Source: Mycobacteriales bacterium
GTDB lineage: Bacteria; Actinomycetota; Actinomycetes; Mycobacteriales; SCTD01
Direction: 5' to 3'
NCBI GenBank assembly: GCA_030447385.1
Contig: JAUJOY010000007.1
Location: forward strand, 25,120-89,119
Length of the DNA: 64,000 nucleotides
The notes beneath the pieces were generated by a model, which was not told where the DNA came from, did no database searches, and was given only the letters and a program-made list of their open reading frames with translations. Positions 1 through 64,000 of the stretch are shown here, in pieces. The first letter of the stretch is position 1. Each line of letters starts with the position of its first letter. Both the position numbers and the translations under genes were made by a program.

Positions 1-187
1 GTGGGGGTCTCGGTGTTGGTGTGCCCCCCATTGCCCCACCCCCCCTGCCCCCCCCGCGGGCCCACGAGCGGGGGGGGGCTCGCGGCCCGCCCCCCCGGCC
101 CCCCCCGGGGGGGGGCGGGCGGGCGCCCCGGGCGGGCGGGGGGGGGGCCCCCGCCCCCCGCCCCCCCCCGGGGCGGGGGGGCCCCCC
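1..187. other. low-complexity G/C sequence at the window edge, probable artefact
   Basis: From about base 30 to base 187 the sequence is almost only long runs of G and C, several of seven to nine identical bases. The glnD reading frame that enters from the right is normal up to about base 190 and then turns into glycine/proline repeats, exactly where the HD-domain motif of GlnD should follow. Nothing in this stretch supports a gene. It looks like poor sequence at a contig end rather than biology. Confidence 0.75.
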
Positions 188-1479
188 CGACGGGTCAGCG
201 CCGCCGCGGCTGCGGCTGCCTCGACGAGATGCCGGTCCACCGTGAACCGGTGATAGCTGTTGCGCTGCGGCTTGCTGCGCACCGACTCCCACTCGGGGAT
301 CAGCCGGGTCAGCAGGCCGGCCTGGTCGAGCGCCTCCAGCACGGCAATGGCCGGGGGTCCCGCAGCGAGCAGGCGTACCAGGGCATCCAGCGCCGCCCGC
401 GGCCACGGCGCCGGCAGCGGAGGTGACTGCTCGACCAACCGGGTGAGGGTGTGCGGCGCGATGGGCAGGTCGGCGAGCGCGGCTGCCGCGGCGACCCGCA
501 GAACGAGCACCGGGTCGGTGGAGCAGTCCACGTCCCGGGCGAGCACGACCTCCTCTTCCTGCTCCACCACCCCCTCGACGAGAGGGCGGCGTACGACCGC
601 AGGAGCCCCGCGCGGAAGTAGCCTGCGGCGGCGGGCGGGCGCCCGCAGGACGCGTCGCCACGTCGTGTCGCCTGCGTAGGCGATGTCCCGGGCGGCTCCG
701 GCAACCGCGGCCATCAGCGTGTCGGCGTCCGCGTAGCCCAGCGCCGCGGCCACCGCGTCCTGCTCCTGCAGGAGCAGCCGGTCGAGCACCCGCCGGCCGG
801 AGCCGGCGGTGCGCCGGTGCAGCTCGCCACGGGCGTCGAGCAGCACCTGGAGGGCCCGGCGCACCTTCGCGTCCGGCGGGTCCGCCACCTGGGCGGCGGC
901 CAGGGCCTGCAGCGCGTGGACGTCGCGCAGCCCGCCGCGGGCGCTCTTGAGGTCGGGCTCGAGCAGGAACGCGACCTCCCCGTGCGAGGCGGCCCGTTCC
1001 AGAACGGTCGCCCGCAGCTCGGGCAGTCTCATCCGGGAGGAGGCCCGCCAGGCCATCCGCGTCCGGGTGAGCAGGTCGGCGGTCAACGACGCATCGCCGG
1101 CGACATGCCGCGCGTCGAGCAGGCCGAGCGCCGCCTTGAGGTCGTCCGCCGCGACGGCCAGCACCTCGGGCACCGTGCGCACGGAGTGGTCAAGGCTCAC
1201 GCCGGTGTCCCAGAGCGGGTACCAGAGCTCATCGGCGATCCGCGCGACGTCGTCCCGTCCAGCGTGGACGAGCAGCAGGTCGAGGTCGCTGCCCGGGGCC
1301 ATCTCGCGCCGGCCAAGCCCGCCGACAGCGACCAGCGCCACGCCTGGACCGGGACGGCCGAGCAGGTCGGCGAGCTCGCGGTCGTACAGCTCGACCAGCG
1401 CGCTGCGCAGCACAGCCCCCGTAAGGTCGCTGCGGGCGAGCAGAGCGGCCCGCTCGGCACGCATCCGGGGCTCGGCCAT
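188..1479 (-). CDS. glnD: [protein-PII] uridylyltransferase/adenylyltransferase GlnD, 3' end missing
   Basis: GlnD modifies PII signal proteins according to glutamine level; in actinobacteria the modification is adenylylation. About 430 residues are readable of a family length near 800. The nucleotidyltransferase signature is visible near residues 50-70 (VGGLGRREM followed by SDLDLLLV, the G-G-x-D-x-D pattern), and the conserved segment RSKPQRNSYHRFTVDRHL lies near residue 410, just before the expected HD domain. The HD domain and both ACT domains are lost in the low-complexity edge. The ATG at 1479 lies 7 bases after the stop of the upstream amt gene, so it is the last gene of the ammonium/PII operon. 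Identification is firm; the truncation is probably a sequence-end effect, not a biological one. Confidence 0.88.
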
Positions 1480-1486
1480 CCCGGGG

Positions 1487-2740
<1,254 letters not shown>

Positions 2741-2814
2741 GTCAGGCACCTGTGGACCCTGGGTCAGCCGTGTAGCCCGTCGATGTCGGCCGTGTTTCCG
2801 GCACGTGAACGCCG

Positions 2815-5030
<2,216 letters not shown>

Positions 5031-5037
5031 CTTCGCC

Positions 5038-5043
5038 TAGGGT
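5038..5043 (+). promoter_or_regulatory. -10 box TAGGGT of a probable leaderless transcript
   Basis: TAGGGT fits the actinobacterial -10 pattern TANNNT. It is followed by seven bases (CCGCAAC) and then the ATG of the methyltransferase gene at 5051, so transcription would start at or next to the start codon. No Shine-Dalgarno sequence is present before that ATG. No convincing -35 box was seen. Confidence 0.4.
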
Positions 5044-5050
5044 CCGCAAC

Positions 5051-5656
5051 ATGAGCCGTTGGATCGAGGAGACCGGTGGGTCGCGCGGCCCCGCCTACGA
5101 GCAGAGGTTCCGCGACCTCGCCGCGTCCGGCAAGGACGTCCACGGCGAGGCCGGCTTCGTCGACCGCCTCCTGGCAGGTCGGCCAGGTGCGCGCGTCCTG
5201 GACGCCGGCTGCGGAACAGGCCGGGTGGCCCGGGAGCTCGCGCAGCGCGGGTACGAGGTGGTCGGGGTCGACAACGACGCGTCGATGCTCGAGGTGGCCC
5301 GGGCCGAGGCCCCCGAGCTGCCGTGGCGCCTCGACGACCTGAGTGCGCTGGCGGACTCCGCGGAGTACGACCTGGTCGTGGCCGCCGGCAACGTCATGGT
5401 CTACCTCGCCGAGGGCACGGAGGTCGACGTGGTTCGCCGTCTGGCGGCGGCACTTCGGCCGGGCGGTCACCTGGTCGCGGGATGGGCCACCGCGCGCAGC
5501 CCGGAGGACGGGCGCACTGCGCTGCCGGCGGCGGACTACGACCGCCTGACGAACGCAGCCGGGCTGCAGCCCGTCGTGCGGTACTCCACCTGGGACGGCG
5601 AGCCGTGGCGGGAGAGTTCGGACTGGTGCGTGGCGGTGGACCGGCGGCCGGAGTAG
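5051..5656 (+). CDS. class I SAM-dependent methyltransferase
   Basis: A 201-residue Rossmann-fold methyltransferase. Motif I, VLDAGCGTG, lies at residues 49-57; the acidic end of strand 2 is VVGVDND near residue 72; a motif IV-like DLVVAAGNVMVYL lies near residue 110, followed by ALRPGGHLV. There is no recognisable substrate-specific domain, so the substrate is unknown; small-molecule methyltransferases of this length are common. The gene is divergent from the amt operon and has a -10 box seven bases before the ATG, suggesting a leaderless mRNA. Shortly after the stop (5657-5684) there is a weak inverted repeat, CTGGCC/GGCCAG, that might end transcription. Confidence 0.85.
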   Translation: MSRWIEETGGSRGPAYEQRFRDLAASGKDVHGEAGFVDRLLAGRPGARVLDAGCGTGRVARELAQRGYEVVGVDNDASMLEVARAEAPELPWRLDDLSALADSAEYDLVVAAGNVMVYLAEGTEVDVVRRLAAALRPGGHLVAGWATARSPEDGRTALPAADYDRLTNAAGLQPVVRYSTWDGEPWRESSDWCVAVDRRPE

Positions 5657-6215
5657 CTGGCCGGTCCACCGGTCGACGGGCCAGGGCTCAGCGCCAGGCG
5701 CCTGTCTGGCCATCTTTACGCGGCTCCGAGCGCGGGATCCCCGTGGCCGAGACGGCTCGTCGGCAGGAGCAGCAGGCAACTGAGCAGAGCTCTGCCGACT
5801 CCCGCATCGTCCCCTCAGACCAGCAGTGGTGGGCTGTGTCTGGCGGTCGGAGCCAGGGCACACGCGGGGGGCACCGCATCACCGGTGCGGGCGCCGAGCT
5901 CCCCCAGGGCGCTGTCCAGCCACCCGCCGAGCCGGTCACCCAGGGCGCTCACCTCGCGGATCGCGCCCTGCAGTTCCGGCACGCTCAGCGCCGCAGGCGG
6001 GACCGCCAGCAGCGCCTCCACGCTGCCGGCCAGTCCAACCACCGCACCCGAACGCTTGTTCGCATGCTACCGCATCTGTCAGAGCCTGACAAGCCCGGTG
6101 TGCATGAATCTGCCTGCCATGGCGTGCATCTCGCTGTCCCCAACATCCGCTACGGTGCTTGCCCCGCCACCATCACCGTGCTGGCGAGGCTCCCGTCGGG
6201 CGGCCCGGCACCTCG
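5657..6215. other. 559-base gap with only a possible gene remnant
   Basis: No complete gene is visible between the methyltransferase and the OmpA-like gene. The only coding-like stretch is on the minus strand at 5815-6042. The rest shows no promoter, RNA or repeat that I can support apart from the short inverted repeat just after 5657. Confidence 0.5.
5815..6042 (-). pseudogene. possible remnant of a DUF222 / HNH-endonuclease-type protein
   Basis: A 75-codon frame from a GTG encodes a helical segment (VGLAGSVEALLAV, then LGDRLGGWLDSALGELGART) resembling the N-terminal region of actinobacterial DUF222 proteins, which usually carry an HNH nuclease domain and run to 400 or more residues. The family-like stretch ends after about 55 residues and is followed by unrelated sequence and a stop. 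A TAG lies in frame eleven codons before the GTG. No HNH motif is nearby. DUF222/13E12-type genes are multicopy and often decayed, so a fragment is plausible; the similarity is judged by eye and is weak. Confidence 0.25.
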
Positions 6216-7729
6216 CTAGTTGGACGGGCCGGTCACGACCGGCACCGCGACGAGCCGGCCGAAGCTCTCCGGCAGCTGCACGTCAACCGTGTTCCCGAGG
6301 CGGTCGGGTGCCTTCACCCACACCGGCAGCGGGCGTACATCGTCGCCTGCCAGGTCGATCCCGAAGATGAGGTTCGGGCAGGTGCACGTGCCGTCCTCCG
6401 CCACACCGGGAAAGACCACGCGGTCGCCGTCCAGCAGCCCGAGACCCGTGGCGTTGTTGACCGCACGCGACTTGTCTGCGCGCAGATCCACCGTCAAGGC
6501 AGCTTTCGCCTGGGCGCTCTGCTCGATCTGCGCCGCCAGCTCGACGCGCAGCCAGGGTCCGGTGCGTACGGCCCGGAGGGCGCGCAGCCGGATCGATCCC
6601 TGGAAGACCGGCAGGACCAGCCCCTCCGCTCCCTTCGCCTGGGGACCCGCAACCGGTGCCCGTCGCCCTCGGGGTGGGCGCGGCGGACACGGGCTGGGTC
6701 CGCTCGCGCTCGACCACCAGCTCGACCCGCCGGTTGGCGGCCCGGGCCTGCTCCTGCGTGCCCGCCACCGCCGGCTCGCGCTCCCCCCGGCCCTCCACCG
6801 CGAGCGGGAACCGGTCCGGAGGAAGGGACGCTGCCAGTGCGGCGGCCACCGTACGCGCCCGCCGCACCGACAGGTCCTCGTTGTAGGCCGCATCACCCTG
6901 GTCGTCGGTGTGTCCGACCACCCGCACCGGCCCTGGCCCGGTGGCCTGGATCTGGACAGCAGCCGCGGCCAGGGCCGCCCCCGCGTCGGGCGCGAGCCGG
7001 TCGCTGTCCAGAGCGAACAGCACGTCGGCCGAGACCGCGACGCGGGTGCGACGCGGCTGCTCGTCTGTGCGTACGGCGCCACCCAGCTCGGTAGTCCGGG
7101 TCGTCACGGGCAGCACGGCAGCAGAGGCAGGCGTTCCCTGGGCAGGTCGGGGTGGCGCACTGCCGTAGCCGGCCAGCGGGCCTACCGGACGGTCACCGAC
7201 CGGCACGTCCGGCACGACGCCGAGGATCGGCCAGAGGACGTCGACCTTGCGGACGCCGGGCGGCAGCGCGCCGAAGACGACCTGAAGCCGGCCAGCATCC
7301 CCTTCCTGCAGTTCGACGCCCCCCAACTCGCTGGTGATCGGCGCGCCCGCCGTGTCGACCGCCGGGCTCGCCACGAGCTCCTCCGCCGGCAGGACGAGCC
7401 GCACGTCCGACAGCGTGGCGCGCTGGGAGGTCGTCCGGACGGAGAACTGCTCGGTTGAGATTGATCTTGCCCTCGAGCACGGTGATCCTCGCCTGCAGCA
7501 GCGTGCTGTCTGCTCGCCGCTGGAGCGGCTCCACGGCCAGCCGCAGCCGGACCCCGGTGACGTCACCTTCGACAGTGACCTCACCGCCGGGCTGCTGCTG
7601 CCCTGACGAGGTGCTGGAAGCGCTGGGCCGCGGGCTTGCGGACGGCCCTGCCGTAGGCGGCTGCGGGGTCGTCGAGGAGCAGCCCGCACCGAGCAGCACG
7701 CTGATCAGGGCCACCTGGAGCAAGCGCAT
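6216..7729 (-). pseudogene. OmpA-domain lipoprotein, broken by two frameshifts
   Basis: Three reading frames join into one protein of about 500 residues. The first (from ATG 7729) has a lipoprotein signal with lipobox LLGAGC, then a Pro/Ser-rich linker. The second holds an OmpA C-terminal peptidoglycan-binding domain (VLFALDSDRLAPDAG, then VVGHTDDQGDAAYNEDLSVRRA and NRRVELVVER, each a conserved block). The third encodes a C-terminal domain ending near 6219. The first shift lies near 7455-7461, where one extra base follows the codons for KINL; the second lies near 6650-6675 after the OmpA domain. All three parts read as sensible protein with no other stops, so sequencing indels or very recent decay are equally possible. 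The product would sit on the outer face of the membrane and hold peptidoglycan. Confidence 0.75.
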
Positions 7730-7845
7730 GGTGCGCCATCGCAGATGTCGCGGGCACGTCCGGACGATCGCGCCGCCGATCAGGCACCTCGCAGGCGGAC
7801 CGCTTCTGGCGCAGGCAGCCCCGCCCTCGGCGCGGAGCCGCCGTC

Positions 7846-9072
7846 CTACAGCGCCACCTCGTCGCCCAGCAGCGCGTCGGCGAAGGCCTCCGGCTCGAAG
7901 GGCGCGAGGTCGTCGGGCCCCTCACCCAGCCCGATCAGCTTGACCGGGATGCCGAGCTCGCGCTGCACCGCGATGACGATGCCGCCCTTGGCGGTGCCGT
8001 CCAGCTTGGTGAGCACGATCCCGGTGACGGTGACCGCCTCGGTGAACACCCGGGCCTGCACGACGCCGTTCTGGCCGGTCGTCGCGTCGAGCACGAGCAG
8101 CGTCTCGTCGACCGGACCGTGCTTCTCGATCACCCGCTTGACCTTGCCGAGCTCGTCCATGAGGCCGGTCTTGGTGTGCAGCCGTCCGGCCGTGTCGATG
8201 AGGACGGTGTCCACGCCGGTGGCCCGTCCGCGCGCGACGGTGTCGAACGCCACGCTGGCCGGGTCGCCGCCCTCCGGACCGCGTACGGTCCCTGCGCCCA
8301 CCCGGTCACCCCACGTCTGCAGCTGGTCCGCGGCAGCCGCGCGGAACGTGTCCGCCGCCCCCAACAGCACCGACCGGCCGTCGGCGACGAGGACCCGGGC
8401 GAGCTTGCCGCAGGTGGTCGTCTTCCCCGTGCCGTTGACCCCGACGACGAGCACGACAGCCGGCCCCCCGTCCTCGTGCGGCAGCGTCTTCAGGGTGCGG
8501 TCGGCGTCCGTGCCGATGACGCGGACCAGCTCCTCACGCAGCAGCGGGCGGAGCTCCGCGGCGGTGCGCACGCTGTCCACCCGCACCCGCGTACGCAGCC
8601 GCGCGACCAGCTCGGTCGTGGCGGCCACCCCCACATCCGCGCCGAGCAGGGTGTCCTCGACCTCCTCCCACGCGTCCTCGTCGAGGACGTCGCGCGACAG
8701 CAGGGCGAACAGGCCGCGCCCGAGGGTGCTCTGCGAGCGGGCCAGCCGGGCCCGCAGCCGGGTGAGCCGGCCGCTGGTGGGCTCCGGCACGTCCAGCGGA
8801 GCGCGTACCGGCTCCGCCGCCTTCAGCGCGGTCTCCTCCGGCGCCGCCGGCTCGGGCGCCGCCGGCACGTCGTCGGGCAGGTCGACCACCTCGACGGGCC
8901 GCTTCGGGGTGTCCCGTGGCGTCGTCGCGTCGTCGCCCACACCGGGGAGGAGGTCCTCGTCCGGCGCCGGGAGTGCGGGGGGCACCGCCCGCCCCTTGCC
9001 GGTGACGAGGGCGGCCAGCATGACGACGGTCAGGACGAGGACGGCGACGAGCACGCCGAGGAGTTCGAGCAC
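7846..9072 (-). CDS. ftsY: signal recognition particle receptor FtsY
   Basis: SRP receptor GTPase, 408 residues, which docks the SRP-ribosome complex at the membrane for insertion of membrane proteins. An N-terminal hydrophobic segment (residues 3-24) is followed by an acidic Pro/Ala/Glu-rich A region, a helical N domain, and the GTPase G domain with GVNGTGKTTT (P-loop), DTFRAAAADQL, DTAGRLHTK and TKLDGTAKGG. A membrane-anchoring N-terminal segment is typical of actinobacterial FtsY. The GTG at 9072 opens the hydrophobic segment. It lies 50 bases downstream of smc on the same strand, the order seen in mycobacteria. Confidence 0.95.
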   Translation of the reverse strand: MLELLGVLVAVLVLTVVMLAALVTGKGRAVPPALPAPDEDLLPGVGDDATTPRDTPKRPVEVVDLPDDVPAAPEPAAPEETALKAAEPVRAPLDVPEPTSGRLTRLRARLARSQSTLGRGLFALLSRDVLDEDAWEEVEDTLLGADVGVAATTELVARLRTRVRVDSVRTAAELRPLLREELVRVIGTDADRTLKTLPHEDGGPAVVLVVGVNGTGKTTTCGKLARVLVADGRSVLLGAADTFRAAAADQLQTWGDRVGAGTVRGPEGGDPASVAFDTVARGRATGVDTVLIDTAGRLHTKTGLMDELGKVKRVIEKHGPVDETLLVLDATTGQNGVVQARVFTEAVTVTGIVLTKLDGTAKGGIVIAVQRELGIPVKLIGLGEGPDDLAPFEPEAFADALLGDEVAL

Positions 9073-9122
9073 CCGACGTGTCTACCGCAGCCGGTCCGCC
9101 CCCGGCGGGCGCACGGCGCCGG

Positions 9123-12100
9123 TCAGACCGGCTCGCGCTCCCGCAGCCGCTGGCTGACCACGACCGACATGCCGTCGCCGCGCATGGTCACGCCGTACAG
9201 CGCGTCGGCGATCTCCATCGTGCGCTTCTGGTGGGTGATGACGATGAGCTGGGAGGCCTCGCGCAGGCCTTCGAGCAGGGCCAGCAGCCGGCTGAGGTTG
9301 CGGTCGTCGAGCGCCGCCTCGACCTCGTCCAGCACGTAGAACGGCGACGGCCGGGCGCGGAACAGCGCGACCAGGAAGGCCAGCGCCGTCAGCGAGCGCT
9401 CACCACCCGACAGCAGGGACAGCCGCGAGATCCTCTTGCCCGCCGGCCTCGCCATGACCTCGATGCCGCTGGTCAGCGGGTCGTCGGGGTCGGTGAGCAC
9501 CAGCCGGCCCTCGCCGCCCGGGAACAGCGTCGCGAACACCTGCCCGAACTCGCGGGCGGTGTCCTCGAACGCGCTCGCGAACACCTCGGAGATCCGCTGG
9601 TCGACGTCCCGCACGATCGCCAGCAGGTCCCGGCGGGTGTGCGTCAGGTCCTCCAGCTGCGCAGTCAGGAACGCCGAGCGCTCCTGCAGCGCGGCGTACT
9701 CCTCCAGGGCCAGCGGGTTGACCCGGCCCAGCAGGGCCAGCGCCCGCTCGGCCGTCGCCGCGCGCCTCTCCTGCTCCCCCCGGTCGTACGGGGCGCCCGC
9801 CGTCGGCGGAGCACCCGCACCACCCGCAGCGACTCCGCCTGCTGGTGCACCCCCTTCCTCCGACGCCACCGGCACCTGGGCCTGCGGCCCGTAGTCCTCG
9901 ACCAGCCGGTCGGCTGGGATGCCCTGCGCGCTGGCTCGCTCCTCGAGCGCCTCGATCCGCAGGCGCTGCTCCGCGCGCGCCACCTCGTCGCGGTGCACCA
10001 CGTCGGTGAGCCGCTCCAGCTCAGCGGCGAGCTCGCGCACCTGTGCCCGGACGGCGAGCAGGTCCGCACCGGTGACCGTTCGGGCCGCGTCCGCCGCGGC
10101 CCGCTCACCGGCCGCGACCGCCAAGGACTCGGCGATGCGGGTGAGCGCCTCCTGCGCCGCGTGGGCGACCTCGGCGGCCACGACGGCTCCGCGGGAGCGC
10201 TCGGCGCGCAGGGACATCAGGCGCTCGCGGGCCTGCCGCTCCTGCCGGGCACTGCGTTCCAGCGCCTCCGCACGGCCGTGAAGCCCGCGGGCGCGCTCCT
10301 CCCCCGTGCGCACCGCGAGCCGGGCCTCCACCTCCGCAGCGCGGGCGTGCGTCGCCGCCACCGCCAGCCGGTCGCGCAGCCCGGTGGACGGCTCGGCGTC
10401 GGCCTCCTGCTGGCTGAGGCTCTCGGCGGCCATCAGCCGCTCCTCGAGCTCGGCCAGCCCGGACAGCCCTTCCTCCTGGGCTCGCTCGGCCCGCACCCTC
10501 GACTGCTCGAGCCGGCCGGCTTCTGCCTCTGCCGCCCGGACCGCCGAGGCCAGCAGGCCGAGCCGCTCCGCGTAGGCCGCCAGAGTGGCGTCCGAGCGGT
10601 GCAGCGCGCTCAAGGCTGCCTTGACCTCCCCGCCCGCCTGCTCGACCTCGGCGCGGGCGCCCTGCACCTCGAAGCGCAGGCGCTCATGGCGACGCGCCGC
10701 CTGCTCGTGCTCGCGTTCGGCCTCGTCCAGCGCGGCCTGCACCTCGAGCAGCGAGGGCGTCGAGGCGGACCCGCCCACCGCCCAGTCCGCTCCCAGCAGG
10801 TCGCCTTCCGCCGTCACCGCCCGCACCTGCGCGAAGGCGGTCACGAGCTCGCTCGCGTCCTCCAGCGTGCCGACGACAGCCACCCGCCGCAGCGCCCGCA
10901 CGAGGGCGGGCCGGAGCCGCTCGGGGGCGTCCACCAGATCGATGGCCCAGCGCGCGCCCCCGGGCAGGGGGGGGCACGCCGGCTCGTCGACCGCCGGGCC
11001 TCCCCCGACCAGAAGCCCTGCCCGCCCTGCGCTCCCGCTCTTGAGGTAGCCCAGGGCGCGCGCGGCGCTCTGCGGCGAGTCCACCGCGACCGCATCGGCC
11101 ACCGCGCCCAGCGCCGCCGCCACGGCCGCCTCGAAGCCGGGCTGCACCTGCACCAGCTCGGCCACCGTGCCGAGCACCTCGGCCAGGCCGGAGGACAGGA
11201 GCGCCCCGCTGCCGTCCTTGCGGGCGAGCGAGAGGGACAGCGCCTCCCGTCGCGCCGACCAGGTGCCGCGGCTGCGCTCGGCCTCCCGCTCCTGGGCCTG
11301 CAACGCCGACAGCCGCTCCTTCGCGGCGGCGAGGGACGCAGCCGCTCGCTCGTGCTGCTCGTCGAGGTCGACCTCACCGGCGTCGAGCCCGTCCGCCTCG
11401 GCCTGCACCTGCGTCAGCTCGGCCCGGGCCGTGCGTACGCGCACCGACGCCTCCGCCAGCGCACCGGCCAACCGGCCCAGCTCCGCCTGCGCCGCCGCTG
11501 CCCGCGAGCGCAGCGCCCCCACCTGGCCGGCCAGCCGGGCGAGCCCCTCCCGGCGGTCGGCCAGCGCGCGCACCGCGTGCACGAGCGCCCGGTCCTCGGC
11601 GGCCAGCGCCGCCTCCGCGTCGGTTCGCCGGGTGACCGCGTCCTGGAGGCGCCGTGCGTCCTCGGCGAGCTGCCGGGCCAGAGCGGCCTCGGACTCCCGT
11701 ATGCCCGCCGCCTCGCGCTCGACCTGGTCGGGATCTCGCCCGGTGCGCTCCTGCCCCGGCAGCGTGGTCGAGAGGTGTCGGGAACGTTCCGCGGCCAGCG
11801 TGGCGGTCCCTCGCAGGCGCTCCTCGAGCGCCGAGAGCCGGTACCAGCTCTCCTGCGCTCGGGCCAGCGCCGGAGCCTGCTCGGCCGCGCTCGCCTCCAG
11901 GGCCTGCTCCCGGGCCTGCGCCGCCGTGAGCTCGCGCTCGACGAGCGCGCGCCGCTCGCGTACCGATGTCTCGTCCCGGGTCTCGGCGTCCAGGGCGGCG
12001 CGCAGCGTGACCAGGTCGTCGGCGAGCAGGCGCAGCCGGGCATCGCGCAGTTCGGCCTGCACCTCGGCGGCGCGGCGGGCGAGCTCCGCCTGGCGCCCGA

Positions 12101-12713
12101 GCGGCTTCAGCTGGCGGCGCAGCTCGGTGGTGAGGTCGCCGAGCCGGTGCAGGTTGACAGCCATCGCGTCCAGCTTGCGCAGCGCCTTCTCCTTGCGCTT
12201 GCGGTGCTTCAGGACGCCCGCGGCCTCCTCGACGAAGCCGCGCCGGTCGTGCGGCCGCGCGGCGAGAATCGTGTCCAGCGAGCCCTGGCCCACCACGACG
12301 TGCAGCTCACGGCCGATGCCGGAGTCGCTCATCAGCTCCTGGACGTCGACGAGGCGGCAGCGGGTGCCGTTGATGGCGTACTCCGACTCCCCGGACCGGA
12401 ACATCAGCCGGGTCAGGCTCACCTCGGAGTACTCGATCGGCAGCGTCCCGTCGGTGTTGTCGATGTGCAGCGTCACCTCGGCGCGGCCGAGCGGTGGCCG
12501 GCCCGGCGTCCCGGCGAAGATGACGTCCTCCATCTTGCCGCCGCGCAGGGCCTTGGCCCCCTGCTCGCCGAGCACCCAGGCGACGGCGTCGACGACGTTG
12601 CTCTTGCCCGACCCGTTCGGCCCGACCACGCAGGTGATCCCGGGCTCGAAGCGCAAGGTCGTCGGGGACGCGAAGGACTTGAAGCCCTTCAGCGTGAGGC
12701 TCTTGAGGTGCAC
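9123..12713 (-). CDS. smc: chromosome partition protein Smc
   Basis: SMC ATPase of 1196 residues that, with ScpAB, organises and helps separate the chromosome. The N-terminal Walker A is GPNGSGKS near residue 31; the hinge region lies around residues 500-640, flanked by two long Ala/Arg/Glu-rich coiled coils; the ABC signature LLSGGERS is near residue 1101 and Walker B FYVLDEVEAALDD near 1125. At residues 949-980, before the last part of the second coil, is a flexible Gly/Ala/Pro segment, a spot that varies in actinobacterial Smc. The GTG at 12713 gives the standard opening HLKSLTLKGFKSFA. A strong hairpin (12781-12816) separates it from the small gene upstream. Confidence 0.96.
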   Translation of the reverse strand: MHLKSLTLKGFKSFASPTTLRFEPGITCVVGPNGSGKSNVVDAVAWVLGEQGAKALRGGKMEDVIFAGTPGRPPLGRAEVTLHIDNTDGTLPIEYSEVSLTRLMFRSGESEYAINGTRCRLVDVQELMSDSGIGRELHVVVGQGSLDTILAARPHDRRGFVEEAAGVLKHRKRKEKALRKLDAMAVNLHRLGDLTTELRRQLKPLGRQAELARRAAEVQAELRDARLRLLADDLVTLRAALDAETRDETSVRERRALVERELTAAQAREQALEASAAEQAPALARAQESWYRLSALEERLRGTATLAAERSRHLSTTLPGQERTGRDPDQVEREAAGIRESEAALARQLAEDARRLQDAVTRRTDAEAALAAEDRALVHAVRALADRREGLARLAGQVGALRSRAAAAQAELGRLAGALAEASVRVRTARAELTQVQAEADGLDAGEVDLDEQHERAAASLAAAKERLSALQAQEREAERSRGTWSARREALSLSLARKDGSGALLSSGLAEVLGTVAELVQVQPGFEAAVAAALGAVADAVAVDSPQSAARALGYLKSGSAGRAGLLVGGGPAVDEPACPPLPGGARWAIDLVDAPERLRPALVRALRRVAVVGTLEDASELVTAFAQVRAVTAEGDLLGADWAVGGSASTPSLLEVQAALDEAEREHEQAARRHERLRFEVQGARAEVEQAGGEVKAALSALHRSDATLAAYAERLGLLASAVRAAEAEAGRLEQSRVRAERAQEEGLSGLAELEERLMAAESLSQQEADAEPSTGLRDRLAVAATHARAAEVEARLAVRTGEERARGLHGRAEALERSARQERQARERLMSLRAERSRGAVVAAEVAHAAQEALTRIAESLAVAAGERAAADAARTVTGADLLAVRAQVRELAAELERLTDVVHRDEVARAEQRLRIEALEERASAQGIPADRLVEDYGPQAQVPVASEEGGAPAGGVAAGGAGAPPTAGAPYDRGEQERRAATAERALALLGRVNPLALEEYAALQERSAFLTAQLEDLTHTRRDLLAIVRDVDQRISEVFASAFEDTAREFGQVFATLFPGGEGRLVLTDPDDPLTSGIEVMARPAGKRISRLSLLSGGERSLTALAFLVALFRARPSPFYVLDEVEAALDDRNLSRLLALLEGLREASQLIVITHQKRTMEIADALYGVTMRGDGMSVVVSQRLREREPV

Positions 12714-12780
12714 GCTGCTCGCAGGGTCGAGGCCGGGGGGAAGGCCGCCGCGAGACTACCGGGGTGGGGAGGGGACAGCA

Positions 12781-12816
12781 CGAAGGGCGCCACCCGAAAT
12801 GGGGTGGCGCCCTTCG
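12781..12816 (-). terminator. long perfect hairpin between the small coiled-coil gene and smc
   Basis: A 15-base inverted repeat, CGAAGGGCGCCACCC and its exact complement, surrounds a six-base loop. It starts 10 bases after the stop of the gene at 12827. There is no U-tract, as usual for GC-rich actinobacterial terminators. It would end the small gene's transcript before smc. Confidence 0.7.
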
Positions 12817-12826
12817 GCGGAGCGGA

Positions 12827-13030
12827 TCAGGTGAGCGCGGGCGAGTCCTCCAGGACGAGCATGCGCAGGTCGTCATCCACGGTGATCGTGGCGACCAGAG
12901 CGGAGTGCGCCGCGTTGACGCGGGCGAGCTCGCTCTCGAGCTCTCCCACCCGGCGACGCAGTCGGCGCACCTCGTCGGCGAGACGGACATCGCTGCTGAG
13001 ACCGACGTGACCGAACAGGGCCTTGGCCAT
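12827..13030 (-). CDS. small conserved coiled-coil protein
   Basis: A 67-residue protein beginning MAKALFGHVG, with a strongly charged helical middle (RLRRRVGELESELARVNA, residues 23-40) that should form a short coiled coil, and an acidic C-terminus. Small proteins of this pattern are common hypothetical proteins in actinobacteria; no function is known to me. It has its own terminator and lies upstream of smc on the same strand. The start ATG at 13030 is the only good candidate. Confidence 0.7.
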   Translation of the reverse strand: MAKALFGHVGLSSDVRLADEVRRLRRRVGELESELARVNAAHSALVATITVDDDLRMLVLEDSPALT

Positions 13031-13214
13031 GACTAGACAAATCCTCCGCGTCGAGGGTCGAGCAACGCCTTCGGCTGTAGCCGTGCGGCGGTGACGCCCA
13101 TGGTGCCAGCCGGTCCCGTCAGGGTCAAGGCGAGGTCACGGCCCGGTCACGCTCGGTTGAGGCCAATCCGGCGTTGCGCTCGACCGGAGGCCCCGTCTCC
13201 GGCACACTGCGCCC

Positions 13215-13436
13215 GTGGACCTCGTGAGCAAGCCCTGCAAGGAGCTGTGCGACTGGGCGGAGACGCCCACGCCCCGGGACGGGAAGAAGCTGTTCGAGTG
13301 CAGCGGCTGCGGCTCGCAGTGGATGCGCGGCGAGCCGTGGACCCCCCGCCAGCACGACGGCACGACGCCGCCGGCCGTCCAGGCCGAGATCCGCATCAGC
13401 CAGCCCTGGCTCTCGTTTGGCAGCGGGGGCAGCTGA
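13215..13436 (+). CDS. small putative zinc-ribbon protein
   Basis: A 73-residue frame from GTG 13215 with four cysteines in two pairs, CKELC (residues 8-12) and CSGC (29-32), separated by a basic loop, which resembles a small zinc ribbon. The segment [17 protein letters not shown] also reads like real protein. Its 3' end overlaps the 3' end of mutM on the other strand by 41 bases. I recognise no family, and no clear ribosome binding site is visible; a GTG start is assumed. Confidence 0.5.
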
Positions 13437-14244
13437 ACGACGAGCGGTTCATGAAGGCCTCCCGCCGGATCGGGGTGCCGCACCTCGGGCACGGCGCGCC
13501 CGGTCGCCCGTAGACCGCGAGGGACCGCTCGAACAGCCCGCTCACCCCTTCGGTCGAGACGTACAGCGCGTCGAAGCTCGTCCCCCCTTGCGTGATGGCC
13601 TCGCTCATCACCTCCCGCGCGTGCCCGAGGAGCCGGCGTACGGCAGGTCGGGTCAGCGCCTCGGTGGGACGCTCGCCGTGCAGCCGGGCCCGCCACAGCG
13701 TCTCGTCGGCGTAGATGTTGCCGATGCCGCTGACCAGGCGCTGGTCGAGCAGGGCACGCTTGATCCCGGTACGCCGCCGGCGCACCGCCGCCACGAACGC
13801 CTCGTCGTCGAACAGCGGGTCCAGCGGATCGCGCGCCACGTGCGCCAGTGCGGGGGGCACCGGGTCACCACCGGCAACGACCAGCAGGCCCCCGAACGTG
13901 CGCTGGTCGACGAACCGCAGCTCCCGCCCGCCGTCGCAGAAGTCCAGCCGTACGTGCGCGTGCCGCTGCAGCGGCGCCTCGGCCGGTACGACGAGCAGCT
14001 GCCCGCTCATGCCGAGGTGGCCCGTCAACGCCTCGCCCGAGTCGAGCGGCAGCCACAGGTACTTCCCGCGGCGCCGCGCCTCGAGGATCGTCCGGCCGAC
14101 CAGCCGGGACACGAAGTCGGCGGCTCCCGGCGTGTGCCGACGGACCGCCCGGGCGTGAGTGACCTCGACATCGCGGACGGTGCGGCCGGCCACACCGCGC
14201 TCCAGGCCGAGGCGGACCACCTCGACCTCGGGCAGCTCAGGCAC
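13396..14244 (-). CDS. mutM: formamidopyrimidine-DNA glycosylase (Fpg/MutM)
   Basis: Base-excision repair enzyme that removes 8-oxoguanine and ring-opened purines, 282 residues. After the GTG start the catalytic proline and glutamate follow directly (PELPEVEVV). The middle holds GRRGKYLWL-type strands and HLGMSGQL, the helix-two-turn-helix contains GIGNIYADE, and the C-terminal zinc finger is CPRC, 16 residues, CPRC. The GTG at 14244 overlaps the stop of rnc by eight bases, so the two are coupled, as in the usual acpP-rnc-mutM order. Confidence 0.96.
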
Positions 14245-14995
14245 CGGAGGGCAGCTCCGGCGGCTCCTCGTCGGCCAGCAGCCGGGCAGCCGTCGACAGC
14301 GCCGTCCAGGCGGCCTGCGCAGCCTGCTGCTCAGCCTCCTTCTTGCTCGGCCCGACCCCCTCGCCGCGCACGAGCCCGCCGATGCAGACCTCTGCGGAGA
14401 AGCTCTTCGCGTGGTCGGGACCGCTCTGGGCGATCCGGTAGTCCGGCACACCGATCCCGCGCGCGGCGGTGAGCTCCTGCAGCGCGGTCTTCCAGTCCAG
14501 CGTCGCCCCGTCCTGAGCGGCGGCCGTGCGCATCAGGGGGTCGAACAGCAGGTGCACCACGTCGACCGCAGCGGGGAACCCGCGGTCGAGGTAGACCGCC
14601 CCGATCACGGCCTCCATCGTGTCGGCCAGGATCGAGGTCTTGTCGCGGCCGCCGGTGACCTCCTCGCCGCGGCCGAGGCGCACCCAGCGGCCGAGGCCCA
14701 GACCGCGGGCCACGCCGGCCAGCGCGCGGGCGTTGACCACGCTGGCCCGGAGCCGGGCCAGCTGCCCCTCGGGCAGCTCGGGCGAGAGGGCGTACAGCGC
14801 GTCGGTGACGACCAGCCCGAGCACCGCGTCACCGAGGAACTCCAGCCGCTCGTTCGTCGGCAGCCCGCCGTGCTCGTAGGCGTAGGACCGGTGGGTCAGC
14901 GCCCGCTCCAGCAGGTCGGGGTCGATCCCGGTTCCGAGCGCCGCCTCGAGCACGGGCGTCGGCGGGCGGTCGGCGCTGCGCCGGGGACGGCTCAT
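14237..14995 (-). CDS. rnc: ribonuclease III
   Basis: Double-strand-specific RNase for rRNA and mRNA processing, 252 residues. The catalytic signature [13 protein letters not shown] is at about residues 46-58, a second acidic cluster occurs in [14 protein letters not shown], and the C-terminal third is a double-stranded RNA-binding domain (LQELTAARG to AWTAL). The ATG at 14995 is chosen over an upstream in-frame start because it lies just after the acpP stop at 15006 with GACGGGG before it. The C-terminus overlaps the mutM start. Confidence 0.95.
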
Positions 14996-15005
14996 CGGCG
15001 CCCCG

Positions 15006-15263
15006 TCACAGCCGGGCCATCGCGTAGTCGACGGCCTCACCGACGGTGGACAGCGCGTCGAGGTCCTCGTCGTCGATGTGGAAGCCCGGCCGGGCCAACG
15101 GAGCCAGGGTCTCCTCGACGATCTCGACGATCTCGACGAGGGCGAGCGAGTCGGCGGCGAGGTCGGCGCGGAAGCGGGTGGTCCGGTCGACGGCGGCCGG
15201 GTCCAGCTCGAGCACGGTCGCGACCGCCTCCCTCACCACGCGGAGCACGTCGTCAGGGGTCAT
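15006..15263 (-). CDS. acpP: acyl carrier protein
   Basis: An 85-residue acyl carrier protein for fatty acid synthesis. The phosphopantetheine serine is in [12 protein letters not shown], and the acidic helices typical of ACP are present. Two starts are possible: ATG 15263 (used here) or GTG 15272, which overlaps the plsX stop as GTGA and would add three residues. It sits between plsX and rnc, the standard arrangement. Confidence 0.92.
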
Positions 15264-15268
15264 GGCCG

Positions 15269-16294
15269 TCACGTCGCCGCCACCGCCCGGGTCCGGTCCA
15301 GCAGGTCCGACAGGGACTCGGCGATGCGCGGGAGCAGGCCGTCGCGGGCTGCCTGCGCGGCCACCAGGACGCAGCTGGCGACGGAGCGGGGGGAGCTGCT
15401 CCCGTGGCCGACCACAACCACCCCGCGTACCCCCAGGAGGACCCCGCCCCCGAAGTGGTCCGGGCTCGTCGACGCCGTCGCCGCCTCGAGCGCCGGCAGC
15501 ACGACGTCCGCCGCTGCGCGCAGCTCCGGAGTCGCGGTCAGAGCGCCGCGGAGCAGCTCGGTGAGCATCGACGCAGCGCCCTCCAGTCCTTTGGCCAGCA
15601 CGTTGCCGGTGAAGCCGTCGGCCACGACGACGTCCATCTTGGCGCCGTAGGGCACGTCGTTGCCCTCGACGTTGCCGACGAAGTCGATCGGCAGCGCAGC
15701 CAGCGCGGTGTACGCGGCCCTGCGCAGCTCGTCGCCCTTGCCCTCCTCCTCCCCGATGCTCAGCAGCCCCACCCGGGGCGCGACGATCCCGAGCCGGACG
15801 GTGGCCAGCGCCGCACCGGCCAGCGCGAACTGCGCCAGCAGCTCGGGGGTGGCCTCGGTGCCGGCGCCGGCGTCGAGGAAGACCAGCGGGCCGTCCAGGG
15901 CAGGGATGATCGCGGCAAGAGCGGGCCGGGTGACGCCCCTCAGCCGCCCCAGGGTGAACACGGCGGACGCGAGGGTGGCTCCGGTGGAACCGCACGAGAC
16001 CATCGCCGCGGCCTCGCCGTCGCGGACGAGCCGGGCGGCCACGCGTACGGTCGCGTCCCGCTTCGCGCGCACGGCCCGGGCGGGGTCCTCGTCCATGCCC
16101 ACCACCTGGCTGGCGGCGACCAGGGGGAAGCGCCCCAGCGCGCCACGCGCGTCGAGCAGGCGCTCGGCCAGGTCCACCGGACCGACGAGGACCACGTCGA
16201 CGTCGGGGGCGCGCTCGGTGGCGATCAGGGCGCCGTCGACGACCGACTCGGGGGCGCAGTCGCCCCCGAGCAGGTCGAGCGCGACACGCGTCAC
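15269..16294 (-). CDS. plsX: phosphate acyltransferase PlsX
   Basis: Converts acyl-ACP to acyl-phosphate at the start of phospholipid synthesis; 341 residues, family length. Visible features are the N-terminal VALDLLGGDCAPE, VSCGSTGATLASAV near residue 100, LDAGAGTEATPELL, and DVVVADGFTGNVLAKGLEG. The start is GTG 16294, 19 bases after the stop of rpmF. The end is coupled to acpP. Confidence 0.95.
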   Translation of the reverse strand: MTRVALDLLGGDCAPESVVDGALIATERAPDVDVVLVGPVDLAERLLDARGALGRFPLVAASQVVGMDEDPARAVRAKRDATVRVAARLVRDGEAAAMVSCGSTGATLASAVFTLGRLRGVTRPALAAIIPALDGPLVFLDAGAGTEATPELLAQFALAGAALATVRLGIVAPRVGLLSIGEEEGKGDELRRAAYTALAALPIDFVGNVEGNDVPYGAKMDVVVADGFTGNVLAKGLEGAASMLTELLRGALTATPELRAAADVVLPALEAATASTSPDHFGGGVLLGVRGVVVVGHGSSSPRSVASCVLVAAQAARDGLLPRIAESLSDLLDRTRAVAAT

Positions 16295-16313
16295 CGGGGA
16301 GCGGTCGCGCAGC

Positions 16314-16484
16314 TCAGACGGCGAGGACGTTGCGCTTGTCGTAGCGGCCGCACTCCGGACACACCGTGTGCGGCAGCGTGACGTGGCCCCTGTCGCAGGT
16401 GGTGAGGGTCGGGGCGGTCGTCTTCCACTGGGCGCGCCGCGAGCGGGTGTTGCTGCGCGACATCTTGCGCTTGGGGACGGCCAT
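16314..16484 (-). CDS. rpmF: 50S ribosomal protein L32
   Basis: Ribosomal protein of 56 residues with the typical start [20 protein letters not shown] and a zinc-ribbon-like C-terminal half (Cys30, then CPEC at 42-45). ATG 16484 has GGAG at eight to eleven bases upstream, inside the end of the DUF177 gene. The DUF177-rpmF-plsX order is general in bacteria. Confidence 0.95.
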
Positions 16485-16489
16485 CGCTG

Positions 16490-17074
16490 CTACTCCTGGA
16501 TCTCGGTGGTGCGGGTCTCGGGCGTGCGGTCGAGCAGGTCCTGCAGGCCGTCCCACCGGGGGTCGGTCGTGCCGTGCGCGTGGTCAGGTGGGAGGTCGTC
16601 GAGCCGTTCGCCGCATTGGACGCACAGCCCGCCGCAGTCGGGCCGGCACAGCGGCGTGAGCGGCAGCGCGAGCACCACCGCGTCCCGCAGCACGGGTTCG
16701 AGGTCGAGCAGGTCGCCCTCCATCCGTGCGGTGTGGTCCTCGTCCTCGTCGCTGTCGTCGTAGCGAAACAGATCCTGCAGGTCGACGGTCAGTTCGTCGC
16801 TGACCGCCTCGAGGCAGCGGCCGCACTCCCCGGTGAGGGGCGCCGTCGCCGTACCGCTGACCAGCACCCCCTCCATGACCGACTCGAGCCTGAGGTCCAG
16901 GTCGATCCCGGCTCCGGGGGGGACGCCGATCATGACGACCCCGAGACCCTCCGGCGCGGGAGCAGAGAAGTGCACCGGGCGCATCGATCCCGGTCGCCTC
17001 CCCAGCTCGCGGGTGTCGAGCACGAGAGGGTTGCGGGGATCGAGGCGGTGCTGCGGCTTCCTGTTCTCGGGCAT
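16490..17074 (-). CDS. DUF177 (YceD) family protein
   Basis: A 194-residue protein of the DUF177 family, linked to 23S rRNA or large-subunit protein metabolism by its constant position before rpmF. It has the family's cysteines: CGRC near residue 85 and a second cluster [13 protein letters not shown] near 143-156, which may bind zinc. An acidic loop ([10 protein letters not shown]) lies between. The ATG start at 17074 is unambiguous. Function is inferred from family and position. Confidence 0.88.
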
Positions 17075-17152
17075 GAGGACCTCTGCGGGTCGTGCAGACC
17101 GGTGCCCAGGGTAGCCGACGGGCTGCGCCGCGCTCGATCTCCCACCGACTCG

Positions 17153-17656
17153 TCAGCCGGTGGCGGCCTCGTCCGGCCGGCCCGGCACGGCGTCGTCCGG
17201 GTCGCCGATCGAGCCGGACAGGCGCGTACGCCCCCGCTGCACCGCCGTGAGCGTCTTGGTCAGCACGAGCTCGAAGTTGGCCAGCTTGGCGTCGACGTAG
17301 TCGTCGGTCTCGACCCGCATCGCCTCGGCCTCGGCGTGCACCTCGGCCAGCAGTCGGTCGGCCTCGGCCTGCGCGCGCTGCCACACCGCCGACGCCTCCA
17401 GCAGCCGGTCCTGCTCGACCTGGGCCCGCGACACGATCCGCTCGGCCTCCGCATGCCCCTGCGCCACGACCCCGGCCCGGTCCCGGAGCACCTGCCGCGC
17501 GGCGGCGAGCTCACCGGGCAGCAGGGCGCGCACGTCCTCGACCAGGCCGAGCATCTCGTCGCGGTTCACGACGCAGGACGCCGACATGGGCACGGCCCGC
17601 GCCGTCTCGAGCAGGTCGGTGAGGGTGTCGAGCACCGCGTCGAGGTCGGAGCTCAT
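17153..17656 (-). CDS. conserved actinobacterial coiled-coil protein next to coaD
   Basis: A 167-residue, mostly helical protein. After a short N-terminal region, residues 60-125 form a long charged coil (HAEAERIVSRAQVEQDRLLE and similar), resembling F-type ATPase subunit B or DivIVA-like stalks. Proteins of this kind occur just after coaD in many actinobacteria and are annotated only as hypothetical or cell-division-initiation-like. Its ATG overlaps the coaD stop (ATGA), so it is co-translated. No enzymatic motif is visible. Confidence 0.8.
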   Translation of the reverse strand: MSSDLDAVLDTLTDLLETARAVPMSASCVVNRDEMLGLVEDVRALLPGELAAARQVLRDRAGVVAQGHAEAERIVSRAQVEQDRLLEASAVWQRAQAEADRLLAEVHAEAEAMRVETDDYVDAKLANFELVLTKTLTAVQRGRTRLSGSIGDPDDAVPGRPDEAATG

Positions 17657-18132
17657 GGCCGGGACACCCGCTCGACGAGGGAGGCGTAGACCAGCGGCGG
17701 CACGAGCCCGGACACGTCACCGCCGTAGGTCGCGACCTCCTTGACCAGGCTGGAGGACAGGAAGGAGTAGAGCGGGTTCGTCGTCATGAACATCGTCTCC
17801 ACTGCGGCGAGGCCGTGGTTCATCTGCGCCATCTGCAGCTCGTAGTCGAAGTCACTGATGGCCCGCAGGCCCTTGACGATCACCGGGATCGAGTGCTCCC
17901 GGCAGTAGTCGACGAGCAGCCCCCGGAAGCTGTCCACCACGACGTTGCCGTAGCACCCGGTGACCTCCGAGAGCAGGCCCATGCGCTCCTCGACCGTGTA
18001 GAGGGAGGCCTTCTTCTGGTTGACGAGCACCGCCACGACGACCTCGTCGTAGATCCGGGAGGCCCGCTCGATGATGTCGAGGTGGCCGAGCGTCACGGGG
18101 TCGAAGGACCCGGGGCAGACAGCCCGTCTCAT
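17653..18132 (-). CDS. coaD: phosphopantetheine adenylyltransferase CoaD
   Basis: Fourth step of coenzyme A synthesis, 4'-phosphopantetheine plus ATP to dephospho-CoA. The 159 residues begin RRAVCPGSFDPVTLGHLDII, including the nucleotidyltransferase HxGH-type motif, and end with the conserved NPLYSFLSSSLVKEVA. ATG 18132 is chosen because it opens the conserved strand; an in-frame upstream extension has no similarity. It lies 11 bases after rsmD. Confidence 0.96.
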   Translation of the reverse strand: MRRAVCPGSFDPVTLGHLDIIERASRIYDEVVVAVLVNQKKASLYTVEERMGLLSEVTGCYGNVVVDSFRGLLVDYCREHSIPVIVKGLRAISDFDYELQMAQMNHGLAAVETMFMTTNPLYSFLSSSLVKEVATYGGDVSGLVPPLVYASLVERVSRP

Positions 18133-18143
18133 GATCGGCGACG

Positions 18144-18686
18144 CTAGCACTGGCGGGCGTACCACAGCGTCGCCGCGCCGTAGCGCCGCGACCGGACAGC
18201 GCAGTAGCCCTGCGGCCAGGCGAGCTGCGGCCCCCGTGTCGCCCGCTCCACCGCGACCACGGCGTCCTCGGCCAGCCACGGCCGCAGCGCGAAGAGCACG
18301 GGGAGCACGTCCTGCTCGTACGGCGGGTCGAGCAGCGCGAGGTCGTAGCGGGGCTCGGGGTCGACGGCGAGGAAGCGCTCCACGGGCTGAGCGAGGACGT
18401 GCGCGCCGGGCAGGCGCAGCAGATCGGCGTTGGCCCGCAGCGCCGCGACCGCCTCAGGGTCGTTCTCCACGAGCGTGGCGGCCGCCGCGCCCCGCGAGAG
18501 GGCCTCGAGGCCGAGGGCACCCGAACCGGCGTAGAGGTCCAGCACGCGCGCGCCCTCCAGGTCCAGCAGCGACAGCAGGCTGGAGAACAGGCCCTCCCGG
18601 GCGCGCTCGGCGGTGGGCCGGGTGCCCAGGCCGGTCGGCACCGAGAGCCGGCGCCCCTTGGCGAGCCCGGCGATGACCCGCGTCAT
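18144..18686 (-). CDS. rsmD: 16S rRNA (guanine966-N2)-methyltransferase RsmD
   Basis: A 180-residue N2-guanine methyltransferase of the RsmD family. It starts MTRVIAGLAKGRRL, has TRPTAERAREGLFSSL, the SAM motif VLDLYAGSGALGLEAL near residues 48-63, and the catalytic LLDPPY near residue 120. The rsmD-coaD order is standard. It follows recG with a gap of 43 bases. Confidence 0.95.
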   Translation of the reverse strand: MTRVIAGLAKGRRLSVPTGLGTRPTAERAREGLFSSLLSLLDLEGARVLDLYAGSGALGLEALSRGAAAATLVENDPEAVAALRANADLLRLPGAHVLAQPVERFLAVDPEPRYDLALLDPPYEQDVLPVLFALRPWLAEDAVVAVERATRGPQLAWPQGYCAVRSRRYGAATLWYARQC

Positions 18687-18729
18687 GGGTCCAGTCTGCC
18701 TGCCGCTGTCGGGTACGCGAGGCGCGCCG

Positions 18730-20880
18730 TCAGGCCTTGTCCAGGAAGTCCGCGCGCTCCTCGTCCAGCAGGTCGACGACGGCCTGGCGCAGTGCTGGCG
18801 AGCCGGCCAGCAGCAGGTCCTGCTCGACCAGGGCCACCGCCTCCCGACGCGCCTCGAGGATCAGCTCCTCGTCGCGCAGCAGCCGCAGCATGCGCAGCGA
18901 GCTGCGGGCGCCGGACTGGGTGGATCCGAGCACGTCCCCTTCCCGGCGCTGCTCCAGGTCGACTCTTGACAGCACGAAGCCGTCGCTGGTCGAGGCGACC
19001 GCGTCGAGCCGGTCCCGGGATGGCGTGCCCGCCTCGGCGTCGGTCACCAGCAGGCACAGCGCCGGATCGGCTCCCCGACCGATCCGGCCGCGCAGCTGGT
19101 GCAGCTGGCTGACCCCGAACCGCTCCGCGTCGAGCACCACCATGACGGTGGCGTTGGGCACGTCCACCCCCACCTCGATCACGGTGGTGGCCACCAGGAC
19201 GTCGACCTCCCCCCGGGCGAAGCGCTGCATGACCCGGTCCTTGTCCTCCGGGGCCATGCGGCCGTGCAGCATCTCCACGCGCAGCCCGTTCAGCGGGCCG
19301 TGGACCAGCATCAGGTGGACGTCGAGCACCGCCACCCCCGGGCGCCGTCCGTCGGCGGCCGGCTCCTCCGGCTCGTCCCCACCGATGCGGGGGCACACCA
19401 CAAAGGCCTGCCGCCCGGTCGCGACGTGCTGGCGTACCCGGTGCCACGCGGTCTCCAGCCACGACGGCTTCTCGGCGACCGGGACCACCGCGCTCTTCAC
19501 CGGGGCTCGCCCCTTCGGCAGCTCGGAGAGCGTGGAGACCTCGAGGTCCCCGTAGACGGTCATGGCGATCGTGCGCGGGATGGGCGTGGCGGTCATGACC
19601 AGCACGTGCGGCGGTGTGCGGCCCTTGGTGCGCAGCGCATCGCGCTGCTCCACGCCGAACCGGTGCTGCTCGTCGACGACGACCAGGCCGAGGTCGGCGA
19701 AGGCCACGCCCTCCGACAGCAGGGCGTGGGTGCCGACGACGATCCCTGCCTGCCCGCCTGCCGCCTCGCCCAGAGCGGTACGCCGCGCCGCGGCACCCTG
19801 CGAGCCGGTGAGCAGCGCCACCCGCGTGGCGAGGTCCGGCGCGCCGAGCTCGCCCGCGGCAGCCAGCGGTCCGAGCAGCGCATGCAGCGAGCGGGCATGC
19901 TGCTGCGCGAGCACCTCCGTCGGGGCCAGCAGGGCGGCCTGGCCACCGCTGTCGACGACCTGCAGCATCGCCCGCAGCGCGACGACCGTCTTGCCCGAGC
20001 CGACCTCGCCCTGCAGGAGGCGGTACATGGGGGCGGGCTCCGAGAGCTCGGTCGACAGCAGCTCCCCGACCTGCGCCTGGCCGGAGGTGAGGACGAAGGG
20101 GAGGGAGGCGTCGAAGGCGTCGAGCAGACCGCCGGGGCGCCGCGTCCGCGGGGTCCCGGCCAGGGCACGCGTCGTGGCCCGGCGCTGGGCGAGGACCACC
20201 TGCAGCACGAACGCCTCGTCCCAGGTCAGCCGCGTCCGGGCCGCGGTGACGTCGCTCCAGTCGGCCGGCCGGTGGATCCCGTACAGCGCCGACTCGAGCG
20301 ACACCAGCCCGTGGCGCCGGCGCAGGTCCTCCGGCAGCGGGTCCTCTCCCAGGTCGACCATGTCCAGGGTGTGCCGGACCGTTCGCGCCGTGAGGGTGCT
20401 GGGCGCCTTCGCCGCCGCCGGGTAGATCGGCACCAGCATCCCGGCGAACTCCTCCGCGACGACGCCCTCCTCGTCGTCGACCAGCTGGTACTGCGGGTTC
20501 GCCAGCTGCACCTGCTGGCGGAACAGCTCGACCTTGCCCGAGAAGTACGCCCGGCGGCCAGGCCGGAGCTGCGTCGCCACGTAGGGGCGGTTGAAGATGG
20601 CCAGCGTCATGGTGGCCCCGTCGGCGTCCCGGATCGTCACGTCGCTCTTGTGGAGCTTGTCGCGGATCCGGCGCCCGCTGACCTTGGTGACCTCGGCGAA
20701 CACGGTGGCGTACTCGCCCACGACGAGCTCGCCGAACGGGGTCAGGGCGCCGCGCTCGGTGTAGCGGCGCGGATAGTGCCGGAGCAGGTCGCCCACCGTG
20801 TGCAGGTCCAGGTGCTCGGCGAGGATCGCCGCGGTCCTCCCGCCCACGGCCGCAGACAGCTTCGCGCCGAGCGCGACCAC
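18730..20880 (-). CDS. recG: ATP-dependent DNA helicase RecG
   Basis: Branch-migration helicase that reverses stalled forks, 716 residues. An N-terminal OB-type wedge domain comes first (residues 1-250); the helicase core has Walker A GEVGSGKT, the DEQH box in VVVDEQHRFG, TATPIPRT, and the C-terminal motifs VATTVIEVGVDVPNA and LHQLRGRIGRG. The GTG at 20880 lies four bases after the stop of the DAK gene with GGAG overlapping that stop, so it is in the same operon. Confidence 0.95.
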   Translation of the reverse strand: MVALGAKLSAAVGGRTAAILAEHLDLHTVGDLLRHYPRRYTERGALTPFGELVVGEYATVFAEVTKVSGRRIRDKLHKSDVTIRDADGATMTLAIFNRPYVATQLRPGRRAYFSGKVELFRQQVQLANPQYQLVDDEEGVVAEEFAGMLVPIYPAAAKAPSTLTARTVRHTLDMVDLGEDPLPEDLRRRHGLVSLESALYGIHRPADWSDVTAARTRLTWDEAFVLQVVLAQRRATTRALAGTPRTRRPGGLLDAFDASLPFVLTSGQAQVGELLSTELSEPAPMYRLLQGEVGSGKTVVALRAMLQVVDSGGQAALLAPTEVLAQQHARSLHALLGPLAAAGELGAPDLATRVALLTGSQGAAARRTALGEAAGGQAGIVVGTHALLSEGVAFADLGLVVVDEQHRFGVEQRDALRTKGRTPPHVLVMTATPIPRTIAMTVYGDLEVSTLSELPKGRAPVKSAVVPVAEKPSWLETAWHRVRQHVATGRQAFVVCPRIGGDEPEEPAADGRRPGVAVLDVHLMLVHGPLNGLRVEMLHGRMAPEDKDRVMQRFARGEVDVLVATTVIEVGVDVPNATVMVVLDAERFGVSQLHQLRGRIGRGADPALCLLVTDAEAGTPSRDRLDAVASTSDGFVLSRVDLEQRREGDVLGSTQSGARSSLRMLRLLRDEELILEARREAVALVEQDLLLAGSPALRQAVVDLLDEERADFLDKA

Positions 20881-20883
20881 CCG

Positions 20884-22500
20884 CTACTCCACCCCGAGCA
20901 GGAGCGGGTAGTGCGGCTGGCCGCCGTCGTAGACGACGACCTCGACGCCGGGATGGCCCTTCTCGACCCACGCCGTGACCCGGTCCCCCGAGCCCACGGG
21001 CGCCTCGAGGCCCGTCACGACGGTGACCAGCTCACCGCCGCCAGTGAGCATCCGGTGCAGGAGGTCCTGCGCCACCGCCTCGACGTCGCGGCCGATCAGT
21101 GCAACGTCACCGTCGAGCAGACCCAGCACGTCGCCCGCACGGCAGATGCCGGCGATCGTGGCCGCTTCCCGCACCGCGACGGTCACCTCCCCGGTGCGCG
21201 TCGACCCGGCGGCGTCCGCCATCGACGCGACGTCGTCCCCGAACGGCCGCGCCGGGTCGGCCACGGCCAGGGCGGCCAGCCCCTGCAGCACCGACCGGGT
21301 GGGCACCACCGCCACGGCGCGGCCGTCGGTGCGGGCCTCCGCCGCCGCAGCCCTGGCCACACCGACGGTGTTGGCGTCATTGGGCAGCAGCACGACTTCC
21401 GCGGCGCCACTGGACCGCAGCACGGCGAGCACCTCCGCCGTCGAGGGGTTGACCGTGGGGCCGCCCTCGACGACGAGCGCGCCGGCCTGGGTGAACAGGG
21501 CCGACAGCCCGGAGCCGGGTGCCACGGCAACGACGGCGCGGCCGGTGAGCGACACCTGGTCGAGGACCGGCGACGCCTCGGCCATCTGGTCGGAGAACCG
21601 GGTCACCGAGATGCGGAACGGCCGGCCGGCCTCCACGGCAGCCTCGAAGGCGGCTCCCACGTCGTTGACGTGCACGTGCACGTTGAACAGCCCCCGCGAC
21701 GAGGGACCGCCGCCGACCACGACCAGGGAGTCCCCAAGGCCGCCGAGCGTGCGGCGCAGCTGCTCCACCGACTCCGGGTCCACCTCGCGCAGCAGGAACT
21801 GCAGCTCGTAGCCGTACTCGGCGCTGCCCGCCTCGCGCACCGCGGTCAGCGCCGAGCGGTCCCGGGGCACCAGCAGCGGCGGATCAGCCGTGTGCTCCCC
21901 CGTGACGACCTGCTCCAGTGCCTCCAGGAGCACGCACAGCCCCCGCCCGCCCGCGTCCACCACTCCGGCGGCCTTCAGCTGGGGCAGCAGCTCCGGCGTA
22001 CGCGCCAGGGAGCGGGCGGCTGCCCGCCGGGCCTCGCAGACGACTGCCGCCAGATCCGCGGTGCCCAGGGACGCCGCCGCCTCGGCGCACTCCCGGGCCA
22101 CCGTCAGCAGCGTCCCCTCGACGGGAGTGGCCACCGCCCCGTAGCACAGCTGCGCAGCCCGGGACAGGGCGCGCTGCACCTCGGCGCCCGAGCAGGTCTG
22201 CGCGGCCTCGAAGACCTCGGCGAGGCCCGCGAGGAGCTGGGAGAGGATCACGCCGGAGTTGCCCCTGGCGCCCAGCAGGGCGCCCTGCGCCATGGCGCGT
22301 ACGGTCGCGGTCATGTCGCCGGGGGCCACGCTCAGGGCATACTCCACGGCCTCCATGGTCAGCAGCAGGTTCGTGCCGGTGTCGCCGTCAGGCACCGGGT
22401 AGACGTTGAGGTCGTCGATCTCGTCGCGCGCCGCGGCCAGCCCGGCACGCGCCGCTGCGCACCATGTGCGGACCGCAGCGGCGTCGAGGACCTGCAGCAC
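20884..22500 (-). CDS. DAK2-domain protein, FakA-like fatty acid kinase
   Basis: A 538-residue protein with an N-terminal DhaL/DAK2 nucleotide-binding domain ([20 protein letters not shown] and [12 protein letters not shown]) and a C-terminal half of the Dak1-like type found in FakA ([30 protein letters not shown]). FakA proteins phosphorylate fatty acids bound to FakB/DegV partners; no FakB gene is in the window. The GTG at 22500 has AGGAGG ten bases upstream; longer frames run antisense through rpmB and are rejected. Its position before recG is conserved in actinobacteria. The substrate is inferred from family only. Confidence 0.88.
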
Positions 22501-22645
22501 GCTGGGCCTCCTGGGGCGTCTCGGCGGGTTCTGCGGCTCCGGGCGGAGGCTATCTGCCCTGCTACTGTGGGCAGGTCGTCCGGCGCGAGACCGGACCATG
22601 CCCGTGCCCCGTCCGACCGTGTTCCCCGCCGATCCTGGAGTGACC

Positions 22646-22843
22646 GTGGCTGCGACCTGCGACGTGTGTGGCAAGGGCCCCGGGTTCGGGATGTCGGTCA
22701 GCCACTCCCACCGGCGCACCCGCCGGCGCTGGAACCCCAACATCCAGACGGTGCACGCGCTGACCGGGCCGTCCGGCAAGACCCCCAAGAAGCTCGGGGT
22801 CTGCACCTCCTGCCTCAAGGCCGGCAAGGTCCTGCGCGCCTAG
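22646..22843 (+). CDS. rpmB: 50S ribosomal protein L28 (zinc-ribbon form)
   Basis: Ribosomal protein L28, 65 residues. Two cysteine pairs are present, CDVC (5-8) and CTSC (53-56), so this is the zinc-binding form. The GTG at 22646 is preceded by GGAG at five bases spacing. It is transcribed away from the DAK-recG operon; the 145 bases between hold both promoters. Confidence 0.94.
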
Positions 22844-23067
22844 TTCGCGGCGGGTTCGCCTCGGCCGGGCGGCCTTCTGGAACACTGTCGCTCCTGAGCA
22901 GGCGTGTGTACGCTCGCGTCGGTCGCAAGTTCTGCTCGGGCACGCCCGCGTGAACGTCGCGGGCCTGTCGCACGGCTAGCCGTCCTGTTGCATCTCGGCC
23001 GCGCGGGGGTCGGCACGACTCGGTCCCGCGGAGTGCGGAATCGTCCAGCAAGAGAAGGACAGGCAAC

Positions 23068-23271
23068 ATGGCACAGGGTGCAGTCAAGTGGTTCAACGCC
23101 GAGAAGGGCTTCGGCTTCATCGCCGTCGACGGCGGCGGAGCGGACGTGTTCGTCCACTACTCCGCGATCCAGTCCGATGGCTACCGCTCCCTCGAGGAGG
23201 GTCAGCGCGTCGAGTTCGAGATCACCCAGGGGCAGAAGGGTCCGCAGGCCGACCAGGTACGCCCGGTCTGA
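23068..23271 (+). CDS. cspA: cold shock protein (CspA family)
   Basis: RNA chaperone of 67 residues with one cold-shock domain: [18 protein letters not shown] (RNP1) and VFVHYSAI (RNP2). The ATG at 23068 has AGAAGGA upstream. The 224 bases between rpmB and this gene contain no other gene and probably form a long 5' leader, usual for csp genes. A strong hairpin follows at 23291-23322. Confidence 0.95.
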
Positions 23272-23290
23272 TCCGCTCGTAGCTCCGCGA

Positions 23291-23322
23291 CGAAGGCCCC
23301 GGTCCCTGGACCGGGGCCTTCG
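23291..23322. terminator. hairpin between convergent cspA and gamma-CA genes
   Basis: The arms CGAAGGCCCCGGT and ACCGGGGCCTTCG pair perfectly around a six-base loop (CCCTGG). It lies 19 bases after the cspA stop and 19 bases after the stop of the opposing gene, so it can serve both. No U-tract. Confidence 0.7.
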
Positions 23323-23341
23323 CGCCGTGCCGGGCCGTAGG

Positions 23342-23860
23342 TCAGTCCAGTCGCTTCAGCTCGCTGCGGTAGCGCCGGCCGTTGTCGGCGTAGAGCTCCA
23401 CCGCCGGTGCGAACGCGCCTTCCGGAACGGCGTCCAGCCGCATCGTGGCGGGCACCCCCAGAGCCATGGCGTGCGCCGGCACCTCGACCCGGTTGCCCAC
23501 GACGGCTCCGGCCGCGACCAGCCCGCCGCTGCGCACGACCGCGTCGTGCAGCACCACCGAGCCCGAGCCGATCAGGCACCGGTCCTCGACGGTGCAGCCC
23601 TCGAGATGGGCAAGGTGGGCGACGACGCAGTCCGCCCCGATGGTCGTCGGCTTGTCGTGCGTGGCGTGCACGACCGTGCCGTCCTGGATGCTGGTCCGCT
23701 CCCCCACGGTGATCGTCCCGTAGTCGCCACGCAGCACCGCTCCCGGCCACACGGTGCTTCCGGCGCTCAGGCGGACGTCACCGATGACGGTCGCCTCCGG
23801 GTGGACGTAGGCCTCGGGGGAGATGTCGGGGGTGCGCTCACCCAGGGCGTAGACGGCCAC
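23342..23860 (-). CDS. gamma-carbonic anhydrase family (left-handed beta-helix) protein
   Basis: A 172-residue hexapeptide-repeat protein of the gamma-class carbonic anhydrase/PaaY family. Repeats such as TVIGDVRLSAGSTVWPGAVL and IGSGSVVLHDAVV form the beta-helix. Of the three zinc-ligand histidines of gamma-CA, two positions are filled (His65 in GTVVHATHD, His82 in VVAHLAHLEGC); the third position holds Glu87, with an extra His85 nearby. Activity as a carbonic anhydrase is therefore uncertain. GTG 23860 is chosen for the AGAGGAG eight bases upstream; an ATG at 23887 is the alternative. Confidence 0.85.
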   Translation of the reverse strand: MAVYALGERTPDISPEAYVHPEATVIGDVRLSAGSTVWPGAVLRGDYGTITVGERTSIQDGTVVHATHDKPTTIGADCVVAHLAHLEGCTVEDRCLIGSGSVVLHDAVVRSGGLVAAGAVVGNRVEVPAHAMALGVPATMRLDAVPEGAFAPAVELYADNGRRYRSELKRLD

Positions 23861-23942
23861 GCGGGCTCCTCTGGTCGGGAGGGTCATCCTCTCAGGAGGA
23901 CCGGGTGGGGGCGAACGACCTGATCCGGGAAGGAGTGGCTCC

Positions 23943-24461
23943 GTGAGCCGTCTGCGCACCTGGGGCACGGCGGCTGCCGTGGTGGCCGTGGTCGGCTGTG
24001 GCGGGGACGGCGAGGGACGTGGACAGCAGCGGCCGGCGTCCGCACCGGCCGCTGCCGCTCAGACCGGAGGGGCGCTCGTGCCGCCTACCGCGCCGCCGGG
24101 GGGCCGGGTCGACGCGAAGGAGGTGCTGACCTTCGCCGGGCTGCAGCTGCCGCGGGATGCGCAGCAGGTGGAGGCGGTGGCCCTGCCCAGCCAGCTGCCG
24201 AGCTACCGGGTCACCGCGCTCGGGAATGGCGCCGTCGTGGACGGGATCTGCGCCCAGATCGGAGGGACGCTGGTTCTGGCGGGTGATCTGACCCCCGGCG
24301 AGCTGAAGGCACTGGGGCTGTCGGCGCAGTCACCCCGGGGCACCCCCACCTGCGCGTCCAGCCGGAGGGATTCTCCGCGCGTGCAGCGACAGGTGGTGGC
24401 GCTGCCTCAGGACGCCGCGTTTCTCATCACGATCTCCGTGCTGGAGTTCCCACCCAGGTGA
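23943..24461 (+). CDS. putative lipoprotein of unknown function
   Basis: A 172-residue protein with a short lipoprotein signal peptide (lipobox VVGC, Cys19), a Gly/Ala/Pro linker, and a globular part of about 110 residues that begins near EVLTFAGLQLP. It has three further cysteines (CAQIGG, PTCASS). I do not recognise a family. GTG 23943 has AAGGAG at the right distance. It is divergent from the gamma-CA gene and convergent with thiD. Confidence 0.7.
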   Translation: MSRLRTWGTAAAVVAVVGCGGDGEGRGQQRPASAPAAAAQTGGALVPPTAPPGGRVDAKEVLTFAGLQLPRDAQQVEAVALPSQLPSYRVTALGNGAVVDGICAQIGGTLVLAGDLTPGELKALGLSAQSPRGTPTCASSRRDSPRVQRQVVALPQDAAFLITISVLEFPPR

Positions 24462-24477
24462 GCTGGCGCATGGGCGC

Positions 24478-25260
24478 TCACGCCCGCCGCTGCCAGCCGT
24501 GGTCGACCGGACCGACGCCCGCCCCGAGCGCGAAGCCGCTGCGGATGGCTCCGGTGACGTAGTCCTTGGCCGCGGCGACCGCTGCGGGGACGGAGTCCCC
24601 GAGAGCGAGCCGGCAGGCGAGAGCGCTGGCCAGCGTGCACCCCGTCCCGTGCGTGTGCCGGTTGTCCAGCCGCGGCGCCCGGAACAGGTGCTCCGCCGTG
24701 CCGTCGCTGAGCAGGTCGACCGCGTCCCCCGCCAGGTGCCCGCCCTTGACGAGCACCCACGAGGGCCCGAGGGCCAGCATCGCCTCGGCGGCGGTCCGCA
24801 GGTCCTCCTGGGAGGACACCTGGACGCCGGTCAGCAGCTCGACCTCCGGCAGGTTGGGCGTGACGACGGTGGCGAGGGGGACGAGCTCGCTGCGCAGCAC
24901 CTCCACGGCGTCGACCTGCAGCAGCGGGTCGCCGTGCTTGCTCACGCTCACCGGGTCCACGACCAGCGGTCGGCTGAGCCCGGCGAGCCGTCCGGCCACG
25001 GCCGACACGAGGGCGGCGGAGGACAGCATCCCGGTCTTGACCGCATCCACCCCGATGTCGTCGAGCACGCTGTCGAGCTGCGCGAGGACCGCCTCGACCG
25101 GCAGGTCCCACGCGCCCTGCACCCCGACGGAGTTCTGCGCCGTGACTGCGGCGACGACGCTCATGCCGTGCACGCCCAGCGCCAGCATCGTCTTGAGGTC
25201 GGCCTGGATGCCCGCGCCGCCGCCGGAGTCCGACCCGGCGACGGTGAGAACCCGCTTCAC
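24478..25260 (-). CDS. thiD: hydroxymethylpyrimidine/phosphomethylpyrimidine kinase ThiD
   Basis: Makes HMP-pyrophosphate for thiamine synthesis. The 260 residues show the ribokinase fold of Thi[21 protein letters not shown] at the N-terminus, [19 protein letters not shown], and [14 protein letters not shown] with the catalytic DTHGTGC-like site (here HTHGTGC). The GTG at 25260 overlaps the thiL stop (GTGA), so thiL and thiD are coupled. No TPP riboswitch was seen in front of the pair. Confidence 0.94.
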
Positions 25261-26201
25261 GAGAAGTGGTCCCAGCCGCGGCTGCTCGGCTTCCAGCCGA
25301 TGACGCGTACGCCGGAGCCGGCCTTCACGATCCCGATCCGCGTGACGCCCTCGGGAAGCAGCGCCCCCGGCGGCACCGTCGCCACCAGGGCATGGTCCTC
25401 CCCACCGGTCAGCACGAAGTCCAGCGGATGTCCGCCGACGACCCGGGCCGCCTTGCCCAGCAGGGGGTCCCGCTCGAACCTGCGGCTCTCCACGTCCAGG
25501 TGCACGCCGCTGGCCCGCGCGATGTGCTCCAGGTCGGCCAGGAGGCCGTCGCTGACGTCGCACATCGACGTCGCCCCGAGCTCGGCGAGGACGGGCCCGA
25601 GCGCGTACGGCGGCGTCGGCTGCAGGTGGGCCTGCACGAGCGCCTCGATCGGGACGCCCCCATGACCCAGCAGCGCGAAGCCGGCGGCCGACCACCCGAG
25701 CCGGCCGGCGAGGACCAGCCGGTCACCGGGCTGAGCACCCGCCCGCGTCACCGGTGCGCGCCCGCCGAGGTCGCCCAGAGCCGTGACGCTCACGACGATC
25801 CGCTCGCTCGACACCGTGTCACCGCCCACGACCACCGCGCCGACGACCGCGGCCTCGTCGCGAAGCCCGTCGGCCAGGTCGGTCGCCCAGGCGACCGGCA
25901 GGTCCGGCGGGGCCGCGAGCCCGACGAGCAGCGCGGTGCCGGTGGCGCCCATCGCCGCGACGTCGGCGAGGTTGGCCGCGGCCGCCTTGCGCCCCACGTC
26001 GTAGGCCGTGCTCCAGTCGAGCCGGAAGTGGACGTCCTCGACGAGCATGTCCGTCGTCGCGACGACGCGCCCGTCCGGTGCGAGCACCACCGCGGCGTCG
26101 TCGCCGGGTCCGAGGACGACCGACGCGGAGGTGCCGAGCCGGGCCACCACGCGGGCGATGAGCCCGAACTCGCCGACGTCCCTTGCTGTAGCGTCCGGCA
26201 C
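25257..26201 (-). CDS. thiL: thiamine-monophosphate kinase ThiL
   Basis: Phosphorylates thiamine monophosphate to the active pyrophosphate. The 314 residues carry ThiL motifs: [56 protein letters not shown] and [17 protein letters not shown] 26201 is divergent from the Lrp-domain gene at 26230, with 28 bases between the two start codons, so their promoters must overlap. The C-terminus overlaps thiD. Confidence 0.95.
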
Positions 26202-26229
26202 CGTCGAAGCCTTCCAGAAGGGGATCTCC

Positions 26230-26466
26230 GTGGCGGTTCAGGCCTACATCCTCATCCAGACCGAGGTCGGCAAGGCCGCGGCCGTCGCCACGGCGATCTC
26301 GGAGCTGGACGGGGTCGCGCAGGCCGAGGACGTCACGGGCCCCTACGACGTGATCGTGCGCGCGGAGGCCAAGAGCGTCGACGAGCTGGGCAAGCTCGTG
26401 GTGGCCCGGATCCAGGCCGTGGACGGCATCACGCGCACCCTCACCTGCCCGGTCGTGCACCTCTGA
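26230..26466 (+). CDS. stand-alone Lrp/AsnC ligand-binding (RAM) domain protein
   Basis: A 78-residue protein consisting only of the alpha/beta dimerisation and amino-acid-binding domain of Lrp/AsnC regulators (VQAYILIQTEVGKAAAVATA, then GPYDVIVRAEAKS). It has no DNA-binding helix-turn-helix, so it is a ligand-binding subunit or sensor rather than a complete regulator. GTG 26230 has AAGGGGA upstream, and a -10-like TAGCGT occurs at 26188-26193. Its stop overlaps the probable start of the DUF3515 gene. Such small proteins are widely conserved beside thiL in actinobacteria. Confidence 0.9.
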   Translation: MAVQAYILIQTEVGKAAAVATAISELDGVAQAEDVTGPYDVIVRAEAKSVDELGKLVVARIQAVDGITRTLTCPVVHL

Positions 26467-26927
26467 GCCGCCGGCTCCTGCTCGCGCTCGCCCTCCTGGC
26501 CGCGACCTCCTGCACGACCGGGCCTGCGCCGCCCGCCACCGGGCCGGTCGACGTGCCGCTGCAGGTCTCGGCGGCGCCGGAGGCCGCGGTGCCGCTGTGC
26601 GCCGCCCTGATCGCCGCGCTGCCGGACGAGATCGACCCGGGCGTACGCCGGCGCCCGGTCGCGCGTGAAGCCGCCCGGACCGCGGCGTGGGGTGACCCGG
26701 CGGTCACGCTGGAGTGCGGGGTGCCCGAGCCGGACCGGCCGGACCAGCCCGCCGAGGTCAACCGGGTCCGGTGGGCCGTGCGCGACATCGGCGCGGGGTT
26801 TCGGTGGACGACCTCGGAGCGGGTCGTGTTCGTCGCCGTCGACATCCCGGACCGCTACTCGAACGGCGCCGAGCTCGTGAACCCGCTGGCCGAGCCGATC
26901 TCGAGGATCCTGCCGACCGCGAACTAG
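26463..26927 (+). CDS. DUF3515 family lipoprotein, apparent CTG start
   Basis: A 154-residue protein of the DUF3515 family found next to ddl or thiL in actinobacteria. A lipoprotein signal ends at a Cys in LAATSC; the mature part has [24 protein letters not shown] and [10 protein letters not shown]. No ATG, GTG or TTG exists in frame near the signal peptide; the best start is CTG 26463, which overlaps the preceding stop as CTGA, mirroring the ATGA/GTGA overlaps elsewhere in the window. Its stop codon overlaps the ddl stop on the opposite strand. Function unknown; membrane-anchored outside the cell by the signal. Confidence 0.8.
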
Positions 26928-28024
26928 CGCAGGCCGGTGCCCTTGCGCAGCGCCGCCTGCACCAGCCGGTCGACCAGCGCGGGGTAGTCGATGCCCGACG
27001 CAGCCCACATGCGAGGGAACATCGACGTCGGCGTGAAACCCGGCATGGTGTTGACCTCGTTGACGGTCAGCTCGCCGCCGGGGCCGACGAAGAAGTCGAC
27101 CCGGGCAAGGCCCTCGCAGTCGAGCGCGTCGTAGGCGGCACAGGCCATCGCCTGCAGGCGCTCGGTCAGCTCCGGCGGCAGGTCGGCCGGGACGTCGAGC
27201 TCGGTGGCCGCGTCGAGGTACTTCGCCTCGAAGTCGTAGAACGCACAGCTCCCGACGACCCGCACCTCCGCCGGCACGCTCGCCTGCGGCCGGCCCTGCT
27301 CGTCCTCCAGGATCCCGCACTCGACCTCCCGGCCGGTGACCGCCGCCTCGACGAGGATCTTGGGGTCGCAGCGCAGCGCGTCCTCGACCGCTCGCGGCAG
27401 GTCCGCCAGGTCGTCGACCTTGCTGATGCCGATGCTGGACCCGCCCCGTGCCGGCTTGACGAAGACCGGGAGCCCGAGCTGCGCGACCTGCCGGATGACG
27501 TCCGCCTCCTCCCGGGCCCACTGGGCAGCGCGGACGACCCGCGCGGGGGTGACGGGCAGCCCGGTGGCGGAGAGCAGCGTGCGGGCGACCGTCTTGTCCA
27601 TCGCCGCGGCGCTGGCCAGCACCCCGGATCCGACGTACGGCACCCCCGCGAGCTCCAGCAGCCCTTGGAGGGTGCCGTCCTCGCCGTAGGGCCCGTGCAG
27701 GACGGGGAAGACCACGTCCACGCGGCACAGCAGGCCCGGCCCGTCCTCCAGGGCGACCACCCCGCCGACGGTCGGATCGCCGGGCAGGGCGATCGCCCGG
27801 CCGTCCTTGACCGCGGGCAGCTCACGTCCCTCCAGGGCCAGCAGGGCCGGGTTGTCCGGTGCGAGCACCCACCGGCCCTCCGGGGTGATGCCGAGCGCGA
27901 TCACGTCGTAGCGCTCGCGGTCGACCGCGGCCAGGATGCTCCCGGCGCTGACGCAGGAGATGGCGTGCTCGGTGCTGCGACCGCCGAAGACGACAGCGAG
28001 CCTGGTCCTGCTCACGCCCACCAC
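26924..28024 (-). CDS. ddl: D-alanine--D-alanine ligase
   Basis: ATP-grasp ligase that makes the D-Ala-D-Ala dipeptide for peptidoglycan, 366 residues. Seen are [53 protein letters not shown], and the C-terminal [20 protein letters not shown] with the metal ligands. The start may be GTG 28024, 28021 or 28015, all downstream of CAGGAG. It closes the gpsA operon in which three other genes lie between. Confidence 0.95.
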
Positions 28025-28040
28025 CTGCTCCTGCCCTCGC

Positions 28041-29159
28041 CTACTCGGACTCGGGCCACGCCTGTGGCCGCCCGTTGCGCAGCCACAGTGCCAGCAACGG
28101 GTCGACGATGCGGTGACCCGTGCGCGTCGACGTGTCCGCGACCACCTCGCCGCGGTCCACCAGCGCGGCGAGCGCCGTCCCGACCGATCCGCCGCGGCCG
28201 TGGGTCCCCACCGCGTAGAGCGCGTCGGTGTTCTCGGCCACGCGTACGAGCACGCGCCGCTGGCCGGACGTCAGGCTCGACCACAGGCCCTGGAACTCGC
28301 TGAGCAGCTGGGAGAGGGTCCGCGCCACAGCGTCGGCGAGCGTCGCCTCGTCCGCGGTGCCCGCCCTCGGAGTCTGCTCCCAGAGCGCGTGGGCCAGCAG
28401 GATGGTGCGCTGCGGGTGGCCCGCAGCGACGTCCAGCAGGGGGCCCAGCGCCGTCCCCACGTCACGCCCGCTCGCGGAGAACCGGGCGGTCAGGAAGGCC
28501 GCTGTGGGCCCGTCGGACAGCGGGGGCAGCGCGAGCTCGCGGGCCTGGGCGTAGAAGGCGCGGCGCCGGTCGCCGAACAGCTCGCGCATCATCCCGACGT
28601 GCGAGCCGGCGAAGACGTAGCTGGCGGCCTCGCCGTGGTGCTGGATCTCGGCACGGATCAGGGCGTCCGCGTCGTTCTGCGCGGTCAGCACCCCCTGGAA
28701 CTCGTCGAAGACCACGAGCACCCGCCGGCCGTGCTTGGCGTGCACCCGCCGAGGCAGGTCGAGGCGGTCCTGGAGCGCCGTGGTGCCGGCAGCGAGCTGC
28801 ACCCCGGCCCGCACCGGACCCGCACCGAGGTTGACGCTGCTGAGCGTGCGGCGCAGGCCGTCGTACCAGCGGGCGACGGGGCCCGACAGGTCACGAACGT
28901 AGGCCCGGTCGATCCGCTGCGCGACGTCGGCCAGCGTGACGACGCCGAAGAAGTCGACGTAGACCGCCTCCCAGCCGTCCTCGCGCACCTCGCTCGTGAG
29001 GCGGCGCAGCAGGCTGGTCTTTCCGTAGCGGCGGGGGGCGACCAGCCGGCTGTTGTTGCCCTCCTCGGCGGTGCGCTGCAGCTGCTCGGTCTCGACGTCC
29101 CTGCCGATCAGGTCCTCGCTGGAGACCGGCCCGGAGTAGCGGAACGGGTTGACCTCCAT
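28041..29159 (-). CDS. AAA-type ATPase, archaeal-ATPase/STAND-like
   Basis: A 372-residue P-loop ATPase. The start [20 protein letters not shown] is typical of prokaryotic STAND-like ATPases of COG1672; Walker A is APRRYGKTS (residues 41-49) and Walker [11 protein letters not shown] (about 146-155). A helical sensor/lid domain ([20 protein letters not shown]) and a C-terminal winged-helix-like part (about residues 290-372, ending [15 protein letters not shown]) follow. There is no fused nuclease. ATG 29159 opens the conserved N-terminus; the longer frame upstream has no similarity. It lies 10 bases after the flavin reductase gene and just before ddl. Target and trigger are unknown; some relatives function in stress or defence but nothing here shows that. 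Confidence 0.82.
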
Positions 29160-29169
29160 GCGCCAGAGG

Positions 29170-30597
29170 CTAGCGCGCAGCTGCGCCACTTCTTGGCGCA
29201 GGGGGGAGCCGGGTCCGGACGGCTTCGGCGAGCTCGCGCACGGGGGGCTCGTAGGCCTCGGCGAACGTCGGGAACGCGTGCACGACCTCGGCGAGCAGGA
29301 CGAGCGGGACCGAGGCACGGATGGCGAGCGTCGCCTCGCCGAGCCACTCGTCGGCACGGGGACCGATCGCGGCCGCCCCGATGAGCACGCCCCGGTCCCG
29401 GTCGGCGGTGAGGACGAGGCGACCGCCCCCCAAGCCCTCGGTGAGGCTGCGGGCCACCTGCCCGAGATCCATCTGCGCCGTCACCGCGTCGATGCCCTCG
29501 GCGCGGGCCTGCTCCGCCGCGATCCCGACGCTGGCGACCGGCGGATCGGTGTAGACGGCACGCGGGATGGCGCGGTAGTCGGCGGCGCGCTCCCGGCCCA
29601 GCAGGTTGTCGGTGAGCACCCGGGCCTGATAGCTCGCCGTGTGGGTGTAGGGCGCCTTCCCTGTGACATCACCCGCCGCCCAGACGTGCTGCTGGCCCTC
29701 GACCCGGCAGTGCGCGTCCACCGGCACTGCCCCGCTGCCGTCCGGCTCGATCCCGAGCACGGCGAGGCCCAGGTCGCCCGTGGTGGGCCGCCGCCCCACG
29801 GCGACCAGCACCCGCTCCGCCTCCACCTGCGTGCCGTCCGACAGGTGCACCAGGGCGAGCCCGCCGCCCGTGGGCTCGGCCCGCTGCACCTCGACGCCGA
29901 GCCGGAGATCGACCCCGTCCGCACGCAGCGCCTCGCCCAGGAGCGCGGCGATGCCGGGCTCCTCCCGACCGGCGACGTGCGGGCCCGCCTCGACCAGCGT
30001 GGTGGACACACCGAAGCGGACGTGCACCTGCGCCAGCTCGCAGCCGACGGCGCCACCGCCCATGACGAGCAGGGAGGCGGGGCGCTCCGGCGCGGACAGC
30101 GCCTCGTCACTGGTCCAGGTCGGCACCCGGTCCAGCCCGTCGACCGGCGGGCGCACCGGCTCCGACCCGGTCGCGAGAACCAGGTCGGTCCAGCCGAGCT
30201 CGCGGCCGTCCACGTCCAGCACGCCCCGCCGCAGGACGCGGCCACGACCTCGTACGAGGGTGATGCCCGCCTTCTGCGCCTCGGCGGCGGCCGCCCGGTC
30301 GTCGCGGTGCTCGGCCACGTCGTCCCGACGGCCCACGGCCGCGAGGAAGGCGGGCTGGTCGTCGTCGAGCGCAGGCTGGCTCGACGCGCCGGCCACGGCG
30401 GCCAGCGACCGGGCCTCGGCGCGGGCCTGCGCGCTGCGCAGCATCGACTTGCTCGGCATGCACGCGACGTACGGGCACTCGCCGCCCACCCGCAGCGCCT
30501 CGACGAGTGCGACCGAGCGGCCGGCCTGCGCGAGCAGCGCCGCCACGAGCTCGCCTGCAGAGCCGGCTCCCAGCACGACGACGTCGAAGCTCTCCAT
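29170..30597 (-). CDS. FAD-dependent pyridine nucleotide-disulfide oxidoreductase
   Basis: A 475-residue class I flavin disulfide reductase. FAD site VVLGAGSAGELVA at the N-terminus, redox pair Cys41-Cys46 in GGECPYVACMPSK, NAD(P) site LLVMGGGAVGCELAQ, second FAD motif VWAAGDVTG, and the C-terminal HAFPTFAEAYEP active-site base segment. The redox motif differs from GGTCLNxGCIPSK of lipoamide dehydrogenase, so it is not a standard Lpd; it belongs to the broad group of MerA/mycothione-reductase-like enzymes of unknown substrate. It sits in the gpsA-ddl operon between the PLP enzyme and the ATPase. Confidence 0.85.
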   Translation of the reverse strand: MESFDVVVLGAGSAGELVAALLAQAGRSVALVEALRVGGECPYVACMPSKSMLRSAQARAEARSLAAVAGASSQPALDDDQPAFLAAVGRRDDVAEHRDDRAAAAEAQKAGITLVRGRGRVLRRGVLDVDGRELGWTDLVLATGSEPVRPPVDGLDRVPTWTSDEALSAPERPASLLVMGGGAVGCELAQVHVRFGVSTTLVEAGPHVAGREEPGIAALLGEALRADGVDLRLGVEVQRAEPTGGGLALVHLSDGTQVEAERVLVAVGRRPTTGDLGLAVLGIEPDGSGAVPVDAHCRVEGQQHVWAAGDVTGKAPYTHTASYQARVLTDNLLGRERAADYRAIPRAVYTDPPVASVGIAAEQARAEGIDAVTAQMDLGQVARSLTEGLGGGRLVLTADRDRGVLIGAAAIGPRADEWLGEATLAIRASVPLVLLAEVVHAFPTFAEAYEPPVRELAEAVRTRLPPAPRSGAAAR

Positions 30598-30623
30598 GCG
30601 CGACCTCCCCCGGTCCGGTGCAG

Positions 30624-31817
30624 CTACAGCGAGTCGAGGGCCTGGACCAGGTCAGCGAGGATGTCCTCGGGGTCCTCGAGCCCGACGCTGATCCGCACGG
30701 CGCCGGGGTCGATGTCCGCGCCGGCCAGAGCCTCGTCGGAGAGCTGCCGGTGCGTCGTGCTCCCGATGTGGCCCACCACGGAGTGCGTGCCGCCGAGGGA
30801 GGTGGCGATGCCCACCAGGCGGAGGCGGTCGCACAGCGCCATTCCGGCCTCCCGTCCTCCTCGTGGGGTGGCGGTCACGATGGCCCCGTAGCGGCCGGCG
30901 TCGAACAGCTTGGTGGCCAGCGCGTGGTCGCGGTGCGTGGGCAGCCCGGGGTGGTCCACGCGCTGCACGCCCGGGTGCTCCAGGAGGCCGCTTGCGACGA
31001 CGAGTGCACTGCTGCAGTGCCGCTCGACCCGCAGGGGCAGTGTCGCAAGGCCCCGGTGGAGCAGGAAGGCCTCGTCCGGCGCGAGGATGCCGCCGAGGTC
31101 GATCCGGTCGTGCCGCACGGCGGCCATGAGCTTCGGAGAGGCTACGGCCACACCGCCCGTGGCGTCGCTGTGCCCACCGAGGTACTTCGTCGCCGAGTGC
31201 ACGACGAGGTCGATGCCGTGCTCGAGCGGCCGGCACACGGCGGGGCTGGCGAAGGTCGAGTCCACCACCGAGGTCGCACCCGCCTCCCGGGCGAGAGCCG
31301 CCAGGCCCGGCAGGTCCGCCACGCTCATCGTCGGGTTGGCCAGCGTCTCGGCGTAGATCACCGTCGTCTCCGGGCGCACGGCAGACCGGACCGCCTCGAG
31401 GTCGGTCCCGTCCACGAAGGTGGTCTGCACGCCGAAGCGGGCGAGCACGGTGGTCAGCAGGGCGTAGGTCCCGCCGTAGATCTGGCGCGGCGCCACGACA
31501 TGAGCACCGCTGCTGGTGAGCGAGAGCAGGACCGTGGAGATGGCGGCCATCCCGGAGGCGAACGGCTGGCCGACCACCTCGCCGTCCAGTCCCGCACCCT
31601 CAAGCGCCGCGACCGCAGCGGCGAAGGCGTCAGCGGTCGGGTTGTCGACCCGGCTGTAGGAGTAGCCCGGCCGCTCGCCGCCCAGCACCTCGGCGTACTC
31701 CTGCGCCGTCGAGAAGGAGAACGCGGCCGTCCGGTAGACCGGCAGCCCCAGGGGGGTCTGCGCCGGCACGGGCGCGGCCGGTGTGTGCACCGCACGGGTG
31801 TTCTCGCCGCCGCTCAT
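30624..31817 (-). CDS. PLP-dependent Cys/Met metabolism enzyme (cystathionine synthase/lyase type)
   Basis: A 397-residue fold-type I PLP enzyme of the Cys/Met family. Visible are [23 protein letters not shown], the substrate-proximal [22 protein letters not shown], and the PLP lysine in [12 protein letters not shown], then [15 protein letters not shown]-type end motifs. It could be a cystathionine gamma-synthase, gamma-lyase or methionine gamma-lyase; sequence alone does not decide. ATG 31817 overlaps the gpsA stop (ATGA). The next gene encodes a flavin disulfide reductase, so a sulfur-related role is possible. Confidence 0.85.
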
Positions 31818-32809
31818 TCGCTTCTGGTCTCCCGTCTCATGAACGCCCGCAGCATGTCGGCCGGCGTCTGGCCCTCGTGGACCACGGCGACCACCTGCTC
31901 GGTGATCGGCATGTCCACGTCGTGCTTGCGGGCGAGGTCGAGGATCGACCGGCAGGACTTCACGCCTTCCGCCGTCTGCTGCTTTCGGGCCAGCAGCTCC
32001 TCGAGCGTCGCGCCCCTGCCCAGCATCTCCCCGAACGTGCGGTTGCGCGACAGCGGGGAGGTGCACGTGGCCACCAGGTCACCGAGCCCGGCGAGGCCGG
32101 AGAAGGTCAGGGGGTCAGCACCGAACGCGGCGCCGAGGCGAGCCGTCTCGGCCAGTCCCCGCGTGATCAGCGAGGCCTTGGTGTTGTCCCCGAAGCCCAT
32201 CCCCTCGGCCATCCCGGTGGCCAGCGCGATGACATTCTTGACCGCCCCGCCGAGCTCGCACCCGACGACGTCGGCATTGGTGTAGGGCCGGAAGTAGCCC
32301 GTCAGGCAGGCGGCCTGCAGGCGCGCGGCTGCGGCGCCGTCGGTGCAGGCAACGACGGTGGCGGCCGGCTGCCCGGCGGCGATCTCGCGTGCCAGGTTGG
32401 GGCCGCTCACCACCGCCACCTGCGCGGCCGGGACGTCGGCCACCTCGCAGATGACCTCGCTCATGCGCTTGGTCGTCCCGAGCTCGACGCCCTTCATGAG
32501 GCTGACCAGCACGACACCCGGCGACAGCGAGGAGACGACGGTCCGCAGGTTGTCGCGCAGGCTCTGCGAGGGCACGGCCAGGATCACGAACTCGGCGCCG
32601 GCCACGGCCTCGTGGGGGTCGTCGGTGGCGCCGAGGTTGTCCGGGAGGAGCACACCGGGCAGGTAGTCGGGGTTCTGCCGGCTCTCGCGGACGGCCGCGG
32701 CGATCTCTGGTCGACGGGCCCACAGCATGACGTCGGTGCCTGCTTCCGCGAGGACCTTGCCGAACGCCGTCCCCCATGACCCTGATCCCAGTACCGCCGC
32801 GCGTGTCAC
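31814..32809 (-). CDS. gpsA: glycerol-3-phosphate dehydrogenase [NAD(P)+]
   Basis: Makes sn-glycerol-3-phosphate for phospholipids, 331 residues. N-terminal Rossmann motif [32 protein letters not shown], the catalytic lysine in [13 protein letters not shown], and [20 protein letters not shown]. The GTG at 32809 is divergent from the guanylyltransferase gene. The next gene overlaps its stop by four bases. The gpsA/cofC(fbiD)/ppk/mutT1/hupB order is as in mycobacteria. Confidence 0.95.
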
Positions 32810-32886
32810 GCCGCTCCCGTCGGTCCGAGTCCGCCGCCGGCCGGCTCGCGGATCTGCTGTGCAGTGCTCTGCGAGACTCCCACGTC

Positions 32887-33573
32887 GTGCGAGGGAACGA
32901 GCGTCCCGGCTGGGCCGTCGTGGTGCCGGTGAAGCTGCTGGCGGGCGCCAAGACCCGGCTGCAGGGGTACGGCGACGCCGCCCGGGAGCAGCTGGCCCTG
33001 TCCTTCGCGGCCGACGTCGTCGAGACGGCGCTGGCCTGCCCCGCCGTCCGGCGCGTTCTCGTGGTCACCGACGACGCGCGCGCAGCGGGTCTGCTTCGCG
33101 CACTGGGCGCGGCTGTCGTCGCGGACGCCCCTGCCGCCGGCCTGAACCGGGCGCTCGGGCACGGCGCCGCGCTGCTGCAGCAGGCCGCTCCCGACGAGGG
33201 GGTCGTGGCGGTCGCCTCGGACCTGCCGGCGCTGCGGGCGGCGGAGCTGGCCGTCGTTCTCGCCGCTGTCCCGACCGGTCGCCGGGTGTTCGTTCCCGAC
33301 GCCGAGAGCTCGGGCAGCACGGTGCTCGCAGCGGCGCCGGGCATCGGCCTCGACCCCGCCTTCGGCGCCGGCTCCCGGATGCGGCACCTGCAGCTGGGTG
33401 CGCTGGAGGTCCCCGGGGGCGCGGGCCTGCGCCGCGACGTCGACACCCCTGCGGACCTCGCCGCAGCGGTGGCCCTGGGGGTCGGCCGGCACACCGCGGC
33501 GGCGCTGGCGATGCCGGCCACTTCTCCCTCTTCCCCCGACGGTGCACGATGGTGCGATGAGCACCCAGGTTGA
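32887..33573 (+). CDS. fbiD: 2-phospho-L-lactate/phosphoenolpyruvate guanylyltransferase (CofC/FbiD)
   Basis: Guanylyltransferase of coenzyme F420 synthesis. The 228-residue MobA-like fold has [15 protein letters not shown] at the start, [29 protein letters not shown], and [15 protein letters not shown] near the end. In mycobacteria the homologue at this same position (Rv2983) is FbiD, which uses phosphoenolpyruvate; archaeal CofC uses phospholactate. GTG 32887 opens the conserved part; an in-frame ATG at 32776 would overlap gpsA and add a non-conserved leader. Its 3' end overlaps ppk by 17 bases. Confidence 0.88.
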
Positions 33574-35752
33574 GGCGGTTCCCGCGTCCCCCCCGGCGGC
33601 GGACGACGCGGTTCCGGACGCGCCGCCGCCGGCGCCAGGACCGGCGCCCGCTCCCCCTTCGGCGGTCGAGACCGGCCATCCGCTGCCGGACAACCGGTTC
33701 CTCAACCGCGAGGTCTCCTGGCTCGACTTCAACGCGCGGGTTCTCGCGCTGGCCGGCGACCAGGGCGCGCCGCTGCTGGAGCGGGCCAAGTTCCTCGCCA
33801 TCTTCGCGAGCAACCTCGACGAGTTCTTCATGGTGCGCGTGGCCGGCCTCAAGCGCCGCCAGAGCATGGGGCTCGGCGTGCGCAGCGCCGACGGGCTGGG
33901 GACGCGCGAGCAGCTCGCCAGCATCTCGGCCCGGGCCCGTGAGCTGGCGGCCGAGCACGCCCGCCGCTTCCTCGACGACGTACGCCCGGCGCTGGCCGAG
34001 GCGGGCATCCGCATCGTGCTGTGGCGCGACCTGCCCGCCACTGCGCAGGTTCCGCTGCACGAGTACTTCCGCGCCCAGCTGTTCCCCGTCCTGACGCCGC
34101 TGGCAGTCGACCCGGCGCACCCGTTCCCGTACATCAGTGGCCTGTCACTGAACCTCGCCGTGCTCGTCACCGATCCCGTCTCGGGCTCCGAGCACTTCGC
34201 GCGCGTGAAGGTGCCCAACAACGTGCGCCGGTTCATCCCGGTCACGTCCGAGGACGGGGTGACGGGCTACCTGCCGCTCGAGGAGCTCATCGGGGCCCAT
34301 CTGCAGCAGCTGTTCCCCGGCCTCACCGTCACCGGGCACCACGCCTTCCGGGTGACGCGCAACACCGATGTCGAGGTGGAGGAGGACCGCGACGAGGACC
34401 TGCTGCAGGCGCTCGAGCGCGAGCTCGCCCGCCGCCGCTTCGGCCCGGCCGTACGGCTGGAGGTCGGCGAGGACATCGACGAGCACGTGCTCGACCTGCT
34501 CGTCCGCGAGCTCGAGATCACCGACGACGACGTCATCCAGGTGCCCGGCCTGCTCGACCTCACGGCGCTGTGGCAGCTGTACGAGGTCGACCGGCCCGAG
34601 CTGAAGGAGGACGCCTTCGTGCCCGCGACGCACCCGCGGCTGACCGAGGGCGAGAAGGCCACCGACGTGTTCGCGGCGCTGCGGGACGGGGACGTCCTGG
34701 TGCACCACCCCTACGACTCGTTCGCCACGAGCGTGCAGCGGTTCGTGGAGCAGGCCGCCGCGGACCCCCAGGTCCTGGCCATCAAGCAGACGCTCTACCG
34801 GACCTCCGGCGACTCGCCCATCGTCGACGCGCTGATCGACGCAGCGGAGGCCGGCAAGCAGGTCGTGGTGCTCGTGGAGATCACGGCCCGCTTCGACGAG
34901 CAGGCCAACATCCGCTGGGCCCGTGCACTGGAGAAGGCCGGCTGCCACGTGGTCTACGGGCTGCTCGGGCTCAAGACCCACTGCAAGGTCTCGCTCGTGG
35001 TCCGCCAGGAGAAGGGCCAGCTGCGGCGCTACGCCCACATCGGGACCGGCAACTACAACCCGAAGACCGCGCGCATCTACGAGGACCTCGGGCTGCTGAC
35101 GGCCGACCCGGAGGTGGGGTCCGACCTCACCGACCTGTTCAACTCCCTGACCGGCTACAGCCGGCAGACCGAGTACCGCACGCTGATGGTCGCCCCGCAC
35201 GGCGTGCGCTCGGGCCTGGTGCAGCGGATCGACGCGCAGGCCGCCCTCGCCCGCGACGGCAAGCCGAGCCGGATCCGCCTCAAGGCCAACAGCGTGGTCG
35301 ACGAGCAGGTCATCGACGCGCTCTACCGGGCCAGCGGCGCCGGGGTGCCCATCGAGCTCGTGGTGCGGGGCATCTGTGCGCTGCGCCCTGGCGTCGCGGG
35401 GCTGTCGGAGACCATCTCGGTGCGCAGCATCGTCGGCCGCTTCCTGGAGCACTCCCGCCTCATGGTCTTCGGCGACGAGGCGGGCGGCGCGGAGGTGGAG
35501 CACTGGATGGGCAGCGCCGACCTCATGCACCGCAACCTCGACCGCCGGGTCGAGACCCTGGTCCGCGTCAAGGACAGCGTCGTGCAGCGCCAGATGGACT
35601 CCCTCCTGGACCGGGCCATGGCCCCTACCACCCGCCACTGGACGCTGCAGCCCGATGGCTGCTGGGTGCAGCAACCGCCGGACGGGGAGCCGTTCCGCGA
35701 CATGCAGACCGACCTCATGCGGCGCACCAACCAGCGTGGCTCCGAGAGCTGA
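33557..35752 (+). CDS. ppk: polyphosphate kinase Ppk1
   Basis: Makes polyphosphate from ATP; 731 residues. After a Pro/Ala-rich N-terminal extension of about 35 residues comes [20 protein letters not shown], the N and H domains, and the two phospholipase-D-like C domains. The autophosphorylated histidine lies in [15 protein letters not shown] and the second conserved histidine block is [20 protein letters not shown] 33557 lies inside the end of the fbiD-type gene. The following Nudix gene also overlaps, so the three are co-translated. Confidence 0.96.
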
Positions 35753-36644
35753 CCGACCCTCGTTGCCTCCACATGTCGACGCCGCCGGCGGGGTGCTGTG
35801 GCGGCGGGAGGGCGACGAGGTCCGGGTCGCGGTCGTGCACCGGCCGAGGTACGACGACTGGTCGCTGCCCAAGGGCAAGCTGGACGCCGACGAGCCGAGC
35901 GTGCTGGCTGCCGTGCGCGAGGTGCGGGAGGAGACCGGCTTCTCGAGCGTCGTCGGGCGCACGCTCGGCGAGAGCCGCTACCGCGTCATGCAGGGCACCC
36001 GTGACGTCCCGAAGACCGTGCGCTGGTGGGCGCTGTGCGCTGCGGGAGGCGCGTTCACCCCCACCTCCGAGGTCGACCAGCTGCTCTGGCTGGACGTGCC
36101 GTCCGCGCTGCGACGGGTGACGGCCGGGCGGGACAGCGGACCCCTCAAGGCCTTCCTGCAGCACCCTCCGGAGACCACGACGGTGCTCCTCGTGCGGCAC
36201 GGGAGCGCCGGCAGGGCGCAGGAGTGGAACGGGCCCCACGAGCGGCGACCCCTCGACCCCAAGGGGCTGCGGCAGGCCGGGGCCGCAGCAGCGGTGCTGC
36301 CGGCCTACGGACCTCGCCGGGTTCTCTCGGCACCACCGCTGCGGTGCCTGCAGACCGTGCAGCCGCTCGCCGACCGCCTCGGCGTGCAGGTCGAGGTGGA
36401 CTCAGAGCTGGCAGAGCAGTCCTACGCCGCGCTGCCGGGGCGGCTGCAGGGCCTCGGCGAGGAGGGAACGCCCGTCGTCGCGTGCAGCCAGGGCGGCGCG
36501 ATCCCCTACGCGCTGACCGTCCTCATGGAGGGCACGGGTCTCGCGACCCGTGCCAACGACGCCCGCAAGGGCAGCCTGTGGGCGCTGTCGTTCGCCGGCC
36601 GCCGCCTGGTGGACGCGGACTACACCGCGCACCTGTCCGGCTGA
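35736..36644 (+). CDS. mutT1: MutT1-type Nudix hydrolase with histidine phosphatase domain
   Basis: A 302-residue two-domain protein. The Nudix box is complete, from GKLDADE to REVREETGF (about residues 48-70). After residue 145 comes a histidine-phosphatase (SixA/PGAM-like) domain with [13 protein letters not shown]. The same fusion in mycobacteria (MutT1, Rv2985, also beside ppk) degrades 8-oxo-dGTP and diadenosine polyphosphates. No good Shine-Dalgarno is visible; GTG 35736 overlaps the ppk stop by 17 bases, TTG 35763 is the alternative. Confidence 0.9.
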
Positions 36645-36682
36645 ACGGGACGGACAAGAGCGCCGCTCGAGCTGCGCCCGAA

Positions 36683-36719
36683 CGGCCGTCCCGCCGGCGG
36701 GCGCGGCGCGGCGGGGCCG
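36683..36719. terminator. GC-rich hairpin between convergent mutT1 and hupB
   Basis: CGGCCgtCCCGCCG can pair with CGGCGGGGCCG with one small bulge, enclosing about 12 bases. It lies 38 bases after the mutT1 stop and 13 bases after the end of hupB, so it may serve both. No U-tract. Confidence 0.5.
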
Positions 36720-36732
36720 TGGTCGCCGGCGC

Positions 36733-37338
36733 TTATTTCTTCGACGGTGTCTTCTTGGCGGCCTTGGCGGGTGCCTTCTTCGCGGCGGCAGCGGCGGTGC
36801 TGCGACTGCCTGTGGAGGAGGACTTCGCCGCAGGTGCCTTGCCCGCGGCGCTCTTCGGCGGTGCCTTCGTCGCGCTCTTGGCGGCAGGGGCCTTCTTGGC
36901 CGCGCTCGCCTTGGCCGGTGCCTGAGCCGCGGACTTCCCCGGCGCCGTGGCGGCGGACTTGGCGGGCGCCTTCGCGGCCGACTGCGTCGCCTTCGCCGCT
37001 GACCGGGCGGCGCTGCCGGCGCGGGCCGTCACGGCTCGCGGCGAGGTGGCCGCGGACACCTTCTTCGCGCCGCTCACGATGTCCTTGAAGCCCTGCCCAG
37101 GACGGAACTTCGGCACCGAGGTCTTCTTCAGCTTGACGGCCGCCCCGGTCGCGGGGTTGCGGGCGGTGCGCGCGGCCCGGTCGACCTTCTCGAAGACGCC
37201 GAAGCCGGTGATGCCGACCTTCTCGCCCTTGGCCACCGCCCGGGTGATGGCATCGACGACCGCCTCGACGGCGGTGCTCGCGGTCTTGCGGTCACCCAGC
37301 CTCTGGGTGACCACCTCGATCAGCTCGGACTTGTTCAC
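36733..37338 (-). CDS. hupB: DNA-binding protein HU with lysine/alanine-rich tail
   Basis: Nucleoid protein of 201 residues. The first 90 are a normal HU ([39 protein letters not shown]). The remaining 110 are a low-complexity tail of Lys, Ala, Pro and Ser with [15 protein letters not shown] repeats, as in mycobacterial HupB and Streptomyces HupS, likened to histone H1 tails. GTG 37338 has GAAGGGA upstream. The position next to leuD is as in mycobacteria. Confidence 0.95.
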
Positions 37339-37688
37339 AGGGGTCCCTTCGCCGGCTCCGAGGCGCTCTGCCTCTCCTGCGCGAACGGTAGGGCTCCAGA
37401 GCGTCGACCACAACGACCGTCGGCCTGCAACTTCCTTGTGTCGCAAGGGTTCTGCCGTCAGGGTGCGCCATCGTCGCCTGGCACCTGCGCCGAGCGCCCG
37501 GCATCCAGATCGGCGAGAAGCGCATCGAGGCGCACGGCGGCGCGCTGGACGTCGCGCTTCGAGACATCGGTCAGCGCGATCAATCTCCTTGTCAGGGAGG
37601 CCTTTTCGGCGTGCCGGACGTCGAGGGGCGGACACCCGGCGATGCGTAGCCCGCAGTCGAGCGGCCAGCTCGACGTGCAGCCCCGGCG
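37339..37688. other. 350-base gap between leuD and hupB
   Basis: This interval must hold the hupB promoter, but no convincing -35/-10 pair was found. The only coding-like stretch is a minus-strand frame at 37458-37583 described separately. No RNA gene or repeat is visible. Confidence 0.5.
37458..37583 (-). CDS. possible small helical protein or gene remnant
   Basis: A minus-strand frame starting at TTG 37583 encodes 41 residues of helical, charged sequence ([20 protein letters not shown], then LADLDAGRS) ending at a TGA. The frame stays open further upstream without ATG or GTG. AGGAG is present but only one base from the TTG. It may be a small gene, the end of a decayed gene, or chance. Confidence 0.2.
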
Positions 37689-38285
37689 TCACGCCACCGG
37701 GCGGGTCGACGGCATCCGCGCAGGGCGCTTCACCTCGTACGCCGAGATGTCCTCGTCCTGAAGGAGAGTCAGCGCGATGTCGTCCAGCCCCTGCAGCAGC
37801 CGCCACTGCGTGAAGTCGTCGAGCGGGAAGGCCGCGACCAGATCGCCGGCCTGCAGGGTGCGGGCCGCCAGGTCCACGGTCACCAGCGTGCTCGGGTCGC
37901 TCTCCACGAGGGACATCAGCGCCTCCACCTCGCCGGCCGGGAGCTGGACCGGCAGCAGGCCGCCCTTGAGGCTGTTGCCGCGGAAGATGTCCGCGAAGCG
38001 CTCGCTGACGACCACCCGGAACCCGTGGTCCTGGAGCGCCCAGACCGCGTGCTCGCGGGAGGAGCCCGTCCCGAAGTTCTCCCCGGCGACGAGGACGCTC
38101 GCCCCGGCGTACTGCTCCTGGTTGAGGACGAACGCCGGGTCCTCGCGCCACTCGCTGAACAGGCCCGCGCCGAACCCGGTGCGCTCGACCCGCTTGAGCC
38201 AGTCGCTGGGGATGATCTGGTCGGTGTCGACGTCGCTCCGGCGCAGCGGAACCGCCCGGCCGACGTGGGTGGAGAAGGCGTCCAC
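37689..38285 (-). CDS. leuD: 3-isopropylmalate dehydratase small subunit
   Basis: Small subunit of isopropylmalate isomerase in leucine synthesis, 198 residues. The motifs [17 protein letters not shown] and [17 protein letters not shown] are seen. The GTG at 38285 lies two bases after the leuC stop with AGGAGG inside the end of leuC, so the subunits are coupled. Confidence 0.95.
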
Positions 38286-38287
38286 GG

Positions 38288-39688
38288 TCAGACCTCCTGC
38301 AGGTCGGCGGGGGCGGACAGGCGCCCGGTGATGGCAGTTGCGGCGGCGACCTCCGGGCTCACCAGGTGCGTACGACCGCCGCGCCCCTGACGACCTTCGA
38401 AGTTGCGGTTGGACGTGGAGGCGCTGCGCTCGCCGGGCGCCAGGGTGTCGGGGTTCATCCCGAGGCACATCGAGCAGCCCGCGTTGCGCCAGTCGAAGCC
38501 GGCCTCACGGAAGACGGTGTCGAGGCCCTCCTGCTCGGCCTGCAGCTTGACGAGCATCGAGCCGGGAACGACCAGCGCGCGTACGCCCTTCGCCACCCGC
38601 CGGCCCCGGACCACGTCGGCGGCGGCCCGCAGGTCCTCCATGCGGCCGTTGGTGCAGGAGCCGAGGAAGACCGTGTCGACGGCGATCTCGCGCATGGGCG
38701 TCCCCGGGGTGAGGCCCATGTAGGCCAGGGCCCGCAGGGCTGCGTCGCGCTCCCCGCCGGCCGGCAGCGCCGCCGGGTCGGGCACGGCGGCATCGAGCGC
38801 GACCCCCTGGCCGGGGTTGGTGCCCCAGGTGACGAACGGCGTGACGGCGGAGGCGTCGAGGAACACCTCCTTGTCGTAGCGCGCGTCCTGGTCGGTGTGC
38901 AGCCGCTCCCAAGCCGCGACGGCCGCGGCCCAGTCCGGACCCTGCGGTGCGTGCGGGCGGCCGGAGAGATAGGCGTACGTCGTCTCGTCGGGCGCGATCA
39001 TCCCGGCGCGGGCGCCCCACTCGATGCTCATGTTGCAGACCGTCATGCGGCTCTCCATCGACAGCGCCCGCACGGCCTCGCCGCGGTACTCGACGACGTG
39101 GCCCTGCCCACCGCCGGTGCCCACCTGGGCGATCAGCGCGAGGACCAGGTCCTTGGAGCTGACACCCGGCTGCAGCCGGCCCTCCACGGTCACCGCCATG
39201 GTCCTCGGCCGCGCCAGCGGCAGGGTCTGCGTGGCGAGGACGTGCTCGACCTCGCTCGTCCCGATACCAAAGGCCAAGGCGCCGAAGGCACCGTGCGTGC
39301 TGGTGTGGCTGTCGCCGCAGACGATCGTCATGCCCGGCTGCGTGACCCCCAGCTGCGGTCCGATGACGTGGACGATCCCCTGGCTGGCGTTGCCCATCGA
39401 GTAGAGCGGGATGCCGAACTCCTGGCAGTTGGAGCGCAGCGTCTCGACCTGCCGCAGGCTCACCGGGTCGGAGATGGTGAGCGCGTCCGTGGGCACGTTG
39501 TGGTCCTCGGTGGCGACAGTCAGCTCCGGGCGACGAACGCCGCGCCCGGCGAGGCGCAGCCCGTCAAAGGCCTGCGGGCTCGTGACCTCGTGGACGAGGT
39601 GCAGGTCGATGTAGATGAGGTCGGGCTCGCCGTCGACCTGGCGCACGACGTGGGCGTCCCACACCTTCTCGGCCAGGGTGCGTCCCAT
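38288..39688 (-). CDS. leuC: 3-isopropylmalate dehydratase large subunit
   Basis: Aconitase-family large subunit, 466 residues. The [4Fe-4S] cysteines are in [13 protein letters not shown] and the C-terminal [30 protein letters not shown] is also typical. ATG 39688 has GGAGGAG upstream. It is divergent from an NdgR-type IclR gene with a palindrome between the starts. Confidence 0.96.
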
Positions 39689-39741
39689 GGGTTTCTCCTC
39701 CGGTGGAAGCCGCCGTCTCCGGTCCTGCTCTGCATGTCCAG

Positions 39742-39752
39742 CATCTGAGATG
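39742..39752. promoter_or_regulatory. palindrome CATCTGAGATG between leuC and its regulator
   Basis: CATCT-G-AGATG is a perfect five-base palindrome in the 77 bases between the divergent start codons of leuC and the IclR gene. It lies just upstream of the -10-like CAGTAT of the regulator gene and inside the likely leuC promoter (TTGATA on the minus strand). IclR proteins bind short palindromes, and NdgR controls leuCD in Streptomyces, so it is a candidate operator. Confidence 0.4.
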
Positions 39753-39753
39753 G

Positions 39754-39759
39754 CAGTAT
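39754..39759 (+). promoter_or_regulatory. -10-like box CAGTAT of the IclR gene
   Basis: CAGTAT is followed by six bases and the GTG at 39766, so the regulator mRNA would begin at or near its start codon. There is no properly spaced ribosome binding site, which agrees with a leaderless transcript. The box is a moderate match only. Confidence 0.35.
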
Positions 39760-39765
39760 CAAGGT

Positions 39766-40455
39766 GTGGAACACACTAGCGGAGTCGGCGTCCTGGACAA
39801 GTCCGTTCTCGTTCTGGATGCCGTGGCGGACGGCGCCGGCTCCCTGGCCGCGCTCACCGCGCGCACCGGGCTGTCGCGGGCGACGGTGCACCGGCTCGCG
39901 GTGGCGCTGGAGGTACACCGGCTGCTCGGCCGCGACGGCGACGGCCGCTGGCAGGTGGGGCCGCGCCTTCGCGAGCTCGCCGATGCACCCGGCGACACGC
40001 TCGTCGTCCGAGCGGCACCGGTGCTGGGACGGCTGCGGGACGCGACCGGGGAGAGCGCCCAGCTCTACCGGCGCCGGGGCGACCAGCGCATCTGTGTCGC
40101 GGCGGCCGAACTGGGCAGCGGACTGCGGGACACGGTCCCGGTCGGGTCGGTGCTCCCGTTGACCGCCGGATCGGCCGCGCAGGTGCTGCTGGCCTGGGAG
40201 CCCGAGGACCCGCTGGTGCAGGCCGCGGCCTTCACGCCGCGCACGCTCGCGGAGGTGCGCCGCCGAGGCTGGGCCGCCTCGGTGGCCGAGCGGGAGCAGG
40301 GGGTCGCGTCGGTCGCGGCTCCGGTGCGCGGACGGGACGGGCGGGTGGCCGCGGCCGTCAGCGTGAGCGGCCCCCTGGAGCGGCTGACCCGGTCGCCGGG
40401 GCGGCTGCACGCCGGGGCGGTCTGCGCAGCGGCGGCGGCCCTGAGCGGCGGCTGA
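39766..40455 (+). CDS. ndgR: IclR-family regulator of leuCD, NdgR-type
   Basis: A 229-residue IclR regulator with an N-terminal winged helix ([31 protein letters not shown]) and a ligand-binding domain ([54 protein letters not shown]). It closely resembles Streptomyces NdgR, which regulates leuCD and other amino-acid genes and is likewise divergent from leuC. GTG 39766 gives the family-like start; the upstream part of the open frame has no similarity. Confidence 0.88.
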
Positions 40456-40628
40456 CGCTGGGGCCGGCCCCGAGCGCCGCCGGCTGGCCCTGCTCCCCGG
40501 GGACACCCCGCGCTCGCCTTCGCCCGGATGCTGATGGAGCGCTATGACGGGCACGCCGGTGCCGGGAAGCCTGCACTCCCGAGGAGGCCGTCGACCTAGG
40601 CCAGCGCCATATCAGATGAGACAAGTTG

Positions 40629-40701
40629 TAGCCCCGATGGGATTCGAACCCACGCTACCGCCGTGAGAGGGCGGCGTCCTAGGCCGCTAGACGACGGGGC
40701 C
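40629..40701 (-). tRNA. tRNA-Glu (CTC)
   Basis: A 73-base cloverleaf on the minus strand. Anticodon stem CCGCC/GGCGG encloses CTCTCAC with anticodon CTC. The T arm is GTGGG-TTCGAAT-CCCAT, the acceptor stem GGCCCCG/CGGGGCT has a G-U first pair, and no CCA is encoded. It follows tRNA-Gln after 41 bases. Confidence 0.93.
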
Positions 40702-40742
40702 CTAGTCATGAAGTTGTCCGACCCTCGCGGGCTGGCCATGCG

Positions 40743-40814
40743 CTGGGGTACCTGGACTCGAACCAAGACTAACGGAACCAGAAACCGTCGGGCTGCCAAT
40801 TACCCCATACCCCA
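40743..40814 (-). tRNA. tRNA-Gln (CTG)
   Basis: A 72-base cloverleaf on the minus strand. The acceptor stem TGGGGTA/TACCCCA is perfect, the anticodon loop is TTCTGGT with anticodon CTG, and the T loop is TTCGAGT. The last anticodon-stem pair is T-T in this sequence, a small departure from the usual form. It lies 59 bases after gltX. Confidence 0.92.
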
Positions 40815-40873
40815 TGGAATCCGCCGAGGGTCGCGCTCCCGCCGGTCCGCCGGAGAGTCTAGCCGACGCGGGG

Positions 40874-42370
40874 TCACCCCCCCGGCCGGGCGAGCGCCGC
40901 CGCCGCCCGCAGCCGCCGCAGCGTGCGGTCCCGTCCGAGCAGCACCATCGACTCCGGAAGCGGCGGCGCGACAGCCGCCCCGCAGACGGCCGCCCGCAGC
41001 GGCAGGTAGGCCTTGCCGCGCTTGAGACCGAGCCCACCCTCGAGCAGCGCCCCGTCGAGAGCCTCCTGCACGGACGGCGTCGTCCACGTCGCCGCCCCCT
41101 CCAGCGCGTCCGCGGCCGCCGACAGGACCGGCGCGGCCGCCGGGGTCAGGGCCTTGCCGGCGGCCACCGGGTCCAGCGCGAAGGCCTCCTCCGGGACGAA
41201 CAGGAAACGCACCAGGTCGGGCAGCTCGGACAGGATCGCGACCCGGGTCTGCACGAGCGGCACCAGCGCGCCGACCGCAGCGAGCTCCTCCCGGGTCGCC
41301 GGATCGGCCACCAGACCTGCTCGCTGCAGGAAGGGCAGGGCCCGCTCGGCGAAGTCGCCCTCGGACAGCTTCCGCAGGTAGTGGCCGTTGAGCCAGCCGA
41401 GCTTGTCCAGGTCGAACACCGGCCCGACCGTGTTCACCCGCGACCAGTCGAAGGTGCGCGACATCTCCTCGAAGGTGAAGATCTCCTGCTCCCCGGGCAC
41501 GGAGTAGCCCAGCAGCCCGAGGAAGTTCCGCAGCGCCTCGGGCAGGTAGCCCTGCTCCACGAACCAGGTGAGCCGGGCGGCCGGGTTCTTCCGCTTCGAG
41601 ATCTTCGACCTGTCGACGTTGCGCAGCAACGGCATGTGCGCGAACACCGGCCGGTCCCATCCGAACCAGTCGAACAGCAGCAGGTGCTTCGGGGTCGAGG
41701 AGATCCACTCCTCGCCGCGCACGACGTGCGTGATCCCCATCAGGTGGTCGTCCACCACCACGGCGAGGTGGTAGGTCGGGAAGCCGTCCGCCTTGAGCAG
41801 CACCTGGTCGTCCGGTCGCGGCGCCGACACGTCCCCGCGGATCAGGTCGACGAAGTGCATGGGCGGGTCGTCGGGCACGAGCATCCGTACCACCGGAGGC
41901 TCCTGGAACCCGGGCAGGGCCGCGCGCGCGTCCCGGTCGAGCCCGACGCACATCCGGTCGTAGCCCGTCGGCAGCTTGCGCCTCTGCTGGTCCTCCCGCA
42001 TATCCGCGAGGCGGCTCGGAGAGCACCAGCACAGGTAGGCGTGGCCGTCGCGCAGCAGCGCGTCGACGTGCGGCCGGTAGGTCTGCAGCCGCTCGCTCTG
42101 GCGGTACGGCGCGTAGGGCCCACCCCTGTCCGGACCCTCGTCCCAGTCGAGCCCCAGCCAGCGCAGCGTGTCGTAGACCTGCTGCTCGCTGTCGGCCCGG
42201 AAGCGCGCGCGGTCGGTGTCCTCGACGCGGACGACGAACTGCCCGCCCTGCTGACGGACGTAGGCCAGGTTGAACAGCGACATGTAGGCCGTCCCGACGT
42301 GCGGGTCGCCGGTGGGTGACGGGGCGACCCGCAGCCGCACCGGACGGGGGGCACCAGCCGGGTCAGGCAC
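40874..42370 (-). CDS. gltX: glutamyl-tRNA synthetase
   Basis: Class I aminoacyl-tRNA synthetase, 498 residues. The HIGH motif is PHVGTAYM after RVAPSPTGD, and the KMSKS motif is SKISKR. Actinobacteria generally lack GlnRS, so GltX also charges tRNA-Gln, which is then amidated; the adjacent tRNA-Gln and tRNA-Glu genes fit. The GTG at 42370 overlaps the stop of the FAH-family gene by eight bases. Confidence 0.95.
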   Translation of the reverse strand: MPDPAGAPRPVRLRVAPSPTGDPHVGTAYMSLFNLAYVRQQGGQFVVRVEDTDRARFRADSEQQVYDTLRWLGLDWDEGPDRGGPYAPYRQSERLQTYRPHVDALLRDGHAYLCWCSPSRLADMREDQQRRKLPTGYDRMCVGLDRDARAALPGFQEPPVVRMLVPDDPPMHFVDLIRGDVSAPRPDDQVLLKADGFPTYHLAVVVDDHLMGITHVVRGEEWISSTPKHLLLFDWFGWDRPVFAHMPLLRNVDRSKISKRKNPAARLTWFVEQGYLPEALRNFLGLLGYSVPGEQEIFTFEEMSRTFDWSRVNTVGPVFDLDKLGWLNGHYLRKLSEGDFAERALPFLQRAGLVADPATREELAAVGALVPLVQTRVAILSELPDLVRFLFVPEEAFALDPVAAGKALTPAAAPVLSAAADALEGAATWTTPSVQEALDGALLEGGLGLKRGKAYLPLRAAVCGAAVAPPLPESMVLLGRDRTLRRLRAAAALARPGG

Positions 42371-43163
42371 GGCGGGCCACCACCGGGTTGGTCAGCGTGC
42401 CGATCCCCTCGACCCGCACCGACACGGTCTCACCCGGCTGCAGCGGTCCCACGCCGGCGGGGGTTCCCGTGAGCAGGACGTCTCCCGGCAGCAGGGTCAT
42501 GAACGACGTGACGAAGGACAGCAGCGTCGGCACGTCGTGGATCAGCGCGGACGTGCGCCCGTCCTGGCGCAGCCGGCCGTCGACGCTCCCCTGCACCCTG
42601 AGGTCGGCCGGGTCAAGGTCGGTCTCGATCCACGGGCCCAAGGGGCAGAAGGTGTCGTGGCCCTTCGCGCGCGCCCACTGGGCGTCGCTCCTCTGCTGGT
42701 CGCGGGCGGTCACGTCATTGGCCGCCGTGTAGCCCCAGACGTGGGCGAGGGCGGTCGCGGGTGTCAGGTCGCGTGCGGGCCGGCCGACGACGACCGCCAG
42801 CTCGGCCTCGTGATCCACCTGCCCGGCCCCCTCGGGGAGGCGGACGGCCTCACCCGGTCCCACCACGGAGGTGGCCGGCTTGAGGAACACGAGCGGCTCA
42901 CTGGAGGTCCCCACCTCGCCGCCCATCTCGCGGACGTGGTCGGCGTAGTTCTTGCCGATGCACACGACGTTGATCGGCTGGACCGGTGCGAGCAGTCGCA
43001 CCGCGCGGAGCGCCAGCACCTCACCCGTCGGCGTGGGGTCGAACAGCGGATGCCCCCGCAGCGGCGCCAGGGAGAGCTCCGCGGGATCCTCGACGCTGCC
43101 GGCAGCTCCGTGCACGATGCCGTACGCGATGTCGCCCGACCGGGCGAAGCGGGCGATGCGCAC
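42363..43163 (-). CDS. fumarylacetoacetate hydrolase (FAH) family protein
   Basis: A 266-residue enzyme of the FAH superfamily. It has VVCIGKNYADHVREMGG, the metal-binding acidic residues in DHEAELAVVVG, GYTAANDVTARD, and LLTGTPAGVGPL. Members hydrolyse acylpyruvates or decarboxylate oxaloacetate; the substrate cannot be told. The place before gltX is conserved in mycobacteria (Rv2993c). Confidence 0.9.
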   Translation of the reverse strand: MRIARFARSGDIAYGIVHGAAGSVEDPAELSLAPLRGHPLFDPTPTGEVLALRAVRLLAPVQPINVVCIGKNYADHVREMGGEVGTSSEPLVFLKPATSVVGPGEAVRLPEGAGQVDHEAELAVVVGRPARDLTPATALAHVWGYTAANDVTARDQQRSDAQWARAKGHDTFCPLGPWIETDLDPADLRVQGSVDGRLRQDGRTSALIHDVPTLLSFVTSFMTLLPGDVLLTGTPAGVGPLQPGETVSVRVEGIGTLTNPVVARRA

Positions 43164-43209
43164 GAAGGCCTTTCAAGGCGGGCGGAACGGCGAGGCGACG
43201 TCGCCGAGG

Positions 43210-44811
43210 CTACCGGGGGCTGGCTGGTCCTTCGGCCTCGACGCCCTGCCGCACCAGGCCCGTGGTGTAGGCCTCCTCGAGCGCCTGCCAGGAGGCCTGG
43301 ATGACGTTCTCGTGCACCCCCACCGTGTCCCACTCGGTGACCCCGTCGGAGGTCTCCACCAGCACCCGCGTGACCGCGTCCGTGCCGTGCTCACCGCTGA
43401 CGATCCGCACCTTGTAGTCCACCAGCTCCAGCCGCGCGAGGCCCGGGTAGAGCGACTCCAGCGCGGAGCGCAGGGCGGTGTCCAGGGCGTTGACCGGCCC
43501 GTTGCCCTCACCCGTCGCGACGATCCGCTCCCCCTTCGCGTGCAGCTTGACCGTCGCCTCCGAGACCACCTCTCCGGCGCGGCGCTCCACGATGACCCGC
43601 CAGGACTCCAGCCGGAAGAAGTACGGCCGCTCGCCCATCTCCTCGCGCAGCAGCAGCTCGAAGCTGGCCTCCGCGGCCTCGAAGCTGTAGCCGACCGACT
43701 CCAGGTCCTTCACGCGGTCGATCACCCGCAGCACCGTGTCGCGGTCCGGCTCCAGGCCGAGAGCCTTGCCCTTCAGCTCGATCGTGGCCCGGCCGGCCAG
43801 CTCGGACACCAGCAGCCGCATGTCGTTGCCCACCGCTGCCGGGTCGACGTGCTGGTAGAGGTCCGGGTCGGCCTTGATGGCACTGACGTGCAGACCGGCC
43901 TTGTGCGCGAACGCGCTCGCACCGACCCACGGCTGGTGGCCGTCCGGGGCGATGTTCGCCACCTCCGCCACCGCGTGCGCCACCCGCCCGAGCTCCACGA
44001 GCCGGCCGGGGGGCAGCACCGCACGACCGAGCTTGGCCTCGAGGGCAGCGACCACGCTGAACAGGTCGGCGTTGCCGCAGCGCTCGCCGTAGCCGTTGGC
44101 GGTGCCCTGCACGTGCGTCGCGCCGACATCGACGGCGGCGAGGGAGTTGGCGACGGCGCAGGCCGTGTCGTTGTGGGCGTGGATGCCGATCCGCAGCCCG
44201 GTGTCGACCATGGCCCCGACGACGTCGGCCAGCCGGTAGGGCAGCATCCCGCCGTTGGTGTCGCACAGCACGACGACGTCCGCGCCCGCCTCGGTCGCGA
44301 CGGTGAGCACCTCCAGCGCGTACGCGGGATCCGCGGCGTAGCCGTCGAAGAAGTGCTCGGCGTCCAGGAAGACCCGGTGCCCCTCGCCCGCGAGGTGCGC
44401 CACGCTGTCGCGGATCATGGCGAGGTTCTCCTCGCGCGTCGTCCGCAAGGCCCGCTCCACGTGGCGCACGTCGGCCTTCGCCACGAGGGTCACGACGCCG
44501 GCGCCGGACTCGCGCAGGTGGGCCAGATCGGAGGCGGTGCTGCCGCCCGGCCGGCGGGTCGAGCCGAAGGCCGCGAGCTGAGCCGACGTCAGCGACAGCT
44601 CGGTGCGTGCTCGCCGGAAGAACTCCGCATCCTTCGGGTTGGCCCCCGGCCAGCCGCCCTCGATGAACCCCACGCCGAGGTCGTCGAGGTGCCGTGCGAT
44701 CGCCAGCTTGTCGTTGACCGACAGCGACAGGCCCTCCCGCTGCGCACCGTCGCGCAGGGTGGTGTCGTAGACGTGGAAGGCGTCCGGGGGCACGTTCGTC
44801 GGGCCGGGCAT
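43210..44811 (-). CDS. cimA: (R)-citramalate synthase
   Basis: Condenses pyruvate and acetyl-CoA to citramalate, opening the threonine-independent route to isoleucine. The 533 residues begin with the LeuA-type TIM barrel (YDTTLRDGAQREGLSLSV, CDTNGGMLPYRL, GIHAHNDTACAVANSL, GTANGYGERCGN) and end with a LeuA-like regulatory domain. The lack of the LeuA RDGNQAL motif and the RDGAQREG motif identify CimA rather than a second LeuA. It follows ilvE with a gap of 40 bases. Confidence 0.92.
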   Translation of the reverse strand: MPGPTNVPPDAFHVYDTTLRDGAQREGLSLSVNDKLAIARHLDDLGVGFIEGGWPGANPKDAEFFRRARTELSLTSAQLAAFGSTRRPGGSTASDLAHLRESGAGVVTLVAKADVRHVERALRTTREENLAMIRDSVAHLAGEGHRVFLDAEHFFDGYAADPAYALEVLTVATEAGADVVVLCDTNGGMLPYRLADVVGAMVDTGLRIGIHAHNDTACAVANSLAAVDVGATHVQGTANGYGERCGNADLFSVVAALEAKLGRAVLPPGRLVELGRVAHAVAEVANIAPDGHQPWVGASAFAHKAGLHVSAIKADPDLYQHVDPAAVGNDMRLLVSELAGRATIELKGKALGLEPDRDTVLRVIDRVKDLESVGYSFEAAEASFELLLREEMGERPYFFRLESWRVIVERRAGEVVSEATVKLHAKGERIVATGEGNGPVNALDTALRSALESLYPGLARLELVDYKVRIVSGEHGTDAVTRVLVETSDGVTEWDTVGVHENVIQASWQALEEAYTTGLVRQGVEAEGPASPR

Positions 44812-44851
44812 GCCGTCATCCTGCCAGGGTCGCAGCCGGCGAGAACCGCGT

Positions 44852-45976
44852 TCAGCCGACCGGGCGCATCCAGCCGTACGGGTCGGCGACGCGGCCGTAC
44901 TGCAGGTCCAGCAGGGCCGAGCGCAGCCGCAGGGTGACCTCCCCCGCGCTGCCGTCGCCCACCACCCAGTCGCCCTGCCGGCTGCGCACGTGCCCGACCG
45001 GTGCGATCACGGCGGCCGTGCCGCAGGCGAAGACCTCGCCGATCGTGCCGTCGGCGCAGCCGTCGCGCCACTCCTGCACGCTGATGCGTCCCTCCTCGAC
45101 CGCCAGGCCGAGCGACGGGGCCAGCGCGAGCAGCGAGTCGCGCACCACCCCGGGAAGCAGCGTGCCCGTCAGCGCCGGCGTCATCAGCCGGGCGCCGCCG
45201 GCGGCGGAGCCGGACCGCACGAAGAACAGGTTCATCCCGCCCATCTCCTCGACCCAGCGCCGCTCCACGGCGTCGAGCCACACCACCTGGTCGCAGCCCT
45301 TCTCCGCCGCCTGGCGCTGCGCGAGCAGGCTTCCGGCGTAGTTGCCCGCGCACTTCGCCTCGCCCGTGCCGCCGATCGCGGCCCGCACGTAGTCATCGGA
45401 CAGCCACACCGTCACGGGCTTAACCTCGCCGGGGAAGAACGGCGTGACGGGGAAGGCGATGAGCAGGAAGAGGTACTCCTGGGCCGGCCGCATCCCGACC
45501 TGCGCCTCGGTGGCGATCATGAACGGGCGCAGGTAGAGGCTCTGGCCCTCGGCCGTCGGGACCCAGTCGAGATCGGTGGCCACCAGGTCGTCAACCGCAG
45601 CAAGGAACAGATCCGTCGGCAGCTCGGGCATCGCCAGGCGTTGCGCCGAGCGGTTGAACCGCGCGGCGTTCTCCTCGGGGCGGAACACCGCGACCGTGCC
45701 GTTCGCCTGGCGGTAGGCCTTGAGCCCCTCGAAGATCGCCTGCCCGTAGTGCAGCACCATGGCGGCCGGATCGAGCGCGAGCGGCTGGTAGGCGGTCAGC
45801 GTCGCGTCGTGCCACCCGTCGCTCGCGGTCCAGCGGATGACGACCATGTGGTCGGTGTGGACGCGGCCGAAGCCGGGGTCGGCCATCAGGGCCGCACGCT
45901 CGGTGGCACTGCGCGCCGCCGGGTTGAGCTGCTTGTGGATGAGGCCGGCGGTCGGCCTGGCGTCGGTCGCGGTCAT
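44852..45976 (-). CDS. ilvE: branched-chain amino acid aminotransferase
   Basis: Last step of leucine, isoleucine and valine synthesis, 374 residues. PLP fold-type IV: YGQAIFEGLKAYR near residue 77, the PLP lysine in TGEAKCAGNYAGSL, and GTAAVIAPVG near the end. ATG 45976. It lies after leuB (87-base gap) and before cimA. Confidence 0.95.
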   Translation of the reverse strand: MTATDARPTAGLIHKQLNPAARSATERAALMADPGFGRVHTDHMVVIRWTASDGWHDATLTAYQPLALDPAAMVLHYGQAIFEGLKAYRQANGTVAVFRPEENAARFNRSAQRLAMPELPTDLFLAAVDDLVATDLDWVPTAEGQSLYLRPFMIATEAQVGMRPAQEYLFLLIAFPVTPFFPGEVKPVTVWLSDDYVRAAIGGTGEAKCAGNYAGSLLAQRQAAEKGCDQVVWLDAVERRWVEEMGGMNLFFVRSGSAAGGARLMTPALTGTLLPGVVRDSLLALAPSLGLAVEEGRISVQEWRDGCADGTIGEVFACGTAAVIAPVGHVRSRQGDWVVGDGSAGEVTLRLRSALLDLQYGRVADPYGWMRPVG

Positions 45977-46063
45977 CTCGGTCTCCGTCCGTCCGTGCCC
46001 TGACGGTAGCCGAGGGCTCTCATCCGGGCGCGGAAAGCCCGAGTCGGGAAGCCCACGTGGGGA

Positions 46064-47083
46064 TCACCCGAGTCGGGAGAGCAGGGCCTCACCCACCTGT
46101 GCGGTCGAGCGCACCGACGCACCGCGGTCGGCGAGGTCGTCGGCGACCGCCGCCTCCACCCGCCGCGCCTCGGCGGGGTGACCGAGGTGCTCGAGCAGCA
46201 TCGCGACCGACAGCACCGCCGCCGTCGGGTCCGCCTTGCCCTTGCCGGCCAGGTCGGGCGCGCTCCCGTGCACCGGTTCGAACATCGACGGGAACATGCG
46301 CGTCGCGTCGATGTTGCCGCTGGCTGCCAGGCCGATGCCGCCGCCGATGGCCGCGCCGATGTCGGTGAGGATGTCGCCGAACAGGTTGTCGGTGACGACG
46401 ACGTCGAACCGCTCCGGAGAGGTCACGAAGTACATCGATGCGGCGTCGACGTGCTGGTAGTCGGTCGCCACGTCGGGGAACGCCGACGCGACCTCGTCGA
46501 AGACCCGCTTCCAGAGCCCGCCCGCATGGACGAGGACGTTGGTCTTGTGCACCAGCGTCAGGTGCTGCCGCGGCCGGGACCGGGCGCGCCGGAACGCGTC
46601 CCGGACGACGCGCTCCACGCCGTACGCGGTGTTGAGGCTGGTCTCGGTCGCGACCTCGTGCGGTGTCCCCGCCCGCAGCCGGCCGCCGTTGCCGACGTAG
46701 GGCCCCTCGGTGCCCTCGCGCACGACCACCATGTCGATCGCCCTCGGCCCGACCGGGCTGACGACCCCGGGGAAGAGCCGCACCGGCCGCAGGTTGACGT
46801 GATGGTCCAGCTCGAAGCGCAGGCGCAGCAGCAGCCCCCGCTCGAGCACGCCGGGCGGCACGCTCGGGTCTCCCACGGCTCCGAGCAGGATCGCGTCGTG
46901 CCCCTTCAGCTCCTCGAGGACGCTTTCTGGAAGGGCCTCACCCGTCCGCGCGTACGCGGCGGCGCCCAGGTCGTAGGTCGTCCGCTCCACACCGGGCAGC
47001 ACCGCGTCCAGCACGGCGAGCCCCTGCTCGACGACCTCGGGGCCGATGCCGTCGCCACCGATCACAGCCAGCCGCATGCTCAT
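46064..47083 (-). CDS. leuB: 3-isopropylmalate dehydrogenase
   Basis: Third leucine-specific step, 339 residues. It has [62 protein letters not shown], and [22 protein letters not shown] 47083 (MSMRL). It is 48 bases downstream of leuA. Confidence 0.96.
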
Positions 47084-47131
47084 CCGGCGAGCCTATCGGC
47101 GTGGGACGGCCGTCCCACCGGCTGGAACGAG

Positions 47132-48958
<1,827 letters not shown>

Positions 48959-49011
48959 CTAGCGCGGTGTTTCTCCGCCGCGAGCGGCCTGACCACGGGA
49001 CGAGCGGACGG

Positions 49012-49881
49012 CTACGCCGCCGCGGCGGCGAGGAACGGCGCGACCGCGGCGCGAAAGGCCTCCGGCTCGTCCACCCACGGGAAGTGCCCGGCCCGTGGCA
49101 GCACCTCCGCCCGCGCGGCGGGGAACCAGGAGGCGACTGTGTGCACCGACGCCACCCCCGTGAGGGCGTCCCGCCCGCCGCCCACCACCAGCACCGGGAA
49201 GGCGCTGCGCTGCAGGACCTCGCGCACGGCAGCGGCATCCACGCCGGTCGTGCCCGCCCCGAACCCGAGCTCGGCGCGCTTGCTGCTCTGGCCGTCGGCG
49301 GTGGCCGCATGCGCCCGGGTGCGCTCGTCCCAGCGACCGTAGAAGAACGGGCGGGTGGCGCGTACGAGGGCCTGCTGCTGTCCCGGCGGCGCATCGCTCA
49401 AGGCCGCGTGGGCCTCCGCGGCGTCGGGGTACCAGGGCTCCTGCGCGCGGGACCTCCGAATCGCCTCGACGTCCGCGCGGCAGCCGCCCTGCAGCCGGTC
49501 GCTCGGCGTGACGAGCACCAGCGAGCGCAGTCGCTCCGGGGAGCTGGCTGCGTAGACCTGGGCGACGAGGCAACCGGCGGAGTGCGCGAGCAGGTCGATC
49601 CGCTCGACGTCGGCGCCGTCCGCGGCCAGGTGCGCGCGCAGCGCCTCGACGTCGCGGGCGAGCCGGTCGAAGCGCAGGCTCGCCGGGTCGGCAGGCACTT
49701 CGCTGTGCCCCGTCGCCCGCGCGTCCAGGCGGACCAGGGTGCGCTCCTTCGCGAGCCCGCCGAGGTCCTCGAGGTATGCCGAGGCCCGACCGGGACCTCC
49801 TGGCAGGCACAGCAGCAGCGGCCCGTTCCCGACCAGGTCGTAGGCGAGCCGGGTCCCGTCGTAGGAGACGAAGGAGCTCAC
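49012..49881 (-). CDS. alpha/beta hydrolase
   Basis: A 289-residue hydrolase of the proline iminopeptidase/haloalkane type. The oxyanion segment is LLLCLPGGPGRASAYL, the nucleophile Ser lies in LLAHSAGC, and the catalytic His in PRAGHFPWVDEP near the C-terminus. GTG 49881 overlaps the serA stop (GTGA), so it is translated with serA, but no link to serine synthesis is known. Substrate unknown. Confidence 0.87.
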   Translation of the reverse strand: MSSFVSYDGTRLAYDLVGNGPLLLCLPGGPGRASAYLEDLGGLAKERTLVRLDARATGHSEVPADPASLRFDRLARDVEALRAHLAADGADVERIDLLAHSAGCLVAQVYAASSPERLRSLVLVTPSDRLQGGCRADVEAIRRSRAQEPWYPDAAEAHAALSDAPPGQQQALVRATRPFFYGRWDERTRAHAATADGQSSKRAELGFGAGTTGVDAAAVREVLQRSAFPVLVVGGGRDALTGVASVHTVASWFPAARAEVLPRAGHFPWVDEPEAFRAAVAPFLAAAAA

Positions 49882-51470
49882 GCCAGGGTGACCGAGCGGA
49901 CCGAGTCGCCGCCGATGGCCGCCGCGATGTCCTCCAGCAGGTCGGCGGGGGGCGCGCTGTCGACGGTGAGCGCCATCAGCGCCGCGCCGCCCTGGGCGGT
50001 GCGGCTCACCTGCGCGCCCGCTATGTTGACCTGCGCCTCGCCGAGCCGCGCGCCGATCAGGCCGACGACGCCCGGACGGTCGTGGTAGCGCAGGAACACC
50101 AGGTGCTGCTCGGCGACCAGCTCGACGTCGAAGCCGTTGACCTCGGTGAGCTTCTCGACCTGGCGGGTGCCGGTGAGGGTGCCCGACACCGAGACCAGCT
50201 CGCCGGTGGCGAGCACACCGCGCACGGTGAGCAGGTTGCGGTAGTCCGGGCTCTCCAGGTCCGTGGCGAGGGACACCTGCACGCCGCGGTCGGCCGCCAG
50301 AGCGGGGGCGTTGACGAAGGTCACCTGCTCCTCGACCACGTCGGCGAAGACGCCCTTGAGCGCGGCCAGCTGCAGCACGGAGACGTCCAGTGCAGCGATC
50401 TCACCGCGTACGAGCACCTCGACGCTGGCCGCGACCCCGCCGGCGAGAGCCGTGAACACCCGGCCGAGCTTCTCCACGAGGGGCAGCGCCGGACGCAGCT
50501 CCTCGGCGACGGCGCCACCGGCCTGCACGTTGACCGCGTCCGGGACGAAGTCGCCCTCCAGCGCCAGCCGCACGGAGCGGGCGACGGCGATGCCCGCCTT
50601 GTCCTGGGCCTCGACCGTGCTGGCCCCGAGATGCGGTGCGACCACGACCGAGTCGAACGCGAACAGCGGCGAGTCGGTGCACGGCTCGGTGGCGTAGACG
50701 TCCAGGCCGGCGCCCGCGACGGTGCCCGCCTCGATCGCCTTCGCCAGCGCCGCCTCGTCCAGCAGACCGCCCCGCGCGGCGTTGACGATGCGCACGGTCG
50801 GCTTGCACATCGCCAGCTCGGCCGCCCCGATCAGGCCGACGGTCTCGGGTGTCTTCGGCAGGTGGATCGAGATGAAGTCGCTCTCGCGCAGCAGCTCCTC
50901 GAGGGAGACGAGGCGTACGCCGATCTGGGCTGCGCGCGCCGGCTGGACGTACGGGTCGTAGGCGATCAGCGTCGTGCCGAACGCCGACATGCGCTGCGCG
51001 AACAGGACGCCGATCCGGCCCAGCCCGACCACGCCGATGACCTTGTCGGCGACCTCGACACCGGTCCACCGGCTGCGCTCCCAGCGGCCGGACTTGAGGG
51101 CCGCGTTGGCCGGGGCAAGGTTGCGGGCGCAGGCGAGCAGCAGCAGGACCGCCTGCTCGGCGGCACTGACGATGTTGCTCTGCGGGGCGTTGACCACGAG
51201 GACGCCGCGCGCGGTGGCCGCCGCCACATCGACGTTGTCGAGCCCGATCCCGGCGCGCGCGACGACCTGCAGCCGGGGAGCCGCGGCCAGCGCCTCGGCG
51301 TCCACCCGGGTGGCGCTGCGGATGAGCACCGCATCGGCGTCGGCGAGCGCCGGAAGAAGAGCGGAGCGGTCGGCTCCGTCGACCTGCCGGACGTCGAAGC
51401 CGCCGCCGAGCACGGCGAGGACGGAGGGGGCGAGCTCCTCGGCGAGAAGCACGACGGGGCGGGGGGGCAC
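49878..51470 (-). CDS. serA: D-3-phosphoglycerate dehydrogenase
   Basis: First step of serine synthesis, 530 residues, the long form. The NAD domain has VIGVVGLGRIGVLFAQRM, NAARGGLLDEAALAKAIEAG, the catalytic histidine in VVAPHLGASTVEAQDKAG. The last 210 residues hold the ASB-like intervening domain and a C-terminal ACT domain (VFLRYHDRPGVVGLIGARLG) that senses serine. A GTG start at 51470 has CGGAGG upstream. It lies behind ilvC with about 100 bases between. Confidence 0.95.
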   Translation of the reverse strand: MPPRPVVLLAEELAPSVLAVLGGGFDVRQVDGADRSALLPALADADAVLIRSATRVDAEALAAAPRLQVVARAGIGLDNVDVAAATARGVLVVNAPQSNIVSAAEQAVLLLLACARNLAPANAALKSGRWERSRWTGVEVADKVIGVVGLGRIGVLFAQRMSAFGTTLIAYDPYVQPARAAQIGVRLVSLEELLRESDFISIHLPKTPETVGLIGAAELAMCKPTVRIVNAARGGLLDEAALAKAIEAGTVAGAGLDVYATEPCTDSPLFAFDSVVVAPHLGASTVEAQDKAGIAVARSVRLALEGDFVPDAVNVQAGGAVAEELRPALPLVEKLGRVFTALAGGVAASVEVLVRGEIAALDVSVLQLAALKGVFADVVEEQVTFVNAPALAADRGVQVSLATDLESPDYRNLLTVRGVLATGELVSVSGTLTGTRQVEKLTEVNGFDVELVAEQHLVFLRYHDRPGVVGLIGARLGEAQVNIAGAQVSRTAQGGAALMALTVDSAPPADLLEDIAAAIGGDSVRSVTLA

Positions 51471-51571
51471 GGGCGGACCTCCGGGACGGGGACGGGGAGC
51501 CGGAGCGCCTTCGGCGCGGACCTCGCGGCGCGGCAGGTCAATCTAGTCAGCGCGGCGGAGGAGAGGCCGGG

Positions 51572-52671
<1,100 letters not shown>

Positions 52672-53199
52672 CTAGGAGGCCGAGCGCAGCCGGGCCTCGG
52701 AGCCGGTCATGGACCTCGAGCCGCGGCCGACGGCGACCATCCCCGACTGGACGAGCTCGCGGATCCCGAACGGCTCGAGCACCTTGATGAGCGCCGAGAG
52801 CTTGTCGACCGTACCGGTGGCCTCGATCGTCACGGCGTCCGAGGCCACGTCCACGACCTTCGCGCGGAACAGCTGCACGGTCTCGAGGACGTGGCTGCGG
52901 GTGGTGAGATCGGCCTTGACCTTCACGAGCAGCAGCTCGCGCTGCACGGAGGTCGCCGGGTCCAGCTCGACGATCTTCAGCACGTTGACCAGCTTGTTGA
53001 GCTGCTTGGTGACCTGCTCGAGCGGCAGGTCCTCCACGGCCACGGCAATGGTCATGCGGCTGACCGCCGGGTGCTCGGTCGGGCCGACCGCGAGCGACTC
53101 GATGTTGAACCCGCGACGGCTGAACAGCGCCGCGACCCGGGCGAGCACGCCGGGCTTGTCCTCGACGAGCACGGAGAGGGTGTGGCGGGTGACGGCCAT
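52672..53199 (-). CDS. ilvN: acetolactate synthase small subunit
   Basis: Regulatory subunit that gives valine feedback control, 175 residues. The N-terminal ACT domain has TLSVLVEDKPGVLARVAALF and GFNIESLAVG; a second ACT-like half follows. ATG 53199 shares one base with the ilvB stop (TGATG), so the subunits are coupled. Confidence 0.95.
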   Translation of the reverse strand: MAVTRHTLSVLVEDKPGVLARVAALFSRRGFNIESLAVGPTEHPAVSRMTIAVAVEDLPLEQVTKQLNKLVNVLKIVELDPATSVQRELLLVKVKADLTTRSHVLETVQLFRAKVVDVASDAVTIEATGTVDKLSALIKVLEPFGIRELVQSGMVAVGRGSRSMTGSEARLRSAS

Positions 53200-54968
53200 C
53201 AGACGTCGTCCTCTCCCCAGACGGGGCGGGTGTCGCGGGCGGCCAGGATCTCGTCGTTGCTCGTGCCGGCGGCCACCATCGGCCAGACCATCGCGTCCTC
53301 GCCGACGACGAAGTCGACCACGACCGGGAGGTCGTCGATGGCCATCGCCTTCTCGATCGTCGCGTCCACCTCGTCCTTGCTCTCGCAGCGCAGCCCGACG
53401 CAGCCCATCGCGTCGGCGAGCTTGACGAAGTCCGGGATGCGCTTGGAGTTGAGGTTGGTGTTGCTGTAGCGCCCCTCGTAGAACAGCGTCTGCCACTGCC
53501 GGACCATGCCGAGGTTGCCGTTGTTGATGATGGCGACCTTGATCGGGATCCCCTCCATCGCGCAGGTGACCAGCTCCTGGTTGGTCATCTGGAAGCAGCC
53601 GTCGCCGTCGATCGCCCACACCGTCGCCTCCGGACGCCCGACCTTGGCGCCCATCGCTGCGGGTACGGCGTAGCCCATCGTCCCGGCGCCGCCGGAGTTG
53701 AGCCACGTGTAGGGGTTCTCGTAGGAGATGAACTGGCTGGCCCACATCTGGTGCTGCCCCACCCCGCTGACGTAGATGGCCTCCGGTCCGGCGATGGAGC
53801 CGATCCGGCGAATGACGTGCTGCGGCGCGAGCGATCCGTCCGGCGGGTCCTCGTAGCCCAGCGGGTAGGTCCGGCGCCAGCCGTCGACCTGCCGCCACCA
53901 GCCGGTGATGTCGGCGCGGGAACCGCTGTTGTAGACCTCCTGCACCGCGACCACCAGGTCGGCGATCGTCTCCCGGCAGTCGCCCACGATGGGCACGTCC
54001 GCAGCGCGGTTCTTGCCGATCTCGGCCGGGTCGATGTCGGCGTGGATGATCGCCGCGTGCGGCGCGAAGCTCGAGAGCTTGCCGGTCACCCGGTCGTCGA
54101 AGCGGGCACCGAGCGTGATCAGCAGGTCAGCCTTCTGCAGCGCGGTGACGGCGGCCACGGTGCCGTGCATGCCCGGCATGCCGAGGTGCTGGCGGTGGCT
54201 GTCGGGGAAGGCCCCCCGCGCCATCAGCGTCGTCACCAGGGGGATCCCGGTCAGCTCGGCGAGCGTGCGCAGCTCGGCGCTCGCCCGCGCCTTGAGCACC
54301 CCGCCCCCGACGTAGAGCACTGGGCGGGAGGCGGACGCGATCAGCCGGGCGGCCTCGCGGATCTGCTTGGCATGCGGCCGGCTGGTGGGCCGGTAGCCCG
54401 GCAGGTCCAGCGTCGTCGGCCACGAGAAGGGCCCGCTCGCCTGCAGGATGTCCTTCGGCAGGTCGACGAGCACGGGTCCCGGCCGGCCGGTGGCGGCCAG
54501 GTGGAAGGCGGCCGCCATCGTGTGCGGGATGTCCTCGACATGCTGGACGAGGAAGTTGTGCTTGGTGATGGGCATCGTGATGCCGACGATGTCGGCCTCC
54601 TGGAACGCGTCGGTCCCGATGGCGGCGCTGGGGACCTGTCCGGTGATGGCCACCATCGGGACGCTGTCCATGTAGGCGTCGGCGATCGGCGTCACCAGGT
54701 TGGTGGCACCGGGTCCGCTGGTCGCCATGCAGACACCGACCTTGCCGGTGGCCTGCGCGTAGCCCTCCGCGGCGTGCCCGCCGCCCTGCTCGTGCCGGAC
54801 GAGGATGTGCCGCACGGTCTTGGAGTCGAACAGCGGGTCGTACGCGGGCAGGATCGCCCCGCCGGGGATCCCGAAGACCACCTCGGCGCCGACCCGCTCG
54901 AGGGAGCGGACGAGTGCCTGGGCACCGGTCAGGGTCTCCTGCGGATGGGGCGGTTCGGGGCGAGCCAT
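53199..54968 (-). CDS. ilvB: acetolactate synthase large subunit
   Basis: Thiamine-pyrophosphate enzyme, 589 residues, first common step of valine/leucine and second-branch isoleucine synthesis. It has [18 protein letters not shown], the catalytic Glu in [24 protein letters not shown], and the TPP motif [12 protein letters not shown] with [15 protein letters not shown] 54968 is preceded by AAGGAAG; ATG 55013 in the same frame lacks a binding site and would lie just after the attenuator. Control by the leader peptide and terminator upstream is likely. Confidence 0.95.
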
Positions 54969-55030
54969 GGAGGTGCTTCTTCCTTGTTGCGGTCGTTCTA
55001 CGGGGCCGGTCATGGCGACGGGTTCTGGGC

Positions 55031-55063
55031 AAAAAAGAACCCCTCGTGCGATGCACGGAGGGG
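55031..55063 (-). terminator. attenuator terminator before ilvB
   Basis: On the minus strand CCCCTC, a bulged C, GTGC, a loop ATC, then GCAC and GAGGGG form a ten-pair stem, followed at once by TTCTTTTTT. This is a complete intrinsic terminator, rare in such GC-rich DNA. It lies between the leader peptide and the ilvB start. A second hairpin (GCGCG-CTGCC paired with GGCAG-CGCGC) just upstream of it could be a competing structure. Confidence 0.75.
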
Positions 55064-55091
55064 GAAGCGCGACTGCCGGAGGGCAGGCGCG

Positions 55092-55118
55092 CTAGGGAAC
55101 GACGAGGATCCTGGACAC
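55092..55118 (-). CDS. branched-chain amino acid leader peptide before ilvB
   Basis: An eight-residue frame, GTG to TAG, encodes VSRILVVP: Ile, Leu, Val, Val in a row, the three amino acids made by the operon. The GTG is six bases after the -10 box, so the peptide is probably translated from a leaderless mRNA. Stalling on these codons would change folding before the terminator at 55031-55063. Leaders of this type occur before ilvB in other actinobacteria. Confidence 0.75.
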   Translation of the reverse strand: MSRILVVP

Positions 55119-55124
55119 ACGACA

Positions 55125-55154
55125 ACAGTGCGTCAGGGCGCTGTGACCTGTCAA
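55125..55154 (-). promoter_or_regulatory. promoter of the ilvBN operon
   Basis: On the minus strand a perfect -35 TTGACA (55149-55154) is followed after 18 bases by a -10-like CACTGT (55125-55130). Transcription would start at or beside the leader peptide GTG at 55118. Confidence 0.6.
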
Positions 55155-55199
55155 GTGAGGTGGACGGCACCAAAGGCCCGAACCGGCGCAGGGCCAGCC

Positions 55200-56888
55200 T
55201 CAGCCCGTGATGGCGCCCAGCGCGGCCGAGCCGACGAGCTTGGCGTACTTGCCGAGCACACCGGTGGTGTAGCGGGGCTCGAGCGGCTTCCAGCCGGCGC
55301 GCCGCCTCTCCAGCTCGGTGTCGTCGACGAGCAGGTCGAGCGTGCGCGCGGGAACGTCCAGCCGGATGAGGTCGCCGTCCTGCACCAGGGCGATGGGGCC
55401 GCCGTCGGTGGCCTCCGGCGCGACGTGCCCGACGCACAGCCCGGTGGTGCCGCCGGAGAACCGGCCGTCCGTGAGCAGCAGCACGTCCTTGCCCAGACCT
55501 GCGCCCTTGATCGCTCCGGTGACCATGAGCATCTCGCGCATCCCCGGGCCGCCCTTGGGGCCCTCGTAGCGGATGACCACCACGCAGCCCTTCTGGAGGC
55601 TGTCGGCCTCGAGGGCATCCATCACGCCCTGCTCGCCGTCGAAGACCCTCGCCGGTCCCTCCCACACCGAGCCATCGAAGCCGGCCGTCTTGACGACCGC
55701 GCCGTCCGGAGCGAGCGAGCCGCGCAGCACCGTCAGCCCACCGGTCTTGTGGAGGGGGTTGCTCATCGCGCGGATGATCGCGCCGTCCGGGTCGGGCGGC
55801 GAGATGTCCGCGAGGTTCTCCGCCATGGTGCGGCCGGTGCAGGTCAGCACGTCGCCGTGCAGCAGGCCGGCGTCGAGCAGCGCCTTCATCACGACCGGCA
55901 CCCCGCCGATCCGGTCGACGTCGGTCATCACGTAGCGGCCGAAGGGCTTGACGTCGGCGAGGTGCGGCACCTGATCGCCGATCCGGTTGAAGTCGTCCAG
56001 GGTGAGCTCGACCCGCGCCTCGTGGGCGATCGCCAGCAGGTGGAGCACCGCGTTGGTGGAGCCGCCGAGCGCCATCACCACGGTGATCGCGTTCTCGAAC
56101 GCCTGCCGGGTGAGGACCTTCCGGGCCGTGATCCCCGCATCGACGAGCCGGACGACAGCCTCACCTGAGGCGATCGCGAAGGCGTCGCGCCGCCGGTCGA
56201 CGGCCGGCGGCGCGGCGCTGCCCGGCAGGCTCATCCCGAGGGCCTCGGCGGCGCTGGCCATCGTGTTGGCGGTGTACATGCCGCCGCAGGCGCCCTCGCC
56301 CGGGCAGGCCGCCCGCTCGATGGCATCGAGCTCGTCCCGGGTGATGAGGCCGCGGGCGCAGGCGCCGACGGCCTCGAAGACGTCGATGATGGTGAGGTCG
56401 CGGTCCTCGCCGTCCAGACCCTTCAGCTTGCCGGGCAGGGTGCTTCCCGCGTACAGGAAGACGCTCGCGAGGTCGAGCCGGGCCGCGGCCATGAGCATGC
56501 CGGGCAGCGACTTGTCACAGCCGGCCAGCAGCACCGAGCCGTCGAGCCGCTCGGCGAACATCACCGTCTCGACGGAGTCGGCGATGACCTCGCGGGACAC
56601 GAGGGAGGCGCGCATCCCCTCGTGCCCCATGGAGATGCCGTCCGAGACCGAGATGGTGCAGAACTCCATCGGGAAGCCACCCGCCGACCGGACGCCCTCC
56701 TTGGACGCCTTCGCGAGGCGGTCCAGCGACAGGTTGCACGGGGTGATCTCGTTCCAGGACGAGGCCACACCGATCTGCGGCTTGCTGATGTCCTCGTCGC
56801 GCATGCCGACCGCACGCAGCATCGCGCGGGCGGGGGCGCGACGGTCCCCCTCCGTCACATCCGTGCTGCGGGGCTTGCGAGTGCTCAC
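55200..56888 (-). CDS. ilvD: dihydroxy-acid dehydratase
   Basis: Iron-sulfur dehydratase, third common step, 562 residues. The cluster cysteines are in [25 protein letters not shown] and [24 protein letters not shown] is also typical. Start GTG 56888. It lies upstream of the ilvB promoter in the same direction, so it is a separate transcription unit or reads into the ilvB leader. The 80 bases after the stop hold the ilvB promoter. Confidence 0.96.
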
Positions 56889-56928
56889 GGCTGCGACTCT
56901 AGGGGAGGAGTCCAGGCCGAGCGCCGCC

Positions 56929-59085
56929 TCAGCCGGTCGCGCGCCGGCGGCGTACGAGCAGGGCGCTGCCCGCCAGCGCCGCGAACCCCAGCAGGGCGAT
57001 CGCGGAGGGACCGCCGGTGGCGGGCAGCCGGGCTCCGCTGACCACGGGGTCGCTGCCGGCCGCGGCGCGGCTCTGCGACCCGGAGGCCACCGCCGCCGGG
57101 GCCGCCACCTGCGCCGGGGCCGAGGCGCCGCGGGCCGCCAGCTCCTGCTGCAGGGTGGCGACGTTGTTGGCGGCGATGTCGTCGGCGAAGCGGGCCGGCA
57201 CCTGGCCGACGAACACCTGCCGGCCGACCGACGGGGTCTCGCCCTTGGCGTACTGCTTGTTCACGAAGGCGATGTAGGGCCCGTCCGGCAGCACCGCGGC
57301 GTTGTCCGTGACCCGCACGGTCACCGAGTCGGCCGTGCGGCTGACGATCGGCAGCTCCACCGTGCGCTGGTCGGAGTCGACGAGGTGGGTCATGGCGGTG
57401 TTGCGCACCAGCGTGACCGAGCTCGCCTCCTGCCCGTCCGGCGTCGAGATCACCATGGTGGTGCCGCGGGTGACCTTCGGGTCGATCTTGGTGATCACCG
57501 GGCGGGGGCCGTAGAACAGGTTCGGCGGCTCGAAGATCTCAAAGGACGGGTCGCGGTCGGGGTTGGACGCGCCGATCGTCTTCTCGAACACGTCGTTGGA
57601 CACCGCGTAGCCGGTGATGATCGGCGAGTGGCCGGCGACGAGGACGCGCCCGTCGGTCAGCAGCGTCGCGGTGTTGTGGTAGGTCCGGCCCTTGGTCTGC
57701 GTGGCCAGCTTGGTCCACGTGTTGGTCTTCGGGTTGAACACCTCCGGGGTGGTGACCGGGATTCCGGAGCCGGGGGCGATGACCTCGTCCCGGTTGGCGC
57801 CGCTGAAGGCGATCACCTCGCCGTTGGGCAGGCTCACGCCCGTGCCGTACCACCGCGGCGCGTTCAGGGGGCCGGTCGCCTGGCTGGCGAAGGACTCGCG
57901 GCCGTTCGCGCCGATGGTGATCGTGTTGAGCGTCGAGGTGTCCGTGCCGAGGTAGGTGCCGGGCGTGACGCCGTAGACCCCGCCGGCCGACAGCGTGCGC
58001 ACGGTGTCGTAGACGCCCGCGGCGTTCGGACGCAGCGGCAGCATCTGGCTGAAGCCCGATCCGCGGAACCCGACGAGCGCGGGTCCGAACTTCGGCAGCC
58101 CCAGGTCGGTCCAGGTCTTCGTCTGCGGGTTGTAGGAGGCGGCGGTGTTCCAGATGGCCTCGTCGTAGGACTGCCCGGCGGGGTTGAACGTCTGGCCACC
58201 CGCGTCGTAGTAGACATTGCCGTTGGGGAGCAGGTGGATGCGCGGGTAGAGCGGCAGGCTCCGGTTGCCCCCGTCGACGGTCCACTTCTGGGTGGCGGGG
58301 TCGTACCGCTCGGACTGGACGACGTTGCGCCCCGAGTCGGCCGGCCGGTCCGGGTAGATCGGCTTGATCAGCTTGGTGACGCCGCTGAAGGCCATGACGT
58401 CGCCGTCCGGGAGCGTGAGGATGGAGGGGTACCAGCGGCCGTACGTCATCTCCCCGCTGGCCCGCCAGGTGTTGCTCTCCCCGTCGTAGAGGCGGCTGTT
58501 GGTCAGCCCCTCCAGCTCGACGACACCGAACCTGGCCTCGCCGGGCAGGCCCGGCTCCTGGTAGTAGTGCGTCCCGCCGACATCCAGCACCGTCCCGTCG
58601 GCCAGGAAGATCTGGTCCGAGCAGAACAGGTCGCCGTCGTTGCGGGCCTCCTGGTCGTTGGTCAGCCCTCCGGGCAGGTACTCACCCTGCCGCTTGCCGG
58701 GTGGCAGCCCGGCGTTGGGGTCGCTCTGGGTGAAGACCGGCTTGCCGCTGCGCAGGTCGAGCACCCGGGCCATGTCGTTGCGCGCGAGGTCGCCGAACTC
58801 GCCGACCCCGTTGAACTCCGCCTCCTGGATGCTGTCCAGGGCGTCCCAGTAGACGATCTTGCCGTTCGGCAGGGTCACGATCGAGCCGGCGGCCGGCTTG
58901 CACTGCTGCTCCCCGTCCGCGGTGGTGGTGCACCGCTCACCGGCCTCCTCGAAGGGAGCGGTGAACCGCCCGAGGACCGACAGGTCACCGGCCTCGACCG
59001 CAGCGGCCGGCCCCGCGAGGAAGGCGGCCGGCGCGCCGGTGGCGAGCAGGGTCAGGGCGAGCAGGCTGGTGCGGGTGCGTCCCAC
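56929..59085 (-). CDS. glxA: copper-radical oxidase (glyoxal/galactose oxidase type), sortase-anchored
   Basis: A 718-residue secreted protein of the galactose oxidase/GlxA group with Kelch repeats and a C-terminal DUF1929 domain. The signal peptide covers about residues 1-29. All copper-radical ligands can be matched by eye: Cys155 in DLFCSDQ for the thioether bond with Tyr219 in GRWYPS, Tyr469-His470 in GRTYHNT, and His567 in [10 protein letters not shown]. An Ala/Pro-rich linker leads to LPATG at 687-691, a hydrophobic segment and RRRR, a cell-wall sorting signal. In Streptomyces, GlxA acts with CslA on a tip glycan; no cslA is in the window. GTG 59085 has CGGAGGA upstream. Confidence 0.88.
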
Positions 59086-59241
59086 GCGGGTCCTCCGGTT
59101 AATCGCGGATCACTCCCTTCTTAGTACGACGAAAACCGCCGTTTCTCCCGCCGGGCAGACGGACTTCCGCAATCGTGTACGCCTGCACAGCGAGGCACCG
59201 CAGACGGCTGTGCCGATGGTCAGGGGGGCGCAGCCGGACGC

Positions 59242-60363
59242 TCAGGACCGGCGGCGGCGGACGACGACGAGCGCCCCGAGGACCCCGAGGGCAGCCAGTG
59301 CGAGCGGGAGGAGCCCGGACAGCGCCGGCTCGTCCGCGGGTGCGCCTCCGGCGGCTGCGCTCGGAGCAGCCGGAGTCCCCGCCGGCACCCAGCTGACCGT
59401 GCCGCGAAGCGTGATCCGGTCAGCGCCGAGCTGCACCGGGACGGCCCAACGGTCCACCACCGTGGCGTCGGCGGCGCGCAGCACCGGCTCCGGCGGGAGG
59501 TCGGCGGGGTAGCGCAGCCGGGCATCGAGCCAGGTGTAGCTGCTCCCGGCCGGGTCGACGACGCGGAAGGCCGGCTCGGGCAGCGGTAGCCCGGCGGGCA
59601 TCCCCCGCGCCTGCCGGTCCTCGACATGGGTGCGGCTGTGCTCGTTGACCTCGAGCCCCAGCGGGCCGAAGCGCAGGAAGGGCTCACCGTCGCGGCCGAG
59701 CACCGTCAGCGGCAGCCGCTCGGGGTTGGACAGGAAGACCCCCGGCAGCCTGCCCGGCAGCGCCTGGACCACGAGGCCGTCGGGGGCCGGGTCGGCGCTG
59801 ACCTGGAAGGCCCCGAGCAGCGGGGAGAACAGCACCGACCCGCGCGCGAGCGAGGTGCTGTCGCCGTAGCGCACCGGCACCGCGAACTCCCCGAGCCGCG
59901 CTGCCCGCTCCGGGTCCGCGGGGGCCGAGATCGTCTGCGGGTGCAGCCGGTGGTCGTACCAGCCCCAGGAGGTGCCGGTGCTGATCTGCACCCAGCGGGG
60001 CGGCCCGCCTGCGCCCACCGCAGGCGGGGCCGCGCCGGTGGGGTTGCTGGTGGTGAAGAACTCCCGGGCCTCGAGGTCGGCGAACACCCCCGCGCTGCTG
60101 ATCCGCAGGAACGCACGCTCAGCTCCGAGCACCTCGAGCACCGTGGGGGTGGGGTTGCTCGCCACCAGCTGGGTGGCGATGCCCGCCTGCACCTGCAGGA
60201 CCACCTCCGCCGGCAGAGCTGGGGTCACGTCGGCGAGGACGGTGCTGATGCGCGGATCGGCGGCATGGCCGTACGCGGGGGTCGGCGCGGTCAGGGCGAG
60301 CAGGGGCGCGCACACCAGAGCGGGGACGAGCGCGCGGCGCAGCCGGACCAGGTGCGTCGTCAC
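59242..60363 (-). CDS. putative surface protein with two tandem repeats and a C-terminal membrane anchor
   Basis: A 373-residue protein with a signal peptide (about 1-33, ending APTPAYGHA) and a C-terminal membrane segment (350-368) followed by RRRRS. I recognise no family. The body consists of two related units of about 130 residues, roughly 50-182 and 194-327: each has SNP, VLG, FLRI/FLRF, then W-x-D-x-RL-xx-P (WYDHRLHP, WLDARLRYP), then AVPV and L-x-RG-[ST]-V (SLARGSVLFSP, TLRGTVSWVP). It lies just upstream of the anchored oxidase on the same strand, so a shared role at the envelope is possible. GTG 60363 starts the signal peptide. Confidence 0.75.
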   Translation of the reverse strand: MTTHLVRLRRALVPALVCAPLLALTAPTPAYGHAADPRISTVLADVTPALPAEVVLQVQAGIATQLVASNPTPTVLEVLGAERAFLRISSAGVFADLEAREFFTTSNPTGAAPPAVGAGGPPRWVQISTGTSWGWYDHRLHPQTISAPADPERAARLGEFAVPVRYGDSTSLARGSVLFSPLLGAFQVSADPAPDGLVVQALPGRLPGVFLSNPERLPLTVLGRDGEPFLRFGPLGLEVNEHSRTHVEDRQARGMPAGLPLPEPAFRVVDPAGSSYTWLDARLRYPADLPPEPVLRAADATVVDRWAVPVQLGADRITLRGTVSWVPAGTPAAPSAAAGGAPADEPALSGLLPLALAALGVLGALVVVRRRRS

Positions 60364-60433
60364 GGGGCTCAGTCTGCGGCAGGAGGTCGGGGTGCGCCGG
60401 GCGGCTCGGCATGACGACAAGGAGCCCCGGTCG

Positions 60434-60439
60434 TACCCT
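60434..60439 (+). promoter_or_regulatory. -10 box TACCCT of the PucR-family gene
   Basis: TACCCT fits TANNNT and is followed by six bases and the GTG at 60446, so the mRNA is probably leaderless. An imperfect -35, TGACGA, lies 16 bases further upstream. Confidence 0.4.
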
Positions 60440-60445
60440 CGAACG

Positions 60446-61666
60446 GTGAGCGCCCCAGCGCACGTCGTCCTGCGCCCGGCGCCGCCGAGTGTCGCCGGGC
60501 TCAGCGCCGCGGTGCTGTGCGGCCTCGACGACCTCACCGACCGCCTGGTCGAGACGATCCTGCGGGAGGACCCCTCGTACTCCGGTCCGGGCCGGACCCC
60601 GCGCGAGGACCTGCACCGCTCCTGCCACGACAACCTGCTGCGGATCCTGCAGTGGCTGAGCGGCACGACCGATCCGGCTACGGACCCGTTCGACGCGCCC
60701 CGCGCCACGGGGCAGCGGCGGGCGGAGCAGGGGATGCCGCTCGAGTCGGTCCTGCACGCCTACCGCCTCGGATACCGCATCATCTGGGAGGGGCTCGTGC
60801 AGGAGGCCCGTCAGCGCGGGCCGGAGGGCGTCGAGGGGCTGGTCGAGGCGGCCATCGAGGTGTGGATCCTCGTGGACGAGTTCTCCATGGCCGTGGCGGA
60901 CTCCTATCGCGAGACGGAGACCGAGTTCGCCCGCCGGGACGACCGGCGGCGCGACGCCCTGGTCGACGCGCTGCTGGAGGGACGAGGTGCCGAGCGGGCG
61001 GTGGCCGCCGACGCGGCGGCCGCCCTGGACCTGCCGGAGCACGGGCGCTACGCCGTCGTCGTGCTGAGCGGCCCCGACACCAGCCGGACGGCCGGGGACG
61101 CGATGGCCTCGCGCGGCCTGCGGGTCGCCTGGCGCAGTCGTACCGACCGCGAGATCGGCCTGGTGTCCCTCGGTCGGTTCCAGCCGTGCGAGGTCGTCGG
61201 CCTGCTCCTCGCGCGGGGCGGGCTTCGAGCCGGCGTCTCCCCCGCCGTCGACGGCCTGTCGGAGGTCGACGTCGCGCACCGCCTGGCGGAGACGGCGCTG
61301 CGAGCGCTTCCGGCCGGCGAGTCCCTGGTCGCCGAGCTCGACGAGCGGCTCCCGGGAGCACTGCTGGTGACGGCCCCCGACCTCGCGGATCGACTGGTCC
61401 GCCGCGCCCTGGGCGCCCTGCTCGACCTCGAGAGCAGCGAGTGCTCGCTGCTGCTGCAGACGCTGCGGACGTGGCTGGAGACCGGCGGCTCGGCCGGCCA
61501 GACCGCGGCGCGCCTGTACTGCCACCGCAACACGGTGCTCAACCGGCTCCGCCGGCTCGAGGCGCTCACCGACCGGTCCCTCGACCGGGTCGACCACCTC
61601 GTCGAGTGGTCGCTGGCGCTGCTGGCCCTCGACGTGCTCCCTGCCGAGCAGGCTGCGCAGGCATGA
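60446..61666 (+). CDS. PucR-family transcriptional regulator
   Basis: A 406-residue regulator. The N-terminal part resembles an RsbRD-like sensor domain (HAYRLGYRIIWEGLVQEAR near residue 107); the middle is a GGDEF-related CdaR-type region; the C-terminal 60 residues are the PucR helix-turn-helix (LRTWLETGGSAGQTAARLYC, HRNTVLNRLRRLEAL). The ligand is unknown. The divergent neighbour is the repeat surface protein, the following gene overlaps by four bases (ATGA), so it may control either side. Confidence 0.88.
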   Translation: MSAPAHVVLRPAPPSVAGLSAAVLCGLDDLTDRLVETILREDPSYSGPGRTPREDLHRSCHDNLLRILQWLSGTTDPATDPFDAPRATGQRRAEQGMPLESVLHAYRLGYRIIWEGLVQEARQRGPEGVEGLVEAAIEVWILVDEFSMAVADSYRETETEFARRDDRRRDALVDALLEGRGAERAVAADAAAALDLPEHGRYAVVVLSGPDTSRTAGDAMASRGLRVAWRSRTDREIGLVSLGRFQPCEVVGLLLARGGLRAGVSPAVDGLSEVDVAHRLAETALRALPAGESLVAELDERLPGALLVTAPDLADRLVRRALGALLDLESSECSLLLQTLRTWLETGGSAGQTAARLYCHRNTVLNRLRRLEALTDRSLDRVDHLVEWSLALLALDVLPAEQAAQA

Positions 61667-62835
61667 GCCCCCGCAGTTCCCGGGTCGCCGGGATGGCGCT
61701 GGTCGCCGTGCTCGCCGGCTGCGGTGGCGAGACACCTCAAGCTGCTCCGCCGTCGACTGCTCCCTCGCCGGCCGCGCCGTCGACCGCTGCCCCGTCGCTC
61801 GCGGCGCCCTCGGCAGCGGCGGCCCCGCCAGGACCTCCCGCGCCAGCATCGGCTCCGGCAGCGGACCGTCCCCTGGACACCGGCAACCCGCAGGTGATCA
61901 CGACCGGCCTCGAGGCGCCGTGGGGCCTCGCGTTCCTGCCCGGCGGCGACGCCCTCGTCAGCGAGCGGGACACCGCGCGGATCCTGCGGGTCCCGGCCGC
62001 CGGCGGGAAGCCGTCGGTCGTGACCACCGTCCCTGGGGTCCTGCCGCGCGGCGAGGGCGGCCTGCTCGGCCTGGCCGTCAGCCCGACCTTCGCCACCGAC
62101 TCCTTTGTCTTCGCCTACTTCACCGCCCGCGACGACAACCGCATCGTCCGCTTCCGCCTGGACCGGCCGCAGGAGATCACCCCTCTCGTCACCGGCATCC
62201 CCAAGGCCGCGATCCACAACGGCGGCCGGCTGGCCTTCGGTCCTGACGGGATGCTCTACGCCGGTACGGGCGACGCCGGGAACAGGGACCTGGCGCAGGA
62301 CCCGCGCTCGCTCGGCGGCAAGGTGCTGCGGATGACGTCCGACGGCAAGCCGCCCGGGGGCGGGGGCACGCTGGTCTTCTCGCGCGGCCACCGCAACGTG
62401 CAGGGGATCGCCTTCGACGCGGCCGGCCGGGTCTACTCCGTGGAGTTCGGGCAGAACCGCTTCGACGAGGTCAACCAGATCTCGGCGGGCAGCAACGGCG
62501 GGTGGCCGGAGGTGGAGGGCCCCGGTGATGGCGGTGGACGCTTCCTCGCGCCGATCACGACCTGGGAGACCTCCGAGTCCTCGCCGAGCGGCGCGGTGTT
62601 CCTCGACGGCAGCCTGTGGGTGGCGGCCCTTCGGGGTGAGCGGTTGTGGCGCGTACCGCTGGACGGCAAGGGCGGGGCCGGGCCACCGGAGTCGCTCTAC
62701 CAGGGCAGGTTCGGGCGGCTCCGGGCCGCCGAGCGCGCCCCCGACGGCTCGCTGTGGGTGCTCACCAGCAACCGCGACGGCCGCGGCGACCCGGTCGACG
62801 CGGACGACCGCATCCTGCGGCTCGCGCCCCGCTAG
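61663..62835 (+). CDS. PQQ-dependent sugar dehydrogenase-like lipoprotein
   Basis: A 390-residue lipoprotein (lipobox VLAGC) with a long Ala/Pro/Ser linker and a six-bladed beta-propeller of the soluble glucose/sorbosone dehydrogenase family: APWGLAFLPGGDALVSERD, GEGGLLGLAVSPTF, HNGGRLAFGPDGMLYAGTGD, and SRGHRNVQGIAFD. Relatives oxidise aldoses with PQQ, but many actinobacterial members have unknown substrates. ATG 61663 overlaps the stop of the PucR gene. Confidence 0.9.
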   Translation: MSPRSSRVAGMALVAVLAGCGGETPQAAPPSTAPSPAAPSTAAPSLAAPSAAAAPPGPPAPASAPAADRPLDTGNPQVITTGLEAPWGLAFLPGGDALVSERDTARILRVPAAGGKPSVVTTVPGVLPRGEGGLLGLAVSPTFATDSFVFAYFTARDDNRIVRFRLDRPQEITPLVTGIPKAAIHNGGRLAFGPDGMLYAGTGDAGNRDLAQDPRSLGGKVLRMTSDGKPPGGGGTLVFSRGHRNVQGIAFDAAGRVYSVEFGQNRFDEVNQISAGSNGGWPEVEGPGDGGGRFLAPITTWETSESSPSGAVFLDGSLWVAALRGERLWRVPLDGKGGAGPPESLYQGRFGRLRAAERAPDGSLWVLTSNRDGRGDPVDADDRILRLAPR

Positions 62836-62870
62836 CAGCCGGCAGGGCCCGTGTCGTGGACGATGGTGCC

Positions 62871-64000
62871 GTGAGACGACGCCGGCAGCCCACGGGCACC
62901 CTCCAGCCGGAGACGGCGCTGCCGGAGGCGAGGCACGCGAAGCCCCCGGTCGGACCGGCGAGCTCCGGCGCGGCGCTGTCCGATCCGATCCTCCTCGAGG
63001 CCCAGCTCGATCCGGAGCGCCTGGTCCCGAGCAGCGTCGTCAGCCGCCAGGCGGCCGAGCTGCGCGCCCTGGTGACGGCGCACGAAGCGGCGCGCGCACC
63101 GGCCCGCAATCCGGTTCGCTGGTTCTTCCGGCTCCTGCGCGAGGTCATCAACAAGGCCGACCGGGACAGGCTGCTGGGCCTGGCCGCGGAGGCCGCGTTC
63201 TTCGCCGTGCTGACCCTGTTCCCCGCGCTGCTCGTCGTCGCGACCGTCCTCGGGCAGCTCGGCGCCATCGTCGGGGAGGACAACGCGCAGCGGGTCGAGC
63301 AGGCCGTTCTCGACTTCCTCGACCAGCTGCTGACCGAGAACGCCGGCGGCGCGATCGAGACGGTCCGGGAGCTGTTCAACACCGGGGCCAACGCGCTGAC
63401 CTTCGCCTCGGCGCTGGCGCTGATCTCGCTGTCGACCGCCTTCGCGACCCTGATCAACACCGTGAACATCGCCTACGACGTGCCCGAGACACGTGGCTGG
63501 TGGCGCCGCCGGTGGCTCGGCCTGCTGCTCGGCTTCGGCAGCGTGCTCACCGGCGCCGTCGCCATCACGCTGCTGGTGGTCGGGCCGCTGTTCGGTCCGG
63601 CCGAGGAGGTCGTGGCCCGGATAGGGCTGGGCACGGAGTACGACTTCCTGTGGTCCTACCTGCGCTGGCCCGTCGCGTTCGGTGGCCTGGTCCTGTGGGC
63701 GACGACGATGGACCACCTGATGCCGGACCGCCGGACGCGCTGGCGCTACGACCTGCCAGGCGGGCTGCTCACCGCGCTGCTGTGGCTGGCGGCGTCCTGG
63801 GGCCTGAACCTCTACCTCGACCTGGTGGTCACGGCGTCCCCGCTGTTCGGTGCGCTCGGTGGTGGTCTGATCCTCATGACCTGGTTCTACCTGCTGTGCG
63901 TCGCCCTGCTCGCGGGCGCAGAGCTCAACGCGATCCTGCTCGCCCGGCGGCGGCACCGGCACTCGCGCGCCCGGGCGCGCGCCGCGAGTGGCGCACCTGC
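62871..64000 (+). CDS. YihY/BrkB family membrane protein, cut by the window end
   Basis: The visible 376 residues contain a hydrophilic N-terminus of about 80 residues and then six membrane segments of the YihY family (AAEAAFFAVLTLFPALLVVA, FASALALISLSTAFATLI, and GGLLTALLWLAASWG near the end). The C-terminus is Arg-rich and still open at base 64000. Family function is not settled. GTG 62871 opens the frame, 35 bases after the PQQ gene. Confidence 0.9.
   Translation, partial: MRRRRQPTGTLQPETALPEARHAKPPVGPASSGAALSDPILLEAQLDPERLVPSSVVSRQAAELRALVTAHEAARAPARNPVRWFFRLLREVINKADRDRLLGLAAEAAFFAVLTLFPALLVVATVLGQLGAIVGEDNAQRVEQAVLDFLDQLLTENAGGAIETVRELFNTGANALTFASALALISLSTAFATLINTVNIAYDVPETRGWWRRRWLGLLLGFGSVLTGAVAITLLVVGPLFGPAEEVVARIGLGTEYDFLWSYLRWPVAFGGLVLWATTMDHLMPDRRTRWRYDLPGGLLTALLWLAASWGLNLYLDLVVTASPLFGALGGGLILMTWFYLLCVALLAGAELNAILLARRRHRHSRARARAASGAP

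Follow-up and report, generated by a model that had tools for sequence, protein, structure and literature searches.

The leader upstream of ilvB on the minus strand of the window (the whole 64,000-nucleotide stretch of DNA analyzed here) is, as judged from its sequence and predicted structure, an actinobacterial ilvB leader of the type known from Streptomyces, Corynebacterium, and Mycobacterium. We regard it as likely that this element attenuates transcription of ilvB by sensing the ribosome on a leaderless peptide, and this degree of confidence applies to ribosome-mediated attenuation as such. The unexpected points are the absence of a structure competing with the terminator, the strict abutment of the upstream hairpin (P1) on the terminator stem (T), and the reuse of the leader at cimA and ilvA. 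The features of the locus are as follows.

55149..55154, minus strand: −35 element TTGACA, from sequence; in nearly all relatives, TTGACA or TTGACG stands 16–19 nt from the −10 box.
55125..55130, minus strand: −10 element CACTGT (nAnnnT), with a spacer of 18 nt and 6 nt 5′ of the GTG, from sequence; nAnnnT is kept in relatives.
55092..55118, minus strand: leader ORF GTG TCC AGG ATC CTC GTC GTT CCC TAG (VSRILVVP*), predicted to be leaderless, from sequence; homologous leaders occur in relatives.
55098..55109, minus strand: control codons ATC CTC GTC GTT (Ile Leu Val Val), from sequence.
55066..55093, minus strand: hairpin P1, 28 nt, AGCGCGCCUGCC-CUCC-GGCAGUCGCGCU, from covariation in 7/12 pairs and folding.
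55040..55063, minus strand: terminator stem T, CCCCUCCGUGC-AUC-GCACGAGGGG, separated from P1 by a 2-nt gap, from covariation in 8/11 pairs and folding.
55031..55039, minus strand: U tract TTCTTTTTT, from sequence.
53199..54968, minus strand: ilvB, acetolactate synthase large subunit (NCBIfam PRK07789, 1116.9 bits).
56888-55200, minus strand, 5′ of the leader: putative ilvD, so named by its product and position.

The leader is thus flanked by the ilvD ORF and ilvB, and further branched-chain genes follow 3′ of ilvB. The likely start codon of ilvB is the ATG at 54968, 63 nt after the U tract and with AAGGAAG 10 nt upstream of it; an alternative ATG lies at 55013. An earlier note on this DNA had placed TTGACA, a start codon, the peptide VSRILVVP, a hairpin, a terminator, and a U-rich tail within 124 bases, and all of them are present at exactly the coordinates it gave, on the minus strand, which it did not state. 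The CACTGT hexamer matches the actinobacterial nAnnnT −10 box, and its distance from the GTG (6 nt) is kept at 6–8 nt in relatives; from this conserved promoter-to-start spacing, transcription is predicted to start at or next to the leader GTG. The first two bases of the P1 5′ arm are the AG of the leader's UAG. Generic promoter and terminator scans returned nothing, since the −10 box departs from the E. coli form and T carries a bulge. An Rfam scan of the window gave only tRNAs above the gathering score, and anti-hemB at the leader was a chance match far below it. At the 3′ edge of the terminator, GGGUUC is complementary to GAACCC just past the U tract (55042-55020, minus strand); this alternative hairpin is present in the minimum free energy (MFE) structure of a longer transcript and also in L011, and is probably due to chance.

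The conservation of the element was analyzed with ilvB loci gathered by protein search, in which leaders were then located by motif, and with a covariance model (R1) built on P1 and T. R1 matches the element in 226/297 genomes of the class, and in the window's own genome it gives a single match (E = 2e-15). The window scores 74 bits and the Streptomyces loci score 55–66 bits, indicating homology in both sequence and structure to the known members. Together with the short Ile/Leu/Val ORF and the terminator with its U run, this homology gives the window the features that define the actinobacterial ilvB leader (PMC1262725). The element was found in all 87 sources searched with R1, with L042 matched only at E = 0.2; L107, an ilvB-like locus, has no P1–T leader upstream. 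The predicted fold of the window leader is better than 198 of 200 shuffled sequences (z = −3.4). Among 42 sequences, changes on both sides were found in the P1 and T pairs counted in the list above, and cells with double changes numbered 84, as against 24 in shuffles; slid versions gave far lower values. On this sequence evidence, the element in the window is real, conserved, and functional-looking.

In the ilvB leaders, the five codons 5′ of P1 comprise 182 Val, 175 Leu, and 44 Ile codons of 595, and Val is present in 118/119. Val and Leu are thus nearly always found, and Ile is absent from close relatives such as VLSLLVVP, so that the sensing of all three products, described as notable, is not a conserved property. 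The eight-residue length, called minimal, recurs in 13/119 ilvB leaders and 10/36 cimA leaders, and 7-residue leaders also exist. The features praised in the note (eight residues, a leaderless start, and all three amino acids) are either commonplace or unconserved. Within the window's family, short leaders (VLSLLVVP, VLDLLVVP, VRHLLVVS, VLSVLVVP, and VLSTLVVP) coexist with longer ones (VPRILVVTQRDC and MRRILVVLQRDC); the Streptomyces leader is MRTRILVLGKRVG. The codon overlapping P1 is TAG in the short forms of the family and CAG or AAG in the long forms. Since the forms split at this codon, the eight-residue peptide is one base change from a longer form. Across the class, the stop codon, as counted from −4 to +30 of P1, lies either at the P1 base or further on (mostly 10–14 nt).

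GUA accounts for 134/182 Val codons in ilvB leaders versus 1.5% in nine window genes, and AUU accounts for 48/82 Ile codons in cimA leaders versus 1.2% in the same nine genes; the dominance of these rare codons argues that they are read as sensors. GUA occurs near P1 in 122/123 ilvB leaders (L223, the sequence of which contains GUA, was counted among them), and the window alone among the 123 lacks this Val codon. At the usual position of GUA, the first control Val codon of the window (55103-55101, minus strand) is GUC.

A second copy of the leader is present in many genomes. Fifty regions around second and first copies were examined, and the downstream genes, identified by similarity and NCBIfam, were cimA in 36, ilvA in 2, and leuS in 3. 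The leaders of cimA, which encodes the isoleucine-specific citramalate synthase (L146-L153 and 28 of L219-L258; for example, VAQTLIIG, VSTQVIIT, and MNNGLLIIGRRAG), contain 82 Ile, 14 Leu, and 12 Val among the 180 codons at the five positions 5′ of P1, with at least two Ile codons in 35/36. The two leaders of ilvA (threonine ammonia-lyase; L231 and L257, from two genomes of one family) are VPQHLMIIN and VTVHEMAIT, both with Ile codons. Those of leuS (L226, L248, and L255) are MRRNLLLT, MRAANLLLTGPRRAS, and MNRALLA, in which 8 of the 15 codons counted in the same way are Leu, with no Ile and no Val. With Ile-Ile at cimA, Ile at ilvA, and Leu at leuS, the control codons follow the product of the gene, and this match at four genes, as read from the sequences, argues that codon sensing is real. 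We found no report of cimA or actinobacterial ilvA attenuators of the P1–T kind in the literature searched. The window's own cimA (43210-44811, minus strand), located approximately 40 nt after ilvE, has no P1–T leader; the cimA-type leader was therefore either lost or never present here.

The earlier note had described the hairpin upstream of the terminator as a competing one. This designation is not supported: P1 ends 2 nt before T, and both helices are present in the MFE structure of 215 of the 219 distinct leaders folded, at no cost to each other (median −1.1 kcal/mol for joint folding). When the window leader was folded in silico with a ribosome placed on any leader codon, every T pair kept a predicted probability of at least 0.96, except for the bulge-adjacent pair (~0.5), and P1 was predicted to form at every ribosome position that leaves its 5′ arm exposed. 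Because these calculations predict a stable T wherever the ribosome stands, no thermodynamic switch is visible. Mutual information across five anchored blocks revealed pairings within P1 and within T only, and no other helix covaries. Three candidate pairings were considered and rejected. The leader CCUCGU and the terminator ACGAGG could form a hidden antiterminator in 60/219 leaders versus 43–65 when leaders were swapped between species, with no covariation. P1 could be extended into the base of the terminator in 19/219 versus 16–32 in swapped controls, which is the level of chance. Pairing of the control codons with the P1 loop was found in 8/141 (swapped mean 3.8, maximum 9) and is absent in the window. 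A few lineages (L050, L052, L161, and L224) show complementarity between control codons and the P1 loop (CUUCGC/GCGAAG and alike), which may form an extra hairpin like H1 of C. glutamicum; overall, such complementarity is at the chance level. Like the classical trp-type attenuators, the element has control codons that match the pathway product (ilvB, cimA, ilvA, and leuS); an antiterminator mutually exclusive with the terminator was found neither in the window nor in its relatives. The arrangement of C. glutamicum, in which a hairpin shares ~3 bases with the terminator base, was likewise not found, the window having a 2-nt gap at this boundary. Hence, of the "complete attenuation system" announced earlier, homology and conservation give good support to attenuation by an intrinsic terminator and a predicted leaderless peptide with Ile, Leu, and Val, and the antiterminator that would exclude the terminator was not found here or in the relatives.

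The spacing between the two helices is strictly kept. The last P1 pair is followed by the first T pair after 0 nt in 143, 1 nt in 61, and 2 nt in 9 of 219 leaders, that is, 0–2 nt in 213/219, although the length of P1 spans 23 to 68 nt. Because R1, the model that placed these leaders, had been trained on such spacing, the counts may be somewhat biased toward abutment; as a counterweight, protein searches supplied the ilvB loci, and the element was present in almost all of the loci searched.

We infer the course of regulation, from the transcription start through the ribosome positions to the direction of the response and the steric step, as follows. RNA polymerase would start at or next to the GTG, and the ribosome would read VSRILVVP from the 5′ end of the RNA. 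The leading edge of a ribosome is located approximately 12 nt ahead of the A site. At this distance, a ribosome on Leu5 of the window leader extends to one base before P1, and one on the UAG extends to the final base of the 5′ arm. A shortage of charged Leu, Val, or Ile tRNA would stall the ribosome on the control codons with its leading edge before or near the P1 base, and P1 would form. When charged tRNA is plentiful, the ribosome would reach the UAG and cover the whole 5′ arm, so that P1 would not form and the terminator would stop transcription. Because a biosynthetic gene should be on in starvation, P1 most likely favors read-through; likewise, P1 is freed by the stalled ribosome and masked by the terminating one, and should therefore favor expression. 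Base-pair competition would be excluded as its route to read-through. Instead, the rigid P1 helix, flush (0–2 nt) with the terminator base, may hinder formation of the last T pairs in the RNA polymerase exit channel. We put forward this steric step, taken on its own, only tentatively, and no precedent for antitermination by abutment was found in the literature searched. In favor of attenuation, the stop codons sit where a terminating ribosome would mask the P1 5′ arm; against it, the window lacks the near-invariant GUA codon.

The known systems resemble the element in different respects. Branched-chain leader ORFs and terminators before ilvB were reported in Corynebacterium, Mycobacterium, and Streptomyces by Seliverstov et al. 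in 2005, who called the mode of regulation unclear (PMC1262725). A close likeness is to Streptomyces ilvL before ilvBHC (PMC8079986; PMC1262725), which is leaderless in S. lividans (PMC8079986) and shares with the window the I-L-V peptide, the P1/T core sequences, the abutment, and the gene; it differs in having 13 residues, a stop codon inside P1, a longer P1 loop, and GUA; in the window, by contrast, the stop is a UAG at the base of P1 and the corresponding Val codon is GUC. The leuS attenuator LeuL2 of Streptomyces (MRAVRLLLSEPR; PMC8079986, PMC1262725) has a leaderless peptide with, as in the window, product-specific codons followed by a terminator, but it has Leu codons only and precedes another gene, and an antiterminator was drawn for it in PMC1262725. 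In C. glutamicum ilvBNC and the Corynebacterium ilvB-II motif, which contains a BCAA-rich leader ORF and exerts regulation on a reporter, the start codon coincides with the transcription start or is one base away (PMC11857589; PMC10272879), and Leu-Val control codons, a terminator, and a hairpin directly 5′ of it are present as in the window. The C. glutamicum ilvBNC attenuator works by attenuation through three hairpins (PMC11857589), the first of which pairs with leader codons; its antiterminator and terminator are reported to overlap by a shared trinucleotide, an overlap that the window does not have. M. tuberculosis ilvB1NC likewise has a BCAA leader ORF and a terminator, and its induction is abolished by changing LVVI to AAAA (PMC13236596). 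A mutually exclusive antiterminator was proposed there, for which the folding of the window gives no support.

These systems also bear on the alternatives to steric hindrance. An antiterminator sharing terminator bases, either E. coli trp-like or through a boundary trinucleotide as in C. glutamicum ilvBNC, might form on stalling and have been missed here. The adjacent hairpins H2 and H3 of C. glutamicum with their three-base overlap (PMC11857589) and the exclusive pair proposed for M. tuberculosis (PMC13236596) speak for it, and pseudoknots or tertiary pairings would evade the methods used. We nevertheless consider it unlikely, as the window contains no such pairing, P1 and T coexist in nearly all leaders, the covariation signal is confined to these two helices, and the candidate pairings do not exceed their swapped controls.

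Alternatively, P1 may be only a pause hairpin that holds RNA polymerase and the ribosome in step, with read-through set by another contact, such as NusA, NusG, or direct ribosome–polymerase coupling. P1 would form immediately behind the polymerase and can coexist with T, and a pause role has been proposed for the first C. glutamicum hairpin (PMC11857589). Pausing alone, however, leaves the P1–T abutment unexplained, given the wide range of P1 lengths, and we regard this explanation as possible but rather doubtful. That T is a constitutive terminator, with a peptide that senses nothing and a DNA-binding regulator controlling ilvB, would fit the predicted stability of T in all states and the codon changes in the S. 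coelicolor leader, which were without effect as PMC1262725 cites them from Craster 1999. It appears very improbable, because the control codons track the product at four genes and codon mutants matter in both M. tuberculosis (PMC13236596) and C. glutamicum (PMC11857589).

Returning to steric hindrance by P1, its generalization would be a class-wide type of actinobacterial attenuator, whose antiterminator and terminator have no bases in common: a flush helix blocks the terminator sterically, the stop codon is placed for masking, and the module is reused with changed codons at ilvB, cimA, ilvA, and leuS; we offer this as a speculative possibility. For Actinobacteria, attenuation of ilvB is an accepted mechanism, of importance in M. 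tuberculosis and C. glutamicum, and the form described here is widespread and has no excluding antiterminator that can be drawn. The codon mutants of S. coelicolor, as far as they are reported through that citation, gave paradoxical results. The instance in the window is ordinary, yet it exposes a gap, and the abutment together with the product-matched control codons makes the question of switching testable.
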